A DNA stretch of 64,000 bases from Haloterrigena turkmenica DSM 5511 (lineage in GTDB: Archaea; Halobacteriota; Halobacteria; Halobacteriales; Natrialbaceae), in assembly GCF_000025325.1 (NCBI RefSeq), contig NC_013745.1:124001-188000 (forward strand), read 5' to 3'. How positions within the stretch are numbered: position 1 is the stretch's first letter; each line of letters begins with the position of its first letter. The notes under the pieces are model-generated. The model saw only the letters and a list, made by a program, of their open reading frames with translations, was not told the origin of the DNA and ran no database searches. Positions 1-64,000 of the stretch are shown here, piece by piece. Both the position numbers and the translations under genes were made by a program.

Positions 1-129
1 GGAAAGCAGTCCATCGATCAGGATCTCTGCGCTTTGATACCGCTCCTCGTATCATAATTCGTGATTACAGTAGATTGGGAACGCCAAGCATCTATAGCCA
101 TTCGGCAATAAACAGAGACAGCGGCTCTC

Positions 130-771
130 ATGATTACTGCCTTCACAACTTGGCTCCATTCGCAGAGAGGAGACGATAGCGAACGGGCCGCGAACCTCGG
201 TCTCCAACTCGCTATCGCCACTGCGCTCGTCGAAGGAGTCCATCGGCGCGATCCGAGCGTGATCGTCAACGGTATCGTTTCGCTTCTGTTTGCAGCGATA
301 CCGAAATCTCTCGAGAACAGATACGGTGCTCGTTTCCGGCCGTGGCAACGACTGTGGGTCTCGGGAGCGGCGTTGGTCCACACGCTGGGGATGCTGGGTC
401 CGTACGACCGGATCTGGTGGTGGGATCACCTCGCGCATACGCTATCTGGTGTCGTCGTCGCGGGGGCCACAGATATCTCGTTTCGAGCGGAGGCCGAAAA
501 GGACACCCAAGGAAACTCTTTATCGAAGTCTAGACCGGCAGTGATCGTGGGGATAACACTCGGATTCGGTGTTCTCTGGGAGATACTTGAATACACCATC
601 CACGCAATCGCCGATCGGAAAGGGTTCGAACCGCTGCTCGTTCACTACGGACGACTCGACGCGATCGGAGACATCATCTTTGACCTCTTGGGAGCGGGTC
701 TCGTGGTCCTGTTTGGCCGAGACGGACTCTCCAACGTCACTGAATCGATCACCGACGAGAGCGGCGAATGA
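130..771 (+). CDS. Multi-spanning membrane protein resembling YjdF/DUF2238
   Basis: The 213-residue protein has about six hydrophobic segments (roughly 25-40, 45-60, 75-92, 102-115, 137-155, 183-196). Conserved polar patches WWWDHLAH (96-103), WEILEY (149-154) and GDIIFD (180-185) match the D..H / E..E / GD..D pattern of YjdF/DUF2238-like membrane proteins of unknown function. A second member of the same type lies at 16918-17436. The start is the first ATG after an AT-rich leader. Membrane location is clear; no substrate can be assigned. Confidence 0.8.
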   Translation: MITAFTTWLHSQRGDDSERAANLGLQLAIATALVEGVHRRDPSVIVNGIVSLLFAAIPKSLENRYGARFRPWQRLWVSGAALVHTLGMLGPYDRIWWWDHLAHTLSGVVVAGATDISFRAEAEKDTQGNSLSKSRPAVIVGITLGFGVLWEILEYTIHAIADRKGFEPLLVHYGRLDAIGDIIFDLLGAGLVVLFGRDGLSNVTESITDESGE

Positions 772-919
772 TGGTCAACCGTGACCGCGAGAGGGAGCGG
801 AACCCTAGTCGAGTGAGAAATAGTAGACTCATAAATATCGTGTGAATCACTCCAAGGGTAGATCATACCTTGCTAATACTGCCGTCCCTCTCATTATCGT
901 CCGAGTACTGGGATCAAAC

Positions 920-1180
920 ATGGTTGGAGTCAACAAGGTAGAGACGGAGGAAGACTATATCCACGTCCGATTTAGAGATCCGGACCAATTCGACGAAATT
1001 CGGACGCCTGATTGGGCAGAGGATCCCGCCCACTCGGTCTCTGAGGGAAGTGAAGTGCGAATGGGACGGGAAGATGATAGTGACGACTGGAAGGTGGAGT
1101 CCGTTCTCATCAAGAAAAGTGTCGGCGAAGACAAGGCTGAAGAGCAGGCTCGGGATATCGTCGACAAGATCGAGTCGTAA
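920..1180 (+). CDS. Small acidic haloarchaeal protein, function unknown
   Basis: An 86-residue acidic protein opening MVGVNKVETEEDYIHVRFRD. It resembles short soluble haloarchaeal proteins carrying an R-x-P-x-W-A patch (here RTPDWAED) followed by a charged C-terminal helix. The ATG at 920 is chosen over an upstream in-frame GTG (842) because the extra residues look non-coding. No cysteine motif, signal peptide or membrane segment is visible. It sits alone between noncoding stretches. Confidence 0.6.
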   Translation: MVGVNKVETEEDYIHVRFRDPDQFDEIRTPDWAEDPAHSVSEGSEVRMGREDDSDDWKVESVLIKKSVGEDKAEEQARDIVDKIES

Positions 1181-1500
1181 GGACGCCCCAGCTTACATCG
1201 CCACCGTGTTGCGCTAGCCGATCACGACCGCCTGTGGAGTCAAACGGCTGGTACCGTTTTCTAACCAGTCCGCAAACAGCGAGCGATGATAGTAGCATTG
1301 CTGGAGGGAGTACTAACACCGAAAACTGTGGTGGAAGGCTATTTATCGGCTGGTCGCGACACTTCCCGCACACTCGAGAGTGACGTCGTCGACGGGCTCA
1401 CAGCCAGTTCCGCACCACTGACAGCCGTTCCACTCGAGCGTCACCCAGAGACAACCGTCAGATCGTGGCCGGAACGATACCTTTCGCGGCGTCGCCGGCC

Positions 1501-1686
1501 TTGAGCGATGACGGCCTCGACGAGGACCCCCATGAGATCCTCAAGATCTCGCCGGACACCTCAGACGATGTTGTCAAGGCCGTCGCCCATCGGAAGTCGG
1601 CGGACGTCCATCCCGATAGCGATAGTCCCGATACGGAGGAGTACGTCCGGATCCAGAAGGCGAAAGATGCGCTGCTCGAGGGCTGA
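1501..1686 (+). CDS. Short J-domain-like protein (possible fragment)
   Basis: The reading frame carries D-P-H-E-I-L-K-I-S, then a VHPD tetrapeptide and a final helix ending AKDALLEG. This is the helix I / HPD loop / helix III layout of a DnaJ J-domain, compressed to about 61 residues. The start is uncertain: TTG at 1501 or GTG at 1465. A J-domain would stimulate a DnaK ATPase, but no client-binding region or dnaK is nearby. It may be a shortened remnant. Confidence 0.5.
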   Translation: MSDDGLDEDPHEILKISPDTSDDVVKAVAHRKSADVHPDSDSPDTEEYVRIQKAKDALLEG

Positions 1687-2182
1687 CTCTATAGTTTCTC
1701 CGGATACTGCTGATAGTCTTTCTCGGCAACGGGATAGATTCCAGCCTCCGGTTGTACTGTTGGCCAGTATGCTTAATTCCCAATGACCGAATGCACCAAA
1801 TGGCGGGGTGGAGAGTCCGTCGTTGCCGATAGCCTATCCGTTCGAACTGAGACATTCGTAAACGCCCGCCACCGATCGAGGATCGTTCCAACGTCGACCT
1901 ATCCAGCCGACACCTGGTCTTCGATCGACCCCATCCGATTTACTCACTGACCAGTCGGAGGGGGGCTCCAACGCCGATCCGTATTCGGCGTTTCTCGTGC
2001 CTATGAGTGTTATCGGCAAAGTGTCCGAGTTAGTGGGGAAAGTGGATGTGAGTTCTGGAGTGACCAGTTGGGTCCAACCCGGACAGTAGCCAGTATCTGT
2101 GGGACTATAATAAAAGTCGGGAGTGTTTCGAGTCGTGAGTAATTGACTTAGCGCGTTCGGGATAGCGTCGGCGCAACCAAAG
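1687..2182. other. Intergenic stretch, no supported gene
   Basis: About 500 bases with no convincing protein. A TATA-like run (ACTATAATAAAAG, about 2105) lies roughly 75 bases upstream of the regulator at 2183 and could be its promoter. A 28-codon ORF (2004-2090) is too short to call. Confidence 0.4.
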
Positions 2183-2449
2183 ATGATTATGCGCTTTGAC
2201 GCTGACTGGATGTCACGCGCCGATGATCGCATTCTGGAGCATCTTACTGAAGAGGGCCCAGATACCCCCAAGGAAATGGCTGACAGCGATCGTGTATGGT
2301 TCTCGCGGCAACACATCAACGCCCGCTGCAAGACGCTCGTTGAGTACGGCCTCGTCATCCACCTCGGCAACGGCGTCTACGACATCACCCGCGAGGGAGA
2401 GCAGTATCTTACCGGTGATCTCGACGCTCGCGACCTCGAGGCCGACTGA
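2183..2449 (+). CDS. Winged-helix DNA-binding protein, PhiH1-repressor-like
   Basis: An 88-residue protein consisting essentially of one winged-helix domain: helix around DDRILEHLTEEGPDTPKEMA, recognition helix near SRQHINARCKTLVEYGLV, and a wing IHLGNGVYDITREGEQYL. This is the pattern of small haloarchaeal MarR/PhiH1-repressor-like regulators. ATG at 2183 or the second ATG at 2189 could start it. The neighbouring doc locus on the other strand makes a role in a plasmid or virus module possible, but no target is evident. Confidence 0.75.
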   Translation: MIMRFDADWMSRADDRILEHLTEEGPDTPKEMADSDRVWFSRQHINARCKTLVEYGLVIHLGNGVYDITREGEQYLTGDLDARDLEAD

Positions 2450-2536
2450 ACTCAGCTGGCGGCATCCCTAGATAAAAAACGAGCTAGTCGCCAGTCTTGA
2501 ACGACTTCGCATACGGTAGCCTAGAAGAAGGATTCC

Positions 2537-2707
2537 TTACTCGTCTTCGAGCGCTGCGTAGATCTCCGCGTGGCGGCGTCCGTCAAGCTTTCCCATTTCG
2601 AGGGCGATTTCGTGACGTTCGGCGTCGCTCTCGGCCGCCTGATACCGCTCGTATAGCTGACGGACCTCATCGTCGACCGTCGGCGAGGAATCGGTGCTGG
2701 ACGCCAT
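2537..2707 (-). CDS. 56-residue acidic protein beside the doc toxin
   Basis: The reverse strand encodes MASSTDSSPTVDDEVRQLYE followed by a charged helical segment and the ending AALEDE. It lies 33 bases downstream of the doc remnant and in the same direction. Small charged proteins next to Fic/Doc toxins are often antitoxins, although the antitoxin usually precedes doc, so the role is inferred. The protein is almost entirely predicted helix and has no DNA-binding motif that I can see. Confidence 0.55.
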   Translation of the reverse strand: MASSTDSSPTVDDEVRQLYERYQAAESDAERHEIALEMGKLDGRRHAEIYAALEDE

Positions 2708-2740
2708 CGTTCTGTTGAAGATACTCTGTGTGTCCCTTTA

Positions 2741-3378
2741 TCAGTTGCGACGAGCGCACGCCCGGAAGTAGATGACTGCAGTGTCTGTGTCGACCGCGGC
2801 TTCATCGGTTGCGAAGCGATGCAAGAGGGCTCGGATTTCATCACCGTAGTCAAACGTGTATCCGTTCAGCATATAGAAGACGACCACCGTTCGAAGCGCC
2901 GTTCGCTTGTTCCCGTCGACGAACGGATGATCCGCAACGAGCAACCGCATCAGATGGACCGCTTTTTCATGGATCGTCTCGGGCACCTCCCCGAAGAACC
3001 CTTCCGAGATGTACTGCAATGCGGAGGCAATCGCGTCCTCTGACCGAACTCCAGGTTCAGTAGTGTCGCCTTCTGCCACGATCTGCTCGTGGAGATCGAG
3101 GATGAGTTCGACGGCACTGTCTAGTTACGCGCTTCTGATGTAGAACGGTGTTTCAGCGCCTGTCGAAGCAGTACCGTATGCTATCGGATCATCACTTCTT
3201 CTGAGACGTTTGCTGAAGCAGTCGACTGTTCGCCGCTCGTGGAACAGGATCTCGTTATCTCAGATTACAGACGGTGGTTTCACAACCGATCCCGTCACTT
3301 CGTCATCGTCCTCTCTTGTGGTTTCCCTTATCTAGACAGTGCCAGTTCGACAGAGGGATACGCGACGTCGTCAGTCAC
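2741..3378 (-). pseudogene. doc: doc (Fic/Doc family toxin), split by a MITE
   Basis: The C-terminal part contains HPFVDGNKRTA, the Doc variant of the Fic motif. This family phosphorylates EF-Tu-type targets. Reading from GTG at 3378 gives VTDDVAYPS and then runs straight into the MITE. Removing the 231-base element plus one 8-base target copy leaves 399 bases, exactly 133 codons in frame, with VTDDVAYPS joining VELILDLHEQIV. The gene was therefore intact before insertion. An internal GTG (3079) could still start a 112-residue product lacking the N-terminus. Confidence 0.85.
3113..3343. mobile_element. MITE inserted in doc, 231 bp
   Basis: The ends are perfect inverted repeats: GGCACTGTCTAG at the left and CTAGACAGTGCC at the right. 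Identical 8-bp direct repeats AGTTCGAC flank it at 3105-3112 and 3344-3351. The interior has no ORF. An 8-bp duplication suits mobilisation by an IS6-type transposase, which is an inference. A related copy lies at 5685-5913. Confidence 0.9.
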
Positions 3379-3460
3379 ATACCTGACTTTCTCATGCCGC
3401 CCGTTAATCGTTTCTCAACCGTCGGGCTCAGTCCTCTTTGTCGTCGACAGCGTATAATGC

Positions 3461-4126
3461 CTAGTCGTCGATATCCTCTACACCGAACCGGTTGTTCGCT
3501 GTCCGCGTGCTTTCGTGGAACTCGGCTAGATCGACACTATCTTCGGCAGCGCCAAGGGCCTCGATATCAGCAATTGATCCACCTGCGTCCTCGATATCGA
3601 AGTACTGGTGAACGACCGGCCAGAGCGCCCGCAGGACACTCTCCGCGGCCAGCGGCGAAATATCGAGATCTCGGGCTATCAGACGGTGGGTCACTTCGCC
3701 ACGTTCGCGGGCGACCGTGTAGGTGAGCGCCGTTGCGAGGCCATCGACGCCGTGGCGATCAACGTACGTGTTGATGTCGTCATCAGTTTGGCGCCGGCCA
3801 ACGGCATCGATTAGCGCCGGCGTAATCGTATATTTGCGGTCACCGGCAGCTGCAGTCACCGTCAGCTTGATTTTCAGAGCGACGTACCGTCGTGGCTGTT
3901 TATCATGGGTGACCTCAATGACGTCAGCGTTGACGAGCCGATTGACGTAGGTATATGCTGTCTCCTCCAGGAGTTCGAGATCGCCTTTGACTTCTTGGAC
4001 GGTCGCCTCGCCTTCGCGAGCAAGATATGAATACAGCCGGGCAAGCTGTGGCTCCTCCAGCAGGTCCGCAACCAAGAGAAACTCGCGGATGATGTCTCTA
4101 TTAGCTCGATTCGATGCGCGTGGCAT
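3461..4126 (-). CDS. Haloarchaeal HTH transcriptional regulator
   Basis: A 221-residue protein starting MPRASNRANRDIIREFLLVA (in-frame upstream codons exist to 4150 but look non-native). The N-terminal third is a winged helix: LARLYSYLAREGEATVQEVK, then TAYTYVNRLVNADVIEVTHD. The middle carries SPLAAESVLRALWPV in a second helical domain, and the C-terminus is acidic. It matches large haloarchaeal regulators described only as HTH domain proteins (DUF7437-like). No effector is recognisable. Confidence 0.7.
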   Translation of the reverse strand: MPRASNRANRDIIREFLLVADLLEEPQLARLYSYLAREGEATVQEVKGDLELLEETAYTYVNRLVNADVIEVTHDKQPRRYVALKIKLTVTAAAGDRKYTITPALIDAVGRRQTDDDINTYVDRHGVDGLATALTYTVARERGEVTHRLIARDLDISPLAAESVLRALWPVVHQYFDIEDAGGSIADIEALGAAEDSVDLAEFHESTRTANNRFGVEDIDD

Positions 4127-4217
4127 AGCACTCTTGACCACTATTGTCACGGAACTCTAAACTGATTTGGGGTTACTCCACTGGCGTCGCGATAAGGTGC
4201 TCCTCGAGGTCGCACGG

Positions 4218-4349
4218 TCAGTACGTGGCTGGCCTACAGGGACTACAACGGACACAGAGTTGGATCGGGCCTTCGACCGAGTTCCACTCGGAACCGCGTG
4301 AGCCGGACGAGACGTCGTAGAAGGCGCAGGCAACAAGCGTCTGCTGCAT
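4218..4349 (-). CDS. Short cysteine-containing ORF coupled to a decayed gene
   Basis: It encodes 43 residues starting MQQTLVACAFYDVSSGSRGS and ending with a C-x2-C-x3-C cluster (LCVRCSPCRPATY). Its ATG overlaps the TGA of the upstream pseudogene (shared A of TGATG), which suggests translational coupling in the ancestral operon. It may itself be truncated. Function unknown. Confidence 0.4.
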   Translation of the reverse strand: MQQTLVACAFYDVSSGSRGSEWNSVEGPIQLCVRCSPCRPATY

Positions 4350-4631
4350 CACTCGTCCTCCTCGTCGGTGTCGCGGGCGGCCGTCCAGCCCAGTGGAAGA
4401 CGGTCAATTGGGTGGTTGAGTCGAAAGTGGTGCTACTCGGCTCGTGGACGAGGACTCAGTCCTCGGGAACGGGTGTAGCGACATCTGCGTCGACGAGTTC
4501 ACTGACCAGGTTGTGAGCCGTCGCGTCGTCGATGTCTCCCGTTGCACAGCAGCGGAATCACGGTTCTGAGCAAGAAGTGTTTGTTCGAACTGTTCATAGT
4601 CGGCACTCGTATCGTCGAGGGGATCAAACAT
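4349..4631 (-). pseudogene. Decayed small haloarchaeal gene (two frameshifts, one stop)
   Basis: The frame opens MFDPLDDTSADYEQFEQTLL, then continues after a frameshift as GDIDDATAHNLVSELVDADV. It meets TGA where CGA is expected, goes on VLVHEPSS..FDSTTQLTVF, and after another shift ends GWTAARDTDEEDE. The pieces align end to end as one short haloarchaeal protein of about 90 residues that I recall as common on plasmids, function unknown. Confidence 0.65.
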
Positions 4632-4738
4632 GGTGAATCTCGCCGGGCACGCGAGAGCGCGCCTCGCACCTCATGGCGCCGACAGACTCATCGTCGGTAG
4701 CAGGTGGGGTGGTGAAGCAGGCCCCAAGCTTCCGGAGT

Positions 4739-4749
4739 GTTAACCAACA
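4739..4749 (+). promoter_or_regulatory. Single TTAACCAACA half-site
   Basis: GTTAACCAACA matches one arm of the long palindromes at 19660 and 46274. Here no second arm follows. It lies about 72 bases upstream of the response-regulator start. Chance occurrence cannot be excluded. Confidence 0.3.
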
Positions 4750-4789
4750 ATTTGAGATCACTTCGGGGTAATAGGCATCTCACCGAATT

Positions 4790-4797
4790 TCTTATAC
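4790..4797 (+). promoter_or_regulatory. TATA element for a leaderless response-regulator transcript
   Basis: TTCTTATACC is centred about 27 bases before the ATG at 4821. That spacing is expected for an archaeal promoter whose transcript starts at or next to the start codon. Confidence 0.5.
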
Positions 4798-4820
4798 CGA
4801 TTCACCCGGAGTACCATACT

Positions 4821-5261
4821 ATGGGAAGTGGCTCATCAGAGGCGGTAATACTGCTGGTAGAAGACAACCCTGGCGATATTCGTCTCATCGAAGAAGCCTT
4901 CTCAGACGGTAACATCGGAAACACACTCACTACCGTCACTGATGGCCAAGCAGCACTCGACTTTATTTATCAACGCGGCGAGTACGAAGACGCTCCCCGA
5001 CCAGACATTGTACTGCTTGACCTAAACCTGCCAAAAGTAGACGGTGAGGACGTTCTACACGAGATCAAACATCACCCAGAACTAGATCAGGTGCCAGTGA
5101 TTGTCCTGACCGGGATGGATGAAGGCTTGATTGAATCCCGGGATCTCGATCATGATGCAGACGAAGATGCAGTGCTCGAAAAACCGGTTGATCCCGGCGA
5201 GTTCGTTGAGCTAATTCGGTCGTTCGAGCAGTTTCGGTTAGCAGTTATGCGAGTGGACTGA
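4821..5261 (+). CDS. Single-domain response regulator (CheY-like)
   Basis: A 146-residue receiver domain with no output domain. The acidic pair E14-D15 (VEDNPGD), phospho-acceptor D67 (VLLDLNLPK), T97 (VLTG) and K121 (LEKPVDP) are all present, so it should accept phosphate from a histidine kinase. Haloarchaea carry many such stand-alone receivers. No kinase gene lies nearby, so the partner is encoded elsewhere. The ATG at 4821 is preferred to an in-frame TTG at 4737 because a TATA box is correctly placed and family members start here. Confidence 0.9.
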   Translation: MGSGSSEAVILLVEDNPGDIRLIEEAFSDGNIGNTLTTVTDGQAALDFIYQRGEYEDAPRPDIVLLDLNLPKVDGEDVLHEIKHHPELDQVPVIVLTGMDEGLIESRDLDHDADEDAVLEKPVDPGEFVELIRSFEQFRLAVMRVD

Positions 5262-5284
5262 CGAGAACAGCTTCTGTGGTAAGT

Positions 5285-5575
5285 CCTTGGCCTGTACTTC
5301 CCGTTTGTCAGGTAGTCACAGAGAGGGTATAGGAACGTTTCTCAGACACTCTGTGTTCCAGCGTATTACTGAACTCGAGTTCATGCTTGAACTCCACAGC
5401 AGTAGGGGACTGTCAATTGCGAGCTCCAGTTCAATGGGACTGTCACCACGTGCAGCCCCCGACGGGCTCCAGAGGTACCAAAACGACTGAAAACAACGGC
5501 TCTGGTGAAACCATCAACTGGTGATCGGTTTGGCACCCTCAGCGATAAGTGCAGACGAAGTAGATATCACCAGCC
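5285..5575 (+). repeat. Dispersed repeat, about 290 bp (copy 1)
   Basis: This noncoding block begins CCTGTACTTCCCGTTTGTC, contains GGACTGTC boxes at 5407 and 5437, and ends with a CCCTCAGCGATAAGTGCAG stretch. Related copies lie at 26830-27080, 32148-32220 (5' part only) and 37650-37815 (3' part). It sits directly after the response-regulator stop. No open reading frame is shared between copies. Confidence 0.7.
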
Positions 5576-5684
5576 AGGTGAACGCTCGCTCCCATCCCAC
5601 CGATGGTGTTTCGTTGTTAGTTGTCGAACTCTACATTTATCCGGTCTGATCCGACTTCTTGGCCTTGAGAACGGTATTTCGGAG

Positions 5685-5913
5685 GACACGGTCTAGTTAC
5701 GCGATTTTGACGTAAAACGGTGTTTCAGCGGCCGTTATCCGCTTATGATGAGATCAGTGACCATCTCCTCTCGGGAGATGTGAACTGAAGCAGTCGAATT
5801 TTCGCCGCTCAGAGAACAGCGTCCCTTTGTATCATGTTCTATAGAGGTTTCACAGCCGGTATCGTCCCTTCATCGTTTTCACGTCTTGCGGTTTCCCTTA
5901 TCTAGACAGTGCG
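5685..5913. mobile_element. Second, diverged MITE copy
   Basis: The left end CACGGTCTAGTTACGCG and the right end CCCTTATCTAGACAGTGC match the doc-inserted MITE, as do several internal stretches (AAACGGTGTTTCAGCG, GGTTTCCCTTATCTAGAC). No flanking target duplication is visible, so it is older or rearranged. Confidence 0.75.
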
Positions 5914-6122
5914 GCAGATGGAGCTGGATACTCAATCGCATCAGCTCGTGCGGTGTCGCCTCGCGGTCCACAAAATCTAATTGAATGCCGCTACTAGAGC
6001 CGTTGAGGCGGATGAATTCTGGCAGGGACACCTAGAATTCTGACCCCCTCGCTTTTCAGACCGTATCTGCACAGTGCCCAGGTCTCCAACGGACTTAAAC
6101 GGGTAACTCACCAACTATCAAT

Positions 6123-6656
6123 ATGTCATCGATCGATCTCACAGCGAGCCAGAAGAAGATTCTGCGTGCGCTGACGAACCTCCACAAGAAGTCCGAGGAC
6201 ACAGTCAAAGGTGAAGATATCGCTGAGCAGGTCGACCGTAATCCAGGGACGATTCGTAATCAGATGCAGAGTCTGAAGGCACTCCAACTAGTCGAGGGTG
6301 TTCCTGGACCGAAAGGGGGATACAAACCGACGGTGACAGCTTACGAGACTCTTGAAATCCAGCAGATGGATGAGCCCGCAACTGTTCCTCTCGAGCACGA
6401 GGGCAAGCACCTTGAGGACATTATCATTGAAGAGATCGACCTCTCGAGTGTCCACCATCCTGAACTGTGCCGAGCGGAAGTCCACATTCAGGGCTCGATC
6501 GACGCCTTTCACGAGGGTGATACGGTCACTGTCGGCCCGACTCCACTCTCAAAACTCACGGTTGAGGGCACCGTCGACGGCAAGGATGACACAAACAATA
6601 TCCTCATTCTGAAGATCGACAATATGGTCACGCCGACCGAAGAATTGGCTCACTAA
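6123..6656 (+). CDS. Winged-helix regulator with a C-terminal beta domain
   Basis: A 177-residue protein. Residues 5-75 form a winged helix (SQKKILRALTNL, IAEQVDRNPGTIRNQMQSLK, LVEGVPGPKGGYKPT). Residues 95-170 form a separate beta-rich region (ILILKIDNMV near the end). This two-domain layout is typical of haloarchaeal Rrf2/MarR-like regulators of unknown ligand. A TTAAACG element about 28 bases before the ATG suggests a leaderless transcript. Flanking genes give no functional hint. Confidence 0.75.
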   Translation: MSSIDLTASQKKILRALTNLHKKSEDTVKGEDIAEQVDRNPGTIRNQMQSLKALQLVEGVPGPKGGYKPTVTAYETLEIQQMDEPATVPLEHEGKHLEDIIIEEIDLSSVHHPELCRAEVHIQGSIDAFHEGDTVTVGPTPLSKLTVEGTVDGKDDTNNILILKIDNMVTPTEELAH

Positions 6657-6709
6657 GAATCAGTCACTACAGTTCTGTCTAGAGAACAGGAACGCTTCTC
6701 GGCTTGAGG

Positions 6710-6919
6710 TCACTCTTCTACAATGGATTGTTCAAGTGTGAATCCGCACTCGAGATTGAGAACGAGCACCTTTTGCTCGCTTCCGTAGCAATCTGAATCG
6801 TAGTCCTGCAGTTTGGCGATCCCTTCCCGGAGTTCGCGTCCCTGGGTCGGTGAGATGTTTGCTGTTTCTTTGAGCGTACCTTCGGTCAGTTCTGTGCTCT
6901 CGATTGCACTGGTGATCAC
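6710..6919 (-). CDS. Small hypothetical protein
   Basis: A 69-residue reading frame from GTG: ITSAIESTELTEGTLKETA, then a helical middle and GFTLEQSIVEE at the end. Composition is acidic and protein-like, and the gene faces the preceding regulator. An AACTAGACAGT stretch just upstream (about 6926) matches the MITE end sequence, so its promoter may have been rearranged. Function unknown. Confidence 0.45.
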   Translation of the reverse strand: MITSAIESTELTEGTLKETANISPTQGRELREGIAKLQDYDSDCYGSEQKVLVLNLECGFTLEQSIVEE

Positions 6920-7153
6920 TACTGAACTAGACAGTATCTATCGATATTCTGTATAGCGTATTTTAAAATCTTCATACTCTAGTTAATAGATTGGTACGCT
7001 AATTAGATTACCTTTTGGCCAAGAAATAGGTACTCGTGGCTGTAGCGTCACCTCCAGACAGGTTCTCAGCGAGAAAAAGGCCTCACAGATATCGTGAACA
7101 GTCTGGAGACGCCATTCACATACAACTACAGAAGACAGCGAAGAACAGCGACA

Positions 7154-7420
7154 TTACTCGATGTCAAGGCTGTATAGGCGCTTGCGGGCGTCCGAGAACG
7201 AAACTCGAGAGTCGACGACGTTCTCATCGTCGAGCCGATTCAGGCCGTAGCGAACCGTCCGGGCTGGCAGAAGCGTTTCGTCGGCGATCTGTTGCTGGGT
7301 CATTGTATCGTTGTACTCAAGGACTTTTGCGACGAGTTTGGCGCTCGGTGGCAGGTCGCGGATGTCGTCCCATGACCCCTTTTGAGTAGTTTTCTGATGC
7401 AGCGATTCTGACGTACCCAT
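7154..7420 (-). CDS. Conserved haloarchaeal winged-helix (MarR-type) regulator
   Basis: An 88-residue protein beginning MGTSESLHQ. The core WDDIRDLPPSAKLVAKVLEY, then TQQQIADETLLPARTVRYGL and RVSFSDARKRLYSL, is nearly identical in plan to a small HTH protein found across haloarchaea. The recognition helix is TLLPARTVRYGLNRL. The internal ATG at 7420 fits family length better than 7429. Likely a DNA-binding repressor or nucleoid-type regulator; targets unknown. Confidence 0.85.
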   Translation of the reverse strand: MGTSESLHQKTTQKGSWDDIRDLPPSAKLVAKVLEYNDTMTQQQIADETLLPARTVRYGLNRLDDENVVDSRVSFSDARKRLYSLDIE

Positions 7421-7689
7421 TCTATACACTCCATTTCAAATACAGTGCGATAATATTTTCTATCCTATTATATGCTTATCGGTTATATAGCGGGCGCAAG
7501 TTCATCTATCTGAAACCCCGTGAAGCAGGGCACTGCTAGATTGAGGCTGAACTCCAGATTGACGTAACGAGTTCTTCGGACGTACCGTTTTTGGAGTCTC
7601 TCGTCGATGGCATGGGGAATCTCACTGCTCTCGCACGAACCACGCTCAACGGCCATTTGGGCTACTCTGAACGGAACAACAATTCAATC

Positions 7690-8240
7690 TAGCAGTGCCA
7701 CACGACCAAAACAATCAGATTGCTATGGAAATCTGGTATCTTCCTCACGTGATCTCGAGTGGACTGTCCATCGTGCGTGTTCCAGGTCGACTGTCCACCG
7801 GTCGCCAGCAGCAGCGGCCGCGGTGCGGTGCTGGGCGTTCGCCACAATCCTGCCCGTTCGGGCATCGGTCGCCAACCCGCTCGTTTCGCTCTTCGAACGT
7901 CTGCGGCCGATCCTCACGTCCCTCTTCGGCTCTGATCCACTGGATAGCTGCTGATTTCCCTGTCCGATTGTCGTGAGGACGCGCTGATCGACTCGGAATC
8001 TTCGATAGCGTCGGGATCGTCCGGGACTACGTCCACACCGAGTCCGGCCTCGACGAGAGCCAGATCGATATCGTCTTCTCGGACCTCGTCTGGATCTTCG
8101 AGTTTCGGGTGACTGCCCGAGAGCATTATCGCCGCGATCGTCTCGCGAAACCCTCGATCCTCCGCCGGGAGTACGTCACGACGACACGCGAGATCTTCGA
8201 CCGCCTCGTCGAACCAGACGACTGCCCCGGGAACCCTCAT
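7690..8240 (-). pseudogene. Decayed gene block A (repeated at 38.3 kb)
   Basis: ATG at 8240 overlaps the stop of the upstream gene and opens MRVPGAVVWFDEAVEDL, then DIDLALVEAGLGVDVVPDDP, ending QSRRGT at 7914. A second overlapping frame below reads RTGKSAAIQWIRAE and QTFEERNERVGD. Both frames occur again at 38345-38855. The tight overlaps and short acidic products recall a head-tail gene row of a tailed provirus, but I recognise no specific family. Confidence 0.5.
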
Positions 8241-8990
8241 TACTCACATCCTCCGTCTGTTGCCACTGCCTTGCGACCAGCCTCAAGCACCTCGAACTGG
8301 TCATCGACGTCCACGAGGTCATCGGGCTCGCCATCGCCCAGACCGAGTGTCTCGATCACAGTCTCGATCTCCTCATTGGTCACTCTCTTGACCGCCTCGC
8401 CAGATATCGTGTTCGTCTCGTCGATCTCACCAGGGTATTGCGCCCGTGCGACCTTGTTCTGAACGACGGTCTCGAGAGTGGGTTCGGGGACCTCCTCAAC
8501 ATCGACGTCTTCGAGTTCCTCGAGTGTCGACTCGAGCTACTCTTGGCCGCTCTCATCCGGGTTTCGGCACCTCGATCAGCCTTGCTCTCGGTCTCAGACT
8601 CGATCTCGATCGCGAGGTGTCCGATAATCTCGAGTGCGTGGTCGTTCGCAGTCTCAGCAGCCAGGACACGACGCTTGTCTACTCTCAGGGCATCGTCGTC
8701 CTCGTTGTACGAGAATCCCGGCGAATCGGCGATCTCGCGCATGTATCCCCTGCGTTGTTGTAGGCGAGTCCGTTGATTCCGACTGCCTCGTCCTTAGTGT
8801 ACTGGTATCGCGCCACCATAGCCCACGGGGCAACGAACGGATCGCCGAGATCCTAGCCGACGAAGTGTTCGGCCAGCGTCGGCGTCTCATGCCCGCCTGA
8901 AGGGGGAAATCCGCGAACCCGCTGGAGAACCGGTCAGACTTCATTGTCGCCGGCCCGGTGTTCGGATCTTGCAATGGGGATATTCGTGCC
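8240..8990 (-). pseudogene. Multiply frameshifted gene of possible provirus origin
   Basis: Segments that join across frames read FSSGFADFPLQAG, HETPTLAEHFVG (then TAG), VARYQYTKDEAVGINGLAYN, MREIADSPGFSYNEDDDALR, a charged helix, and finally VEEVPEPTLETVVQNKVARA through ATDGGCE at 8240. At least three shifts and one stop interrupt it. Only the order and protein-like quality of the pieces support a single ancestral gene. A phage structural role is a guess based on the following overlapped gene. Confidence 0.45.
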
Positions 8991-9047
8991 AATCTTCTTC
9001 GTCAGTGTCAGCTTCGAACCAGAGTATGCTATTGAGTTGGCTCTGGG

Positions 9048-10115
9048 CTACTCTGTACGTTTCTCGTCTGCCTCCCTTTCCTCTCCGAAATTCACACGCG
9101 GTACGAACGGTCCGAAATCAGCAGTTCGAGAGGCAATCGAGGCAATTCGGAATGTATAGACCAACAAGACGATGAAGGGAAGGAAAACGAAAGTAACCAC
9201 TCCACTGACAATAATCACAAGTAGCATTGGAACTCCAACGGTTTCGATGATCGTTGGATACACCATCATAAAGATTCCTCCACCAAGCAACGTTGGAAAG
9301 CCAACGATTAACAATAATTTTGAGAGATGTGCAAGTTCATACTGCATATACAGCGTCTTGAATGACTGACGAGCGATTGCAAGGTAACCGAGCAACTCAA
9401 TAAGCTGATCAAGCGTCTCAAGGGCACTGTTCGAAAGTTCGTCAGCATAGCGCGTTCGAATCTTCCGGGCTGCATATAAGTGTGCACCATTGAAACGACC
9501 AAGTACTGCTGACAGCGCATCGAATGTACCGAAATCCGCGTCCTCGAGCGATTCGGAGACTAGTTCACCCTCAGTTGTAACTGCTTCAATAAAATCCTTA
9601 ACGACGGCAGTACGACTTGGATTAGTCATTTGACTTGCCTCAACTTGTAACTGCTTGGTCCGAGCGACAACGGTATCGACGATAAGTTGCAGAAAATCGG
9701 CGGGTGCTGCCGGACTGACCGGGGTTTCAGTCACAGTTTCGACCTCGTGTCGAAAGGCGGTCATCTTTTCAAGTCTATCTTCGAGGTCACCCGGCCAACC
9801 GAGTTCCTGCGAGAGAACCAGCTGGTTGATTGCGAGGACAATTGTGATGAAGGGCAAGGTTCCGCCGACAATAGCTGCGACGAGCGTTGTGGCAGTATCT
9901 GGGTCGGTGACCGGGATATAACCTGCGAGTCCGATGCCAGCACACGTGATAAAAACGATGAGTGAGAACAGGCCCGTGATCATATACCGGCTCCCATCGA
10001 GCAATATCCACCGCTTGATCGGCGATTCTCGCAGCCGTTCGTGGACGAGATCACTTCGACTTACGTCCTCGTCAATCTGCTCGTCCGTATCGATACCGGA
10101 CCCATCTGCACACAT
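9048..10115 (-). CDS. Four-TM membrane protein, paralog 1 of 3
   Basis: A 355-residue protein: acidic cytosolic N-terminus, two membrane helices (about 46-66 and 78-100), a signature INQLVLSQELGWPGDLEDR, about 150 residues of helical soluble domain, then two further membrane helices (about 270-325). The same plan and INQxxLSQE motif recur at 12842-13807 and 27397-28413. No enzymatic motif is visible. The motif directly after helix 2 suggests a membrane-proximal functional site. The family is unrecognised. Confidence 0.75.
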   Translation of the reverse strand: MCADGSGIDTDEQIDEDVSRSDLVHERLRESPIKRWILLDGSRYMITGLFSLIVFITCAGIGLAGYIPVTDPDTATTLVAAIVGGTLPFITIVLAINQLVLSQELGWPGDLEDRLEKMTAFRHEVETVTETPVSPAAPADFLQLIVDTVVARTKQLQVEASQMTNPSRTAVVKDFIEAVTTEGELVSESLEDADFGTFDALSAVLGRFNGAHLYAARKIRTRYADELSNSALETLDQLIELLGYLAIARQSFKTLYMQYELAHLSKLLLIVGFPTLLGGGIFMMVYPTIIETVGVPMLLVIIVSGVVTFVFLPFIVLLVYTFRIASIASRTADFGPFVPRVNFGEEREADEKRTE

Positions 10116-10240
10116 GTCGCTGATTTCTACACTGAAGCGGAAAAGTGTAGAGCCAGCACAAACTGCAATGACAACTCTGGATCATCTATTCGCCTTGCTT
10201 GTGAATTAATCATCCGAACAGAGTTTACTGTCTCTTATCA

Positions 10241-10435
10241 CTAATGTACTCTGATCGCTTTTCCGAGGAAATAGCCGACGAGTGCCCAGAGAATATCGAC
10301 TTCTATGCCGTGAACTGTGATGCCGACGACACTCCCGAGGAACCCTATCCCGAGTGCGAGATAGCGTACGGTAATCGATACTGATTGCATACTTTCTCCA
10401 AACACAGATAATGAGGTGGAAATTCGCCCGAACAT
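10241..10435 (-). CDS. Small two-helix membrane protein
   Basis: A 64-residue frame, perhaps starting at the internal ATG (10393). It has two hydrophobic segments, YLALGIGFLGSVVGI and ILWALVGYFLGKAI, separated by a short polar turn. It lies downstream of the UbiA-type gene on the same strand and could be cotranscribed. Function unknown. Confidence 0.5.
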   Translation of the reverse strand: MFGRISTSLSVFGESMQSVSITVRYLALGIGFLGSVVGITVHGIEVDILWALVGYFLGKAIRVH

Positions 10436-10528
10436 CTTCGTTTAATAGACTACATTAAGAGATCGAATAGGATATCTCTCAGTGACAACGTATTTTATCG
10501 TTTTCCGCCTCTGAAAGATTGAACCATT

Positions 10529-11416
10529 CTACCAAACAAGCCACTTGGTTAACAACACGATGACCATAAGGAATACATGTTCACCGTCGACGACAAACCC
10601 GTAGTATAACGGACCGCGGTCCGACGTCGCGAAAGGAATATAGGTACAAACGTACGCGTTCATCGCGAGTACGACTAGATACCGACGCGAGAGTATGCCG
10701 GCTGCTATGAGGACGACGACTGCAGCGGCGACGACGACAGTGGCAATCAGAGAACTGATACGAGCCCACTCTGGACCGAAACGGTTGGGGACTGTCGGAA
10801 TTCCCTCTGCGCGGTCACCCTCGATGTCTTTTATGTCGAAGATCACTGCGGCGATCGTGATCATAGTCGTGATATAGACGAACAGAAACAGGATCTCGAG
10901 TGATCGGAGTTGGCCGTAGTAGTATCCGACGCCCAGCGGTATCGCGCCCCAAGCAAGACCGACAACGAGATTTTTCACGAGAAACAGTTGTTTGACACCG
11001 CCAACAGAATACAGTAGGACGACCACGAGCGGTAGGAATAGGTACGCGGCCCCAGGAAGGCCGAACGTGATCGCAACGCCGACCGCGGCGATATAGAGCA
11101 CAGTACCGGTAACTAGCCAGTAGCGACCGTACCGCTTCGTAAACGCTGCGCGCTGAGGGACGTTCTGCTTGTCTTCCTCAATGTCAGTGAATCGATTAAC
11201 GGTATATACGAACATTGTAGCCGCGAAAACGATGAACAGTGGCAGCGGCTTGAGTGGTAGATTCGCGAGAAGGATCGTCGTGACGGCGACACTGACCGTT
11301 GCCAGTGAGATGAAAAGATTGCTGTGAACCAGGAAGCGAAGGACAGCGATTATCAACGATATCCAATCCGCTCTCCTTTGTGTTTTGGCAGGATTCTGCA
11401 CGGGAAAGCCTTGCAT
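10529..11416 (-). CDS. UbiA-family prenyltransferase
   Basis: A 295-residue integral membrane protein with about eight helices. Both Mg-prenyl-diphosphate motifs are present: NRFTDIEED (74-82) and DIKDIEGD (194-201). The family transfers prenyl groups to aromatic acceptors or glycerol ethers in the membrane, in menaquinone, heme and archaeal lipid pathways. No acceptor-specific genes are nearby, so the substrate is open. Length is normal for the family. The ATG start gives a polar N-terminus before the first helix. Confidence 0.85.
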   Translation of the reverse strand: MQGFPVQNPAKTQRRADWISLIIAVLRFLVHSNLFISLATVSVAVTTILLANLPLKPLPLFIVFAATMFVYTVNRFTDIEEDKQNVPQRAAFTKRYGRYWLVTGTVLYIAAVGVAITFGLPGAAYLFLPLVVVLLYSVGGVKQLFLVKNLVVGLAWGAIPLGVGYYYGQLRSLEILFLFVYITTMITIAAVIFDIKDIEGDRAEGIPTVPNRFGPEWARISSLIATVVVAAAVVVLIAAGILSRRYLVVLAMNAYVCTYIPFATSDRGPLYYGFVVDGEHVFLMVIVLLTKWLVW

Positions 11417-11655
11417 ACCCTATGAAGAGGCTGGCTTTGAATGCTGTGCTGGCCTCGCACGAGGTTAGGTGACAACCCCGTGTAGCTGGGATCAGTCGTG
11501 ACCATCGCCCGACTTGTGACTAATCAGATTCTCATAACGATCATTACCCTTCGTTTTTGAACACACAGATAAATGAGCAGCGAATGGAATCATACCAACA
11601 GGATTAGACGAAGTACCTTTTACCATCCAAAACCCTGTTTCATGTAGAATCGAGG

Positions 11656-12012
11656 ATGAAGAAGACAAAGGCGTTTCATCTACTCGCCAGCGCTGATCGT
11701 CAGCTTATACTCCACGAATTAGTTAACCGAGAAGGCGAGGCCTCTGTAGACGAACTTTCACAGCAAGTAGCCGCTCGGAGACATAGGATTTCGCCTGAAA
11801 CGATTAGCAGCAACAAGATTGAGCGAGCGAAGGTGCGGTTAGTTCATACCCATCTCCGCCAGTTAGTAGGAATGAATATCATTAACGTGGATTGGAATGA
11901 GAAAACAGTAGCATTTAGCAATGATGAGGAGACAGATCGACTGTTTGAAGCCGCTGAGGAGTTAGAAAGTTGGCCTCCAGATGACTTTCTGGAATCTCCG
12001 TATCATAACTGA
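11656..12012 (+). CDS. DUF7344-type HTH regulator
   Basis: A 118-residue winged-helix protein: HLLASADRQLILHELVNREG, then ELSQQVAARRHRI and a second helix pair (VRLVHTHLRQLVGMNIINVD). This is the haloarchaeal DUF7344 arrangement, a small regulator with a LVH..L..L core. A close paralog lies at 31786-32145 and a more distant one at 37839-38180. Like the 31.8 kb copy, it has a CPxC zinc mini-protein within 500 bases. Confidence 0.75.
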   Translation: MKKTKAFHLLASADRQLILHELVNREGEASVDELSQQVAARRHRISPETISSNKIERAKVRLVHTHLRQLVGMNIINVDWNEKTVAFSNDEETDRLFEAAEELESWPPDDFLESPYHN

Positions 12013-12083
12013 AAAGGTATGAATCGCAGCTATACTCGGTTCCTTCCTCTCTTAGTAGAAGGAGAATAACGAAGTCGATTGGA

Positions 12084-12215
12084 TTACAGTGTGAGTGACC
12101 ATTCGTGGCTACAATCTGTACACTCAAAGTCTGCTATTGTCTCTCCACTAGAGGTGTATTTGCTAATTTGTTCTCCCAGCCCATCATCGCATTTGGGACA
12201 ACGAGCACTGAGCAC
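12084..12215 (-). CDS. Zinc-ribbon mini-protein (43 aa)
   Basis: Too short for standard gene finding. GTG at 12215 opens VLSARCPKCDDGLGEQISKY and the end reads FECTDCSHEWSLTL. The two CxxC pairs with the SHEW ending closely match the protein at 32617-32745, both in length and in spacing. Two independent copies with conserved residues support real coding. Probably a zinc-binding protein of unknown partner. Confidence 0.6.
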   Translation of the reverse strand: MLSARCPKCDDGLGEQISKYTSSGETIADFECTDCSHEWSLTL

Positions 12216-12360
12216 TCTCTTAGAAATAGAAATTCCCGCCCTGTTATTTCTTTGGCAATCATTTTGGGTGGTTCATCTATCAATAACTCTCAGGCTACTC
12301 TACGATAACTATCTCACCTCTACTGAACGGCAACTGTGTGTGCATACTGACCGCTCGGAG

Positions 12361-12609
12361 TCAATCGATCTCGTCAAGAAAGTCGTCCAACGGTTCAGCG
12401 AGTTCGTCGAGCCAGTTTCCATCCTCGCCGGGAATGTGGCGGATGACAATCATGTCTTGCTCATCGACATTACGCGTCGTATCAAGGCGCTGGGTTTGGT
12501 GCCAGATTCCTGTGACTGTGATCTGTCCCTGTTCGGCATGGTGGTATCTTTCACCATCCTCAATAACCCGGTCAGAGACTGAATCCGGACACTGTTCGTT
12601 GTTATTCAT
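12361..12609 (-). CDS. Small acidic hypothetical protein
   Basis: An 82-residue protein opening MNNNEQCPDSVSDRVIEDGE, with a beta-like centre (GQITVTGIWHQTQRLD) and an acidic C-terminus LDDFLDEID. Composition is typical of haloarchaeal cytosolic proteins. No recognised domain. It lies downstream of the four-TM paralog at 12842 on the same strand but about 230 bases away. Confidence 0.6.
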   Translation of the reverse strand: MNNNEQCPDSVSDRVIEDGERYHHAEQGQITVTGIWHQTQRLDTTRNVDEQDMIVIRHIPGEDGNWLDELAEPLDDFLDEID

Positions 12610-12841
12610 TAAGGGTAGTATTGCCCCAGATATGTTCCCTCTCGTGCCTGCGAGAGATGGTCTTGTCCTGCTCTCAGGAGTAGTGAGCCATCACTATCTA
12701 CCCAACCTAATAGTAACTGCGTGTGCTTACTGATCGAAATCCGCGATATTACCCAACTGAGATCTTCTCTCTTGGTAAGCGTGATACAACTAACTCGTCC
12801 TCCCGTGCGGCGACGAAATCGATTACCAGTCGCGGTTATTG

Positions 12842-13807
12842 CTACGTCATGAAAGGGGTGATTGACGCGATATGCTGGGCCACTGTTGCTACCCGGAGAA
12901 TAAACGCTATCAGGAGCGCAAGAGGGATGAGACCAACCACAGCCGTCAGGAGAGCGAAAACGAGTAGCATTGGCATAGGGGCAGCCGCCGTGGGAAAGGT
13001 AGCGAGCTGGACGAGTAACGCGACTGGGAGAGAAATCGCCAGCACACCGACATACAGGAGTGAGCGAGAGAGCTGTGCGAGTTCCTCCTTCATGGACGCG
13101 GTCGTGAAGTACTGTCGAGCAATGTCGAGATTCTTCAAATCCGCGCTCAAGGAATCGAGCGTGGAGAGCAGCTGGTCATGCTCATCCCCCTCGTAAGCCG
13201 ATTCAAGCTGATGACATTCATGAATGTGGGTCGCGTATTCGATACCGAGGAGGGGAACGATCACCGAAGAGAGCTTATCCGATCCTGACCCGAGTTCCTC
13301 GCTAATCAGGGCACATTCCTCTGGTAGCTCATCGATAAGATGGGTATCTGGTTCACTGCTCGAGTCAGGGAGAAAGTCCTCGAGCGAACCGGCGCGTTCT
13401 TGGGTCTGCTGAAGGAGCTGTTGCAGGAAGTCGACTGGATCGGTCGGTGGTGCCGGCTGGTCAAGTGCTGCCTGCCGATAGTCGTCTGATTGGTCGATCT
13501 CGTCTCGGAGCGACCCCGGCGACTCTAGTTCCTGGGAGAGAATCACTTGGTTGATCGCGACCACAAGGGTGATGAGTGTGATATTCCCCCCGATCAATGC
13601 GCTCGCGATATAGATCACCGGCGTGAGATTGCGGATGGCGAACTGTGAGAAGAGAGGGATAAGCACCACCACAGTCATGGTGAAGAGTATCCCAGTGGCG
13701 ACACTGAACCGATCCCCTGAGAGGAGCAGCCATCGACTGACTCGGTCGTCCATTCGTTGATTGGTACTTCGCCGGTCAGCCGGAAAAGGTGTGGTGCCTC
13801 TCTCCAC
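12842..13807 (-). CDS. Four-TM membrane protein, paralog 2 of 3
   Basis: A 321-residue member of the same family as 9048-10115: two helices near residues 35-95, INQVILSQELESPGSLRDEI directly after helix 2, a helical soluble middle with DPVDFLQQLLQQTQERAGSL, and two C-terminal helices. The motif P-x-D-P-V-D-F-L-Q parallels PADFLQLIVDTV of paralog 1. The soluble domain has diverged far more than the motif. Function unknown. Confidence 0.75.
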   Translation of the reverse strand: MERGTTPFPADRRSTNQRMDDRVSRWLLLSGDRFSVATGILFTMTVVVLIPLFSQFAIRNLTPVIYIASALIGGNITLITLVVAINQVILSQELESPGSLRDEIDQSDDYRQAALDQPAPPTDPVDFLQQLLQQTQERAGSLEDFLPDSSSEPDTHLIDELPEECALISEELGSGSDKLSSVIVPLLGIEYATHIHECHQLESAYEGDEHDQLLSTLDSLSADLKNLDIARQYFTTASMKEELAQLSRSLLYVGVLAISLPVALLVQLATFPTAAAPMPMLLVFALLTAVVGLIPLALLIAFILRVATVAQHIASITPFMT

Positions 13808-14053
13808 CTTCTCTCTGTATCGGATTTGATTCTTCGATTACATCCGATCTTTGTCCTCCCTGTACTGATCTCCCTACTGTGTCGGAGTGAGAAGGAAGGC
13901 GACGTACCACCTGTACTAGCTGATCGGCTAGCAGTGGCTGCTCCTCTATGAATGCTCAATAGGAGTGCGCACTGTTCGATGTTCACCAGTACATGACACT
14001 CAGATTGTGCCGTTACCATAACTGCTTATGGAGCGAGGAGTTGTCTCTTCTCT

Positions 14054-14772
14054 ATGACCGATTCGAGTAGCGACGAGTTCGACCCAACAGCATCAGACCA
14101 ACGGGAGATCGGCCGCGAAATGGTTGACGACAGTACGGGACTCGGTTCGGTGATGGCCCACGCCTATCGGGGAGAGATAGACCGAGTGGGGACGTGGCGG
14201 CAGCGCCTTGACGAGACGACGACGTGGGCGGTGACGCTGATGGCAGCAATCTTGACGTGGGGGTTTTCGAGTACCGATAACCCACACTATCTCTTGCTGA
14301 TTGGAATCGTTGTCGTCACCATCTTTCTGGGCATCGAAGTACGGCGGTACCGGGACTACGATGTCTTTCGCTCTCGTGCTCGAGTCATCCAGGAAACCTG
14401 TTCGCAAACGCCCTTGATCCGTCCCAAGGCACTGAAAGCCACGACTGGCGAGCGGAACTGAGCAGGGACTATCGCAGGCCAACGTTGAAAGTCTCGGTAT
14501 ACGAAGCACTCGCAAACCGGCTCCGGTGTGTGTACCTTGCGCTGCTCAGTGTCCTCTTGGTCGCATGGGTCTTCAGGATTACAGCGTTCGCGCCGCGCCA
14601 AGACTGGCTGACAACCGCTGGAATCGCCAGTATCCCCGGGAGTGCTGTGGTTGCCGTTGTGGGTGTGTTCTACGTCGTACTGTTGGGCGTCACCTTCTGG
14701 CCCCACGAGCGCCATGCCAAGGGTGAATTCCGTGAAGGGGAACCGGACGACTGGAAAGGGACAGACTTTTGA
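14054..14772 (+). pseudogene. DUF2270 membrane protein, single-base frameshift
   Basis: The first part, MTDSSSDEFDPTASDQREIG through RARVIQE, and the second, NLFANALDPSQG through GEPDDWKGTDF, are consecutive parts of the conserved haloarchaeal DUF2270 protein (four TM, function unknown). They lie in different frames. One missing A in the AAA run at 14394-14396 (GAAACC for GAAAACC) explains the shift. Everything else is well conserved, so this is either a very recent mutation or a sequencing error. Confidence 0.85.
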
Positions 14773-14800
14773 CATCCCTCTCCGCCTGAAGGCGGAGGAT
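14773..14800. repeat. IS200/IS605-type hairpin
   Basis: CTCCGCCTGAAGGCGGAG forms a 7-bp stem directly after the DUF2270 stop. Similar CCTGAAG-centred hairpins occur at 20697 and 51203, typical of sequences following TnpB genes in haloarchaea. Confidence 0.45.
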
Positions 14801-15012
14801 CTAGTTCCCGGACTACGCCACCTATCCTGTGTCTGCCAGACCTGGTGTTTCTTCATCGTCAGCGAGTCGCCGTATACTGCGTACCCATCCATATTGAACA
14901 GGCGCAGGTTGAGCGCGGCCATCTTGGCGCACGTCGAATCCCTGTTTGGCCGTAGAAGATAGCCTCCACGTCCTCCGGGATGTGCTTGGTAGCGGCAAGG
15001 AGGAGTGACCGG
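14800..15012 (-). pseudogene. C-terminal remnant of an unrecognised gene
   Basis: Reverse-strand pieces AATKHIPEDVEAIFYGQTGI and, in the next frame, CAKMAALNLRLFNMDGYAVY followed by GDSLTMKKHQVWQTQ read as one protein tail interrupted by a frameshift. No start remains. The family is not recognised. The rest, to 15277, shows nothing coding. Confidence 0.4.
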
Positions 15013-15277
15013 CCGCCAGATCCCCGTCACATCCGCGACCGGAACCGGACGTCGGAGCGGTAACTGATCATTTTCCGACCCGACGGCACGAGGAGCGTCG
15101 TCGAGCCGCTCGAACCGATTCCGTCGCTCGCAGGCGTTCGGAATCGGCGGACCGAGCGCGCTCGAGACTATTCCTCGTCGCGGATGTCTCTGTAACTGAT
15201 CGTTGCCGCTCTCGTACTGTGGATAGGTGCTGCATTCTCTTTGCAGTCAGTCCTCCGCACTTGAGTGAGGACTCACG

Positions 15278-15583
15278 ATGACACGACTCACTCGCAGACG
15301 GTTGATCGCACTGAGCGGTACGGTCGGCCTCGCGACGTTGGCAGGGTGTGGCGACGACAGCGTTGACGAGGGACCGGGGCCGCAGGCGCCGGAAGACGAG
15401 GAGTCGGAGACGCCGGACGACGACGCCAACGATACCGAAGGCGCGTTTCAGGACGGCGAGAATGAGACCGACGGTGGGAACGAGACTGATGGAAACGAAA
15501 CCGACGGTGGGAACGAGACTGACGGCGGGAATGAGACCAATGACGGGAATGACACCGAGGGCGGGAACGATACCGACGGATAA
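15278..15583 (+). CDS. Tat-exported lipoprotein with Asn-Glu-Thr-Asp-Gly repeats
   Basis: A 101-residue precursor. The N-terminus has the twin-arginine signal TRLTRRRLIALSGTVGLATL followed by lipobox LAGC, so it is exported folded and lipid-anchored at the cell surface. The mature part is nearly all low-complexity repeats of the type NETDGG, with no folded domain. N-x-T sites occur in each repeat, so N-glycosylation is plausible. Similar acidic repeats end the next lipoprotein. Confidence 0.75.
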   Translation: MTRLTRRRLIALSGTVGLATLAGCGDDSVDEGPGPQAPEDEESETPDDDANDTEGAFQDGENETDGGNETDGNETDGGNETDGGNETNDGNDTEGGNDTDG

Positions 15584-15875
15584 CGCCTTGCCGTAGCGTC
15601 CCGTTCCGTCTCAGAGAATGCGGAAACGCCGCTCCGCCGCTCTTGACAGCGGATGTGGCGACCGCAGCGGGAGCGGCTGGTCTCGAATCGGACGCGCGAC
15701 TCCGTAGCGAACGCAGGGCGTGGACTTTTCGCTGCGAGGGGGTCAACTGGTGTATAGATCTCCGTCTCTGTATGGCCCATCACCGTCCCCGTCTGACAGT
15801 CGGCCGCCGAGCGGACGCTGAGGACGTCGATGATTGCACGGACTCGACCACCCCACGCCATATTACCGACCGAAC

Positions 15876-16484
15876 ATGACACGAGCCCTGACGCGACGAC
15901 AGTATCTGACCGCGAGCGCCGTGACCGGCATCGCCGCCTTCGCCGGCTGTATCGATAACTCCGACGGGGCCGACGAGCCCGACGAGAACGAAACTGACGA
16001 TGAACGGGTCGAAAACATCGATTACACGAACCCGAACGGTGAACTCGCGTTCGTCAGACCGGAAGACGAGACCGAGGTCTCGAACCCCGTCGTGGTCGAA
16101 ATGGAGGTCGAGAACTTCGAACTGCGTCCGCCGGGTGAGGACACGGTCCCCGAGAGCGGAACTGGACACCTCCACGTGCTCGTCGACGAGGGCTGCGTCG
16201 AGCCGGGATACGTGATCCCTCAGGAGGACGGCTATTATCACCTCTCAGACGGTGGGAGCGAGATCGAAATCGAACTCGAGCCGGGGGAGCACGACCTCTG
16301 TGCGCAGGCGGGCGACGACATACACAACGCCTACGACATGACTGACGAGATCTCGATCACGGTCGCCGAGGACGACGGTGGAGGGAACGCGACCGAGAGC
16401 GGGAACGAAAGCGGAGACGGAAACGAAACGGACTCCGAGAGCGGAGCTGGAAACGAATCCGACGGCGACTCGAGCGACGACTAA
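15876..16484 (+). CDS. Tat lipoprotein with DUF4399 domain
   Basis: A 202-residue precursor. RALTRRQYLTASAVTGIAA plus lipobox FAGC gives Tat export and lipid anchoring. Residues about 45-165 match DUF4399: LAFVRPEDETEVSNPVVVEM, then GTGHLHVLVDE and EPGEHDLCAQAGDDIHNAY. The tail is low-complexity (NESGDGNET repeats), like the preceding gene. DUF4399 proteins are surface or periplasmic with unknown ligand. The HLH triplet could bind metal. The start at 15876 places RR correctly. Confidence 0.85.
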   Translation: MTRALTRRQYLTASAVTGIAAFAGCIDNSDGADEPDENETDDERVENIDYTNPNGELAFVRPEDETEVSNPVVVEMEVENFELRPPGEDTVPESGTGHLHVLVDEGCVEPGYVIPQEDGYYHLSDGGSEIEIELEPGEHDLCAQAGDDIHNAYDMTDEISITVAEDDGGGNATESGNESGDGNETDSESGAGNESDGDSSDD

Positions 16485-16569
16485 TCGCGTTTTTTAGCCC
16501 CGTTCTTCTGGCCGCGGTACAGCCGTTGACGGCTGCTAGCGCCGATAAAAAGACGCTGGAGGGGACGAG

Positions 16570-16683
16570 TTAGCCGTGATTCCTATCGCTTCGATCTGTT
16601 CCTGGTACCGATTCCGGATGGTCACTTCCGTGACCTGCGCGACGTCGGCGATCTCTCGCTGGATATTCAATGGATTTGATACT
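16570..16683 (-). pseudogene. C-terminal remnant of a transcription factor B gene
   Basis: The reverse strand reads QREIADVAQVTEVTIRNRYQ then EQIEAIGITA and stops. This is the end of the second cyclin repeat of haloarchaeal TFB proteins (recognition helix TEVTIRNRY). Upstream sequence to 16860 no longer encodes TFB. It cannot be functional. Confidence 0.7.
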
Positions 16684-16917
16684 GGGCAGGACGGTACCTC
16701 TTCGGCAGACGGCCGTCGATCTACCGACCGTTTGACCGATCGCGGTCAGAGCGGGCATCGAATCACTTCACCCGGCGGCGAGCATGAGGAGGACCGCTCC
16801 GCCGGACGTCGAGAAGCAGTTGACCCGTCTCGAGACGGTCTGCACCGTGTTTCGATATAATTTCACTCGCTAGACCAAATCGCCCCCCGTCCCACGATCG
16901 TGCGTCCGATCAGCCTG

Positions 16918-17436
16918 TTAGTTCTTGGATTCAGACCGAAGTCGTCGCCTGAAGAACCCAATAAGTTTGCCGACGTAGCTGGTCCCCCAGATCGCGATGA
17001 TCACTGCGCCGACTGCGTTAAATACGAAGTCAGTAACGATATCGTCGATTCCGTAGACAGTGACCACTACACCGCCGAGAGCGAACTCAAGCACCTCCCA
17101 GATGACGCCGATTGCGAGGACGAAGACGACAATAAACATGGAGCGAAAGGTCGACGGGACATTCATCTCGTCGGAGTGGAGTTCGAACGCTCGGAAAGCC
17201 GCATACCCTAGTCCTGCGATGACTGACGCCGAGACGGTATGGGCGATCTCGTCGTACCACTGGTATGCTTCGTAGAGCCAGAGTGATCCCACCGTGTGGA
17301 GGATCACGGCGGTGGTGATCCAGAGGACTAGTCCGGCATCCATCGAGTACCCGTACTCCAAACGCAACCACGCCGGCAGGAGCGTTATCCCGAGGGCCAA
17401 TCCCGTCGTTCCAGAGATCCCGAACTGAAACGTCAC
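16918..17436 (-). CDS. Membrane protein of the YjdF/DUF2238-like type, second copy
   Basis: Residues WYDEIAHTVSASVIAG, GVIWEVLEFALGG and DDIVTDFVFNAVGAVI parallel the three signature patches of the 130-771 protein. About five membrane helices follow. The open frame extends upstream to 17571, but residues there belong to the adjacent HTH remnant, so GTG at 17436 (172 aa) is the most plausible start. The N-terminus may be truncated relative to the 213-residue paralog. Confidence 0.65.
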   Translation of the reverse strand: MTFQFGISGTTGLALGITLLPAWLRLEYGYSMDAGLVLWITTAVILHTVGSLWLYEAYQWYDEIAHTVSASVIAGLGYAAFRAFELHSDEMNVPSTFRSMFIVVFVLAIGVIWEVLEFALGGVVVTVYGIDDIVTDFVFNAVGAVIIAIWGTSYVGKLIGFFRRRLRSESKN

Positions 17437-17544
17437 TACCCGTAGCCGAAGAGCATGACAAGTCCCAGTTACAGACCTCGAACGATACGGCGCTCCTGTG
17501 TATCCGTCAGCCCCAGCGCGTCTCCGACCGTCATGGTGATTCCG

Positions 17545-18541
17545 CTCCATTCGCGGCTCGAGCGTTCCCAATGTGTAGCGGAGTTCGTCCGGTCGGAGCT
17601 CTCGGCTGTTGTCTTCGCTGGCGAGTTGGTGGAGTGCTCGAGCAGCAGCGTACGGCGAGCTAACTACCGCCTGGAGTAGCGAGATGCTGTCTCGAGTCGG
17701 TCGGAGGTTCTTGGCCTGCAGGATCCGCGTTGCAACCGCTGCGTAGCTTGTTCGATCGACCGTCGAGAGGGAGACGTGGACAGCGAATTCGGGAGCGTCC
17801 TCAGCGACCGCTGCTGGCCTCTCGAGCGATTGCTCCAGAGATGGGTGAAGTCATGGACATCCTCCCGATGAACGACCACGGAGCCGATGAGCGTCCCTAA
17901 CGGGCCATCTGCATCAACAGTCGGTGAGAGTGCGGTGCGACGCTTTTCCTCGCGAGACTCGAACAGTTGTCGGTAGGAGGCAAACACACCGTATTTCCCC
18001 TGAATCGCGGCCGAAATACTGATCGAGGTTGCAAGCTCGTCTAGCGAATCGGTCTCGAGTCCCGACGGGACGCGAAGCTCTCGAATGATATCGATTTCGA
18101 GGGCATCGAACAGATGGATGATCGAGCCAGTAAGACCGTGAGCCGACCGCATAATCTCGCTGCGGAAGCGGTCGCGATCCTCGTACTCGCCGGCTGCGAG
18201 TTTCGCAGTAAGATCCTCGAGTCAGTGCCCCACTCGATGAACGCTTCGCGGAGTGTCTTAGGATCGTCGAGTGCTTCGTCGGAAAGGGCGCCGATACAGC
18301 GAGCATCTCGCACGATTGCTGGCGGGTCTTCCAGTGACTCGAGACGGTTGTCGGTGAGCGCTCGGTTGAGCAACCGCGGTGAGGCTAACGCCGTCGCGAG
18401 ACTCACCACATACTGCAGGGGCCCACTTGCCCGAACGGCAACGACGGCTTCCTCGCGATCAGCGTCGAAATTCACGTATCGAGTATGGTCAGGACCGTCC
18501 GATACCTCGCACCTGGAGGACAACGACTTTGCCGAGGACAA
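17545..18541 (-). pseudogene. HTH regulator copy 1, N-terminal two thirds, frameshifted
   Basis: This copy shows the family's N-terminus: FDADREEAVVAVRASGPLQY, EDPPAIVRDARCIGALSDEA, then after a frameshift (about 18180) RDRFRSEIMRSAHGLTGSII and AAIQGKYGVFASYRQLFESR. A second shift follows near 17850, and then LRPTRDSISLLQAV through LRPDELRYTLGTLEP. The 3' third, with the HTH, is replaced by the membrane gene. Compare 25824-26804. Confidence 0.7.
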
Positions 18542-18650
18542 CCCAGGCGGGGGCGCTCCGATCGGTAACGGTACCTAACTGCGCCGATGCTCTGGTCAGT
18601 GTTCGCTTGAACCTACTCAGTGCGCCGGCAGTCTTTTTCGGTGCAGAAAA

Positions 18651-19118
18651 TCAGGATGAGTTTTCAAGCAGTGCAATTCCTTGTTCAACTACTGCATCCG
18701 TAATAAATAGACTTGTTTCTGTTTGTAGTGTACGCATTAGCTCGGCTGCTTTTGGTTTTGTGAGTTGGTCACGATGGTATGCAAGGACGATAACACCGAT
18801 CGAACCGTGCACTTCGATACTGAGATCGTTAGCAGCATCTCTTGCTTCAAGGTCATCAGTCAACAGAACAGCTGAGCGTTCAGTTGCAACCGCGAGAGCG
18901 GCGGTTTCGCCGGGATCAAGGTCCACTGTGAGTTCAGTCGTATCAGCCTCGACGATTTCGTACTCGAGATTGCTGAGTGCAGGAGGAACCGTACCTGCCT
19001 TGAGTTCCTTGTACACAGTCTGGGGAATGAGCAATCCATCGACTGCTGACAGCAAGTTAATCGCACCAATTTCGTCAAGATGAATGAGTGGGCCTGTATC
19101 AGCGACCGCAACGATCAC
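18651..19118 (-). CDS. PIN-domain toxin (DUF3368 type)
   Basis: A 155-residue protein with PIN-like acidic motifs: AVADTGPLIHLDEIGAINLL at the N-terminus, DPGETAALAVA in the middle and LLTDDLEARDAA towards the end. Such PIN proteins are Mg-dependent RNases acting as toxins (VapC-like). The gene overlaps the preceding antitoxin gene by 4 bases, standard for a coupled pair. All expected acidic residues appear intact. Confidence 0.85.
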   Translation of the reverse strand: MIVAVADTGPLIHLDEIGAINLLSAVDGLLIPQTVYKELKAGTVPPALSNLEYEIVEADTTELTVDLDPGETAALAVATERSAVLLTDDLEARDAANDLSIEVHGSIGVIVLAYHRDQLTKPKAAELMRTLQTETSLFITDAVVEQGIALLENSS

Positions 19119-19366
19119 GCACTAAGACCCCACTGAACATCGTCTTCAACTACCTCTAGTTCGCGTTCTGCACGCTTGACGCGATCTCTCCCAACGAGGT
19201 CAATTGCCGTTTCCCGATCGATTTCGTCATTCACATACCGCGAGAGAACCAGATCGATCCAGAGATCTTCGACACCGCGTTCCAGTGCCTGTTCAAGGAT
19301 TTCTGATTCGGCGACATCTCGTGCTTCTGCGATCTCTTGGACACGTTCGGTGAGATCGGTGGCCAT
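19115..19366 (-). CDS. Antitoxin partner (UPF0175-like)
   Basis: An 83-residue protein opening MATDLTERVQEIAEARDVAE. A ribbon-helix-helix-like or helical N-terminus is followed by DLVLSRYVNDEIDRETAIDL, typical of the antitoxins paired with DUF3368 PIN toxins. Its TGA overlaps the toxin ATG. It should bind and neutralise the toxin and repress the pair. Confidence 0.75.
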   Translation of the reverse strand: MATDLTERVQEIAEARDVAESEILEQALERGVEDLWIDLVLSRYVNDEIDRETAIDLVGRDRVKRAERELEVVEDDVQWGLSA

Positions 19367-19434
19367 ATCTACATAATGAGTTCGGGAGGACTTAAACGTC
19401 TCTGGAGAGTCTCCGATAACGGATCGTGGGTGGA

Positions 19435-19585
19435 CTATTCACTCTTTGGCCGAGTACGAAGACTCACTTCCTCCAAGAGCGCCGTTGCTGTCTCGATATG
19501 TTCTCTGTCTGCATCAGTCAGCTGATCACCCTCGAGATCATTGAATTGGCTGAGTGCCGATACAGTCTGTATCCTGGTGTATTGC
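19435..19585 (-). pseudogene. C-terminal protein remnant
   Basis: The reverse strand reads TRIQTVSALSQFNDLEGDQL then DADREHIETATALLEEVSLR and stops at 19435. It has no start codon after the upstream stop. It is protein-like but too short to identify. Confidence 0.35.
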
Positions 19586-19659
19586 GTGGGTCCATTGAAT
19601 GCGCCTCAGCCGGTCACGGCGCAGACAAACAGAACGCGACAGCACGGGCGACCGTTCTG

Positions 19660-19700
19660 TTAACCAACAGACACTGTCTCATTGCCCATCTGTTGGTTAA
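19660..19700. promoter_or_regulatory. Long palindrome TTAACCAACAGA-N17-TCTGTTGGTTAA
   Basis: Perfect 12-bp inverted arms at 19660-19671 and 19689-19700. A second palindrome with the same core and a 21-base spacer lies at 46274-46316. Candidate operator or recombination site. The sequence to the right (19704-19960) is degenerate, so no target gene is clear here. Confidence 0.6.
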
Positions 19701-19992
19701 GACATGACGCGTAGCACCTCATTCTGGGTTCGGCCCATGAGGCGTTGCGGCCGGCAAAGCGCCGGGCACGGTCAAATAGGTGAAGCCGTGGAGAGCGGCA
19801 GCGACGGGCAGAAGAGGAGATTGCCGAACTGTACGAGCAATTGGAAACGTGTCGGGCCGGTTTCTGCAGCGGAAGCAGAATTTCGAGGATAACCGCTATG
19901 AACAGCGCCACGAGAGGGGGTAAATAGCTTCGACTACCGAATCAAGATCATCCGGAAAACATATCGATCTGAAGAGTTGTCCATGGCGAAGG

Positions 19993-20265
19993 CTAAGATT
20001 CTGGGCGATCCCCCTGCAAATCCCGCGCAGTCGCATATGGGGCATGTGGCTGGCTGACGCCGTCACTGTATTCGACCAGTCCGTCGCACCAGAGGCAGAC
20101 GCTAAACGAGAGTGGATTCCCCAACGAATCATAACTTGACCGGAAGATGGGTGTCTCCTCGTGGCAGTGGGGGCAGGAGAGCAGCTCGGCACCCCGGTCC
20201 AGCATCTGTTTCCCGACCCCGTGGTTGAGCTTGTACCACCGGACCACGTTTTGAACGAGCCCCAT
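19993..20265 (-). CDS. Zinc-ribbon protein
   Basis: A 90-residue protein with CPHC at about residue 31 and CLWC at about 57, separated by a beta-like SSYDSLGNPLSFSV. This is the classic single zinc-ribbon layout. The N-terminal GLVQNVVRWYKLNHGVGKQM is a basic helix. It resembles the 65-residue protein at 32770-32967 in the CPxC ... CxxC spacing. Role unknown, possibly nucleic-acid or protein binding. Confidence 0.65.
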   Translation of the reverse strand: MGLVQNVVRWYKLNHGVGKQMLDRGAELLSCPHCHEETPIFRSSYDSLGNPLSFSVCLWCDGLVEYSDGVSQPHAPYATARDLQGDRPES

Positions 20266-20400
20266 GAGCCATCACTAGATATAGGTCGTACTCATCCGTA
20301 GGTCTTTGGTCAGCGTTACCAATTAACGCGGGCCTGTTGCAAATAAACGGCAGAATTTGCTATCACTACCCTACTTGCAGAGGTAGAAAAGAGACTGTGG

Positions 20401-20680
20401 TCACCGTTGTACGCCAACTAATTCAGGCATTCTGGAACCAGCAAGAGACCGGTAGTGAAAGATCTCAGATACGATCGCAGTTACTGTGGCGGTCACGTGG
20501 TCACCAACCTGCACTGGGTGGTAGAAGGCCAGATCCTGTGAGAGATAGATTGTCAGATCGGGGAGGCAAGCAAGTGCAGCGCTGATAAGTCTGACATCAG
20601 TGTTCCGTGGACGATGCGCCTGCCAAATCGTGTCGTTCGGCGTACTCATCGTTGAGATGGAGGCGGTTGGTGTCACCAAT
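20401..20680 (-). pseudogene. MaoC-like hydratase remnant
   Basis: The frame LISAALACLPDLTIYLSQDL then FYHPVQVGDHVTATVTAIVS is the central hotdog segment of MaoC/PhaJ-type (R)-enoyl-CoA hydratases. RFGRRIVHGTLMS, the preceding catalytic-region segment, survives in another frame, so a frameshift separates them. Both ends of the gene are missing. Confidence 0.65.
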
Positions 20681-20704
20681 TACACAATTGATATCCTCCC
20701 GCGC

Positions 20705-21384
<680 letters not shown>

Positions 21385-21411
<27 letters not shown>

Positions 21412-21540
21412 TAGCTATGCTATATACTAGCACACTTTTGATTGACCTGCTCTCGGACCGGTCCCATGGCCCCCGAAGGTAGGTCTACGATCCGTAATGG
21501 GCACCCGGAAGGGTAGGAGCAGACCCACAATACCCTTTCA
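21385..21540. repeat. TnpB-element left-end sequence, copy 1
   Basis: Contains ACTAGCACACTTTTG, GGTAGGTCTAC and AGACCCACAATACCC. The same ordered blocks occur at 60655-60815 without any TnpB. Here the block abuts the 5' side of the tnpB remnant, which suggests a transposon end. Confidence 0.55.
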
Positions 21541-21684
21541 AGGAATCCACTATCCAGAGGATGGGGGTACCGATCGACTAACCAAGTTCACCAACGGAGT
21601 CTCTCGAAGCAGAAGGCCCAGGTCGAGATCATCACACGCGTAAAGTGGTTCTTGACTGGGATGCCAGCCGAGGACGGAGTAACT

Positions 21685-21828
21685 ATGCCCGAATGTGAAG
21701 AGTGCGGAGGGTTCGTCACTCAAGACTTTATCCGAGTGTTCGGCAGTGGCGGCGAGGTACACGGCTGTCCCCACTGCATGACCAATCGAGAATTGGGTGA
21801 CGGTGAGGCAACCTCGAGGACCGAGTGA
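21685..21828 (+). CDS. DUF7563-type zinc-ribbon mini-protein
   Basis: A 47-residue protein, shorter than usual gene-finder limits: MPECEECGGFVTQDFIRVFG, then GCPHCMTNREL and an acidic tail. Paired CxxC motifs and the FVTxDxxRVF core are characteristic of a small haloarchaeal family. It probably binds one zinc. A GTG overlapping its stop (21825) opens another frame (see next feature). Confidence 0.75.
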   Translation: MPECEECGGFVTQDFIRVFGSGGEVHGCPHCMTNRELGDGEATSRTE

Positions 21829-22058
21829 CCGACGAACCGGTATATGCCGCTGCCAGACATACCCGCACCAGACCTCGCCCAACACACGGTCTGACCCGTG
21901 CTCGCGAGATCACCGAACAGCCACTCTCCCATCTCCCGGACGACGTGACGCAATGCACGTTCTGCTCCGGCGAGTACCAACCCCGTTTGACCCGTGGCTG
22001 GGAGAAGCAAGACCCGCCCGAATCCCGGTCCTACGATGTGGCTGCGGGAGGTTCGTGA
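21825..22058 (+). CDS. Possible ORF coupled to the zinc mini-protein
   Basis: A 77-residue frame opening at GTG inside GAGTGACC, so it overlaps the preceding stop. It contains one CTFC pair but is unusually arginine-rich for this genome, and it runs 28 bases into the antisense regulator gene. Coding is doubtful. Confidence 0.25.
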   Translation: MTDEPVYAAARHTRTRPRPTHGLTRAREITEQPLSHLPDDVTQCTFCSGEYQPRLTRGWEKQDPPESRSYDVAAGGS

Positions 22059-22441
22059 CTGGGAAGGCAAATAAGATTCTCTCGACCCAGACTGAGTTTC
22101 GTTATCTCTCCCTCTTCTTCCAGATCCGACAACAGACGACTGACCTTGGCTTTCGACCAGTCGACCGCGTCAACGATCTCGGACTGTTTCATCTGCCCCC
22201 CGTTTTCCTGAAGCAGCCTGTGAACCTGCTCCCGATCAGTGCCGATCGCTGTTTGGCTATGTGATGAGTCGACAGCAGCCGTGTCACCCCGGTTGAACCG
22301 ATTCCAGACCACAAAAAGGACGCTAAGCATCGTGAGAGCACCAAGTCCGAGTACCGCAACAAGATCGGCTGCAATCCACGCGAGACCTGATATGCTGTCG
22401 GTCACTCCAAATATCTCCCATACAGCATATATATTATTCAT
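22031..22441 (-). CDS. Membrane-anchored winged-helix regulator
   Basis: A 136-residue protein with a membrane helix at about residues 22-46 (AWIAADLVAVLGLGALTMLS). After a linker it carries a winged helix (EQVHRLLQENGGQMKQSEIV, then WSKAKVSRLLSDLEEEGEIT) matching the DUF7343/MarR-like domain of haloarchaeal membrane-tethered regulators. The DNA-binding domain faces the cytoplasm. The ATG at 22441 follows an AT-rich stretch suitable for a promoter. Signal and targets unknown. Confidence 0.8.
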   Translation of the reverse strand: MNNIYAVWEIFGVTDSISGLAWIAADLVAVLGLGALTMLSVLFVVWNRFNRGDTAAVDSSHSQTAIGTDREQVHRLLQENGGQMKQSEIVDAVDWSKAKVSRLLSDLEEEGEITKLSLGRENLICLPSHEPPAATS

Positions 22442-23020
22442 TCAAGCCGTCCTCCGTGTGATTTGGTATTCAGGTTCCGTGTTTTCGCCGCGTACACGCC
22501 GTCACACTCTCACTCCGGGCCTACTACCGATTCACCGGGATCGGAATCTATGGTAACATATCATATATAACTATAATTACCTAAATAGAACTGAGTATCA
22601 TCTACAGCGGTGTATTCTGGAGATACTCGTCCAGTCTCTACCTCGAAAGAGGAGACCGATCGCGGGAACCGACAACTGAAGGAGCCGGCTTCGGGAAGCC
22701 CGGAACCTCAAACCACTATACTGTCCAGTGGTCACAATGTTCCATCGAAGAGTAAATTAAAGAAAATATACTGTTCCTCGGAAGACAGATATTCCGGCAC
22801 TTGTCCCTGCTACCCTCACCTTCTGACCGAAGCAAGTCTGAAACGAACTCACCACGCCCACATCACCAGTAGCCAGCGCTGGTGCGGCCGGATGAACGGG
22901 CACCCGATCTGGCGGACTATCGGTGCCGGTTCGCAGCGCCGCACCCCTTTCTACTCTCATTCCAAGCGTCCAGCGAGGCCGGCACCCCACCGCGGGTGTA
23001 CTCGCCTCACTCCTCCAGCC
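22442..23020. other. Noncoding stretch between regulator and transposase remnant
   Basis: Nearly 580 bases with no protein-like frame in either direction. The first 120 bases are very AT-rich and serve as promoter region for the regulator at 22441. The remainder shows no repeat shared with the rest of the window. Confidence 0.4.
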
Positions 23021-23024
23021 TTAT

Positions 23025-23410
23025 CTAAACACCACCGTGCCAGACGGTGAAGGCTTGGAGCCACGATTCTGCTGTTAACGGTTGTGCGTGACTGAAACAG
23101 TTTGAGAACGAAGAGGTACGTCGTTTTATCTCACGAAAGATACGTTTAGCAGCGTTCCGATTTCCATGTTTTTCGTATCGAAATCGGAGCCCAGATCGAC
23201 GGAGTGCGGTCTGGAGATGTTTTGCTCCATCGACGAGAAACACGGCATCATTGAGGTCATGTTTCTCAGTGAGTTCCTGCAGGAACCGTTCTGTCAACGC
23301 AGTCGTAGTCGTCGAATGTAGCCGGATATGGTGGATTTTGTTCGTTTCCGGACGCTCTGTTGAAATCTCATTCTTCAGATATGCTCTTGCCTGAAATAGC
23401 CGATTAATGA
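23025..23410 (-). pseudogene. C-terminal half of an IS6-like transposase
   Basis: Continuous frame from INRLFQARAYLK through TERFLQELTEKHDLNDAVFL, VDGAKHLQTALRRSGLRFRY and FREIKRRTSSFSNCFSH. This is the DDE domain of haloarchaeal IS6-related transposases. The last catalytic glutamate, expected in GNRNAVERVF, is altered (GNRNAAKRIF), and the N-terminal half is missing. Inactive. It may belong to the transposase group that could mobilise the nearby MITEs. Confidence 0.75.
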
Positions 23411-23470
23411 GAGCTGCGAACAGAACACACCTACCACAGAATTTTGGTCATTCACCGCACTACGTTCGGT

Positions 23471-24055
23471 ATGCTCCCTGAAACCCTCGAAACGGACGCT
23501 CTTGTCCTCAACCAGTTCTGCGAGGAACAGGTAGATGTCTTCGACTTGTATAATCTCTTTTCTGAGGGCGGTGAGAGCGCAGAAGACGTGTTTGAGTACG
23601 TCCCTCAAGAGCCATACACGTCAGTGAAGGAGGCCCGTGACCAACTTGTCGAGGCAGAAACTTCGTGGGATGAGGCTGAATCCGCGCAATATGCAGTCTA
23701 TACAGCCGATGGTGCGCTCGCAGGCTATACAGGGCTATTTCTGGAGTGGGAACGCCGGACAGCAAGGATTGGATTCACTCTCGGCAAGCAGTATTGGGGG
23801 TACGGCTATGCGGGCGAGTGTGCGACAGCATTGACCGACCTTGCGCTCGACTATCTTGACCTTGAAGTGGTAGCAATCGACCATGCAGAAGGTAATGAGC
23901 GGTCGAAACGCGCCATCGAGAAGTTCATTGATACCATGGGTGGGCAGTATGATGGCATCTTACGAAACTGGATGTCAATCGGTGACGAGATTGCTGACCA
24001 TCACCGCTATACTATCACACGAGAGCAGTACCGGCAAATGAGACACGATAAGTAG
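23471..24055 (+). CDS. GNAT N-acetyltransferase (RimJ-like)
   Basis: A 194-residue protein starting MLPETLETDALVLNQFCEEQ. The acetyl-CoA-binding strand-helix region reads IGFTLGKQYWGYGYAGECAT (G-x-G-x-A type loop), followed by AIDHAEGNERSKRAIEKF, typical of the RimJ/RimL branch that acetylates N-termini or small amines. The ATG at 23471 matches the family start; an in-frame upstream GTG at 23444 adds foreign residues. No substrate is suggested by the neighbours. Confidence 0.85.
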   Translation: MLPETLETDALVLNQFCEEQVDVFDLYNLFSEGGESAEDVFEYVPQEPYTSVKEARDQLVEAETSWDEAESAQYAVYTADGALAGYTGLFLEWERRTARIGFTLGKQYWGYGYAGECATALTDLALDYLDLEVVAIDHAEGNERSKRAIEKFIDTMGGQYDGILRNWMSIGDEIADHHRYTITREQYRQMRHDK

Positions 24056-24079
24056 AAACCCTGTATTGACCGCTCAGAG

Positions 24080-24190
24080 TGATCGGTCTACATTATGAAT
24101 GAGACAGGCGATGGTGAGTTCACGGAACTGTTTCCACCAGCGTCGTGACCTCGAGTTAAGCAATCCACAGGGTACGCAGTACTCGATTTC
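24080..24190 (-). pseudogene. Transposase C-terminal tail
   Basis: The reverse strand reads SRSRRWWKQFRELTIACLIH then NVDRSL and stop, the conserved end of IS5-type haloarchaeal transposases. No upstream portion is recognisable. Confidence 0.5.
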
Positions 24191-24286
24191 AACTGAGGTC
24201 ATACCTATACTCTTCTCAGGGAGGAATCTCCGTAAAGTTAAGACAAGGTGTTCTGACCAGGTTAGCGTGGGCTAACCGATTTCTCA

Positions 24287-24775
24287 TCAGTCAGCGGTTG
24301 TGGGTGATTCTCCGCTCATCGACGATAGTTCACGATCCAACGCCCAGCCGAGCACGCCACCGTAGACAAGGTGTAGAACGAACATGGCAACGGCTATTGC
24401 CGGCGTGATCGCCGTCCCGAATAGTCCCCAACCGAGGAACGGCAGGAACGTGACTTGCATCAACGCCCAAAGGCCGATACCGAGAGCGAGTCCATTCCGG
24501 ATTGTCACAGGGCGAGCAATCCATGCGAGAATAGCGCCGAATACGCCCCCATAGCCGAGATGGAGTCCGATCGCGAATGCCATCAGCATCGGCTTCGGAA
24601 GATAGCTGCCGAAGAGTTGTGTGACCACCGCTTTTGGGATCGGCTGTGACATCGGGGATGTCCCCGAAACCACTGCGAGAAACATGAGAATGGACATCGC
24701 AATTGTCGCGACGACACCGTAGCCGAATCCCGCTCTCAGTCTATGTTGTGTCACACACGAAGAGACCGTGGGCAA
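24287..24775 (-). CDS. DUF6789-like four-TM membrane protein
   Basis: A 162-residue protein with helices at about 17-38, 60-85, 92-112 and 120-145. Glycine-rich helices (GLHLGYGGVFGAILAW and LHLVYGGVLGWALDRE) form an internal repeat. It matches haloarchaeal DUF6789-like membrane proteins of unknown function. The DoxX-type gene lies just upstream on the same strand. Both may be controlled by the divergent HxlR regulator. Confidence 0.7.
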   Translation of the reverse strand: MPTVSSCVTQHRLRAGFGYGVVATIAMSILMFLAVVSGTSPMSQPIPKAVVTQLFGSYLPKPMLMAFAIGLHLGYGGVFGAILAWIARPVTIRNGLALGIGLWALMQVTFLPFLGWGLFGTAITPAIAVAMFVLHLVYGGVLGWALDRELSSMSGESPTTAD

Positions 24776-24838
24776 CTAAATAAGGCTAAGACAAGGTCGG
24801 ACTGACGGAGTCAACAACCCACACTACGTGAGGGTGAC

Positions 24839-25246
24839 CTAACCAAGTAGTCGATTAGCAGGCTGCCAGACGGCGTCCATATCAGTCTTCAGGGCGAGAA
24901 GTGTGAGCGCTCCGAACAACACGCTGAGGTTCTTCCAGTCTGGTCCGACGTACAGTATCGCGACGAGCATCACTGGAATGAGTGACACAGCCGCAAGGCG
25001 CTCACCGACGCCAGCCAGCAGCAGGAAAACTACTCCGACTTCGATGATGCCTGCAATGATGACCATCAGTTGAGGGAAGGGTATCCCGACCGCATCGAAG
25101 AATGAAACCGAATTCTCGTGGGTGACGAACTTGCTCAGCGCTGGTTTCGCGACGAGTGCGACAAGAACAAGACGAAGACCGCTGTGAATCCACTCCGGGA
25201 TTGACTGCTGCAGTGACTGAATGCGATCGACAGAGGTGTCTGCCAT
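24839..25246 (-). CDS. DoxX-family membrane protein
   Basis: A 135-residue protein with four membrane helices, including LVLVALVAKPALSKFVTHEN and MVIIAGIIEVGVVFLLLAGV, the arrangement of DoxX/DoxD-like proteins linked to thiosulfate-quinone or redox-stress functions. It is divergently transcribed from the HxlR regulator gene at 25400, a common genomic pairing for redox-responsive membrane proteins. Confidence 0.8.
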   Translation of the reverse strand: MADTSVDRIQSLQQSIPEWIHSGLRLVLVALVAKPALSKFVTHENSVSFFDAVGIPFPQLMVIIAGIIEVGVVFLLLAGVGERLAAVSLIPVMLVAILYVGPDWKNLSVLFGALTLLALKTDMDAVWQPANRLLG

Positions 25247-25399
25247 ACTGAGAGGTGTCCAAGACCTCGGATAAGTGTAAGCGAAGCTGGTACTAATGGA
25301 GTACTGTTAGCTAAGTGGCTGTGTATCACCTACCGACTCAGGAACGCTGGCTTAGTAGCGGTATACTAATAGCTCCACATCCAGTACCGCTAGCAACGA
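25247..25399. promoter_or_regulatory. Divergent promoter region with GTACT inverted repeat
   Basis: Contains GGTACTAATGGAGTACTG, whose 5-bp arms GTACT/AGTAC are separated by 6 bases. HxlR-type dimers bind short inverted repeats of this kind, so autoregulation and control of the DoxX gene are plausible. Inferred only. Confidence 0.35.
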
Positions 25400-25768
25400 A
25401 TGAGTAGAGCACTCGAAGAAGAGGAGTGCGTCGCATCGTGGTGTGCTGATGATGACTGGTGTACCGTGACGTGTACAGCCCATCTCATCGGGAAGAAATG
25501 GCATCCGGTTATTGTCCACCGCCTGCTCGAACATGGCCCGCTCGGGTTCAATGCGCTCAAAGACGAAATCGAGTCGATATCCAGTACCGTCCTCTCGAAC
25601 AGCCTCGAGGATTTGGAAGACAGCGGACTCGTGAACCGAGCGATCGTGAGCGAAAAGCCGTTCCGGGTCGAGTACTCCCTGACTGAACAGGGTTCCTCAC
25701 TCGAACCCGTGATTAACGCGATGGATGCCTGGGGGGAGGAGCATCTCCAAGAGACATCTTGTAACTGA
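25400..25768 (+). CDS. HxlR-family transcriptional regulator
   Basis: A 122-residue winged-helix protein: CTAHLIGKKWHPVIVHRLLE, LGFNALKDEIESISSTVLSN and EYSLTEQGSSLEPVINAM are the standard HxlR segments. Several N-terminal cysteines (C-V-A-S-W-C and CTVTC) could sense oxidants, as in HypR/QorR-type members. It lies divergent to the DoxX-type gene, its likely target. Confidence 0.9.
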   Translation: MSRALEEEECVASWCADDDWCTVTCTAHLIGKKWHPVIVHRLLEHGPLGFNALKDEIESISSTVLSNSLEDLEDSGLVNRAIVSEKPFRVEYSLTEQGSSLEPVINAMDAWGEEHLQETSCN

Positions 25769-25823
25769 AATCGATTCTCCCCCTGAGTGTGTCCAGCGGA
25801 GGACTGTTCCGAGGAGCTAAATC

Positions 25824-26804
25824 CTACGGAGGTGTCTGAGACAGCGCTTGCTGCTCGAGCGATGGGCCCATCTGCACCGCCCGGTTGTTCCCGGGAGATC
25901 CTGTCGCTGTGAGCGCAGCTGCGAGTCGCAGCCACGGGCCAACTCGGGGGTGAGCGAGTAACTGCGACGGATCCGGTGGCCAGAACAGCACACCACCGAG
26001 TGGGTCGTCGGGGTCACCGTATCGCGCTGGCAGGAGGAATGTCTCGAGAAAGGCGTCGGCGGCGTCGAGGAGCGTCTGGTTCTCTTTGAGGACGGTTGGA
26101 ATAACGGGATCGCGGCGTTCGGAAGTAGTCTGGAACGAGAGCGCCAGACGATATCCGTTCTCGTCAATACGGATGAGATCGAACGCCTCGAGCCGGTTGC
26201 GATAGTTCCGTATAGTCTGTGCTGAGACGTCCGCTCGGTCGGCGAGGTCACGCTGTGACAGGCGGTTTTCGGCTGTGAGAAGCGTCTGAACGATTCGGCC
26301 AACAGTCGGTGGGAGATCGGAGAGCAACTGGTCGGGATCGAGCATTCCTACTGCGTAGCGGAGTTCGTCTGGCCGGAGCTCACGATGCTTCTCTTCCGCG
26401 GCCAGTTGCTGCAGTGCTCGAGCAGTGGCGTATGGTGAGTTGGTCAATGCGTGAAGCAGCGAAACAGCGTCTCGAGTCGGGCGGAGGTTCTTGGCCTGCA
26501 GGATCCGCGTTGCAGCCATCGCGTAGCCCGTTCGACCGACCGTCGAGAGGGAGACGTGGACAGCGAAGTCGGGAGCGTCATCAGCAACCGCTGCTGGCCT
26601 CTCGAGTGCTTCCTCCAGAGATGGGTGAAGACGGTGGACATCCTCCCCACGAACGACCACGGATCCAATGAGCGTCCCCAGCGGGTCATCTGCGTCAACA
26701 GTCGGTGTGAGTGCGGTGCGACGCTTTTCCTCGCGGGACTCGAACAGTTGACGGTACGAGGCAAACACACCGTATTTCCCCTGAACCGCAGCCGAAATAT
26801 TCAT
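25824..26804 (-). pseudogene. HTH regulator copy 2, 5'-truncated but long open frame
   Basis: 326 residues from AAVQGKYGVFASYRQLFESR to the end QQALSQTPP. The C-terminal part holds an HTH, LSQRDLADRADVSAQTIRNY, followed by RLALSFQTTSERRDPVIP and LLPARYGDPDDPLGGVLFWP. Compared with copy 1, about 170 N-terminal residues are missing, and the apparent ATG at 26804 is created at the junction with the dispersed repeat. Whether the truncated product is made is unknown. Confidence 0.65.
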
Positions 26805-26829
26805 TTGGATTGTGGATACTCTTGGAGTT

Positions 26830-27080
26830 CACTGCTTTCCTGTACCTACTGTTTGTCGGGTGGTCACAGAGAGGGTATGGGAACTTTCTATGACTCCCTG
26901 TGTTCTAGCGTATCACTGAACTCGAGTTCAATCTTGAACTCGACAGCAGTAGGGAACTGTCACCATGTGCAGACCTCAACGGACACCAGAGACGCCCAAA
27001 CGACTGAAAACAGTAGCTCTGTTAAAATCCTTAACTGAGGACAGGCTTGACACCCTCAGCGATAAGTACAGGTCAAGTAG
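26830..27080 (+). repeat. Dispersed repeat (copy 2)
   Basis: Matches the 5285-5575 block: CCTGTACCTACTGTTTGTCG, GTCACAGAGAGGGTATGG, CACTGAACTCGAGTTCA and CACCCTCAGCGATAAGTACAG. It lacks the segment between the two GGACTGTC boxes, consistent with deletion between them. The rest to 27396 shows nothing coding. Confidence 0.7.
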
Positions 27081-27396
27081 GTAACGGAGCCGCAATTGAT
27101 ATCACAGGCACTCGTCAAAAACACTGTGCTGAATACAGAGTGTCCATCGGTCATTCCAGTGGATTAGGGGCGACGAATCGTTTCAGGAGTATATTTTCGA
27201 TGTTAGAAGCTTCAATGGGGTTGGGGAATTTCCCAAAGGCATTCAACAGCACTTGTGTCGATCTCCTCGCGGAGGACGGTATTGGAACTGTGGCGGGACG
27301 CGAGCAACCGACGCTCGTTCTGAGAGTGACTAATCTCAGTACCTCACGAAGCGTCCCCATACAACCGTGTCTGAGGTTTGAGTTTTGCGTCGGATC

Positions 27397-28413
27397 TTAG
27401 CGTTGTGATTCGCGGAGGATCAGCGGCTCGATGGCAAGTGTCCGTTTCGCTATGGTGACGATGCGAAGGACATACGAGACGAACAGCATGAATGGAACGA
27501 GCGTCACCGCAAACGCACCGCCCACGACGAGGATGATGTGATCGAGACCGAGTGTGCTTCCTGGGAACGTCCCCGCATCGACGATTGCGACCATGATACC
27601 TGCAACGGCCAATGCCGGGACGGCAGCATAGAGAATCATCTGAGACAAGTCGATGAGTGCCCACTGGAAGTACAGCGTCTTGATGTGTTCGCGCGCCGGA
27701 CCAAACAGAGACAGCGCTGTTTTGAGGTCGTCAAGCAAGCCGCGTTCTTCCTCATTGAGGCTCTCTTCGTATTCGTTCGCGAGACGTTCAACTTGGAAGA
27801 TTTTCCAGCCATAATTGAAATTTAGTGCAGCGAATAACACATCGAACGAGCCGAACTGCGTATCCTCAAGTTGGTCACGCACCGTGTCAGCGTTCCCAGT
27901 GACGCTTTCAGCGAATTCATCGACCTCTTCTCGGAGGTTCTCGTTATCATTCTTGTCAATAGACTCTCGAAGAGCCGTCGTCCGTTGTGCCGTGATTCCG
28001 AGGATCTGCCGGAGGAATTCGGATGGATCGGCAGGACTCGGAGATCCGATTAATTCTTCAGTAAAGTCCCGGACATCCATCGAACTGGACATACGCTCGC
28101 GTTGATCGCCGAGCGGGCCGTTCTCTTGGGAGAGAACGAGCTGACCGATCGTGACGACGAGTGTAGTCCCAGTCACGATGACCGAGATCATCGTCGAGAA
28201 CATCGTGTCGATCATGTCGCCGGACGCGATTTGCCGTGAAAACGGTGGATCGAGGACAGCGACGGCGATGACGAATGCGACGAACACGGCACTGGTCAGG
28301 ACGCTGGAGACGAGAAGGCGGTTCGCGCGCAGCAGCAACCAGAGTTTAATCCGACTCTCGCCTGAGCGCTCACGCATCGTGTTGGCCGTACTGATGTCGG
28401 TCTCGTCAGTCAT
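27397..28413 (-). CDS. Four-TM membrane protein, paralog 3 of 3
   Basis: A 338-residue protein with the same plan as 9048-10115: two helices, TIGQLVLSQENGPLGDQRER after helix 2, soluble helical middle with SPADPSEFLRQILGITAQRT, then two helices. In place of INQ it has IGQ, and ELxxPG becomes ENGPLG. Translation is coupled to the upstream DUF4177 gene by a 4-base overlap, the only paralog in this window with such a partner. Function unknown. Confidence 0.75.
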   Translation of the reverse strand: MTDETDISTANTMRERSGESRIKLWLLLRANRLLVSSVLTSAVFVAFVIAVAVLDPPFSRQIASGDMIDTMFSTMISVIVTGTTLVVTIGQLVLSQENGPLGDQRERMSSSMDVRDFTEELIGSPSPADPSEFLRQILGITAQRTTALRESIDKNDNENLREEVDEFAESVTGNADTVRDQLEDTQFGSFDVLFAALNFNYGWKIFQVERLANEYEESLNEEERGLLDDLKTALSLFGPAREHIKTLYFQWALIDLSQMILYAAVPALAVAGIMVAIVDAGTFPGSTLGLDHIILVVGGAFAVTLVPFMLFVSYVLRIVTIAKRTLAIEPLILRESQR

Positions 28414-28619
28414 ACTGGCTCACCCGATTGGGCAGGTCGCTTGAAAACGAGGTACTTGGTGCCGCCTCCCTCGTAGTCGATCGTCTCCACAAACTCCCAG
28501 CCCTCTGCACCGAGTTGATTCAACTCTGCTTTCGGATCCTCTGCTTCTTTTTGCGTCTCATCGCGCGGTGGGCGAAGCGTTTCGTACTCCCAGCGGGTCA
28601 CTTCTGATTCGGACATCAC
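28410..28619 (-). CDS. DUF4177-domain protein
   Basis: A 69-residue protein: VTRWEYETLRPPRDETQKEA, LNQLGAEGWEFVETIDYEGG, then GTKYLVFKRP. The W-E-Y-x-T-L and L-x-x-L-G-x-E-G-W-E-x-V motifs define DUF4177, a small soluble fold of unknown function. It precedes and overlaps the four-TM gene, so the two products probably act together. Confidence 0.85.
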   Translation of the reverse strand: MMSESEVTRWEYETLRPPRDETQKEAEDPKAELNQLGAEGWEFVETIDYEGGGTKYLVFKRPAQSGEPV

Positions 28620-28985
28620 TACTAGTAGGTACTGCAGCCCTCTATACCCCGCTCCACCACCGAGATAGTGGGAACATTCCTGATACGGAATATGGTCTGC
28701 TTGGACTCCCAGCTGAATCTCGTCCGCCAGTTACAGCCTGAACCGACGGATGATCATCGATCGGCTCCCGACTCAGACGACTGATTTCGAGTAAACCGTA
28801 GCATCGAATATGTTCAGTTCGCGCGTGTAGTTGCCGTTCAGTACAGGCGAAGTAATTACCGGATCGGCTATGACTTCTCTAAATATATCCAAAGTCGTAT
28901 GATGAATACAAAGGCTGCAGTCAGCACGAAGGGCAGATTCTGTTTAGGTCGAAAGTTGCTCAATTAATCGTTCAAGAGATGTGCT
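28620..28985. other. Intergenic stretch with a 39-bp dispersed repeat
   Basis: No gene seen. At 28814-28852 a 39-base element containing TTGCCGTTCAGTACAGG matches 39424-39462 with only a few differences. An AT-rich run follows. Confidence 0.5.
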
Positions 28986-28988
28986 TCT

Positions 28989-29225
28989 CTACCCGAGTCT
29001 CTTCTCCATATCGTTCATGTTTATCACCATAGAGGTTCCGTCTACTGTGATCGGTTTCTGGTGTGTCCCTATCCACTGGTAGCCAACTCGCTCGTAGAAC
29101 GGGACGGCATTCACTGACGCCTCAACGTAGACCGACTTGATGCTGTGGGACCGGAGGCGCTGATCAATCTCCTCACTCAACGATGTTGCAATGCTTCGGT
29201 ATTGGTATGTAGGGGCGATGTACAA
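28989..29225 (-). pseudogene. GNAT acetyltransferase C-terminal fragment
   Basis: APTYQYRSIATSLSEEIDQR corresponds to the acetyl-CoA loop region (normally Q-x-x-G-x-G/A), and VEASVNAVPFYERVGYQW is the conserved ending N-x-x-A-x-x-F-Y-x-x-x-G-F. The N-terminal half is missing and the R/G-rich loop lacks its glycines. Probably inactive. Confidence 0.6.
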
Positions 29226-29317
29226 ACAGTCGGCAGGATAGGCAGTGGTTCTCTACAACTCGCTCCCCTCCTCTTGCAAGCCGAAAACGGACAATCAGAA
29301 CAACTTTCGACGCAGAT

Positions 29318-30643
29318 ATGGAGCCACGAGAGTACGCGATTCTCGGCGGTATCGCGCTCTTGACGGTTGCCATCGGTGTCGTCACCACGACGAAGCCACT
29401 CAGCATATTCTTCATTGAGAGTCTCCGGCAGTTCCTCTCGACGACTGCATCAATGGTCTGGATCACGTGGTGGGCACTGGTCATTGGATTTGCTATCGCC
29501 GGTGGCGTGGAGGCGTGGACCTCCGACGAACAGGTCGCTGATCTCCTCGAAGGGCATAGTCCACGCGAACTCGGCTACGGCTCACTGTTCGGTTTCGTCT
29601 CCTCGTCGTGTTCCTACTCGGCGATAGCGACAGCAAAGAACCTCTTCAAGAAAGGCGGGTCGGCCGCCGCGACCCTCGGGGCATTTATGTTCGCCTCGAC
29701 CAACCTCGTCATCGAGATCGGTGCGGTTATTGTGATACTCCTGGGCTGGCAGTTCTTGGCTGCCGACATCGTTGGTGGGCTCATGCTCATCGGGCTGATG
29801 GCCATCGGATTCGTCTACCTCGTACCCAGCGCCGTGGTCGAGCAGGCCCGCGAGAACGTCCTCGACGAGGGTGGAGAGACGGTCCAGGACCCCGTCTGTG
29901 GCATGGAGATCGATCCCGAGGAAGCGGACTACTCGACCGAACACGACGGGGAGACCTATTACTTCTGCTCGCAGTCCTGCAAGGAGAGCTTCGATCCAGA
30001 GGAAGCTAACACGACCATCCCCGAGCAAGCGACATCGCTGTCTGGGTGGAAAGCGCTGGCGGACAAACAGTGGAAGGAGTGGGGGATGCTCTGGGATGAG
30101 ATTGCCATCGGCTTCATCTTCGCCGGCCTCATCGCTGGATTCATCCCTGAGCAGGTCTGGACCTCGATCTTCTCAGGTCCGACGTTCGGCCTGCCCGTCT
30201 ACGTGTTCTGGACGGCAGTGCTGGGTGCTTTCATCGGCGTGGCCACGTTCGTCTGCTCGGTCGGGAACGTCCCGTTCGCTGCGGTGCTGTTCTCGAACGG
30301 GTTGCCATTCGGGGCCGTACTCTCGTACATCTACGCAGACCTTATCGTCCCCCCGATTATGGACGCCTACCGCGACTATTATGGGACAACGTTTGCTGCC
30401 ATCCTCTCTGGGATGATCTTCGGTTCGGCAGTCATCGTTGGGGTGCTCATCCACTTCATCTTCCTTGGGGCAGGCCTCATCCCGTCTGCATCGAGCGTAC
30501 AGATCGCTGAGGTAAAGATCGAGATGAACTACAAGATGGTACTGAATGTATTCGCCACTGGCCTATTCCTCGTCCTCTACTGGCTACATCGGTCGAGTCC
30601 GATGGAGGAAGGGCACGGCGGGAACATGCAGCCAGCCGATTAA
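29318..30643 (+). CDS. Permease (DUF318/ArsP-type) with an internal YHS domain
   Basis: A 441-residue membrane protein built of two homologous multi-helix halves. Each half has a cysteine-serine motif, SSSCSYSA (96-102) and FVCSVGNVPFA (around 310-320), typical of DUF318 permeases exporting metals or organoarsenicals. Between the halves lies a cytosolic YHS domain (about 190-228: DPVCGMEIDPEEA, then YYFCSQSCKESF) with four cysteines suited to Cu or other soft-metal binding. It stands alone, with no metal sensor next to it. Confidence 0.85.
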   Translation: MEPREYAILGGIALLTVAIGVVTTTKPLSIFFIESLRQFLSTTASMVWITWWALVIGFAIAGGVEAWTSDEQVADLLEGHSPRELGYGSLFGFVSSSCSYSAIATAKNLFKKGGSAAATLGAFMFASTNLVIEIGAVIVILLGWQFLAADIVGGLMLIGLMAIGFVYLVPSAVVEQARENVLDEGGETVQDPVCGMEIDPEEADYSTEHDGETYYFCSQSCKESFDPEEANTTIPEQATSLSGWKALADKQWKEWGMLWDEIAIGFIFAGLIAGFIPEQVWTSIFSGPTFGLPVYVFWTAVLGAFIGVATFVCSVGNVPFAAVLFSNGLPFGAVLSYIYADLIVPPIMDAYRDYYGTTFAAILSGMIFGSAVIVGVLIHFIFLGAGLIPSASSVQIAEVKIEMNYKMVLNVFATGLFLVLYWLHRSSPMEEGHGGNMQPAD

Positions 30644-30880
30644 GGTTCACACCTCTGGACTTGCTTCCTCCGACTGAGAACCGGTGAAGGTTCTCCATCT
30701 GGCACTTTTCACGTCCTACACTGACCGATTATTATCCGTCCCTGGACGACGCTCAAGTGACTCGACGTCTATCGCTCGGTAGTGAGTGTGAGATGTATCC
30801 TATGACACGCTTTCTGAAATTTATTCAGCAAATTTGAGATCGCGTTCGAAGCGTGGTGTGACAAAAACCGCACCTCTATC

Positions 30881-31270
30881 CTACGGAGGTGGCTGAGACA
30901 GCGCTTGCTGCTCGAGGGTGGACCCATCTGCACCGTCCGGTTCTTCCCGGTAGATCCTGTTGCTGTGAGCGCAGCTGCTAGTCGCAGCCACGATCCAACT
31001 CGGTGATGATCGAGTAATCGCGACGGATCCGGTGGCCAGAACAGTACGCTGCCGAGTGGGTCATCGGGATCACCGTATCGCGCTGGGGGGAGGAGTGTCT
31101 CGAGAAATGCGGCGGCGGTGTCGAGGAGCGTCTGGGTCTCCTCGAGGACTGTTGGAACAACTGGATCGCGGCGTTCGGAAGTAGTCTGGACCGACAACGC
31201 CAGACGATACCCCATTCTCGTTGACACGGATAAGATCGAGCGCCTCGAGCCGATAGTGCGATCGGTGTCG
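30881..31270 (-). pseudogene. HTH regulator copy 3, C-terminal fragment
   Basis: GYRLALSVQTTSERRDPVVP, PPARYGDPDDPLGSVLFWPP and LRLAAALTATGSTGKNRTVQ parallel the last 140 residues of copy 2. A frameshift separates a preceding HTH-end piece, LEALDLIRVNENG. It directly abuts a subtilase fragment on the opposite strand. Confidence 0.75.
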
Positions 31271-31500
31271 GTGGGTTTGTCTCACACTGTCGGTCGGACC
31301 TCATTGAGAGCGGCGCATCTAGGCAATACTGGGTTCGGAATAGTGGTCTGCAAGGCCCGTTCTGTAGACAACAGGGCTGTAGTTCTGGCCATTCGTGTAC
31401 AGAACACCGATACGAAAAACCGTGGTCCTCCTGTGGACTCACAGGGTACACCGTTGCTGCAATCTGGAACGAGTTTTGCGGCACCAATCGTCTGCGGTCA
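31258..31500 (+). pseudogene. Subtilase fragment, copy of 48585-48880
   Basis: Nearly the same nucleotides as the intact gene: the region for VGGFVSHCRSDLIES, then PPVDSQGTPLLQSGTSFAAP with the catalytic-serine GTSFAAP motif. About 53 bases between them are deleted and frames are broken. It ends inside IVCG, where a GGACTGTC-containing repeat begins. Confidence 0.75.
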
Positions 31501-31780
31501 CGTGGACTCGAATTCACTCATGAACTCGACAGCAGGAGGGGACTGTCAGTCCTGGCGGCCACGGATCACTGAACTCGAGCAACAACACGTGACTGACCAT
31601 CGTGCGTGTTCCAGAGGGTGTCAGAGACCGATCCGCCTGCCATTCTGTTCACCCATCTGGAGCGAACTATCCGTTCCCGACACTTGCGAACTGAACACAC
31701 CATAAGAAAGCAGTGAGTATGTGCAAGCATACCAATACGGTTAGACAGTGCCGCTTTCACCCTGAGAGACGGTATTTCAG
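31500..31780. other. Noncoding junction with repeat modules
   Basis: Holds GAACTCGACAGCAGGAGGGG and a GGACTGTCAGTCCTGGCGG module like that at 37565. A TTAGACAGTGCC stretch (about 31740) matching the MITE inverted repeat lies just upstream of the DUF7344 gene. Confidence 0.5.
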
Positions 31781-31785
31781 ATGTG

Positions 31786-32145
31786 ATGGATCAGATAGAG
31801 GCATTTCGTGTCCTCGCCAGCGCTGATCGTCAGTTGGTACTCCATGAGTTAGTAGAAAGGGATGGAACAACCTGTATAAAGGAACTCTCACGAGAGGTGG
31901 CTTCTCGGAGACATCAAATCCCTTCCCAAAAAATCAGCGATACAAAGGTTAAACGCGCCCATATCCGATTGGTTCATGGTTCCCTGCCACTGCTACAAGA
32001 GAAAGGAATCATCAACGTGAATCGAGAGGAGAATAAAGTTTCACTCGCCAGTAAACCGGAAGTCGACCAACTGTTTGATGCTGCTGAAGAGTTAGAAAGT
32101 TGCCCTCCAGATGAGTTACTGAAACATCCATCTCGTCGTACGTAA
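31786..32145 (+). CDS. DUF7344-type HTH regulator, close paralog of 11656
   Basis: About 119 residues: RVLASADRQLVLHELVERDG, ELSREVASRRHQI, VKRAHIRLVHGSLPLL, and ELESCPPDELLKHPS, aligning along the whole length with the 11656-12012 protein. Start at the second of two adjacent ATG codons (31783/31786). A dispersed repeat begins three bases after the stop, and a CPxC mini-protein follows at 32617, so the two loci look like copies of one module. Confidence 0.75.
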   Translation: MDQIEAFRVLASADRQLVLHELVERDGTTCIKELSREVASRRHQIPSQKISDTKVKRAHIRLVHGSLPLLQEKGIINVNREENKVSLASKPEVDQLFDAAEELESCPPDELLKHPSRRT

Positions 32146-32147
32146 TT

Positions 32148-32220
32148 GCCCTGTACTTACCGTTTGTCGGTAGTCACAGAGAGGGTATGGGAATGTTTCT
32201 CTGACACCCTGATCCCGCGT
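32148..32220 (+). repeat. Dispersed repeat, 5' part only (copy 3)
   Basis: CTGTACTTACCGTTTGTCGG, then GTCACAGAGAGGGTATGGGA and TGTTTCTCTGACACCCTG match the first 70 bases of the 5285 copy. It then ends where another remnant begins. Confidence 0.6.
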
Positions 32221-32237
32221 ATACTGCCTTCTCGAGT

Positions 32238-32410
32238 GTCCCGTTCACTACCGACATTGATCCCGTCGATCGTCCACGTCGTCTCCTCTATCAGAATCGT
32301 CCACTGTCCAACACTCGGATTGATCTCGAGCAGCAGGACCACCGACTGAGAGGAGCCAACCTGACACACTGGAAGGCTGTCATAGAACGGTTTGCGTACC
32401 AGTTGCGTTG
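32238..32410 (+). pseudogene. Unidentified protein tail
   Basis: The forward frame reads TDIDPVDRPRRLLYQNRPLS then NTRIDLEQQDHRLRGANLTH and ends RFAYQLR. It is clearly protein-like and C-terminal but has no start. The family is not recognised; a transposase or restriction-type tail is possible. Confidence 0.35.
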
Positions 32411-32616
32411 ACCCCAACGAGTGTTACGTACAGGGCAAGGACATACCGATGAGAGTAGCTCTCTCTCAAATTAGGTATCTGAGTTATGTTTACTACTTAA
32501 TCGCTTCTCTCCCTACTTGTAGTTCGTAACTGGCGCAATATTGTTGCTCATTATTTTGGATGCCCATGTGTATGGGAATTAAGCCTATTAGTAGGAAACC
32601 ACTACCCGTAGCCGCG

Positions 32617-32745
32617 ATGAACGCCTGTTGCCCCGAATGTGACAGTGGACTGGGTGAATTAGTCGAAAAGTACGTTGTAGAAGGGGCTGCAAAAGCAAGC
32701 TTCCAGTGCCAAAGCTGCGAACACGAATGGTCGGTTATATTGTAG
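32617..32745 (+). CDS. Zinc-ribbon mini-protein (42 aa)
   Basis: MNACCPECDSGLGELVEKYV, then FQCQSCEHEWSVIL. CPxC and CxxC spacing and the HEWSxxL ending equal those of the 43-residue protein at 12084-12215. An upstream in-frame ATG (32560) is less likely because the homolog starts near the first cysteine pair. Probably folds around one zinc. Confidence 0.65.
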   Translation: MNACCPECDSGLGELVEKYVVEGAAKASFQCQSCEHEWSVIL

Positions 32746-32769
32746 CTCCTTCTCAAACCCATTTTGTTT

Positions 32770-32967
32770 TTATTCCTCGTGCATGATTTCGGCGACCGCA
32801 TCAATATCGAGGTTTTGAAGAGGTATATCTCTGCCAATTGTGTATTCTGATATTTGCCCACAGTCGTAGCACTCAAGGACGAAATCTGTCTTATGAGCCA
32901 TCATCCGTGCGCTTTCCTGTCTTTCACAGCTAGGACATGAAAGCCAATCCCGAAACGTGTATCCCAT
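32770..32967 (-). CDS. Zinc-binding small protein
   Basis: A 65-residue protein: MGYTFRDWLSCPSCERQESA, then LECYDCGQISEYTIGR and an acidic helix ending IMHEE. Two CxxC pairs about 22 residues apart indicate a zinc ribbon. It converges on the mini-protein at 32617 with 24 bases between the stops. Unknown role. Confidence 0.65.
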   Translation of the reverse strand: MGYTFRDWLSCPSCERQESARMMAHKTDFVLECYDCGQISEYTIGRDIPLQNLDIDAVAEIMHEE

Positions 32968-33220
32968 ATCTCTCTCAAACGTGTCTATCTATCATGGGTT
33001 TAGGGGTGCATTCGATATGCCCACCTACATACCAGCTGATTCACTGAAGTATGGGATGAAACAAATCTTTGAGAAGAACCTCTGACACTCTGCACTGGGG
33101 AAAGCCCGGCAGCACAGCGAGCTCGAAGAGAGCGAGCAGCCCGGAACCTGGAGGTGGGTGGGTGATCGTGGGAGGGCGGTACTGTGCGGTGCGGTCCGCC
33201 CGTCGTCCCTCCCTCCATAC

Positions 33221-33831
33221 TCACCTCATCTCACCACTCTCGTCCTTCCACTCACTCAAACCGCACCGATTCCCTACCTTCTGTACGGTTTCCGCATCCA
33301 CGACTTCATTGAACTCCCCCATGCTCGCAGCTGTGCTCGGATCGCTCGTCGCGGATCCTGCCGTAGCACCGCCACTTCCGTATAGTACGATCGCGCCCCT
33401 CTCGGCAATTCGTGGAACCGTTCCTGACACTCCAGACACGTGTACTCAAATTCAGCCCGAACTTTGTTCTGGTGCCCCTCGAGCTCACCCGCTTCGCTCT
33501 AGTGGAACTCCTCGTACACGAGCTTCTTCGAGACGAACTTGCGACCGTCACACCGCGGACACTGGTCCATCATCAGCGGCTTGTCTGACCCCTGCCTCGA
33601 GACAGTACCCGAACTCGTCGATACAACCCTGGCCTGGTCACCCTCACTGCTCACCTCACTATCCTCGGCTAAACTCTCGGCTTCGTCCACTGTGGTATCA
33701 GCTTGGTCTGCCTCCAGTTCGTCTTCCTCGCTTGGCGCTGCTCCTTCTCGAACCCAGTCGTCAAATTCCTTGCTCAGGATCTGGTCGTCGTCCTCTGCCT
33801 CTTCCGTCTGGTGTTGGTCAGTCCAGCTCAT
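33221..33831 (-). pseudogene. Zinc-ribbon acidic protein with in-frame UAG and frameshift
   Basis: The frame starts MSWTDQHQTEEAEDDDQILS, is very acidic, and carries CPRCDGRKFVSKKLVYEEFH. After TAG it continues in frame as SEAGELEGHQNKVRAEFEYT then CLECQERFHELPRGARSYYT, giving the second CxxC. A frameshift then leads to SGGATAGSATSDPSTAASMG and the end DESGEMR. Both halves of the zinc site are conserved, so the stop looks recent. The 110-residue N-terminal product alone would lack half the metal site. Confidence 0.65.
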
Positions 33832-34600
33832 ATCCCGCTCACCCCTCTCAAGTGGGCGAACAACACCGCCTCGCGGTCGCCTAACCTGATGTCTTCCCTA
33901 CCACTCTATGTCCACCACCGTCACGATCGTCCAACCTCACATCTGGCTCCGTTTCCAGTTTGGTCACTCCGAGATCGACAAGCTGGCGTAGCATCCGTCC
34001 AAACACCGACTTCGACGAAGACACTCGGCTGATATTACGCACCCCACCGTAACTACGAGAGCATTCCTCAGCTTTGAATAAGAGCGACTGGGAAAGTCAT
34101 ACAGAGTGAGTTGATCGAATCGATGATCTCAAATCCGCTCTAACCAATAGTACACTCCATCTATAACAGTTTTTCAGACAAAATCACATCTGAAGAATGG
34201 GATTTCAACAAGACCGATTCAGCAGAATTTGAGCCATTCAGATCCACCGTAGTCTTTGGCATAGCAGGGGTAGTGCACCAGCTCGTCTCACGGATTCAGT
34301 ATGGTCTTCTCAAAGTGCGGACTTACTACAGAGGTCGCACTCAGCTGCGTGGTGGGCCTGACAAGTGTTTATGCTTAGAGTCTATAAATTAAACCGATAA
34401 TTCTATGATTCCGACCGATTGGGAATCCGCCATTGATTGATTCACACTGGTACTCAAATGCCATTGATGGCGCAACGATACGTTCACCCACATCTTCAAT
34501 GGGGAGTAATCCTGAATCCCTCTCCTCAGAGAGTCAGCATACTCATTGACTTTCCGTTGTGCGTATGGAGGCATTCATTGGCATGCCACCAGGGCGGTGA
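33832..34600. other. Noncoding stretch upstream of cydA
   Basis: About 770 bases without a supported gene. Bases 34185-34235 (CATCTGAAGAATGGGATTT) match the edge of repeat block B near 38325. An AT-rich TCTATAAATTAAACC near 34380 could be a promoter element but is more than 200 bases from cydA. Confidence 0.4.
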
Positions 34601-34605
34601 TAGCG

Positions 34606-36030
34606 ATGCTTGATCCGGTATTGGCGAGCCGTATCCAGTTTGCTCTCACGGTTATCGTTCACATCATTTTTCCTGTGGTGAGTATGGGGCTTGCGCCGTT
34701 CCTCATCTACTTCACGTGGAAAGATATTCGCTCAGATAATGCTGTTTATGAGCAACTACGCCGCTTTTGGACGCGGATTTTTGCCGTGAGCTTTGCCACT
34801 GGAACCGTGACCGGGCTCGTGCTTGAGTTCGAATTCGGAACGAACTTTGCTGCCTTCTCGACGACTGCAGGTGAACTGTTTGGTGGGCCACTCGCACTCG
34901 AAGGAATGATGGCGTTCATGTTGGAGGCGACCTTTCTCGGTATCTTCGTCTTCGGTCGAGAGCGGGTTTCAGACCGATTGTATTTCTTATCGAGTGTTGC
35001 TGTCGGTCTCGGAACGTGGCTCTCAGCAGTTTGGATCCTCATTGCGAACTCCTGGATGCAGACCCCCCGTGGATTCGAAGTGGTGATGGAAGATGGCCAG
35101 CCGATCGTCCATCTCGTAGATCCGATAGCAGCCTACCTGAACCCCCGATTTCCGTGGATGTTCGTACATATGCAGAACGCGGCTGTTGAATCAGTAGCTC
35201 TTATCATGGCTGGTATCGCTGCGTACTACGTTTTTCGACATCATATCTGGAAATACCCCATTGATAATATCGAATTCTGGGAAAAAACGCTGAAAATCGC
35301 TCTCGTTGCCCTGGTCATCACGGCACCACTCCAAGCGATTCATGGCGATCTCTATGCTCGACATATCGTTGAAACGCAACCACAGAAATTCGCTGCAATG
35401 GAGGCGATCTGGGAGACTGATTCGTACGTTCCCGAATATATCGTTGCTTTCCCAACAAGTATTCAAGATCTCTTGGACCTACGCGCGAAGGAGATTTTCG
35501 GATTCGGAATACCAGGCGGTGCCTCATGGCTTGCCAGCGGCGGTGATCCACAAGCGACGATTCAAGGCCTCAATGAGTTTGAAGGCCCCCAGCCACCTGT
35601 TGCCATCGTCTTCTGGTCGTTCCGAATCATGGTTGCTCTAGGGTTCTGGTTCATTCTGCTTGCGTTCTGGGGCGTCTACCGCTGGTGGCGTGGCGAACTG
35701 TATGAGGATGATCTTCTCCACAAAGCGCTCATGCTCTCTGCACCGTTAGGACTTGTCGCTGTCGAGCTCGGATGGATCGTTACGGAGGTTGGCCGACAAC
35801 CGTGGGTCATTCAAGGTGTGATGAAGACAAGCGATAGTGTCTCACCGGGGCTTACGGGTGCCGAGGCGACGGCTACCCTTGTCGGTTTTGCGATCGTGTA
35901 TCTCTGCTTGTTGACTCTATATACGTATGTTATCGTGCGTATCATCCGTGCCGGTCCACCGGATGGGGACGAACTTACTACGACGGAGAGTTCGTCACCG
36001 CCACAATCCGAGGTGAGTATAGATGACTGA
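34606..36030 (+). CDS. cydA: Cytochrome bd oxidase subunit I
   Basis: A 474-residue membrane protein. H19 (VIVHIIFPVVSMG) matches the high-spin heme ligand region of CydA. ALEGMMAFMLEATFLGIF carries the conserved acidic residues of the proton path, and GRQPWVIQGVMKTSDSVS is the signature near the quinol site. The Q-loop is short, as in non-enterobacterial CydA. With CydB it reduces oxygen at high affinity at the membrane. ATG at 34606 is chosen because H19 then takes its usual position. The cydB ATG overlaps its end. Confidence 0.92.
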   Translation: MLDPVLASRIQFALTVIVHIIFPVVSMGLAPFLIYFTWKDIRSDNAVYEQLRRFWTRIFAVSFATGTVTGLVLEFEFGTNFAAFSTTAGELFGGPLALEGMMAFMLEATFLGIFVFGRERVSDRLYFLSSVAVGLGTWLSAVWILIANSWMQTPRGFEVVMEDGQPIVHLVDPIAAYLNPRFPWMFVHMQNAAVESVALIMAGIAAYYVFRHHIWKYPIDNIEFWEKTLKIALVALVITAPLQAIHGDLYARHIVETQPQKFAAMEAIWETDSYVPEYIVAFPTSIQDLLDLRAKEIFGFGIPGGASWLASGGDPQATIQGLNEFEGPQPPVAIVFWSFRIMVALGFWFILLAFWGVYRWWRGELYEDDLLHKALMLSAPLGLVAVELGWIVTEVGRQPWVIQGVMKTSDSVSPGLTGAEATATLVGFAIVYLCLLTLYTYVIVRIIRAGPPDGDELTTTESSSPPQSEVSIDD

Positions 36031-37024
36031 CGTCGGCACCCTCGCAAGCGACACGCTGTTTGGGCTTCCTCTAGCCGACATCTGGTTTGGACTTGTGTTT
36101 TTCATCCTCGGAATGTTCCTCTTTCTCGATGGATTCGATTTCGGTGTCGGAATCCTGTTTGCGACTCGAGACGATAAACACGAGCGCGAGCAGTTGCTCG
36201 CAGCCATCACGCCGTTTTGGGACGGTAACGAAGTATGGTTGGTTGTGTTCGGCGGCGCATTGTTTGCAGCCTTCCCAGCCGTGTATGCGAATCTGTTCAG
36301 TCGTCACTACTTGCTGATGTTCGCTATTCTTGGGGCACTCATCCTCCGTGGACTTGCACCTGAGATGTACGAACAGCGTGAGGACGAGCCATGGCAAAAG
36401 TGGTGGGGGCGAGCGTTCATCGTCGGAAGCTTCACGGCACCGTTTTTCCTCGGAATATTCATAGCGAACTGGCTGCTCGGTACAACGGCCCTTATTACAC
36501 TGCCAGGAATTGTCGTCGGTCTAATGCTTGTCGCACTGACTGTCGTTGACGGCGTTGCTTTCCTCCGATTAAAGACGCGTAATGAGTTGCGAGACGATGT
36601 CCGAACGGACGGATCTCGAGCTCTTGTCCTGTACCTCATACTAGTCGTACTAACACTGGGTGTCGTTTATATTACTGCACCTGAATTGCGATCGGCCTTG
36701 CTATCGCCCTTAGTTGTGTGCCTTGTCGTTGTGAATCTCGTTCTTACTGGAATCTATGCGGTAGCAACAAGTTCCAATCGCTACTATGAGGCGTTCGTTG
36801 CTAATGCAGGACTCGTTTTTACATTGGTCAGCATTGTTGCCAGTTTGATGTATCCACATATCGATCGTGTTGAAGGGCTGACTGTTGAGGAAGCTATTGT
36901 ATCAACGTTACCGCTTAACATCATGTCAATTGGAGCGGCGCTTCTGTTGCCGCTGATCTTCCTCTACTTTGGCGTCCTTTACTCAGTGTTCAGTGGTCCA
37001 ATAAAGGCAGATGAATCATACTAA
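36023..37024 (+). CDS. cydB: Cytochrome bd oxidase subunit II
   Basis: A 333-residue, eight-to-nine-helix protein: FLFLDGFDFGVGILFATRDD, then TPFWDGNEVWLVVFGGALFA and YANLFSRHYLLMFAILGALI, all standard CydB patches. It overlaps cydA by 8 bases and is followed, with a one-base overlap, by a small membrane protein, so all three form one transcript. Partner of CydA in the quinol oxidase. Confidence 0.92.
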   Translation: MTDVGTLASDTLFGLPLADIWFGLVFFILGMFLFLDGFDFGVGILFATRDDKHEREQLLAAITPFWDGNEVWLVVFGGALFAAFPAVYANLFSRHYLLMFAILGALILRGLAPEMYEQREDEPWQKWWGRAFIVGSFTAPFFLGIFIANWLLGTTALITLPGIVVGLMLVALTVVDGVAFLRLKTRNELRDDVRTDGSRALVLYLILVVLTLGVVYITAPELRSALLSPLVVCLVVVNLVLTGIYAVATSSNRYYEAFVANAGLVFTLVSIVASLMYPHIDRVEGLTVEEAIVSTLPLNIMSIGAALLLPLIFLYFGVLYSVFSGPIKADESY

Positions 37025-37290
37025 TGACCGAGAATAACAATTCAATCGACGAAGATAGCAATCCGGCCAGTAGCAATGCATCAAAGCCCCGTCTTAGTTC
37101 ACGAATCTTGATAACATGGATTGAATTGCTGATCATTGGAATCGTCGGTGGTCTATTTGGTGCTACTATTGGCGGAGCTCCAGGATTCATTGTTTATCTT
37201 ACCACAACCGTGCTCACGGTAGGGATTATTTTCTATAATGTAAACGAACTTATCAGAGACTGGATACAGGCTATCCATGAGACGAACTAA
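37024..37290 (+). CDS. Small membrane protein in the cyd operon
   Basis: An 88-residue protein with a polar serine/asparagine-rich N-terminus (about 30 residues) and two membrane helices (ELLIIGIVGGLFGATIGG and GFIVYLTTTVLTVGIIFY). Its ATG overlaps the cydB stop by one base. Position suggests an accessory subunit analogous to CydX/CydS, but it is larger, has two helices and shows no similarity that I recognise. Confidence 0.7.
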   Translation: MTENNNSIDEDSNPASSNASKPRLSSRILITWIELLIIGIVGGLFGATIGGAPGFIVYLTTTVLTVGIIFYNVNELIRDWIQAIHETN

Positions 37291-37838
37291 TAGGCTTGGA
37301 AATACACAAAAAGATGCTGATTAATCTGTTGGAGCCAACTCGAAAAGACTGGCATCTACCAAGGAAGGACGAGCAATTGTCCACTCTACTGACAAAATGA
37401 GAATGACCGTGACCGAACTAGTTGGGTGCCGGCTCGAGTGTCCCTCTGGGGTGCCACCTTGCGTGAGGGCAGCCGTACTGTTCAGCAACAGCGGGAGTAT
37501 CCGCGCCACGCGTGGGACTGTCCACGAGCGACATGGCGCCGCGCCGGCCAACACGAAACAGAGGGGACTGTCAGTGCTGGCGGCCAGCACGTCCTGGACT
37601 CCGGCGGCTTCCAGCCGAGTGGACTGTCAGCCCTGGCGACCAGCGGATCACTGAACTCGAGAAACAGTAGGGGACTGTCGATAGCGAGCTCCGGTTCAAT
37701 GGGACTGTCACCATATGCAGACCTCGACGGACACTAGAGACGTCCAAACGGCTCTATTGAAATCCATAACTGGAGGTAGGCTTGGCATCCTCAGTGATAA
37801 GTGCAGATGATCTACTGATTAGCACAAGGCAGGAAAGA
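37291..37838. repeat. Array of GGACTGTC boxes plus dispersed repeat (copy 4, 3' part)
   Basis: GGACTGTC occurs at 37515, 37565, 37621, 37672 and 37702 (spacings 50, 56, 51, 30). Boxes 2 and 3 extend to GGACTGTCAGTGCTGGCGGC and GGACTGTCAGCCCTGGCGAC. From about 37650 the sequence follows the 5285 repeat (GAGCTCCGGTTCAATGGGAC, then CCTCAGTGATAAGTGCAGA). No gene is visible. Confidence 0.6.
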
Positions 37839-38180
37839 TCACTCTAAGAACTGTGAATCTATAATGGATTCCACCAGCACGTTATCATTCGAAAATCGAA
37901 TAGCATCACGATGTGAATCATATGCAACGACACCAGCATCTCGTAATTGTGGGATGTGAACGTGATATAGCGACTGCTGGGTCGTCGTGATCACATCGTC
38001 GGGGATTTCTCGTAATCGTGAAGAATTCTCCCGAATTGAAACGTTATTCGCCAGTTCGTGAAGTGTTAGCGCCGTCTGCGCTTCTCGGAGACACAGCACT
38101 GCATAGAACCGACGTTCGTGTCCCAGTAACTGTAATGTATCACAGACATCCTCTATTGTGCGCTCTTTGACACTCATCAA
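37839..38180 (-). CDS. DUF7344-type HTH regulator, distant paralog
   Basis: A 113-residue protein: LLGHERRFYAVLCLREAQTA then LTLHELANNVSIRENS, and TTQQSLYHVHIPQLRDAGVV, the Y-H-x-H-x-P-x-L core of haloarchaeal DUF7344 regulators. It is more similar to the widespread chromosomal type than to the 11656/31786 pair. A dispersed repeat lies downstream of its 3' end. Confidence 0.8.
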   Translation of the reverse strand: MMSVKERTIEDVCDTLQLLGHERRFYAVLCLREAQTALTLHELANNVSIRENSSRLREIPDDVITTTQQSLYHVHIPQLRDAGVVAYDSHRDAIRFSNDNVLVESIIDSQFLE

Positions 38181-38344
38181 CCGGATCTTCGTGGAAGAAC
38201 AGGAAAGAGGCTTGTATGTTCTATAAATAGGTATACATAGACCTAGTAGTGGCGTCCCGTCTTCGCGTTATATGGGGCACAATTTGATCAATTCGCATAC
38301 TCTATGTAGCAGCTGTTTCAAGTAAAATGGCATCTGAAGAATAG

Positions 38345-38855
38345 GGTTTTGACAAGACCAAAACAACCAGATTGCGACGGAAATCTGGTGTCTTTCTCGC
38401 ATGATCTCGAGTGGACTGTCCACCGGCCGATACAGGCCGACTGTCCACCGTTCGCCAGCAGCGGCGGCCGTTCGGTGCGGTGCTGGGCGTTCGGCGCGGT
38501 CCTGTCCATTCAGGCATTGGTCGCCAACCCGCTCGTTTAGCTCTTCAAACGTCTGCGGCCGATCCTCACGTTCCTTCTCGGCTCTGATCCACTGGATAGC
38601 TGCTGATTTTCCTGTCCGATTTTCGTGCGGATGTGCTGATCGACTCGGGATCTTCGGCAACGTCGGGATCATCCGGCACCACGTCCACACCGAGCCCGGC
38701 CTCAACGAGAGCCAGGTCGATATCGTCCTCCCGAACGTCGTCCGGGTCCTCGAGTTCCGGGTGCGTGTCGGCGAGCATCATTGCCGCGATCGTCTCGCGA
38801 AACTCTCGATCCTCCGCAAGAGTACGCCGCGACAACACGCGAGATTTTCGACTGC
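38345..38855 (-). pseudogene. Decayed gene block B (homolog of 7690-8240)
   Basis: LAEDREFRETIAAMMLADTH, DIDLALVEAGLGVDVVPDDP and, in the next frame, RTGKSAAIQWIRAEKERED match block A codon by codon with no indels in the shared core. Silent-type differences dominate, so the protein was once under selection. The 5' end is cut and joined to an integrase fragment. Confidence 0.55.
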
Positions 38856-38985
38856 CTACCAGGGAGTTGCGCCAGTCCCACTTCAGGCATTAATGGGCTG
38901 GAGTGATTTAGCCACTGACCAGAAATACATCCGGATTTCGGGCACTGCGACCGCAGATGCACTCCGGCAAGCGCATTATCGATAA
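38850..38985 (+). pseudogene. Tyrosine recombinase (integrase) C-terminal fragment
   Basis: VPLQALMGWSDLATDQKYIR then ISGTATADALRQAHYR ends at 38985. The L-M-G-W-S and K-Y-I-R elements correspond to the last helices of XerC/phage integrases, with the tyrosine nucleophile in KYIRISG. The rest of the gene is absent. It sits beside block B, which fits a lost integrated element. Confidence 0.6.
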
Positions 38986-39178
38986 CTAACAGGCCGCTCA
39001 CTACTCTTGCAGTTCCTGCTGAACTCAGGTCGCAAGTTCGACGCGGATTCCTCGAGATAGAGGTAGTTCGGGTCGCTTCGTACGGATGATGAGTTCGGCG
39101 CGTCGGCATCGTTTATCCCAGCTATTCTCCATGAGGCTCGGACCCCGGCTATATATCGTTGGCGCGGGTACCATCTAC

Positions 39179-39358
39179 ATGGCTCACGTCCCAGAACTCC
39201 CGGAAAAGTACGTTTGCACAGCCTGCCAGACGATGCACGCCGGCACGGTCTCCGAACGAACCGATAGCGGTCACCAGTACGAGGCACCTGCGAAGTGTGG
39301 CTGTTGCGGCGAAACGGAGCTGGTCACTGAAAAAGACTGGCCACATTTCACGCAGTAA
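39179..39358 (+). CDS. Zinc-ribbon protein (59 aa)
   Basis: MAHVPELPEKYVCTACQTMH, then APAKCGCCGETELVTEKDW. CxxC ... CxC/CxxC pairs form a zinc ribbon. Upstream in-frame codons (to 39086) look non-native. The ATG is preceded by a TATATATC run about 30 bases upstream, consistent with a leaderless transcript. Small haloarchaeal family, role unknown. Confidence 0.7.
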   Translation: MAHVPELPEKYVCTACQTMHAGTVSERTDSGHQYEAPAKCGCCGETELVTEKDWPHFTQ

Positions 39359-39423
39359 CGATTCTCTCCATTTCCCGATACGAGTCGGTAAATGCGGTTT
39401 GTCACTGACAGTACTGCTGTCGG

Positions 39424-39462
39424 TCAGTTCGCACACGTAATTGCCGTTCAGTACAGGTGAAG
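39424..39462. repeat. 39-bp dispersed repeat, second copy
   Basis: TCAGTTCGCACACGTAATTG followed by CCGTTCAGTACAGGTGAAG matches 28814-28852. No inverted repeats or ORF inside. Confidence 0.5.
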
Positions 39463-39562
39463 CATCTAACGGAGTATCGATCGATTCAGGACTACATCAT
39501 CCTACTTTTGTCATCACTGAAAAGTCCGACAGAACCTGCTGTCTATCGCTATCGATAGGCGC

Positions 39563-39877
39563 TTACCGGTCGTGTGAGCGGACAGTCAACTCGTCACCTT
39601 CAAACAAAATCCGATAGCGGTCAAAAGTAAAGGAGACGGTGACCTGCTCGGGTTTTTGATCCCGGACGAGCCCATCGAGTGCGTCCGGGTCAACGTGATC
39701 GTATAAGGTGGTTTCGAGTTCGGTGGCAAGCTCGGTTGGATCGATACCCGTGACGGTTCCGAGAGCGGTGACTGTGGCGATGCTCGGTGGTGTGTCCGAC
39801 CAATCGTACGCTCTTTGGAAGTGAATAGTGGTCAAATCAGATCCATGCCCGTCACTCGCTTGGGTGTCCTCACCCAT
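39563..39877 (-). CDS. HalOD1-domain protein
   Basis: A 104-residue protein starting MGEDTQASDGHGSDLTTIHF. Residues from about 17 follow the HalOD1 output-domain pattern: WSDTPPSIATVTALGTVTGI, then LYDHVDPDALDGLV and VSFTFDRYRILFEGDELTV. HalOD1 often follows receiver domains in haloarchaeal signalling proteins; here it stands alone. The in-frame ATG at 39973 would add basic, non-family residues. Confidence 0.8.
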   Translation of the reverse strand: MGEDTQASDGHGSDLTTIHFQRAYDWSDTPPSIATVTALGTVTGIDPTELATELETTLYDHVDPDALDGLVRDQKPEQVTVSFTFDRYRILFEGDELTVRSHDR

Positions 39878-39912
39878 AGTCTGCCTATGCCAATAAACTC
39901 CATAAATGCACT

Positions 39913-40146
39913 GTGATTTTCCGAGTGAAGGCCGATGTGAATTCACGCTGCTTGTTCTTCGTTGAGTCGGCACGTGAAGATCGCCCGGAGGACGACAACG
40001 AGACTATTTCGATCGCCTGCGCCCCAGATTGCCGTTTCTTCGATCTCATTAGCGCCGCCAGAACCATTTACGAGAGTACTGACGAGTGCCGTCTTTTTGT
40101 CAGTGATCAACAGGCTCCCGGCGGACGTATCCCTCTATTTCTATAA
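39913..40146 (+). CDS. Possible small ORF divergent to HalOD1
   Basis: A 77-residue frame from GTG with acidic stretches (EDRPEDDNETISIA). No family is recognised and the start is weak, so coding is uncertain. Confidence 0.3.
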   Translation: MIFRVKADVNSRCLFFVESAREDRPEDDNETISIACAPDCRFFDLISAARTIYESTDECRLFVSDQQAPGGRIPLFL

Positions 40147-40189
40147 GGTTTCGAATAGTTCGGTTGACGGTACTATTTCCTGAATTTAA

Positions 40190-40390
40190 CCTTGAATATC
40201 GTCTGAAATTCCTGCGAGATAGATGTCTACTCCACGGTCATCGGCGGCCTGAAGCTGATCGAGATGTCGTCAGTGAGTAATTCATCGACGGTCATGTAGA
40301 CGATTTGTTCGTCTGCGTCGGCGAGGGAGGCTCGTTTCTTCAATTCAGAGTAAGGTACGATAGGATCACTCGATTCGGTAAGCAGGTCTG
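40190..40390 (-). pseudogene. TrmB-type regulator C-terminal remnant
   Basis: VPYSELKKRASLADADEQIV then YMTVDELLTDDI and, in another frame, LDQLQAADDRGVDIYLAGIS match the PLD-like effector domain of TrmB regulators. A frameshift and missing HTH show it is dead. The following 40390-40650 stretch shows nothing coding. Confidence 0.5.
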
Positions 40391-40656
40391 CGAATTAACC
40401 GCTAAACGCTGTACGACGTAATCGATCCCCTATGTCTTGGACCGAGTCTATGCCGCCACTTCGATCGACGGCCGAATGGAATGATTGGGCCCTACGAACG
40501 AGATTGCGCGACCAATTTTAGAACCCGCGAGTCTCACCCGAGAACCGTCGTCCGTAGAACGAACCAGTCCCCTGGGATGCCAGCCGAACTCGATGAGTGA
40601 GAAATAGAATAGTTCTTGAGGGCTCGGAGGGGACGTCTGATGTCACCCGCTCTTCG

Positions 40657-41607
40657 TTACGCCATGGTTTCGAGACAGCGATCATAAACGGCGTGCAGGC
40701 GGGCCCCCATCTCGTCGACGGTGTACCCGGAGACGTGCGCTCGCCCGTCCGATCGGCAATCGCCCGCGAGGACGTCGGCCAGTCGCGGCCGGAGCGCGTC
40801 GTCGTCGGCGACCACGTGGGAGTCGGAGATGGGCTCGAGCACCTCGCGGGCGAAGCCGACGTCGCGCGAGACGACCGGGACGTTACAGGCCGCGGCCTCC
40901 TTGATCGTCATTGGCCCGCTCTCGTAGCGCGAGGTGATCAGGACGGCGTCGGCAGCGTTCAGGTAATACGGTACCTCCTCGTAGGGCTGGTTGGCGACGG
41001 TCCGCAACTGTACGTCGTCGGGGAGTCCGTCCACGACCCATTCGGCCAGCGGATAGTTCTTCTCCTCGCGCGAGGGGGCGTAGGGGAAGAGGATGATCCG
41101 CTCGTCGGTCTCCCAGCCGACGCGCTCGCGCGCTTCGTCGCGGGGGATGGGGTGGAACTGCTCGATATCGACCGGGAAGGGGACAACGTGACAGGGTCGA
41201 TCGACGCGATCGGCCATCGCGTTCGACGGAACGACGACGTGATCAGCGCGCGCGGTGAACCGCCTGATGACGTCGGCGTAGGGGTTGTCGAGATACTCGC
41301 CACCCCAGAGCGTACAGACGACCGGGAGGTCGGTCCGCGGCAGCGCCGACGCCGCGACGGCGAACGGAAACGTGAGTCCGTAGTTGGCGTGGACGAGGTC
41401 GTAGTCATCGCGCGCCGCTCGGAGCACCTGCGGGAGGTAACGGGCGTAATCGAGCGGCGTCCGCCGCTCGACGTCGTCTTCGCGGGCCCGATGCTCGCTG
41501 GGGACCGGCAGCGTCATCACCTCGACGCCGGCACGCTCGAGGGCCGTCATCTGGCTTTGATAGAAGCTGCGCCAGTCGGTGGTAGTGAGACTCAGGACGT
41601 GGATCAT
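40657..41607 (-). CDS. Glycosyltransferase family 4
   Basis: A 316-residue GT-B protein. The N-terminal Rossmann half begins MIHVLSLTTTDWRSFYQSQM and has DYDLVHANYGLTFPFAVAAS. The C-terminal half carries RYESGPMTIKEAAACNVPVV, the E-x7-E nucleotide-sugar motif of GT4 enzymes. It follows the DUF354 gene by 7 bases on the same strand, forming a two-gene operon for surface glycan or glycolipid synthesis. GC content is higher than in the flanks. Confidence 0.85.
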   Translation of the reverse strand: MIHVLSLTTTDWRSFYQSQMTALERAGVEVMTLPVPSEHRAREDDVERRTPLDYARYLPQVLRAARDDYDLVHANYGLTFPFAVAASALPRTDLPVVCTLWGGEYLDNPYADVIRRFTARADHVVVPSNAMADRVDRPCHVVPFPVDIEQFHPIPRDEARERVGWETDERIILFPYAPSREEKNYPLAEWVVDGLPDDVQLRTVANQPYEEVPYYLNAADAVLITSRYESGPMTIKEAAACNVPVVSRDVGFAREVLEPISDSHVVADDDALRPRLADVLAGDCRSDGRAHVSGYTVDEMGARLHAVYDRCLETMA

Positions 41608-41614
41608 GGTAGCG

Positions 41615-42739
41615 TTACTGGGGGACTGGCTGGCCGCGCTCGTCCGCGTCGGGCTCCGACTCGCTCTCCGCCCGCGCGGACGCCTCCGGCGTCGGTTCGT
41701 CGATGTCCGCGAGGAGTTGGCTGAGCACGTACTCGGTGACGTCGATCTTCTCCTCGAGCATCGCCTCGCGTCGATCCGCCCAGGTCTCGTCAGCGGTCGG
41801 ATCGCTGACGATCCGCTCGAGGGTATCGACTGCGTCGCTCTCGCGGCTCATGTGGAACGACCGGACGAGACCGTAGGCCTCGAGTTCCTCGAACTTGCCC
41901 ATGTCGTCCGCGCCCGCGAACGGGCTGATCCGAACGGTCGGCGTGCCGAGGAGACCGGCCTCGAGGGTGGTCGTCGCGACCTCGCCGACGACGACGTCGG
42001 CGAACGCGAGCAGGTGGTGAAACGCCGCCGGCGGCACGGGAAGCGGTTCGGTGCCCTCCGGCAGTGGGCCGTCGCCCTCGTCGGAGACGAACACCCGTCC
42101 GTCATCGGCGAGGACGTCGACGATCCGGCGACGCGCCGAGGGAGAGATTCCCTCCTTCCCGACGTCGTGGTTGCCGTTCCACGCACCGAACCGGATGACG
42201 GCGTACCGCTCGTCGGGATCGATGTCGTTGCGTCGCAGGATCGACGGGTCCGGCTCGAACCGATCCGGATGGAGGTATGCGAGTTCGTGGTAGCCGGGAT
42301 AGGTGACGTGACCGTCACCGTAGCCCTCGCGGAAGTTGTCCGGCGTGTAGAGCACGTCCGCGAACGGGAGGGTGAGTCGGTTGCCGCCGTTGATCGCCGT
42401 CTCGGTGTCGATGTAGACGTGGCTCTCCGCGTCGACCAGTTCGGCGACGTGCGTCGCGGCGATCCCGTGGCTCGAGACGATGTAGTCCGGATCGATCGCT
42501 CGCGCCCGGCGGAGGAGCCGGTACTCGTAGCGCAACTGCGTCAGCCCCAGTCCGAGCCAGCCGTCGGGTTCCCCACAGAGCAGTTCGTGATGGATGTTGT
42601 AGGCGTCGAGGAGCTCCCCCGTAACCCCCTTCTCGCGGCCGAACACGTGGACGTCGTGACCCGCGGTCTCGAGGTCGCGGACGACGTGCCTGAAGAGGTG
42701 GACGTTCGCCGCGTGCTGGATGGTGATGACTATATCCAT
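41615..42739 (-). CDS. DUF354 (GT-B fold glycosyltransferase-like) protein
   Basis: A 374-residue protein opening MDIVITIQHAANVHLFRHVV. It continues through IDPDYIVSSHGIAATHVAEL, then YIDTETAINGGNRLTLPFAD and GEVATTTLEAGLLGTPTVRI. These are signatures of archaeal DUF354, related to UDP-GlcNAc 2-epimerase/GT-B proteins. The acidic C-terminal tail (ESESEPDADERGQ) is unstructured. First gene of the operon with the GT4 enzyme. Confidence 0.85.
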   Translation of the reverse strand: MDIVITIQHAANVHLFRHVVRDLETAGHDVHVFGREKGVTGELLDAYNIHHELLCGEPDGWLGLGLTQLRYEYRLLRRARAIDPDYIVSSHGIAATHVAELVDAESHVYIDTETAINGGNRLTLPFADVLYTPDNFREGYGDGHVTYPGYHELAYLHPDRFEPDPSILRRNDIDPDERYAVIRFGAWNGNHDVGKEGISPSARRRIVDVLADDGRVFVSDEGDGPLPEGTEPLPVPPAAFHHLLAFADVVVGEVATTTLEAGLLGTPTVRISPFAGADDMGKFEELEAYGLVRSFHMSRESDAVDTLERIVSDPTADETWADRREAMLEEKIDVTEYVLSQLLADIDEPTPEASARAESESEPDADERGQPVPQ

Positions 42740-42889
42740 CTGTCTTCTGATCGAGACGACTCATATCGGGCGCATTATTACACTCTCTTTAGCGGGGTGA
42801 CGTTCTCGTCCCGGGATTTTATCGGCGAAACGGTCGCTCGCGAGTGAAATGATGGCCTCGAAACAGTCGCACGCGTAACAAGTGTCCCG

Positions 42890-43225
42890 ATACGGCATCG
42901 GGAGGGCGGTATCAGCCGGAGTTACGTACCCGTGCGTAGAGCGTGACGTAGGCGTGAAAGGCAGTGGTTCCTCGTTTCGCCTGTGAGAAGTACAGTGACT
43001 CCGTCTCGTCCTCGTCACCGTAGTAGGGATCGAGGTGTAGGTCGTCGCCGACCTACACCGGTCGATCTGGAAGTGTCTCAAGGACATCTCGTTGAAGGAG
43101 CGTGTTCCCAACCGCTTCAACGGTATCAAGATCGAACTGATCGGCAAGATATCCACGGACGGTATTGGCGTGGGGCGAGTCGTTCGTTTTCTCGCAGACG
43201 TGATTAATCGAGGTCCTCCGTCGTG
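42890..43225 (-). pseudogene. ISH3-type transposase N-terminal remnant
   Basis: TSINHVCEKTNDSPHANTVR, GYLADQFDLDTVEAVGNTLL, then LETLPDRPV, a TAG, and LHLDPYYGDEDETESLYFSQ reading on to TTAFHAYVTLYARVRNSG. This is the ISH3 transposase with an internal stop and no C-terminus. Its left edge abuts the truncated surface-protein gene. The stretch 42740-42890 shows nothing else. Confidence 0.75.
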
Positions 43226-43291
43226 ACCGCTACAGTCTCCCCGAGATCCAGCGAAAATTCCTCATCGAGACTGTTGACGACAAAATTAAGC

Positions 43292-44329
43292 ATGCAGTTC
43301 CGGACATATCCGGTGCGCACCAATGACACGTTCCCGGTCCGACTCGAAACCGCGTCCGATGTAGCCGAGGCAATGGTCACTGTCGCCGGTGTTGACCCGT
43401 GTGATTCCCAGTACGTGTCTCCTGATCGTGACCAGACACTAACGGTTCAGCCAAGGACAACGGTCATCTTCGAGGTGGATGCGGAACTGCTGAAGCAACA
43501 GGGAACTACGCACTGGTACGTTGACGGCGATTACGTCACAACCCCGGCAGGTCCGTGGCCTTCAACGTATTTCGCAGAGATTGGCCGGGAGATCTTCACG
43601 CACACGTTTGACTCGGAAGGGACGCACCTCGTAGATACGGCCGTGGTAGCTGACGAGGGGAACTCTGCCTCACGGTGGGAGGTGACGGTGGCTGACAACG
43701 GCGCTGCACCGCCAACCGTCAATGCTTCCCGGCCAGCGACCAGTGAACTTGCTGCCGACGAAACGACCACGCTCGAACTTGAGGTCTTGAGCCACAGCAC
43801 CGAACTGAATCGTGTCGTGTGGTGGATGACGCAGTCGGACGTGATCCTTGATGTCTCCGATATCGAAGGAAGGAGTGACACCGCGTCGGTCACGGTTGAT
43901 GGTGGCTGCCATACGTGTCAGATTGAGGCGTGGGTGATCGATGAGAACAATATGTTTACGGCGGTGAATCCATGGGTGTTTGAAGGCTTTGACGCGGCTG
44001 ATGACGGTGGTGGTGGGAACGAGGGCAATGTTGCTGTAAGTATTCAGGGAACGAATAGCCCGGTGACCGGCGGTGAGGTGCTGGAGGTGACTGCTGCAAT
44101 CGAGAATACGGGGTCGTCGGAGGTGACACGCACGGTTGATCTCGTGGTCGGTGAAGATCCGGAGACCGTGGACAGTCGGACGGTGACGATTCCTGCCGGT
44201 GGGACAAAACGGTTCACTCTCGTGTTCGAGACGTATCCGGTGAAGCAGGACGATTCGTTCCCTGTCCGCGTGGAGGCTGAGGGGAGTTCCGATGTACGTA
44301 CTGTCACTGCGTATGGAACGGAGTCATAG
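43292..44329 (+). CDS. Surface protein with CARDB-like repeats, 5'-truncated
   Basis: About 345 residues. The first domain starts mid-fold (FRTYPVRTNDTFPVRLETAS) and resembles the end of the last one (FETYPVKQDDSFPVRVEAEG), so an ancestral repeat lost its first half. A glycine-rich linker DDGGGGNEG precedes a complete CARDB-like domain (VAVSIQGTNSPVTGGEVLEV). No signal peptide remains. The ISH3 remnant lies directly upstream. In intact relatives these domains are extracellular. Confidence 0.65.
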   Translation: MQFRTYPVRTNDTFPVRLETASDVAEAMVTVAGVDPCDSQYVSPDRDQTLTVQPRTTVIFEVDAELLKQQGTTHWYVDGDYVTTPAGPWPSTYFAEIGREIFTHTFDSEGTHLVDTAVVADEGNSASRWEVTVADNGAAPPTVNASRPATSELAADETTTLELEVLSHSTELNRVVWWMTQSDVILDVSDIEGRSDTASVTVDGGCHTCQIEAWVIDENNMFTAVNPWVFEGFDAADDGGGGNEGNVAVSIQGTNSPVTGGEVLEVTAAIENTGSSEVTRTVDLVVGEDPETVDSRTVTIPAGGTKRFTLVFETYPVKQDDSFPVRVEAEGSSDVRTVTAYGTES

Positions 44330-44349
44330 ACTACGTTGATCGGACTCCG

Positions 44350-44535
44350 TCATAGTTGCTGCTTGAGCGGCCGCGACTCTTGGAGTTCGAGGTAGTCGCT
44401 ATCTTGGATCTCCGCCAGCCGCATCTGGAGATGAATAGGACAGTAATATTGCGTCTGCTGTGACCCGTCGGTGTCTTGGAGGACGACCTGGGTGGTGGCG
44501 TTGCGGACGCATTGGTGCCACCAGTCACAGTTCAT
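44350..44535 (-). CDS. Small Cys/His-containing protein
   Basis: A 61-residue protein: MNCDWWHQCVRNATTQVVLQ, then QTQYYCPIHLQMRLAEIQDS. C-x5-C and C-x2-H could bind zinc. Protein-like composition and a clean ATG support coding. Convergent with the surface-protein gene. Unknown function. Confidence 0.5.
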   Translation of the reverse strand: MNCDWWHQCVRNATTQVVLQDTDGSQQTQYYCPIHLQMRLAEIQDSDYLELQESRPLKQQL

Positions 44536-44671
44536 ACTGGTCCTTACTGTCCTATAGGATAATAGCCGGGGAGATTTAGGCGGTCGCTCATCCCGAGGAC
44601 TCGTAACTTAGGATTCTGCTGAACCAGTTGGTGGAGGCGATGCTATCTGGAATATTGCCATTGAGATGAGC

Positions 44672-44941
44672 CTAGAGGGCGTCATGGTTCCAGGGACTCT
44701 GAGTGATGAATCGCCGGATGCGGTCTTCATGAACATCCATTCGTTTCCCAATGTCACTCAAGGTTTTGTGGCTGCCGGGCCGCACTAACCCCTCAACGTA
44801 GGCAAGTGCCATCCGCCACGTATTGGTGGCACGTGCCCACGACGAGCCGTCGGGCCGCGTCGTGAACGCGGCCCGAACTGGGTCAAGAAATCGCCGAATC
44901 GCCAACTTTGGATTCCGTATCCGGCAGTTGATTTGGGCCAT
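44672..44941 (-). pseudogene. Transposase N-terminal fragment (IS701-like)
   Basis: An 89-residue frame: SSWARATNTWRMALAYVEGL then VRPGSHKTLSDIGKRMDVHE and DRIRRFITQSPWNHDAL. This resembles the first part of IS701-type transposases (Y-x-x-G-L-L...R-K-N...A). The catalytic domain is missing. Sequence to 45260 holds only AT-rich DNA. Confidence 0.55.
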
Positions 44942-45267
44942 GCGACCTCAAGGGCGTCCAACGAAGATTGCGGTGCCGATTCAACCGCCGAAGTAGTATG
45001 ATTCAGTACCAACAAAACGCATTGACCGGCCGAGTTCTTCATCGCCATCACTTCGATACCAACGCCGATCTCGAAACCATGATAAGCCATTATTCAGATT
45101 GTCGGTCACACTAGCAGATAGAGTTGAGAAAAAAGTCGAACAGCGGAATCAATCAAATTGGAAGCGATAAATTCGCATATGTAATTACTGTGTGTCATGC
45201 CCAGGAATCGATAGAAATGGCTTCTAATTGAAGGATCAGTATTAATCCGTATACTAACGCGGGAACT

Positions 45268-45300
45268 ATGTCCGAGAACCCACTCTTCGAGGGCAGTCGA
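45268..45300 (+). pseudogene. N-terminal stub of a lost gene
   Basis: MSENPLFEGSRLPRV is a plausible start behind a good AT-rich promoter (TTAATCCGTATACTAACG), but the frame runs into the antisense HNH gene after about 12 codons. A deletion junction is likely at about 45300. Confidence 0.3.
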
Positions 45301-45729
45301 CTACCTCGAGTGCAATTCCTCCGCTTTGTCAATCAGATCCTCGTTGAATTCGTCTCCATTGCGTCCATGGTGAACCCGTCGATGGCAGTTTGGACATAGT
45401 GCGATTACATTCTTCGGGTGGTCTGCCCCACCGTTACTGCGTCGGCGAAGATGGTGCACCTCGAGGAAAGATTCTCTATCATCAGTGAGAAACGGGGCAT
45501 CGTCACTACAGCCTTGACACACACCGTCAGCAACTTGGAGCGCGTATTTTCTCACGACCTCTGACCGCGGATACGTGGTACGAGATCGCGATTCGCTTGT
45601 CGTTCGGCCTTCGCCGTTCACACTTGCCTCGGCCTGATCATACAGTTCGCCTACGGAGGAGTGTCGCTCCGAGTCAACGCGACCGTTGATCAGGCACAGA
45701 GAGCAGACACCGTTGCAGAAGGCGCACAA
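45301..45729 (-). pseudogene. HNH endonuclease, C-terminal part
   Basis: A complete HNH module: YPRSEVVRKYALQVADGVCQ, CSDDAPFLTDDRESFLEVHH, then RSNGGADHPKNVIALCPNCH and RRVHHG, including the CxxC zinc knuckles and E-V-H-H metal site. Haloarchaeal relatives are longer, with an N-terminal recognition domain; here the frame starts next to a transposase tail, so the N-terminus was lost. The nuclease core itself looks intact. Confidence 0.65.
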
Positions 45730-45898
45730 CGCCCGGATGGACGGTGAGGACTACAATCAACGCTAGATGAGTGAAACAGGCTTCTCGCAGTTGAAGGAAG
45801 ACGACGGCGAGAAGCTTCGCTCCCGGAGCTGGCACGGCCAGTTCCGGGAGCTGACTCGCAAGTGCATCGTGCATAACCTAACGCAGGCGGCGAGTTAG
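45700..45898 (+). pseudogene. Transposase C-terminal tail with in-frame stop
   Basis: QKAHNARMDGEDYNQR, TAG, then MSETGFSQLKEDDGEKLRSR and SWHGQFRELTRKCIVHNLTQ. This is the conserved end of an IS4/IS5-type haloarchaeal transposase. It overlaps the apparent 5' end of the HNH frame and probably truncated that gene. Confidence 0.65.
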
Positions 45899-46273
45899 GG
45901 CTCGCCACCTGCTCTCTCTTCTCTAGACGTATCCGGGAGAGGCATCGCCGTCGTCACTGGAACAATGGTATAAGGTGACATAATTATGACCCTTCGGTGA
46001 ACACCGCTAGCGACAGCTACTGCATCTTCTGACTCCAAGAACCAATCTCTGACGTCGTAAAACCGTGAGTGATCGACACCACCCCGTCGCAGACTTGCGT
46101 TCAACAAGGCATCTTGAAACCAACTTCGACAGGTGGTGGCAGGATCGGATATTCAGAGAGCGTCACGATGTAGAAGAGATGACGGTCTAATAGTGGGCGC
46201 ACAAAGGGGGGAAGATTGAGGATCAGTGCCTATCTATTTGGTCACTCCTGAGTTCTACATAAGAGCGCGCGGT

Positions 46274-46316
46274 ATTAACCAACAAACCGGACGAGTCTTA
46301 CAGTCTGTTGGTTAAT
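46274..46316. promoter_or_regulatory. Long palindrome ATTAACCAACA-N21-TGTTGGTTAAT
   Basis: Perfect 11-bp inverted arms at 46274-46284 and 46306-46316, about 90 bases upstream of the beta-propeller gene. It shares its core with the palindrome at 19660-19700. The spacing suits two dimers or a large operator. Confidence 0.6.
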
Positions 46317-46403
46317 TCGACCGTTATGGTGGAAGGGCGGCAGCTGTACCCACCCATGAAAAGTACCCCTGGAGGTTAATCAGACGGCGAACGTAAGCCA
46401 GCC

Positions 46404-47336
46404 ATGGCCGTTCTCATTGGCACTCGTGACGGCGTCTACCGCACAGCAACCGTCCCCGTCGACGACGTCGAACAGGTGCTCGATAGCGGTGATGTCCCCA
46501 GAGTCCAGACGTTTCCGGAAGTCGACGGCGTATTCGCGGCCACGAAGACGGGACTGTATCGGTCGATGGATGATGGGCGAACGTGGGAGGGCCTCGGCGT
46601 CCCACAGGAGGAGGTGTACTCGGTTGTCGCCAGTCCCGACAGTGAACGGCTCTATGCGGGCACCCATCCTGCGCACCTCTACGTTTCGACTGATCGCGGT
46701 GAGACGTGGCGCGAACTCGAGGGCTTTCAGGAGCTTCCGTCGCGGGACGAGTGGCATACGCCGCGCCACCGTAACGAAGCCCACGTGCGGAGCCTCGGCG
46801 TGCATCCGGAGACGCCTGACAGAGTAATTGCCGGCGTCGAGGTCGGCGGCATCCACGTCAGCGACGACCAGGGCGAGACGTGGACTGAGCGCCGCGACGG
46901 CGTCCATGACGACGTCCATGACGTTCACGTCTACGGGGCGGACGAGTACATTGTCTCATGTGGCGACGGACTCTACCGAACGCGCGATGCTGGACAGTCC
47001 TGGACACGACTCGATACGGACCTCGCTCATCGATATTTTCGGGAGGCCTTCACGTTCAATGGCCGACTCTACGCGGCGGCAGCCCGGAGTTCGCCGGGAA
47101 CGTGGAGCGGCGATACTGGTGCCGACGCAATACTAGTGGAATCAACTGACTTCGGCGAGACCTTTGAGGCTGTCTCGTACCCCGGTGGGCCGGCCGAGGT
47201 CATCCTCGCGTGGACTCAAATCGACGGCAATGTGGTAGCAGGCACGAACGAAGGCCGACTTCTCAGCCGCGATGCGGACGGGACGTGGACCGACGCGGGA
47301 CAAGTGCCAGCTGGGATTCGATCGCTTGCAGAGTAG
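46404..47336 (+). CDS. BNR/VPS10-type beta-propeller protein
   Basis: A 310-residue protein with repeated S-x-D-x-G-x-T-W Asp-box motifs: RSMDDGRTWEGL, VSTDRGETWREL, VSDDQGETWTER, RTRDAGQSWTRL, ESTDFGETFEAV and LSRDADGTWTDA. Six blades or so form a cytosolic propeller (no signal peptide), as in sialidase/VPS10-like haloarchaeal proteins of unknown function. Catalytic sialidase residues are not apparent. The upstream palindrome suggests dedicated regulation. Confidence 0.8.
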   Translation: MAVLIGTRDGVYRTATVPVDDVEQVLDSGDVPRVQTFPEVDGVFAATKTGLYRSMDDGRTWEGLGVPQEEVYSVVASPDSERLYAGTHPAHLYVSTDRGETWRELEGFQELPSRDEWHTPRHRNEAHVRSLGVHPETPDRVIAGVEVGGIHVSDDQGETWTERRDGVHDDVHDVHVYGADEYIVSCGDGLYRTRDAGQSWTRLDTDLAHRYFREAFTFNGRLYAAAARSSPGTWSGDTGADAILVESTDFGETFEAVSYPGGPAEVILAWTQIDGNVVAGTNEGRLLSRDADGTWTDAGQVPAGIRSLAE

Positions 47337-47489
47337 ATCAAAGACGGCTGCACTCACCTATCGCTGTCGAATCTGCATCGGCAGACCGTTCGTGGTCTGC
47401 GTGGTGATCTCCGGTTCGATCGTGATCGTGGGATCCTGACCAGCCCACTCGAGGGTCCACTGTTAGCCGATTGTCGCCAGCACTAATGC

Positions 47490-47662
47490 CACCTTGAGGC
47501 GAGAAATTCCCGACCGATACACGTCGACACGTCTGCTCGGTCGGCCAGTTCTCGTTGTGAGAGACGACTGTCGGCTGTCAACAGCGTCTGAACGATTCGG
47601 CCAACTGTTGGCGGCAAATCAGAGAGCAACTGCTCGGAGTCGAGCGTTCCCAACGCAGCTGC
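47490..47662 (-). pseudogene. HTH regulator copy 4, HTH-only fragment
   Basis: ALGTLDSEQLLSDLPPTVGR then IVQTLLTADSRLSQRELADR and ADVST align with the HTH portion of copy 2, then break off. Immediately followed by the subtilase gene on the other strand. Confidence 0.65.
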
Positions 47663-47761
47663 TTGATCGATCGTCGGAAGATTACCGGCACTGATGGAGC
47701 CATCACGTATCCAGCCAGAGAAGAAAGAACCAAATCCCTTGCAGTCGAAACTACAGATAGA

Positions 47762-49035
47762 ATGCCAGAGTACATCGATCCACAGGTCGAGGATCTGCGT
47801 GGGAGCAACAATCCGATAGAGGTGACGCTCCTCATCGGTGTCTCTGGTGATTATGACAATGCCACCGTCTGTAAATTAATTGAGCAGGCTGGTGGGACTG
47901 TCGACGCCGAAATCGGGCGTGCGACGCTCAGAGTGACTGCACCAGAAACAGCAATCGAATCACTCTGCACACTTGAGGAGGTCAAATCGATCGAACTCGA
48001 GCGAGATGATGTGCAGGTGCTTGCCGAGGGAAACCCACACTCCCGCCCACGTGTGACTCGGTAGTCGATCTTCGACAACGTGTTTTCGAGTCATATCTTC
48101 AGACGCTTGATGCCCGTGACTCGAAAAACAAGGGCCAATTCATCCGAGTCGGTATCGTTGATTCCCTCTATCAACCCGGACCAGAGTTGGTAGACGCATT
48201 CTCTGTCAATCGCCACGAAAACTACGTCTATTCGCCGGCGGGTGATACGACTGGTCATGGTGGAGACGTATTCGAAACACTCGGGTATTTTGCTCCGAAC
48301 GCGGAATACAATCTGTACCGCGTGATTGCAGAGAACGGCCGAACGCGGCGGGGCGATCTCGTTCAGGCAATCGCAGATGCGAGTCGTTACGGTCTCGATT
48401 TTCTGAATGTATCGGTCGGCATTGCTCACCACGAAGAGAACGATTACGACTGTGGCGGTCATTGTCGTGTTGCCGATGAGACGCGTCTTGCAATCGAAGA
48501 AGGACCCACAGTAGTAAGCGCAGCAGGGAATCGGCGTCGAGACGATCCACTGGCCGTTACCTGTCCGGCTCGAGTCGATGGTGCGATTGGTGTCGGTGGG
48601 TTTGTCTCACACTGTCGGTCGGACCTCATTGAGAGCGACGCATCTAGGCAATACTGGGTTCGGAATGGCGGTCTGCAAGGCCCGTTCTGTGGACAACAGG
48701 GCTGTAGTCCTGACCATTCGTGTACAGAACACCGATACGAAAAACCGTGGTCCGGCAACGTCGCTTTCAGGAACACAATTCCAGATGTGCTTGCACCTGT
48801 CCATCATCCTGTGGACTCACAGGGTACACCATTGCTGCAGTCTGGAACGAGTTTTGCAGCACCAATCGTCTGCGGGATTCTTGCAGCGATTGCTAGTGAT
48901 CTGCTTGAACTCGGACTTAGTCCAACACCGGCGGAGTTCCAGACAGCAGTCACACAGGGTGCAACTGAGATAGATGAAGGTGAGCTCGGAAAGTTCCAAG
49001 CTGGGGGAACGTGGGATTTTCTGCAAGACATATAG
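47762..49035 (+). pseudogene. Subtilisin-like (S8) peptidase with pro-domain, one frameshift
   Basis: MPEYIDPQVEDLRGSNNPIE begins a 100-residue pro-domain (inhibitor-like, ending VKSIELERDDVQVLAEGN). Loss of one C in the CCC run at 48034-48036 would shift into the catalytic frame: IRVGIVDS (Asp), TGHGGDVFE (His), VVSAAGN (oxyanion Asn) and SGTSFAAP (Ser). All triad residues are present. No signal peptide is seen, so it may act inside the cell. Either a recent mutation, a sequencing error, or two separate chains. Confidence 0.7.
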
Positions 49036-49088
49036 TGAGGTTATTGAGGAAATGACATCATCGAACACTTTGCGACCGTAGTTTTATG

Positions 49089-49600
49089 CTAGTGTCCTGT
49101 CGGTGTGGTGATCGATTGTTGGCAGATTGATGGTCCTACAGCGATCAACGTCTTGCAATCCGGTCGTTCGGCGCCGGTCAGCTGTGCGGCCAGTCTGGTC
49201 CAAGGCTCGGTATCGGTATGATCCGTCAGTGACCACGGATCAGGCGGCCAGAATAGGATTCCGCCGACCGGGTCGTCGGGATCACCGTACCGTTCTGGTG
49301 GGGGCCTCGTCTCGAGTAGTTTGCTGACCGCGTCGACGAATGTGTCACCGACGACATCGGGAACGATTCCAGTGCGACGCTCTTCGGTCGTACGGAACGA
49401 CAGTTGGAGGCGCCACCCATTGCCGTCGACTGAGACCAGGCCGAGCGCCTCGAGGACGTTCCGATTGTTGCGGAGTGATTGTGTCGAGACATCGGCATGG
49501 TCTGCGAGCTCGCGTTGAGATGGTCGCTCGTCGGCCCGAAGCAACGAGTAGAGAACTTTGCCGACCGTCGGCGGGAGCTCCGGCACGAGATACCGTCCAT
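49089..49600 (-). pseudogene. HTH regulator copy 5, diverged C-terminal part
   Basis: VPELPPTVGKVLYSLLRADE, RELADHADVSTQSLRNNRNV, LQLSFRTTEERRTGIVPDVV, then PPPERYGDPDDPVGGILFWP and PDCKTLIAVGPSICQQSI. Same architecture as copy 2 but clearly older divergence, so it is not a recent duplicate. The N-terminal part is missing at the junction with the aldehyde dehydrogenase 3' end. It converges with the subtilase gene. Confidence 0.7.
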
Positions 49601-49615
49601 TGACTGAGTATCCAG

Positions 49616-51076
49616 TTACTCGCCGGGTGTGCCGTCGGATCCGTCGCCGTAGTCGATGTTGACGGTTTTGAGTTGGGTGTAGTGATCGATCGCCTGCATT
49701 CCCTTCTCGCGGCCGAGCCCGCTCTTCTTGTAGCCGCCGAAGGGTGTCTGCGGGTACGAGCCGGAGTACTGATTGACCATTACGCTGCCGGCCTCAATTT
49801 CGTTCGCAACGCGGTGGCCACGTCCGAGATCGTTCGTCCAGACCGTCGCGTAGAGACCAAACTCAGTGTCGTTGGCCCGCCGAATCGTCTCCCGTTCGTC
49901 CGAAAACTCGTAGAGGGCGATGACCGGACCGAATACCTCCTCACAAGATATTGGTGCGTCGTCGTCAGCCCCTTCGATTACCGTCGGCTCGTAGAAGTAC
50001 CCTTCACGGTCAGGTACCGATCCACCGGTCAGTGCGCTCGCACCGTTCTCGAGGGCGTCGTCGACGTACCCTCGTACCTTTTCGAGACCGTCGTTGGAGA
50101 CGAGGGGGCCGAGATCGCGATCTTCAATTCCCGGCCCGATCGAAATCGATTCGACGGCTTCGCGGAGTGCTTCGCGGAATTCGTCATAGCAGCCCTGATG
50201 AACGAAGATCCGCGTCGTCGCGAAACAGACCTGCCCACTCATCAGCGTCAGCGCCTTCATCGCCCCCTCAACGGCGTCTTCGAGATTAGCATCCTCGAAG
50301 ACGATTGCCGGACTCTTGCCACCGAGCTCGAGGGCCGTCGGAACCACGTTGTCGATTGCGGCCTTACCGACGATCTGGCCGGTCGCCACCGAACCAGTGA
50401 ACGTGATCTCGTCGATTCGCGGATCGGTAGTGAGCGCGGCACCGGTCGTCTCGCCGTCGCCGGTGACCACGTTGAGAACGCCGTCGGGGATTCCCGCTTC
50501 GGTGGCGAGTTCGCCGATCTCCAACAGCCCAAGCGGGGCTTCCGGTGCGGGTTTGACGACGACTGCGTTTCCGGCTGCGAGCGCAGGTCCAATCCCACGA
50601 CAGCAAAGTAGGATCGGAGCGTTCCACGGAATGACCTGGGCACTTACCCCGACTGGTTCCTTTCGTGTGAACGCCTGTTGGTCGCCGGGGACAGGAATTG
50701 TCTCCCCTTGAATTTTCGTCGTCATGCCCGCGTAGTATTCGATGTAGTCGGCAGCGCTACTGACGAGTCCTACCGACTGCCCGATCGGCCGACCGTTTTC
50801 CAGCGTGACGGTCTTGCTGATATCGTCGACACGTTCCCGAATCGCCTCGGCGAACGCCGACAGGTGCTGGCCTCGTTCGGCTGGATCCATCGCCGCCCAC
50901 TCTGGCTGAGCACGTTTTGCGGACGTGATAGCATCGCCGACGCCTCCTTCGCTGGCCTCGGCGACGGTCGCAATCGATGAGCCGGTCGCCGGATTCTCGA
51001 CGTCGAACGTCTCGGCACCGTCTCGAAATTTTCCGTCGATAAACACTCCATAGTGATCGGATTGCTCCCCTTGCAT
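49616..51076 (-). CDS. NAD(P)-dependent aldehyde dehydrogenase
   Basis: A 486-residue enzyme of the ALDH superfamily oxidising aldehydes to acids. Catalytic C284 (MSGQVCFATTR), general base E250 (TALELGGKSP), oxyanion N152 (IPWNAP) and the cofactor loop FTGSVATG are intact. Length is normal. A perfect 21-bp palindrome spans the start codon. The cupin, three THI5-like genes and the VOC gene nearby suggest it handles a small aldehyde in the same pathway, which is an inference. Confidence 0.92.
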   Translation of the reverse strand: MQGEQSDHYGVFIDGKFRDGAETFDVENPATGSSIATVAEASEGGVGDAITSAKRAQPEWAAMDPAERGQHLSAFAEAIRERVDDISKTVTLENGRPIGQSVGLVSSAADYIEYYAGMTTKIQGETIPVPGDQQAFTRKEPVGVSAQVIPWNAPILLCCRGIGPALAAGNAVVVKPAPEAPLGLLEIGELATEAGIPDGVLNVVTGDGETTGAALTTDPRIDEITFTGSVATGQIVGKAAIDNVVPTALELGGKSPAIVFEDANLEDAVEGAMKALTLMSGQVCFATTRIFVHQGCYDEFREALREAVESISIGPGIEDRDLGPLVSNDGLEKVRGYVDDALENGASALTGGSVPDREGYFYEPTVIEGADDDAPISCEEVFGPVIALYEFSDERETIRRANDTEFGLYATVWTNDLGRGHRVANEIEAGSVMVNQYSGSYPQTPFGGYKKSGLGREKGMQAIDHYTQLKTVNIDYGDGSDGTPGE

Positions 51077-51093
51077 GGGTTGTCAACCCATGC
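51073..51093. promoter_or_regulatory. Palindrome spanning the aldehyde dehydrogenase start codon
   Basis: GCATGGGTTGTCAACCCATG plus C: 9-bp perfect arms around GTC. The left arm contains the start codon (reverse strand 51076-51074), so protein binding or RNA folding here could block transcription or translation. Confidence 0.5.
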
Positions 51094-51202
51094 CACTGAA
51101 CAAAGAACCTTCGCATCCGACCATTCGGACCGGTGACGCCCACCGGCAGTCGTCATCAGCCCTCTGGGGACACCCGGACGGAATCGGCGCTATTGATGTT
51201 GA

Positions 51203-51233
51203 CCTCCTCCCGCGCCTGAAGACGCAGGAGGTG
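51203..51233. repeat. Hairpin of the TnpB-element type
   Basis: CCTCCTCCCGCGCCTGAAGA followed by CGCAGGAGG resembles the hairpin after tnpB at 20697. No tnpB remains here; a solo right end is likely. Confidence 0.45.
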
Positions 51234-51338
51234 GTCAAGCGGGCAGGGTGAAGCGTATGGTCCCCAGCAGTGACGGCTTCATCCCACGACTAGAGTCGTT
51301 GGCTTTCGCCTCGCTACCACTGTAACGATGGATTCGCA

Positions 51339-51677
51339 CTACTGTCGCCAGTCGGGGTCCGTCCGCGGCGGTGCGAGGACGCCGAGACCGACCGCGGGCG
51401 CCTCGCTTCGGTTTTCCGCCCCGTGTCGCTCTTGGCTCGGGAACCTGTAGGCGTCCCCTTCCTCGAGGAGGACCTCCGTTCCGTCGACGATCGCCGTCAG
51501 CCGTCCCCGCAGTACGTATCCGATCTGCTCGTGTTCGTGCTGGTGGACCGGCAGCGTCGCGCCCGGTTCGACCCGCCAGTACTTCATGTTGGCTCGCTCG
51601 CCCGTCGAGAGGTCGCCGAGATACACCCCCGGTGCAACTTCCTCGAGATCGACGTCAGCCGTTTCGATGTGGTCCAT
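51339..51677 (-). CDS. Cupin-domain protein
   Basis: A 112-residue single cupin: PGATLPVHQHEHEQIGYVLR (metal motif G-x5-H-x-H-x3,4-E) and FPSQERHGAENR (second motif with P...H). Three His and one Glu can bind a divalent metal. Small cupins act as isomerases, dioxygenases or sensors. It is transcribed divergently from the THI5-like operon across a shared promoter region, so common regulation is likely. Confidence 0.88.
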   Translation of the reverse strand: MDHIETADVDLEEVAPGVYLGDLSTGERANMKYWRVEPGATLPVHQHEHEQIGYVLRGRLTAIVDGTEVLLEEGDAYRFPSQERHGAENRSEAPAVGLGVLAPPRTDPDWRQ

Positions 51678-51760
51678 GGTGATGCCTCACAGTAAGGTGC
51701 GACACCGATCCGGAACGTCAATCTTATTGCACGTAACGATGACAGTATTCCCGACCGACC

Positions 51761-51790
51761 GTATAAACCTTTCCTAGAAACGTTTTATAC
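51761..51790. promoter_or_regulatory. Symmetric divergent TATA region
   Basis: GTATAAACCTTTC-CTA-GAAACGTTTTATAC is a near-perfect inverted repeat placing one TATA box towards each divergent gene. The right TTTTATAC is about 28-30 bases from the ATG at 51816, indicating a leaderless transcript. One regulator bound at the centre could control both directions. Confidence 0.55.
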
Positions 51791-51815
51791 CACCAGTTGT
51801 CGTCGGGAACACTGC

Positions 51816-52712
51816 ATGACAGACAATGACACGCTTCGCGTGTTTCACCTCCCCTTCTCGTTCATGTTGCCGCAGCGAGTCGCGGCCGAGCGGGGGTACT
51901 TCGCAGAGCACGGACTCGATGTCGAACTGATCGAGCGCGATCGGCGACGCGTCGACTGGAAGTACGTCCCTGGGGACGGAACCCTGACCGGAGACCAGGA
52001 CGTGGATCTGTACCCGGTCTGCAAGTGGGAGAGCCTCCGCCGGACGTGGTCGCTCGAGGACGGTCGGATCGTCGCTCACGGCGCGTTCGCGGACCTTCCG
52101 TACACGTTTCACACGCGACCGGAGACGGATATCGACGGACCGGCCGACCTGGCGAACGTCCCCATCGCGGTCAATCGGCGGACCGGCCAGGAGTACACGG
52201 CGATCCGGGCGCTTGAGGAGCACCTCGAGTCGGACGAAATCGAACTCGAACACCACGGAATGCCGACCAACCGGCTCCGAGCCCTCCGGGACGGAACGGT
52301 CGAGGCCGTGACGCTGCTCGATCCCCACAGCGCGCTCGCGGATCGGCTCGGACTACAGCGAATCTTCGAATTCGAAAATCACGTCGGAATCGTTGGAACC
52401 GACGGCCTCGACGGCGCGGCGTTCGACGCGTTCATGGACGCCTACGGCCGCGCCGTCGAGGAGATCAACGAGGAGCCGTCCGCGTTCCGTCAGCAGTACC
52501 TCGAGATGCTCGAGAAGGACTGCGAGGTCGCACCCGACCTCTTCGAGGACGTCGACGTGTTGGCCATCCGCGATTCGGTGACCGTTCCGGAGTACGAAGT
52601 TCCCGAACCCGTCGACTCCGGGGACCTTGAGGGCCACCTCGATTGGATGAAAGAGCGAGAGCTGATCGACGAGGACGCGGAGATCGACACGATCGTCGCA
52701 CCCGTCCGCTAG
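51816..52712 (+). CDS. NMT1/THI5-like ligand-binding protein 1
   Basis: A 298-residue protein with the periplasmic-binding-type fold signature FMLPQRVAAERGYFAEHGLD followed by VELIERDRRRVDWKYVPGDG, DLANVPIAVNRRTGQEYTAI and a C-terminal lid. It has no signal peptide or lipobox, so it is cytosolic, and no ABC permease or ATPase gene follows. It could be an enzyme like Thi5 or a small-molecule sensor. First gene of a four-gene operon. Confidence 0.8.
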   Translation: MTDNDTLRVFHLPFSFMLPQRVAAERGYFAEHGLDVELIERDRRRVDWKYVPGDGTLTGDQDVDLYPVCKWESLRRTWSLEDGRIVAHGAFADLPYTFHTRPETDIDGPADLANVPIAVNRRTGQEYTAIRALEEHLESDEIELEHHGMPTNRLRALRDGTVEAVTLLDPHSALADRLGLQRIFEFENHVGIVGTDGLDGAAFDAFMDAYGRAVEEINEEPSAFRQQYLEMLEKDCEVAPDLFEDVDVLAIRDSVTVPEYEVPEPVDSGDLEGHLDWMKERELIDEDAEIDTIVAPVR

Positions 52713-52716
52713 AGCC

Positions 52717-53703
52717 ATGGATATCGACACTCAGCAGTCGGCACTGGACGAACTGCATGCCGATCCCGGGGAGTTGCCCGTAATGCGCGCCCGGTTCGAG
52801 CACAATGGCAGCCCGCGGTACATGCTGTACACGATCAAGCGGTTCGGCTTCGACCGCGACCACGGCTTCCACCTCGACGTGGAACTCGTTTCGGACGAAC
52901 TCGAGGGCGGAATCGAGACGGTCGAGGCAAAGCTCCACGAGGGTGACGCGGATCTGATCGACATCGACTACATCTCGGCGGCTCGTGAGCGGGTCAACGG
53001 CGCGCCGATCGTCGCGTTTCACCCCTACGGGCGGACCGTCGGCGGTCTCGTCGTTCCCGAGGCGTCGTCGATCGAGGGGCTGACCGACCTCCGCGACTGC
53101 CGCGTCGGCGTCGTCCGACGTCTGGACAAGAACTGGATCCTCACGCGGGCCGCCTGTCTCGAGTATCACGGCTTCGACCCCGAGGCAGAGGCGACATCGG
53201 TCGAGTCCGAATCGAAGGTCGAACTCACACGGATGCTGCGCGACGGCGACGTCGACGCTGCACTGCAGTTCTGGCAGATCATTCCCGAGATCGTCGAGAC
53301 CGGGCCGTACCGCGAGGTGATTCCGATGGCGGATCTGGTCCAGCGGCTCTCCGGCGCCGATCGAACGCTGCCGATCTCGACGTTCCTCACGAGCGAGTCG
53401 TACCTCTCCGAGACTCCCGAGGCCGTTCGCGGCTTCAAGCGAGCGTACGTCGACGCGGTCGAGCGGCTCCGGACCGACGACGAATTCTGGGACGAACTCG
53501 GCGAGCGGATGATGTATGAGGACGATCCCGCGGTCGTCCGCGACGGATGGCGAGAGATGGTCGTCGCCGACTGGGACGTGGAGACGACTGCGGCAATGGA
53601 GCAACTGTTCGACCACTTGCTTGAGGTCGCAGGTCCGGACGCGCTCGGTGTCGACCGCATTCCGGATGACCTGTTCCAACTGGAGGTGCCCCAGCCACAA
53701 TGA
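52717..53703 (+). CDS. NMT1/THI5-like ligand-binding protein 2
   Basis: A 328-residue protein 4 bases after gene 1 and overlapping gene 3 by 4 bases. The domain order is the same: TIKRFGFDRDHGFHLDVELV, IETVEAKLHEGDADLIDIDY, VGGLVVPEASSIEGLTDLRD and DAALQFWQIIPEIVETGPYR. No export signal. Similar to 4,5-dihydroxyphthalate-decarboxylase/THI5-type ABC-binding folds. Pathway unknown; the tight packing implies a stoichiometric partnership with proteins 1 and 3. Confidence 0.8.
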   Translation: MDIDTQQSALDELHADPGELPVMRARFEHNGSPRYMLYTIKRFGFDRDHGFHLDVELVSDELEGGIETVEAKLHEGDADLIDIDYISAARERVNGAPIVAFHPYGRTVGGLVVPEASSIEGLTDLRDCRVGVVRRLDKNWILTRAACLEYHGFDPEAEATSVESESKVELTRMLRDGDVDAALQFWQIIPEIVETGPYREVIPMADLVQRLSGADRTLPISTFLTSESYLSETPEAVRGFKRAYVDAVERLRTDDEFWDELGERMMYEDDPAVVRDGWREMVVADWDVETTAAMEQLFDHLLEVAGPDALGVDRIPDDLFQLEVPQPQ

Positions 53704-54671
53704 CAACCACGACCATCGACTTTCAGCTCAACTGGGAGCCAAACGGGTTCCAGGCGCCGTACTTCTTCGCCCGCGAACGGGGGTTCTACGACGAGGAGGG
53801 GCTCGACGTACGCTTCGTCGAGGGACACGGCTCGCCGTTCGCCGCGGAGCAGGCTGCGAAGGGACGCGCGGAGTTCGCGCTGGCGGGTGCGAGCGCCGTC
53901 CTCTCGGTCCGGAGCCGCGGCCTCGAGCCGCTCGCCGTCGCCGCCGTCACGGGGAAGACGCCGGCGGCGATCTACACGCTGCAGGACATCTTCGGCGAGC
54001 CCCTCGAGCGTCCGGGTCAACTCGTCGGCCGGACGATTGCCCCCTCGGCGACGAAGACGCGCATCCTGACGGCCCAACTGCTCGAGAACGAGGGGATCCG
54101 GGACGATGTCGAGTTGCTCGAGGTCGACGACCACACCCACCACCGCGTCCAGCACAAGGTGCTCGACGGCGCGGTCGACGCCGCCGTGGGTGTCGTTACG
54201 AACGGCTACGAACTCGAACGTGAACACGACCGGACGGCCGACGAACTCCCGATCGGAAACCACCTCGACGTCTACGGGATGACGATCGTGAGCGATCCCG
54301 ACTTCGCTCGTGCCGAGCCGGAGACGGTCCGCGCGTTCCTGCGCGCGACGGCCCGCGGCTGGGAAGCAGCGACGGCCGACCCGGAGGAGGCGGTCGACTG
54401 CCTCGTCGAGCGCAACGCCACGCTTGAGCGGAACCGGCCCGTCGAGGAGCGGAAGTTCCGGACCGCCGCGACTGAACTCCAGTTTACCGATCGGGTCCGC
54501 CGGTCCGGCTGGGGGCTCCACGACGGCGTCCGGTGGCGGACGCTCGGAGAGACCCTCGCCGAGACGGATCTGCTCGAGGGGGAGATCGATCCGGACGTGG
54601 TCTGGACCAACGAGTTCGTCGACACGGACGCGGACGTCGTCCGAAACTACGTGGATCGAGTGGGTGCCTGA
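53700..54671 (+). CDS. NMT1/THI5-like ligand-binding protein 3
   Basis: A 323-residue protein and the clearest PF09084 member: DFQLNWEPNGFQAPYFFARE, FYDEEGLDVRFVEGHGSPFA, then LVGRTIAPSATKTRILTAQL. The yeast Thi5 CCCFC motif is absent. No signal peptide. Its ATG overlaps the stop of protein 2, and the VOC gene follows 2 bases later. It may bind a pyrimidine, amine or aromatic ligand in the cytosol. Confidence 0.85.
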   Translation: MTTTTIDFQLNWEPNGFQAPYFFARERGFYDEEGLDVRFVEGHGSPFAAEQAAKGRAEFALAGASAVLSVRSRGLEPLAVAAVTGKTPAAIYTLQDIFGEPLERPGQLVGRTIAPSATKTRILTAQLLENEGIRDDVELLEVDDHTHHRVQHKVLDGAVDAAVGVVTNGYELEREHDRTADELPIGNHLDVYGMTIVSDPDFARAEPETVRAFLRATARGWEAATADPEEAVDCLVERNATLERNRPVEERKFRTAATELQFTDRVRRSGWGLHDGVRWRTLGETLAETDLLEGEIDPDVVWTNEFVDTDADVVRNYVDRVGA

Positions 54672-54673
54672 GG

Positions 54674-55102
54674 ATGGAGGCCGTCGATCATATCAACGTC
54701 AACGTCGACGACCTCGAGTCCTGCTACACGTTCTACCGTGACGCGCTCGGACTCGAGGTGGTACGCGATCCCGACGATTTCCAGGGCGAACACGCGATGT
54801 TCCGGGCAGGCGAAACCGTCGTTACGCTGGCCGAAACCGGTCGCGGCGAGCGGTGGGACGAGCGCGGTCTCGATCACCCGCTAGATAAGGCGCACCTCGC
54901 CTTCAAGACCGACCGGGACGAGTACGAGTCGCTGATGGACGATCTCGACGACCAGTTCCCGAATCAGGGGCCCTACGACTGGGACGAGTTCGAGGGGTTC
55001 TACTTCCTCGATCCGAGCGGCAATCTGCTCGAGGTAATTACCTATGAGCCCCCAACGGGCGAACAGGAGCGGTCGCTGCTCACGCACGACGACGTCGAGT
55101 AG
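54674..55102 (+). CDS. VOC-family (glyoxalase/dioxygenase) protein
   Basis: A 142-residue protein with two beta-alpha-beta modules: VDHINVNVDDLESCYTFYRD (metal His at VDHI), LDKAHLAFKTDRDEYESLMD (H in AHLAF), and GFYFLDPSGNLLEVITYEP with the terminal Glu (LLEV). H/H/E can hold a divalent metal. The family includes glyoxalase I, extradiol dioxygenases and resistance proteins. Last gene of the THI5-like operon. Confidence 0.88.
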   Translation: MEAVDHINVNVDDLESCYTFYRDALGLEVVRDPDDFQGEHAMFRAGETVVTLAETGRGERWDERGLDHPLDKAHLAFKTDRDEYESLMDDLDDQFPNQGPYDWDEFEGFYFLDPSGNLLEVITYEPPTGEQERSLLTHDDVE

Positions 55103-55217
55103 GGTCGAGATCGAGTCGGGAGCCGAACAAGGTGTCCGGCGTGATCGTGGCGGTCTGTCGTCAGTCGTCGGCCGCCGGGCTGTCTGCGTCAGTAGGTTTG
55201 ATCAAGTGACGCGCTTC

Positions 55218-55238
55218 CTCCACGCCCTAGAGGGCGTG
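55218..55238. terminator. Perfect hairpin downstream of the operon
   Basis: CCACGCCCTAGAGGGCGTGG folds into a 9-bp stem with a two-base loop about 115 bases after the VOC stop. It could help end the transcript or be a transposon-derived hairpin like those at 20697 and 51203. Confidence 0.4.
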
Positions 55239-55406
55239 GTATCCGTGCTGTGGTATCTATGACGAACGAGATCCAGAACACGATGGCGTGGGTGGCGGCG
55301 AGCGTGGGGTCGAAGATGAGTGGGGTGCACGGCAAGTGACTCTGACTTTGAGCGATATATTTTGCCCAGAGAAAGAAATATGTGTGCTAATCCCGTTGGT
55401 AGGAGT

Positions 55407-55925
55407 ATGACAGACGATATCCGTCACGACGGCCCGCCCCCGTTCGATAGACCGTTCGAAGGCGAGGATACGAAGCAGCGCGTGTACGGTGCGGTGTTAC
55501 ACGCCCGAGAGCCGATGACGGCCGCCGAGATCGCCGAGCGGGCAGACTGCTCGGAGGAGTCGGCACGGACACACCTGTCCTTCTACGCCGACCTCGGCAT
55601 CGTTATTCGGCATGAGGGCCGGCCGGTCAGGTACGAGCGCAACGACGACTATTTCGAGTGGCGGCGGGTCAACAAGCTGGCGCGAGAGAACACGGTCGAC
55701 GAGTTGCAGGCCCGCGTGTCGGAGTTGACCGACCGGATCGAGGAGTACCGCGGCGAATATGGGGTCGACTCGCCCGCCGAGGTCGATGTCCTCGAGTTCG
55801 ACGCGGAGCGGATTGACGACGTGTACGTGGAACTCGGTGATTGGGCCACCACCATCGAGGAACGTCGCCTACACGAACGCGCCAGGAGAAAGGCCGCCGG
55901 CTCGACGGCCCCGTCGCATAGCTGA
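55407..55925 (+). CDS. DUF7342-type HTH protein, probable antitoxin
   Basis: A 172-residue protein. The winged helix at about 22-80 (KQRVYGAVLHAREPMTAAEI then AERADCSEESARTHLSFYAD) is followed by a long helical region (RENTVDELQARVSELTDRIE). It starts at ATG 55407, preceded by GGAG. One base after its stop region the DUF7718/TumE-like gene begins. HTH antitoxins of the TumA type have this order. Confidence 0.8.
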   Translation: MTDDIRHDGPPPFDRPFEGEDTKQRVYGAVLHAREPMTAAEIAERADCSEESARTHLSFYADLGIVIRHEGRPVRYERNDDYFEWRRVNKLARENTVDELQARVSELTDRIEEYRGEYGVDSPAEVDVLEFDAERIDDVYVELGDWATTIEERRLHERARRKAAGSTAPSHS

Positions 55926-55926
55926 G

Positions 55927-56358
55927 ATGGTACCGGCGGATGACGGTGCGAGTCCCGCACCGATAGACCGGTCGATGTTGGAGCGAATGCGTTCCCGATT
56001 CGTTGGGCGTCGCATGTTCGAGTCGGCTGAGATTGTCAAGGAGGGGAAGCTGCACCTCCGCGTCGAGCTGTCAGGTGACTATTATCCGAATGAGGCGTCT
56101 GCTCGCTTTGAGATTCGCTGGTATCGCAACGACGACTTCAACTTTCACTACCAGGAGGAGCGACGGGGCGGGGCGTGGAAGTGTCGATGGGATCGGCACC
56201 CAAACGCACATAACTCACGGGATCACTTCCATCCACCACCGGCCGCTAGCCGCACCGACGCGGAGAACGCTCAGTGGCCGGACGACCACCGCAATGTGAG
56301 CCGCCTCGTCCTTGATCACATCGAGGAGCGCATCGAGATGCTGTGGGAGCAGCAGTAG
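55927..56358 (+). CDS. TumE-like (DUF6516/DUF7718-type) probable toxin
   Basis: A 143-residue protein: AEIVKEGKLHLRVELSGDYY, RFEIRWYRNDDFNFHYQEER, WKCRWDRHPNAHNSRDHFHP and a final helix LVLDHIEERIEMLW. The layout R-x-D-x-x-x-H ... H-x-H-P matches TumE-type proteins, predicted RNase toxins paired with HTH antitoxins. It lies in tight linkage after the HTH gene. Identification rests on motif pattern only. Confidence 0.65.
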   Translation: MVPADDGASPAPIDRSMLERMRSRFVGRRMFESAEIVKEGKLHLRVELSGDYYPNEASARFEIRWYRNDDFNFHYQEERRGGAWKCRWDRHPNAHNSRDHFHPPPAASRTDAENAQWPDDHRNVSRLVLDHIEERIEMLWEQQ

Positions 56359-56781
56359 GCGGAGGCAGTGCCGAACGTGTTGAGGAGATCCGTTCGAGAA
56401 GTGCGACTGTTACTTCTGTCAGGATCTAGGTCATATGCAGTACTCTAAATCCTACAGAGTTGTCTGAGACAGCGCTTGCTGCTCGAGGAACTTCGTGATG
56501 TCGTCTGTGGAACAGACAATGAGTGAGACGGTGGTCCGGTGGATCCGGGGCGGGTACTGTTCTAGCTGTCGACCTGTAGACATTGATCGACGAGCCCGAC
56601 GTAGCTCCACGGTCAAAGTGGCCGCTCGGTTGACCTGACGTCCAGAGACAGGATACCGAGACGGCAGTCTCGATCAGACTGGAGATCAAACAGACAGAGA
56701 TCACTGAGACTGCGGGGATTGCAGAACCGACAGCGAGTTCGTGGGGACCTTGAGGCCAAGATCCAGTATCAGATGAAACGG
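56359..56781. other. Noncoding stretch with a short HTH-regulator tail
   Basis: Bases 56452-56490 (CTGAGACAGCGCTTGCTGCTCGAGG, quoted in part as GAGACAGCGCTTGCTGCT) repeat the last 13 codons of HTH copy 2 on the minus strand. Nothing else recognisable lies in the remaining 290 bases. Confidence 0.5.
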
Positions 56782-57981
56782 TCAGCCGAGCCGGCTGATC
56801 ACTGCGCTCTCGAGTTCGTTGCGGACCTGACGGGCGATCGGACGCGGGTCGTCGAGGTGGAGATAATCGAAGCAAGGGTCGTTGTAACACGAGCGTAGGA
56901 TCTCGGCCGCGCGTCCTGGCAACGAGGGGCGCTCGACGAACGGGGACTCCTCACGGACGATACTGACGAGGTGTTCCAGCTCGCCGTACAGATAGTGCGT
57001 ACTGACGCCAGTCTCGTAGCGAGGATTGATTAGTCCGGGGCGATCGGTAACTGCATACCAGTACCAAGCAGGGAAATCCGCCCCCGCACGGGTCGCACAG
57101 GCCAGCGACTGCCACATCCGCGGGTTGATCTCGACGATGTTGAACTCACCAGTTTCGGCATCCTCGACATACTCGATACAGGCCAGCCCGTGCCACTCGA
57201 GTTCATCGAGGATCGCCCGGCCAGCTTCCTCAAGTTCGGGAATGTCAACCGACTCGCGATAGACGCCGCCGCTACCGGTGTAGGAATCTCCCCGTAGCTG
57301 TTTGTGCTGGAAAGTCCCGAGGGGTTCGCCATGGTCGTACAGCGCTCCGAAGAGGTACTCCTCGCCATCGATGTATTCCTGAACAATCGGTTCATGGCCC
57401 ATCTTCTCGACGAGTGCGTCGATGTCAGGCGTCTCGCCTGCAGGGATGTGCTCAACCGATTTGGCGATTCCGGAATCTTCGAACGCCATGTCCTCAAGGT
57501 ACTCGTCAGTGAGTAGGTTATACCGGGATTTGACGATCCGGTTACCGCTCCAGTCGGAGACCTCGCCGAGCAGTTGCGTATCTGGGATTGCCACGTCCGC
57601 CCGAGCGGCCGCCTCCGCGAGGTGCTTCCGGTCGTGGACGCCCCGCAGCCTCTCGAGGTCTGGGACGACGACGTCGGTGTGGCGGTCGAACTCGTCGGCG
57701 AACTTCGAGAGAAGGTACGTGTCGTGTGGTCGGTGGGGGATAATCGTTCTGACGTCTGGCCGAGCGGCCAGTCCCAGTAGCGAATCCTTGTACGCTGGGA
57801 GGTCGCTCGGCGCCGGAACTAGCACCGATTCGTCGCAGTACCGGGAGGTTGTGACGCTCAAAGACTCGTCAGCGACCGCGGCGATCGTGTGCAGGCCACA
57901 GTCAGCCAGCGAACGGATCGAAGCGTATCCGTGGGGGTACCGCGAGGCGGTGACGACGACTGCGTCGCGCTCAGCAGACAT
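56782..57981 (-). CDS. ATP-grasp carboxylate-amine ligase
   Basis: A 399-residue protein. The N-terminal Rossmann part is AERDAVVVTASRYPHGYASI; the ATP-grasp domain includes PIVQEYIDGEEYLFGALYDH, GLACIEYVEDAETGEFNIVE and INPRMWQSLACATRAGADFP (metal-binding E and N-x-R). These enzymes join a carboxylate to an amine via acyl phosphate. It overlaps the upstream asparagine-synthetase-like gene by 11 bases, so the two are coupled. The substrate is probably a surface-polymer or small peptide-like compound (inference). Confidence 0.88.
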   Translation of the reverse strand: MSAERDAVVVTASRYPHGYASIRSLADCGLHTIAAVADESLSVTTSRYCDESVLVPAPSDLPAYKDSLLGLAARPDVRTIIPHRPHDTYLLSKFADEFDRHTDVVVPDLERLRGVHDRKHLAEAAARADVAIPDTQLLGEVSDWSGNRIVKSRYNLLTDEYLEDMAFEDSGIAKSVEHIPAGETPDIDALVEKMGHEPIVQEYIDGEEYLFGALYDHGEPLGTFQHKQLRGDSYTGSGGVYRESVDIPELEEAGRAILDELEWHGLACIEYVEDAETGEFNIVEINPRMWQSLACATRAGADFPAWYWYAVTDRPGLINPRYETGVSTHYLYGELEHLVSIVREESPFVERPSLPGRAAEILRSCYNDPCFDYLHLDDPRPIARQVRNELESAVISRLG

Positions 57982-59893
57982 CGTCGAACTCCCCCTTCTC
58001 GAGCGACCAAAAACTGGAGTCTGTTACGTCGGTTTTCTGCGTGCGATCTGTTTCGGGTTCGAGAATGCGTTTCGTGACTGGCATCGTTAGTAGTGTCAAC
58101 AGCGTGTATAGTTCGCCGACGCGGTTTTGGCCGCGCAGGTGGGTACGGTACCGGTCGTCAATTCCGTCAGCGTCGAGGCCGGGGAGCCCGTCGGCGAGGT
58201 TGGCAGTTTGTTCGAAGACGTTCCCCGCGAACGGCTCCGAGCGGAGCAGTTCGGCGTCGTCCAGCCAGGGACCGTTGGTTAGGTATGGCTTCGGTGATGT
58301 CTGGTTGCGAATGTGTTTGTCCCACAGCTCCAGCAGATGTCTGCCAGCGTATTTGATCGGGAACGATCGTGAGAGCGCGACACCGGTGGTTGCGTGGGGG
58401 ATCGCTGCCAGGTCGGGCGCAAGACGATCGACCGCCTGCCCGATAAGATCCCGTCGAAGTCGGTATCGGACCGGCATCGACAGAGAGAGGTCGATAATAC
58501 GGTTATCGAGAAACGGCGACTGGTAGGGAAGCATCCGGTGGAGATCGGTATGGAACCGCAGGTCGTCGTCGTTCGAGAGCGGATAGCAGTTGCCGTAGTA
58601 GACGAGTTCGTTGAGGGAGTTGTACGTGACACCGTGGTGGATGATTTGCTCGCCCTCTCGGTAAATATTCGCCTCGAGGATCGACTGGAGATCCGTCGAG
58701 GTGGGAAGATCGTCGTGGGCCGATTCGAGCAGCAAATTGATGTATTCGTCGACCGTCTCGATCGATTGCTCGATCGGCACCGTTACCGACCCGAGCGGGC
58801 CGACTGACACTGTCGGAGAAGGGACGCCATAGTCATGGAACAGTGAGTCGGCATACAGTCCCGACAAGAGTCCGTCGACTCGGTTGGTGATCTCTGTCTC
58901 GAATCCGCTAGTGTAGGGCTGGGAGAACCAGCCGTTGAACGAGCCAGCCCATCGGTTGCGCTTGAGGGCGTTGATCCGGTATTGGGCCCCTCGGTCGAGT
59001 ACCTCGAAGTCAACGCCGGCCTCGAGGGCGACCCGTTCAGCGATGCGGGCCTCGCGATTCATCCAGTCGTTCATGTGAAACGCAGTCGCATCCTCGAGGG
59101 CGGCTAGAACGAGCCGCGAGTCTCGACCCCCCGAAAGCAAGACGCCGTACTCGTAGTCGTCGCGGGTCCACTCGTCGACGACTGTACGGAACCGACGCAC
59201 GAACTCGTCGACGAACCACTCAAAGGACTCGTCGCGCGGGCAATACTCGGGCCGCCAGTACTGGTCGCTCTGAGTCGCACCGTCGACTAGCGAAATGGTC
59301 GTGATCGTACCCGGCTGGAGTTTCTCGACACCCTCGAGAGGAGTCGTCACCCCGAATGTGCGCCGAAAGGCAAGATATTCGTGGAGGTACGCCGGGTCGA
59401 AGGCGGTATCAACGTCCGGGTGGTACGGAAGAAATTGGATATTCGTCGAGAAGACGATTGTCTCCTCGTCCGGCCGTGTCCAATAGAGTGGCACTGTCCC
59501 GAACCGGTCAGTACAAAGAGCGAGGCGATCGTGCTCACGATCATAGATCAGGAGTGTGAATGCGCCGTTGAGGCCGTTGACGAAGCGCAGTCCGTCGCGC
59601 TGGTACAGCGACGCACAGTACTGTGCAGGGTCAACATTGGCAGACCGTGTCCTGTATCCACCGGGTTCGCCAATGGCACTCGCGTCATAGCCATATATAT
59701 CGCCAATCAGCCAGCAACGGACCGACTCATCGCCGTCGCAGGACTGGCTTGCGGTGTAACACCGACCTGGATCGGCCGTGAGTGCCACGTCCTCGGTCAC
59801 ATGCCGAATACCGTCGTCAGATAAATACCATTCCTCTAGTTTGTCACCCAATTCCGTTCCATGAATGTTAATAATACCGTATATGCCTTCCAT
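57971..59893 (-). CDS. Asparagine-synthetase-like amidotransferase lacking the glutaminase Cys
   Basis: A 640-residue protein with an Ntn-type N-terminal domain and a synthetase domain. The start is MEGIYGIIN: E replaces the Cys2 nucleophile of AsnB (MCGI), so glutamine cannot be hydrolysed. The rest of that domain is conserved (FVNGLNGAFTLLIYDREHDR, then TDRFGTVPLYW). The PP-loop SGGRDS (254-259) for AMP-forming activation is intact. It probably uses free ammonia or another amine, or makes a lactam, as beta-lactam synthetases do. Confidence 0.85.
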   Translation of the reverse strand: MEGIYGIINIHGTELGDKLEEWYLSDDGIRHVTEDVALTADPGRCYTASQSCDGDESVRCWLIGDIYGYDASAIGEPGGYRTRSANVDPAQYCASLYQRDGLRFVNGLNGAFTLLIYDREHDRLALCTDRFGTVPLYWTRPDEETIVFSTNIQFLPYHPDVDTAFDPAYLHEYLAFRRTFGVTTPLEGVEKLQPGTITTISLVDGATQSDQYWRPEYCPRDESFEWFVDEFVRRFRTVVDEWTRDDYEYGVLLSGGRDSRLVLAALEDATAFHMNDWMNREARIAERVALEAGVDFEVLDRGAQYRINALKRNRWAGSFNGWFSQPYTSGFETEITNRVDGLLSGLYADSLFHDYGVPSPTVSVGPLGSVTVPIEQSIETVDEYINLLLESAHDDLPTSTDLQSILEANIYREGEQIIHHGVTYNSLNELVYYGNCYPLSNDDDLRFHTDLHRMLPYQSPFLDNRIIDLSLSMPVRYRLRRDLIGQAVDRLAPDLAAIPHATTGVALSRSFPIKYAGRHLLELWDKHIRNQTSPKPYLTNGPWLDDAELLRSEPFAGNVFEQTANLADGLPGLDADGIDDRYRTHLRGQNRVGELYTLLTLLTMPVTKRILEPETDRTQKTDVTDSSFWSLEKGEFDDVC

Positions 59894-60640
59894 TATTATT
59901 TAATTTTAATTGCTATTATCGAGATGAGTAATTCAAAACTGTATTCTTAGGGTTAGTTCTTCACATCTCTCCCGGATAAGTAGTTCAATCGTCATCATTT
60001 TCAGAGATAGTCAACTCACTAGGTCTAAGTCAGCAATTCTGTTCTGATGGGGTTGTTATTGACGGCTTAACTACACTATCCGGGCAGGAATTTGTGATTT
60101 CGCTTGTTTAAAATCAGACAATAGTTAGAAATATCTATATTATCTATATAGGATACCTCTGGGTTGGGGAGACGCTAACCTCTACTCGGCAACCAACCAG
60201 CAGGCGTCGAAGGTGCAACAGCAGAAAGAACCCTTTATCTACTTACCGCTGAACTCCTGAGAGTCTCAATAGAGCCAGCGAATCCCTAACCAGCTCACGA
60301 GGACCGACCGCCCTAAGTTGTGACTGTGGAACTTAAGAATCTGGGATCAGAACGCTTCCCCTGCTATATCTCTATCTTGTGCCGGGAACCACTTAAAGAG
60401 AAATCTCGTTTCGGTGTGTTTTTCCCGATTCTACTGAAAGTCACAGTCATCAGAGGCACGCTGGTCACTATCAGCGTATTCTCCCCTTGGCTGATCAGCC
60501 GGCTTTGCATATACGGATTGTATAGATACAATCCCGAGGGCTAATTGCCTGAGTTGCGACTACCAACTTTAGAACATTGGTGAGAACACTTCCCCTGCTA
60601 TATCTCCACCTTGTGACCAGAAGTACTTAAAGAATGAGCG
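59894..60640. other. AT-rich noncoding stretch with a direct repeat
   Basis: No gene is seen for about 750 bases. About 85 bases at 60316-60402 recur imperfectly at 60548-60634; both contain CTTCCCCTGCTATATCTC and ACTTAAAGA. The AT-rich run at 59890-59935 is a likely promoter for the reverse-strand operon. Confidence 0.5.
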
Positions 60641-60654
60641 GATCTGTCGAGAGG

Positions 60655-60815
60655 GTCTCAAAGACCCCATGAATAGGTCTGGCCAACAGCTGTGTAAATG
60701 ACTAGCACACTTTTGGACCGACTTGCCTTCGGAGTAGGCTACGGCTCCGGAGGTAGGTCTACCATCCGTGGCCGGCACCGAGGGTATGGGGAGACCCACA
60801 ATACCCTTATGTCGG
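60655..60815. repeat. TnpB-element left-end sequence, copy 2
   Basis: ACTAGCACACTTTTGGACCG, GAGGTAGGTCTACCATCCG and AGACCCACAATACCCTTAT repeat the blocks at 21385-21540 in the same order. No tnpB is present here, so it looks like a solo transposon end. Confidence 0.55.
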
Positions 60816-61205
60816 CTGGTCCGATCTACACAACCACTACGAGCGCCTCGAGAGGGACGCGAAAGAGTACGTCGATAAGCTAATCGAGTGCTACGTCGAA
60901 GGGCGAAGGCCGATCTATCGGAGGAGGAGATAGAGAAGAAAGCCCGTGAATTGGCGACACTCCATCACCAGTGGAACGGACTGCCGGTCCAATGGCTTGA
61001 GGACGGCTTACTCGTCTCTCGAAAGCAGGAAGTGAACGGCGAGGGTGTCACGGAGCAGATCGTTCTCCAGCGTTCGAAGCGGATATACGAATCTCTCACC
61101 GACAGCGCCAACTCCGACGAGAACTCCGTGTCTATTCCACACGGGATGGCCGACCTTGGAGCGACCAGGAGGATGCTCGAGGACGTCGATCTACCCGGCC
61201 ACTGA
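60815..61205 (+). pseudogene. Frameshifted gene remnant of unknown family
   Basis: WSDLHNHYERLERDAKEYVD then KLIECYVE in one frame, followed after a shift by RRAKADLSEEEIEKKARELA, LHHQWNGLPVQWLEDGLLVS and SVSIPHGMADLGATRRMLED, ending DVDLPGH. The two pieces clearly continue one another. Helical, soluble, no known domain. The 5' end is fused to the transposon-end repeat, so the true start is lost. Confidence 0.5.
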
Positions 61206-61432
61206 ATCCACCTCTGCAGACATCGGATCAAATCCTGTTCTGGCCTGTGGTACCACAGTACGTTGTCGGACAGTTTAAACGTAAGGCATCTCAAGCTGTA
61301 CTTCTTACAGTTATATTTATTAAAACCAATCTATATGAGCAAAATACTCAGAGTGGTATTCCTGAAATGACACCCTGATTTCGTATAACCAGTATAATAC
61401 AATGGCTTGATATCTCATGGCTACCATAGCGC

Positions 61433-62392
61433 ATGAAAGAGAATCATGCCGATGATCCAGTTAGTGTGGATGAGAGGACAACCAATGTCGATGTATCTCG
61501 TCGCCGACTGTTACGCGGGGGAAGCCTCCTAGGCGTGGGGAGCCTGTTTGGGGTGACTGGAGGAGGAGTAGATCGTACGGTAGCGGAAGAAATAGAGAGT
61601 GCGGCCGGAGGCGGCTGTAATCGGCCGGAGGAGGTCGTTCATCTCAAGTACGGAGAGTATGAGAACTGGGAGGACATCTATTGGATGTCCAATGGTGATC
61701 GTGAGAACCTTGCAATTGTCCCCAGCCCAACCTACGCTGGCGATACCGCTCTCCAACTTCGGGTTCAGGACGGCGATCATTGGGGGCTCAGTACCCACTA
61801 TGACTTTGATGACGGCCTCCTCGAGCTCAATGGCCGTGTCGCTTTCGCTCTTAATACGAGTTGGTCGATGAGAACTGAGAGTGAACACTGTCGGCTCTGG
61901 AACTGTGCCATGTCGCTTGGGGAGGGGAGTGCCGGTGGCGGTGTCCCTGATGGCACCAATGGGTGGAGTAACCGCCTCTATGTCAGTACAAAAGAAACCG
62001 ATCTAGATGGGCCGTTCCATCTGCTCTCCTATACATACCATATGGACCAGAATCAAGATCATGACTTTCTCCTTCACGGGGAACCCTACGCCGTGCGACA
62101 GCCAGAGATCGTTCCGGGGCAGTGGTACGAATTCGAGTATTATGTCTGTATGAATACAGTCGACGACAATGGCGTGGCAAATTCGGATGGCGTCATCCAG
62201 TACTGGCTCGATGGCGATCTCATCTATGAGCGGAGCGATCTGAGGTTCACAGAAGACCACGAAACCAATATCATCGAAACAAATGGTCCTGTTGGGTACT
62301 ACGGTGGGAGGTACGTGACTCCACAAAATCTCTACTCCTATTATGCCAATCACTCAATGGCCCTCAATGGGACGTTCGGAGACGGGTGCTGA
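61433..62392 (+). CDS. Tat-exported polysaccharide-lyase-like protein
   Basis: A 319-residue precursor with Tat signal VSRRRLLRGGSLLGVGSLFG. The mature part has a jelly-roll-type pattern: WGLSTHYDFDDGLLELNGRV, GGVPDGTNGWSNRLYVSTKE, HLLSYTYHMDQNQDHDFLLH, GQWYEFEYYVCMNTVDDNG and YWLDGDLIYERSDLRF. These strands resemble PL14/PL20-type polysaccharide lyases. No lipobox, so it is probably secreted. A deacetylase gene follows on the opposite strand, which suggests a surface glycan target. Confidence 0.7.
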   Translation: MKENHADDPVSVDERTTNVDVSRRRLLRGGSLLGVGSLFGVTGGGVDRTVAEEIESAAGGGCNRPEEVVHLKYGEYENWEDIYWMSNGDRENLAIVPSPTYAGDTALQLRVQDGDHWGLSTHYDFDDGLLELNGRVAFALNTSWSMRTESEHCRLWNCAMSLGEGSAGGGVPDGTNGWSNRLYVSTKETDLDGPFHLLSYTYHMDQNQDHDFLLHGEPYAVRQPEIVPGQWYEFEYYVCMNTVDDNGVANSDGVIQYWLDGDLIYERSDLRFTEDHETNIIETNGPVGYYGGRYVTPQNLYSYYANHSMALNGTFGDGC

Positions 62393-62442
62393 ATCTCACT
62401 TCATCGATTCTTAATTTCTAGACCATTAGAAACCACACTGCT

Positions 62443-62690
62443 TTAGGAACCAATGTATTCTTCGAGGGCGTCGACTTGCTGCTGTGGATCCTGCAGAAGA
62501 ATCATGGATAGTTTCATTGTGCCCGCGCTCATCTTTTCAACCCCAAAATGTGGCGAAGATGCTAGCTTCGTCACCGTCTTTATCGATGCGAGTCATTTCA
62601 ATGTTCACCTCGAACACATCACCGCCGTTACTGCCAGACTCAAACTTCTCTAATCGCTGCTCGATTGAGTCGTGTTCTCTTTATTCCTCA
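62443..62690 (-). pseudogene. C-terminal remnant, frameshifted
   Basis: EHDSIEQRLEKFESGSNGGD then VFEVNIEMTRIDKDGDEASI in one frame continue after a shift as VEKMSAGTMKLSMILLQDPQ and QQVDALEEYIGS. Protein-like but not identified. No start codon survives. Confidence 0.4.
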
Positions 62691-62717
62691 AGGCGAGCTT
62701 GCCGTATCTGGTGTATA

Positions 62718-63788
62718 CTACTCACCTGCGTTTCGACTGATCGCCTCTTCAAACGTGATTGCTTCAATCCCAAGCTCATTGCACCACTCAAGTGTTTCCG
62801 CGATGCGATCCTGTGTCACTTCCTCGCGGTGGGTGTGGGCACCAAGAACGCCATATACATTCTCTTCAGCGATCTGTGTGAGGTCAGCATAGACCTGATC
62901 TCGATCGACGTGTTCGGCAAAGTACGCTCGGTTCGTGTCGAATGGATCAAACGGGATATCGTTCACTGGTGTACCGGAGTTCACATTCAACACGCCCTCG
63001 TAGTACTCACGGACGATATCGAGGTGCCGATCATCAATGACATTGTGCGGGGCTAAAAACGTCGTTGGGCCGAATTCTGCTAACGCCTTCTGCGAATCGG
63101 CGAGCTGCTTGTGGACGAACGGTTCCGTATACCGCTCGACTGTCTCTTCAGCTGTGAACGCGGTATTGATCGGCTCGTCAAGTTCTAAGTAGCGCCCAAT
63201 ATCGTCGTCATCCGACTCAACAACCGTCCGCTGTACAAGCTTCTCTCCATCAGTGACTTCAATTGGATCCCCCAGCAAGAACCCGTGCTGCCCTCGTCCT
63301 TCGGGATAGATACGGTTATCGCCCGGTGACACGTCCTCAACGAGGTCGAACGAGGTGAGCGCTACATGGGTGGCTGTGTGTGACGCAATTTCCCAGCCAG
63401 CATCAACGAGTCTCGTCACCTCGTCAACATTCATCCACCTCTCGTCGTTCCGTTCCATCCACTCGGAGACGATGCCGACTGTAGCTGGCGCGTCGTACGT
63501 CTCATGCGCTGGAAATGCTTGTTCTAGATCGTCGTTCGGTCCATCATCGTAGATAAATGTAACCGCTCCATTCTCGAACCACTCATCTTCAGCTGCATCT
63601 TTCGACGCGTCATCACTAGCATTGCTGACCTGATCAGAATCAGCCTTGTCGGGAGAAGATACGGAATCACTTCCAGTGTTGCCATTCTCAGTAGCGTCAG
63701 AACGAAAACATCCGGCTATACTGGCAATTCCGAGGGTCGCAGTCCGCCGCAGAACCGTTCTCCGTCCCACCGGTTTAGAGTCAACCAT
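62718..63788 (-). CDS. Polysaccharide deacetylase, Tat lipoprotein
   Basis: A 356-residue precursor: twin-arginine GRRTVLRRTATLGIASIAG with lipobox Cys (IAGC), a Ser/Asp-rich linker (about 30-68), then a NodB-like carbohydrate esterase domain. Catalytic FIYDDGP (Asp-Asp) and SHTATH (His-x3-His) are present, and GVLGAHTHREEVTQDRIAET closes the barrel. It removes acetyl groups from surface polysaccharide, lipid-anchored outside the membrane. Together with the lyase-like protein it indicates glycan remodelling. Confidence 0.88.
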   Translation of the reverse strand: MVDSKPVGRRTVLRRTATLGIASIAGCFRSDATENGNTGSDSVSSPDKADSDQVSNASDDASKDAAEDEWFENGAVTFIYDDGPNDDLEQAFPAHETYDAPATVGIVSEWMERNDERWMNVDEVTRLVDAGWEIASHTATHVALTSFDLVEDVSPGDNRIYPEGRGQHGFLLGDPIEVTDGEKLVQRTVVESDDDDIGRYLELDEPINTAFTAEETVERYTEPFVHKQLADSQKALAEFGPTTFLAPHNVIDDRHLDIVREYYEGVLNVNSGTPVNDIPFDPFDTNRAYFAEHVDRDQVYADLTQIAEENVYGVLGAHTHREEVTQDRIAETLEWCNELGIEAITFEEAISRNAGE

Positions 63789-64000
63789 ATGTCGATACCA
63801 GTTTACATATTCCTCTATGAACCTTATGTCTGATCATCAAATACTAAATTCAGGGATAGCTATTAGTAGAAAAGGGTGATGAGAGCTTCTGGTGGTTCCG
63901 ATCTCATTACCACCCTTACTTGAGTGTCCATTCTCTGGCTGACACTCGTAGAGATAGCCAATCAGCTCACCAGAGTATCTATACAAAGACGGAGGTTCAG
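63789..64000. other. Noncoding end of window
   Basis: AT-rich leader of the deacetylase gene (AATATGTAAAC on the reverse strand) and no supported gene up to the window edge. Confidence 0.4.

Follow-up and report, generated by a model that had tools for sequence, protein, structure and literature searches.

The window analysed here is a 64,000-nucleotide stretch of the genome of Haloterrigena turkmenica DSM 5511. Two overlapping genes in it encode a protein resembling asparagine synthetase B (AsnB-like) and an ATP-grasp ligase (Table 1). The AsnB-like ORF begins with MEGIYGIINIHG; the MEGIYG start, the PP-loop SGGRDS and the 11-base overlap with the ligase gene are all present on the ORFs as the initial annotation had described them. 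The open frame, of 642 aa, extends upstream of the ATG by only two codons, which fixes the start and rules out an alternative upstream one that would restore Cys2. Two Pfam families score above their cut-offs in the product, GATase_7 at 45.2 bits and Asn_synthase at 34.4 bits. The NCBIfam model TIGR01536 yields 92 bits against a cut-off of 267.1.

Table 1. Features of the AsnB-like/ATP-grasp locus, in window positions.
Feature	Position	Strand	Basis
Conserved 3.45-kb island: the two genes with flanks of about 285 bp (upstream) and 57 bp (downstream)	56725..60178		blastn
ATP-grasp ligase gene, 399 aa	56782..57981	minus	ORF, conserved residues, clade support
Overlap of the two reading frames, exactly 11 bases	57971..57981	minus	both ORFs
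AsnB-like protein gene, 640 aa	57971..59893	minus	ORF with ATG start, Pfam, AlphaFold model
His500, aligned with the catalytic Lys of AsnB and beta-lactam synthetase (RxKxGF)	58394..58396	minus	alignment
SGLYADSL, residues 344-351, equivalent of AsnB SGEGSDE	58841..58864	minus	alignment
PP-loop SGGRDS with Arg260 (replacing the canonical Ser)	59114..59134	minus	130-row alignment
Codon 2 (GAA, Glu), at the glutaminase Cys position	59888..59890	minus	family alignment, column 2
AsnB-like domains: degenerate Ntn glutaminase, residues ~1-215; PP-loop synthetase, residues ~216-612			

AsnB-like homologs at about 29-94% identity are found throughout the Halobacteriales, in a search that covered 392 genomes of this order and named genome contigs. 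Comparison with Haloterrigena salina gives dN/dS values of about 0.26 for the AsnB-like gene and 0.22 for the ATP-grasp gene, and of about 0.2 for the synthetase domain of the former. Both genes are under purifying selection. This and the breadth of the distribution indicate that the feature is more than a product of chance. The same genome carries a separate canonical asparagine synthetase with an MCGI start. Literature searches on the Cys-less haloarchaeal AsnB-like family found no paper.

An AlphaFold model of the AsnB-like protein has a mean pLDDT of 89.6. Its structural matches (VIA Z scores, over 419-510 residues; Foldseek was also run) are TsnB9 at Z 25.2, AsnB at 23.3, beta-lactam synthetase at 23.1 and carbapenam synthetase at 22.0. 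TsnB9, a hydroxyamidotransferase of the trichostatin pathway, is the best of these, matching over 510 residues at 15% identity, but its lead over AsnB and beta-lactam synthetase is only about 2 Z units, and its host domain and context differ. Alignment to AsnB with hhalign has a probability of 100 over 554 columns. Because the model matches these enzymes, the protein is predicted to keep both domains of the class; the PP-loop and a PFLD segment are also common to it and to E. coli AsnB (PF00733 plus a class II GATase). Beta-lactam and carbapenam synthetases share with it an AsnB fold with a dead glutaminase, but the sequence similarity is weak. Those enzymes keep the catalytic Lys, and we know of no ATP-grasp partner for them.

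Residues of the AsnB-like protein were equated with those of AsnB by sequence alignment, using a published list for the E. coli enzyme (PMC4659947). Cys is absent from position 2 in all 130 family rows, which come from two overlapping collections with some near-identical members and so are not a count of independent sequences, and present in 7 of 7 canonical AsnB rows. The family column includes Val (72 rows), Arg (10), Thr (10) and Ser (8). The closest relatives, at 94% identity in H. salina and another congener, start with MNGTYG and thus have Asn at this position; other near relatives start with MRYTHG, MGNTHG or MSHTHG, and most of the family with M-V-G-L/I. Glu2 is therefore private to the window sequence and incidental, and the loss of Cys2 is family-wide. 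Equivalents of two further AsnB residues are missing. The column of Asn74, the oxyanion Asn (NGE-x-Y-N), holds Trp, Leu, Ile or Val, and that of Asp98 holds Ser, Pro, Thr or Ala. Residues 1-57 evolve fastest (identity to H. salina is 81% there and 94-96% in the rest of the protein), as one would expect of a glutaminase pocket freed from constraint. The loss of the nucleophile that the initial annotation inferred from one sequence thus extends to the whole family, where it is real and old.

The same annotation described the PP-loop of the synthetase half as intact. The loop is indeed S-G-G-x-D-S in 130 of 130 rows, but other parts of this half have changed. The residue that follows the loop is Arg in every family row, in place of the Ser found in all seven canonical sequences. 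The acidic residues of the AsnB segment SGEGSDE are replaced by Leu346 and Ser350, and Asp349 is kept. Across the family SG[E/D]GxDE becomes SG[L/H/M]YxD[S/T/M], so that the Asp alone is retained and the equivalents of Glu348 and Glu352 are lost, the latter to Ser, Thr or Met. The column of AsnB Lys449 is His in 122 of 130 rows and Lys in 7 of 7 canonical rows, an equivalence taken from the MAFFT L-INS-i alignment and motif order, since hhalign puts a gap at the Lys region. No haloarchaeal member has the RxKxGF motif, which most outgroup rows do have. Invariant or nearly so in the family are R260, H273, E281, R301, D349, R465, H500 and H585. The changes look like replacement, not drift. This rewired site, which the initial annotation did not mention, is a more unusual feature than Glu2. 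In AsnB this Lys contacts the aspartyl-AMP intermediate; without it, and without the equivalent of Glu352, the synthetase half may have lost the ability to adenylate a substrate.

The 399-aa partner reaches ATP-grasp families in Pfam below the cut-off only (PF15632 at 28.3 bits, against 29.1). All 16 sequences compared have the conserved ATP-grasp residues K151-SRYN, K174, E202, E270 and E284-x-NPR. The Foldseek matches are ATP-grasp enzymes, but the model has a pLDDT of only 64, so the closest solved relatives are uncertain. In the 392 genomes, 18 of 18 matches at 61% identity or more adjoin an AsnB-like gene. Two more genomes also pair a close ATP-grasp with an AsnB-like gene, giving 20 linked genes in all. 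More distant ATP-grasp paralogs are widespread and located elsewhere. A tree of 40 ATP-grasps unites the 20 linked genes in a single clade with support of 100/100. The initial annotation's partner is thus an evolutionarily stable one, retained by nearly all close relatives, though not across the wider AsnB-like family.

In most Natrialbaceae the two genes overlap on one strand, an order also seen in the homologs of Haloterrigena, Natronococcus, Natronolimnohabitans and Halostagnicola, and the overlapping genes are likely to be translationally coupled. In Halorussus the genes are adjacent and share a strand; in Haladaptatus, Halobium and HArc-gm2 they are arranged tail to tail. Three Natronococcus paralogs within the Natrialbaceae clade have no ATP-grasp partner in the stretch examined. 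Phylogenetic reconstruction of the AsnB-like family (support as SH-aLRT only) places the ATP-grasp-linked genes in at least four lineages; of the five changes needed, strongly supported branches force four. The genes may have been paired ancestrally, with the pairing lost several times, or they may have moved together; both histories imply a joint function.

The island that contains both genes is 93.5% identical by blastn to the loci of H. salina and a congener, and homology stops at its two ends. Beyond it, no other DNA is shared with the two congeneric loci in the 20-kb neighbourhoods compared. A search around the island for terminal repeats, as at transposon ends, gave none that were convincing. 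A reading as a defence system was dropped, since PADLOC gave no hit.

Most members of the wider family lack an ATP-grasp. The gene next to the AsnB-like gene was counted by eye in 61 loci, whose genes were called with a codon-usage-based caller. It is an ATP-grasp in 15. In about 16 it is a type I phosphodiesterase followed by a FemAB protein (PF13480, TIGR03019-like) and sometimes by a DegT-type aminotransferase. In about 11 it is a second AsnB-like protein without Cys2 (MNKELFGVFG). The three kinds of partner do not co-occur at the adjacent position. FemAB and ATP-grasp folds both form amide bonds, which makes amide chemistry the common denominator of these partners. The proximity to a TIGR03019-like FemAB recalls the XrtA/PEP-CTERM system, in which the amidotransferase TIGR03108 occurs with FemAB TIGR03019, but the scores are below the cut-offs, the host is archaeal and no FemAB adjoins the window cassette.

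The phosphodiesterase-FemAB module recurs in loci L050-L063, L083, L086 and L087, often with a DegT aminotransferase and Wzx. The second Cys-less family lies directly downstream in L067 (10692-12623), L065, L069, L071-L073, L075-L077 and L080. One branch of the AsnB-like family (L093, 9130-14288; L092 and L094) lies beside genes for a histamine N-monooxygenase-like enzyme (TIGR04439, 425 bits against a cut-off of 700), a GNAT protein (PF13523) and an ABC transporter, possibly a haloarchaeal hydroxamate-type siderophore locus. A family member of about 36% identity with an MNDFCG start is found on a contig binned as Salinivenus (Rhodothermota; L154), either through horizontal transfer or through a binning error.

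The AsnB-like protein is best placed as a glutamine-independent amide-forming enzyme paired with an ATP-grasp. Its dead glutaminase means that it should use an amine not derived from glutamine, or free ammonia, and its retained PP-loop that it should still use ATP. Our preferred reading, held at a little below an even chance, is that the two genes are a mobile cassette, probably co-translated, for a pathway that forms amides independently of glutamine and in which the AsnB-like chemistry has been rebuilt. For this pair we infer a catalytic activity, a division between AMP and phosphate chemistry, an order of steps, a substrate and a product along the following lines. The AsnB-like protein would most likely activate a carboxylate with ATP as the acyl-AMP and join it to an amine other than glutamine-released ammonia, with catalysis rebuilt around Arg260 and His500, both specific to the family, where AsnB relies on its Lys. 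A further amide or peptide bond would be made by the ATP-grasp by way of an acyl phosphate, either to prepare the substrate of the AsnB-like enzyme or to extend that enzyme's product. The simplest scheme would be two successive amide-forming steps, one by each route. A small compound of amino-acid-like or amino-sugar type is the probable substrate, and in some lineages it may be a building block of a surface polysaccharide. None of the neighbours of the cassette identifies it.

AsnB-fold enzymes without the glutaminase Cys are usually amide-forming catalysts of natural-product pathways. The archaeal family adds to this loss a changed catalytic Lys and, in one branch, a dedicated ATP-grasp clade. 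The two proteins side by side suggest an undescribed two-enzyme route to an amide bond. It is also quite possible, if somewhat less likely than not, that the family as a whole has replaced both its glutaminase and its catalytic Lys chemistry and forms interchangeable two-enzyme modules (with the ATP-grasp, with phosphodiesterase-FemAB-aminotransferase, or with the second Cys-less AsnB-like protein) that make undescribed amide-linked metabolites or surface polymers. To our knowledge, little is known of haloarchaeal metabolite and surface-polymer biosynthesis, and the cassette points to amide chemistry in such compounds. As a defined two-gene unit without other conserved genes, it can be deleted or expressed to find its product.

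An unlikely alternative, yet the strongest of those considered, is that the specific task of the cassette is to modify a polysaccharide of the cell surface or a polymer of the wall, with amidation of uronic acids or attachment of amino acids to amino sugars as examples. Glycan genes are enriched around AsnB-like loci: two or more families occur at 24 of the 61, which are not phylogenetically independent, against 2 of 40 control stretches taken at arbitrary positions in the same set of genomes. The AsnB-like gene of Halorussus ruber and a GT2 gene overlap, with further glycosyltransferases and beta-helix proteins nearby. Paralogous ATP-grasps occur with genes for FemAB, phosphodiesterase, Wzx and UDP-sugar dehydrogenase-like proteins. 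Several Natronococci, which have a glutaminylglycan wall (PMC4243693), carry the cassette, but so do many other genera. Moreover, only 2 of the 15 ATP-grasp-linked loci lie among glycan genes; the cassettes in such clusters are those of Halorussus and Halobium, and the window locus is not one of them. The window does hold an exported polysaccharide-lyase-like protein (61433-62392, below the Pfam cut-off) and a polysaccharide deacetylase-domain ORF (62718-63788). These genes, 1.5-4 kb away, are not part of the cassette, since homology to the congeneric loci ends before them, and they are absent from the loci of its 94% relatives. A surface-glycan cluster was thus rejected as the conserved context of the window cassette, although it holds for parts of the wider family. 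Of what the initial annotation proposed, the two-enzyme amide-forming cassette stands as the best reading, whereas the nearby surface-glycan genes do not travel with it, which reduces uronic-acid amidation at this locus to a guess.

Replacement of the AsnB Lys also leaves room for a reading in which the ATP-grasp is the sole catalyst and the AsnB-like protein, a pseudoenzyme or nucleotide-sensing scaffold, serves as its regulator or chaperone. The glutaminase residues are gone, key synthetase residues are replaced and those of the ATP-grasp are conserved. The PP-loop, however, is universal in the family, the old residues have given way to new invariant ones and not to drift, the synthetase domain is constrained (dN/dS about 0.2), and most family members have no ATP-grasp to serve. 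We consider this reading improbable.

A highly improbable alternative is an osmolyte cassette analogous to N-acetylglutaminylglutamine amide (NAGGN) synthesis, which employs AsnO and an ATP-grasp/GNAT ligase. The AsnO model TIGR03104 is the best NCBIfam match of the AsnB-like protein (E 5.5e-30), the same enzyme classes are paired, and the cassette is free-standing, of two genes and found in halophiles. Nevertheless the score is 104.1 bits against a cut-off of 570.1, the ATP-grasp has neither a GNAT domain nor a match to the NAGGN synthetase model, and ordinary nitrogen transfer from glutamine is impossible for a Cys-less protein.

Lasso cyclases are likewise Cys-less AsnB homologs, and there is a weak match to NF033535 (50 bits, against 525). 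A RiPP macrolactam cyclase of this type is nonetheless largely refuted and scarcely credible, as the partner is an ATP-grasp, the B2 leader peptidase (PF13471) is missing from the genome, and in relatives PF13471 is found only weakly, inside proteins of 740-1000 aa. The single residue is all that speaks for a recent point mutation in an ordinary asparagine synthetase, or for its decay; both are refuted by the family-wide absence of Cys2, with no intact homolog in such a cluster, by the separate canonical AsnB and by purifying selection.

Other genes were noted elsewhere in the window. Three tandem NMT1/THI5-like proteins of the solute-binding type, whose genes overlap or nearly do so, are encoded at 51816-54671 on the plus strand and have no signal peptide obvious by eye. 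Behind them follows a glyoxalase-family gene (54674-55102); upstream there are an aldehyde dehydrogenase gene (49616-51076, minus strand) and a cupin-like ORF. The window also encodes subunits I and II of a cytochrome bd oxidase at 34546-37024 and, at 29318-30643, an ArsP-type permease containing an internal YHS domain.
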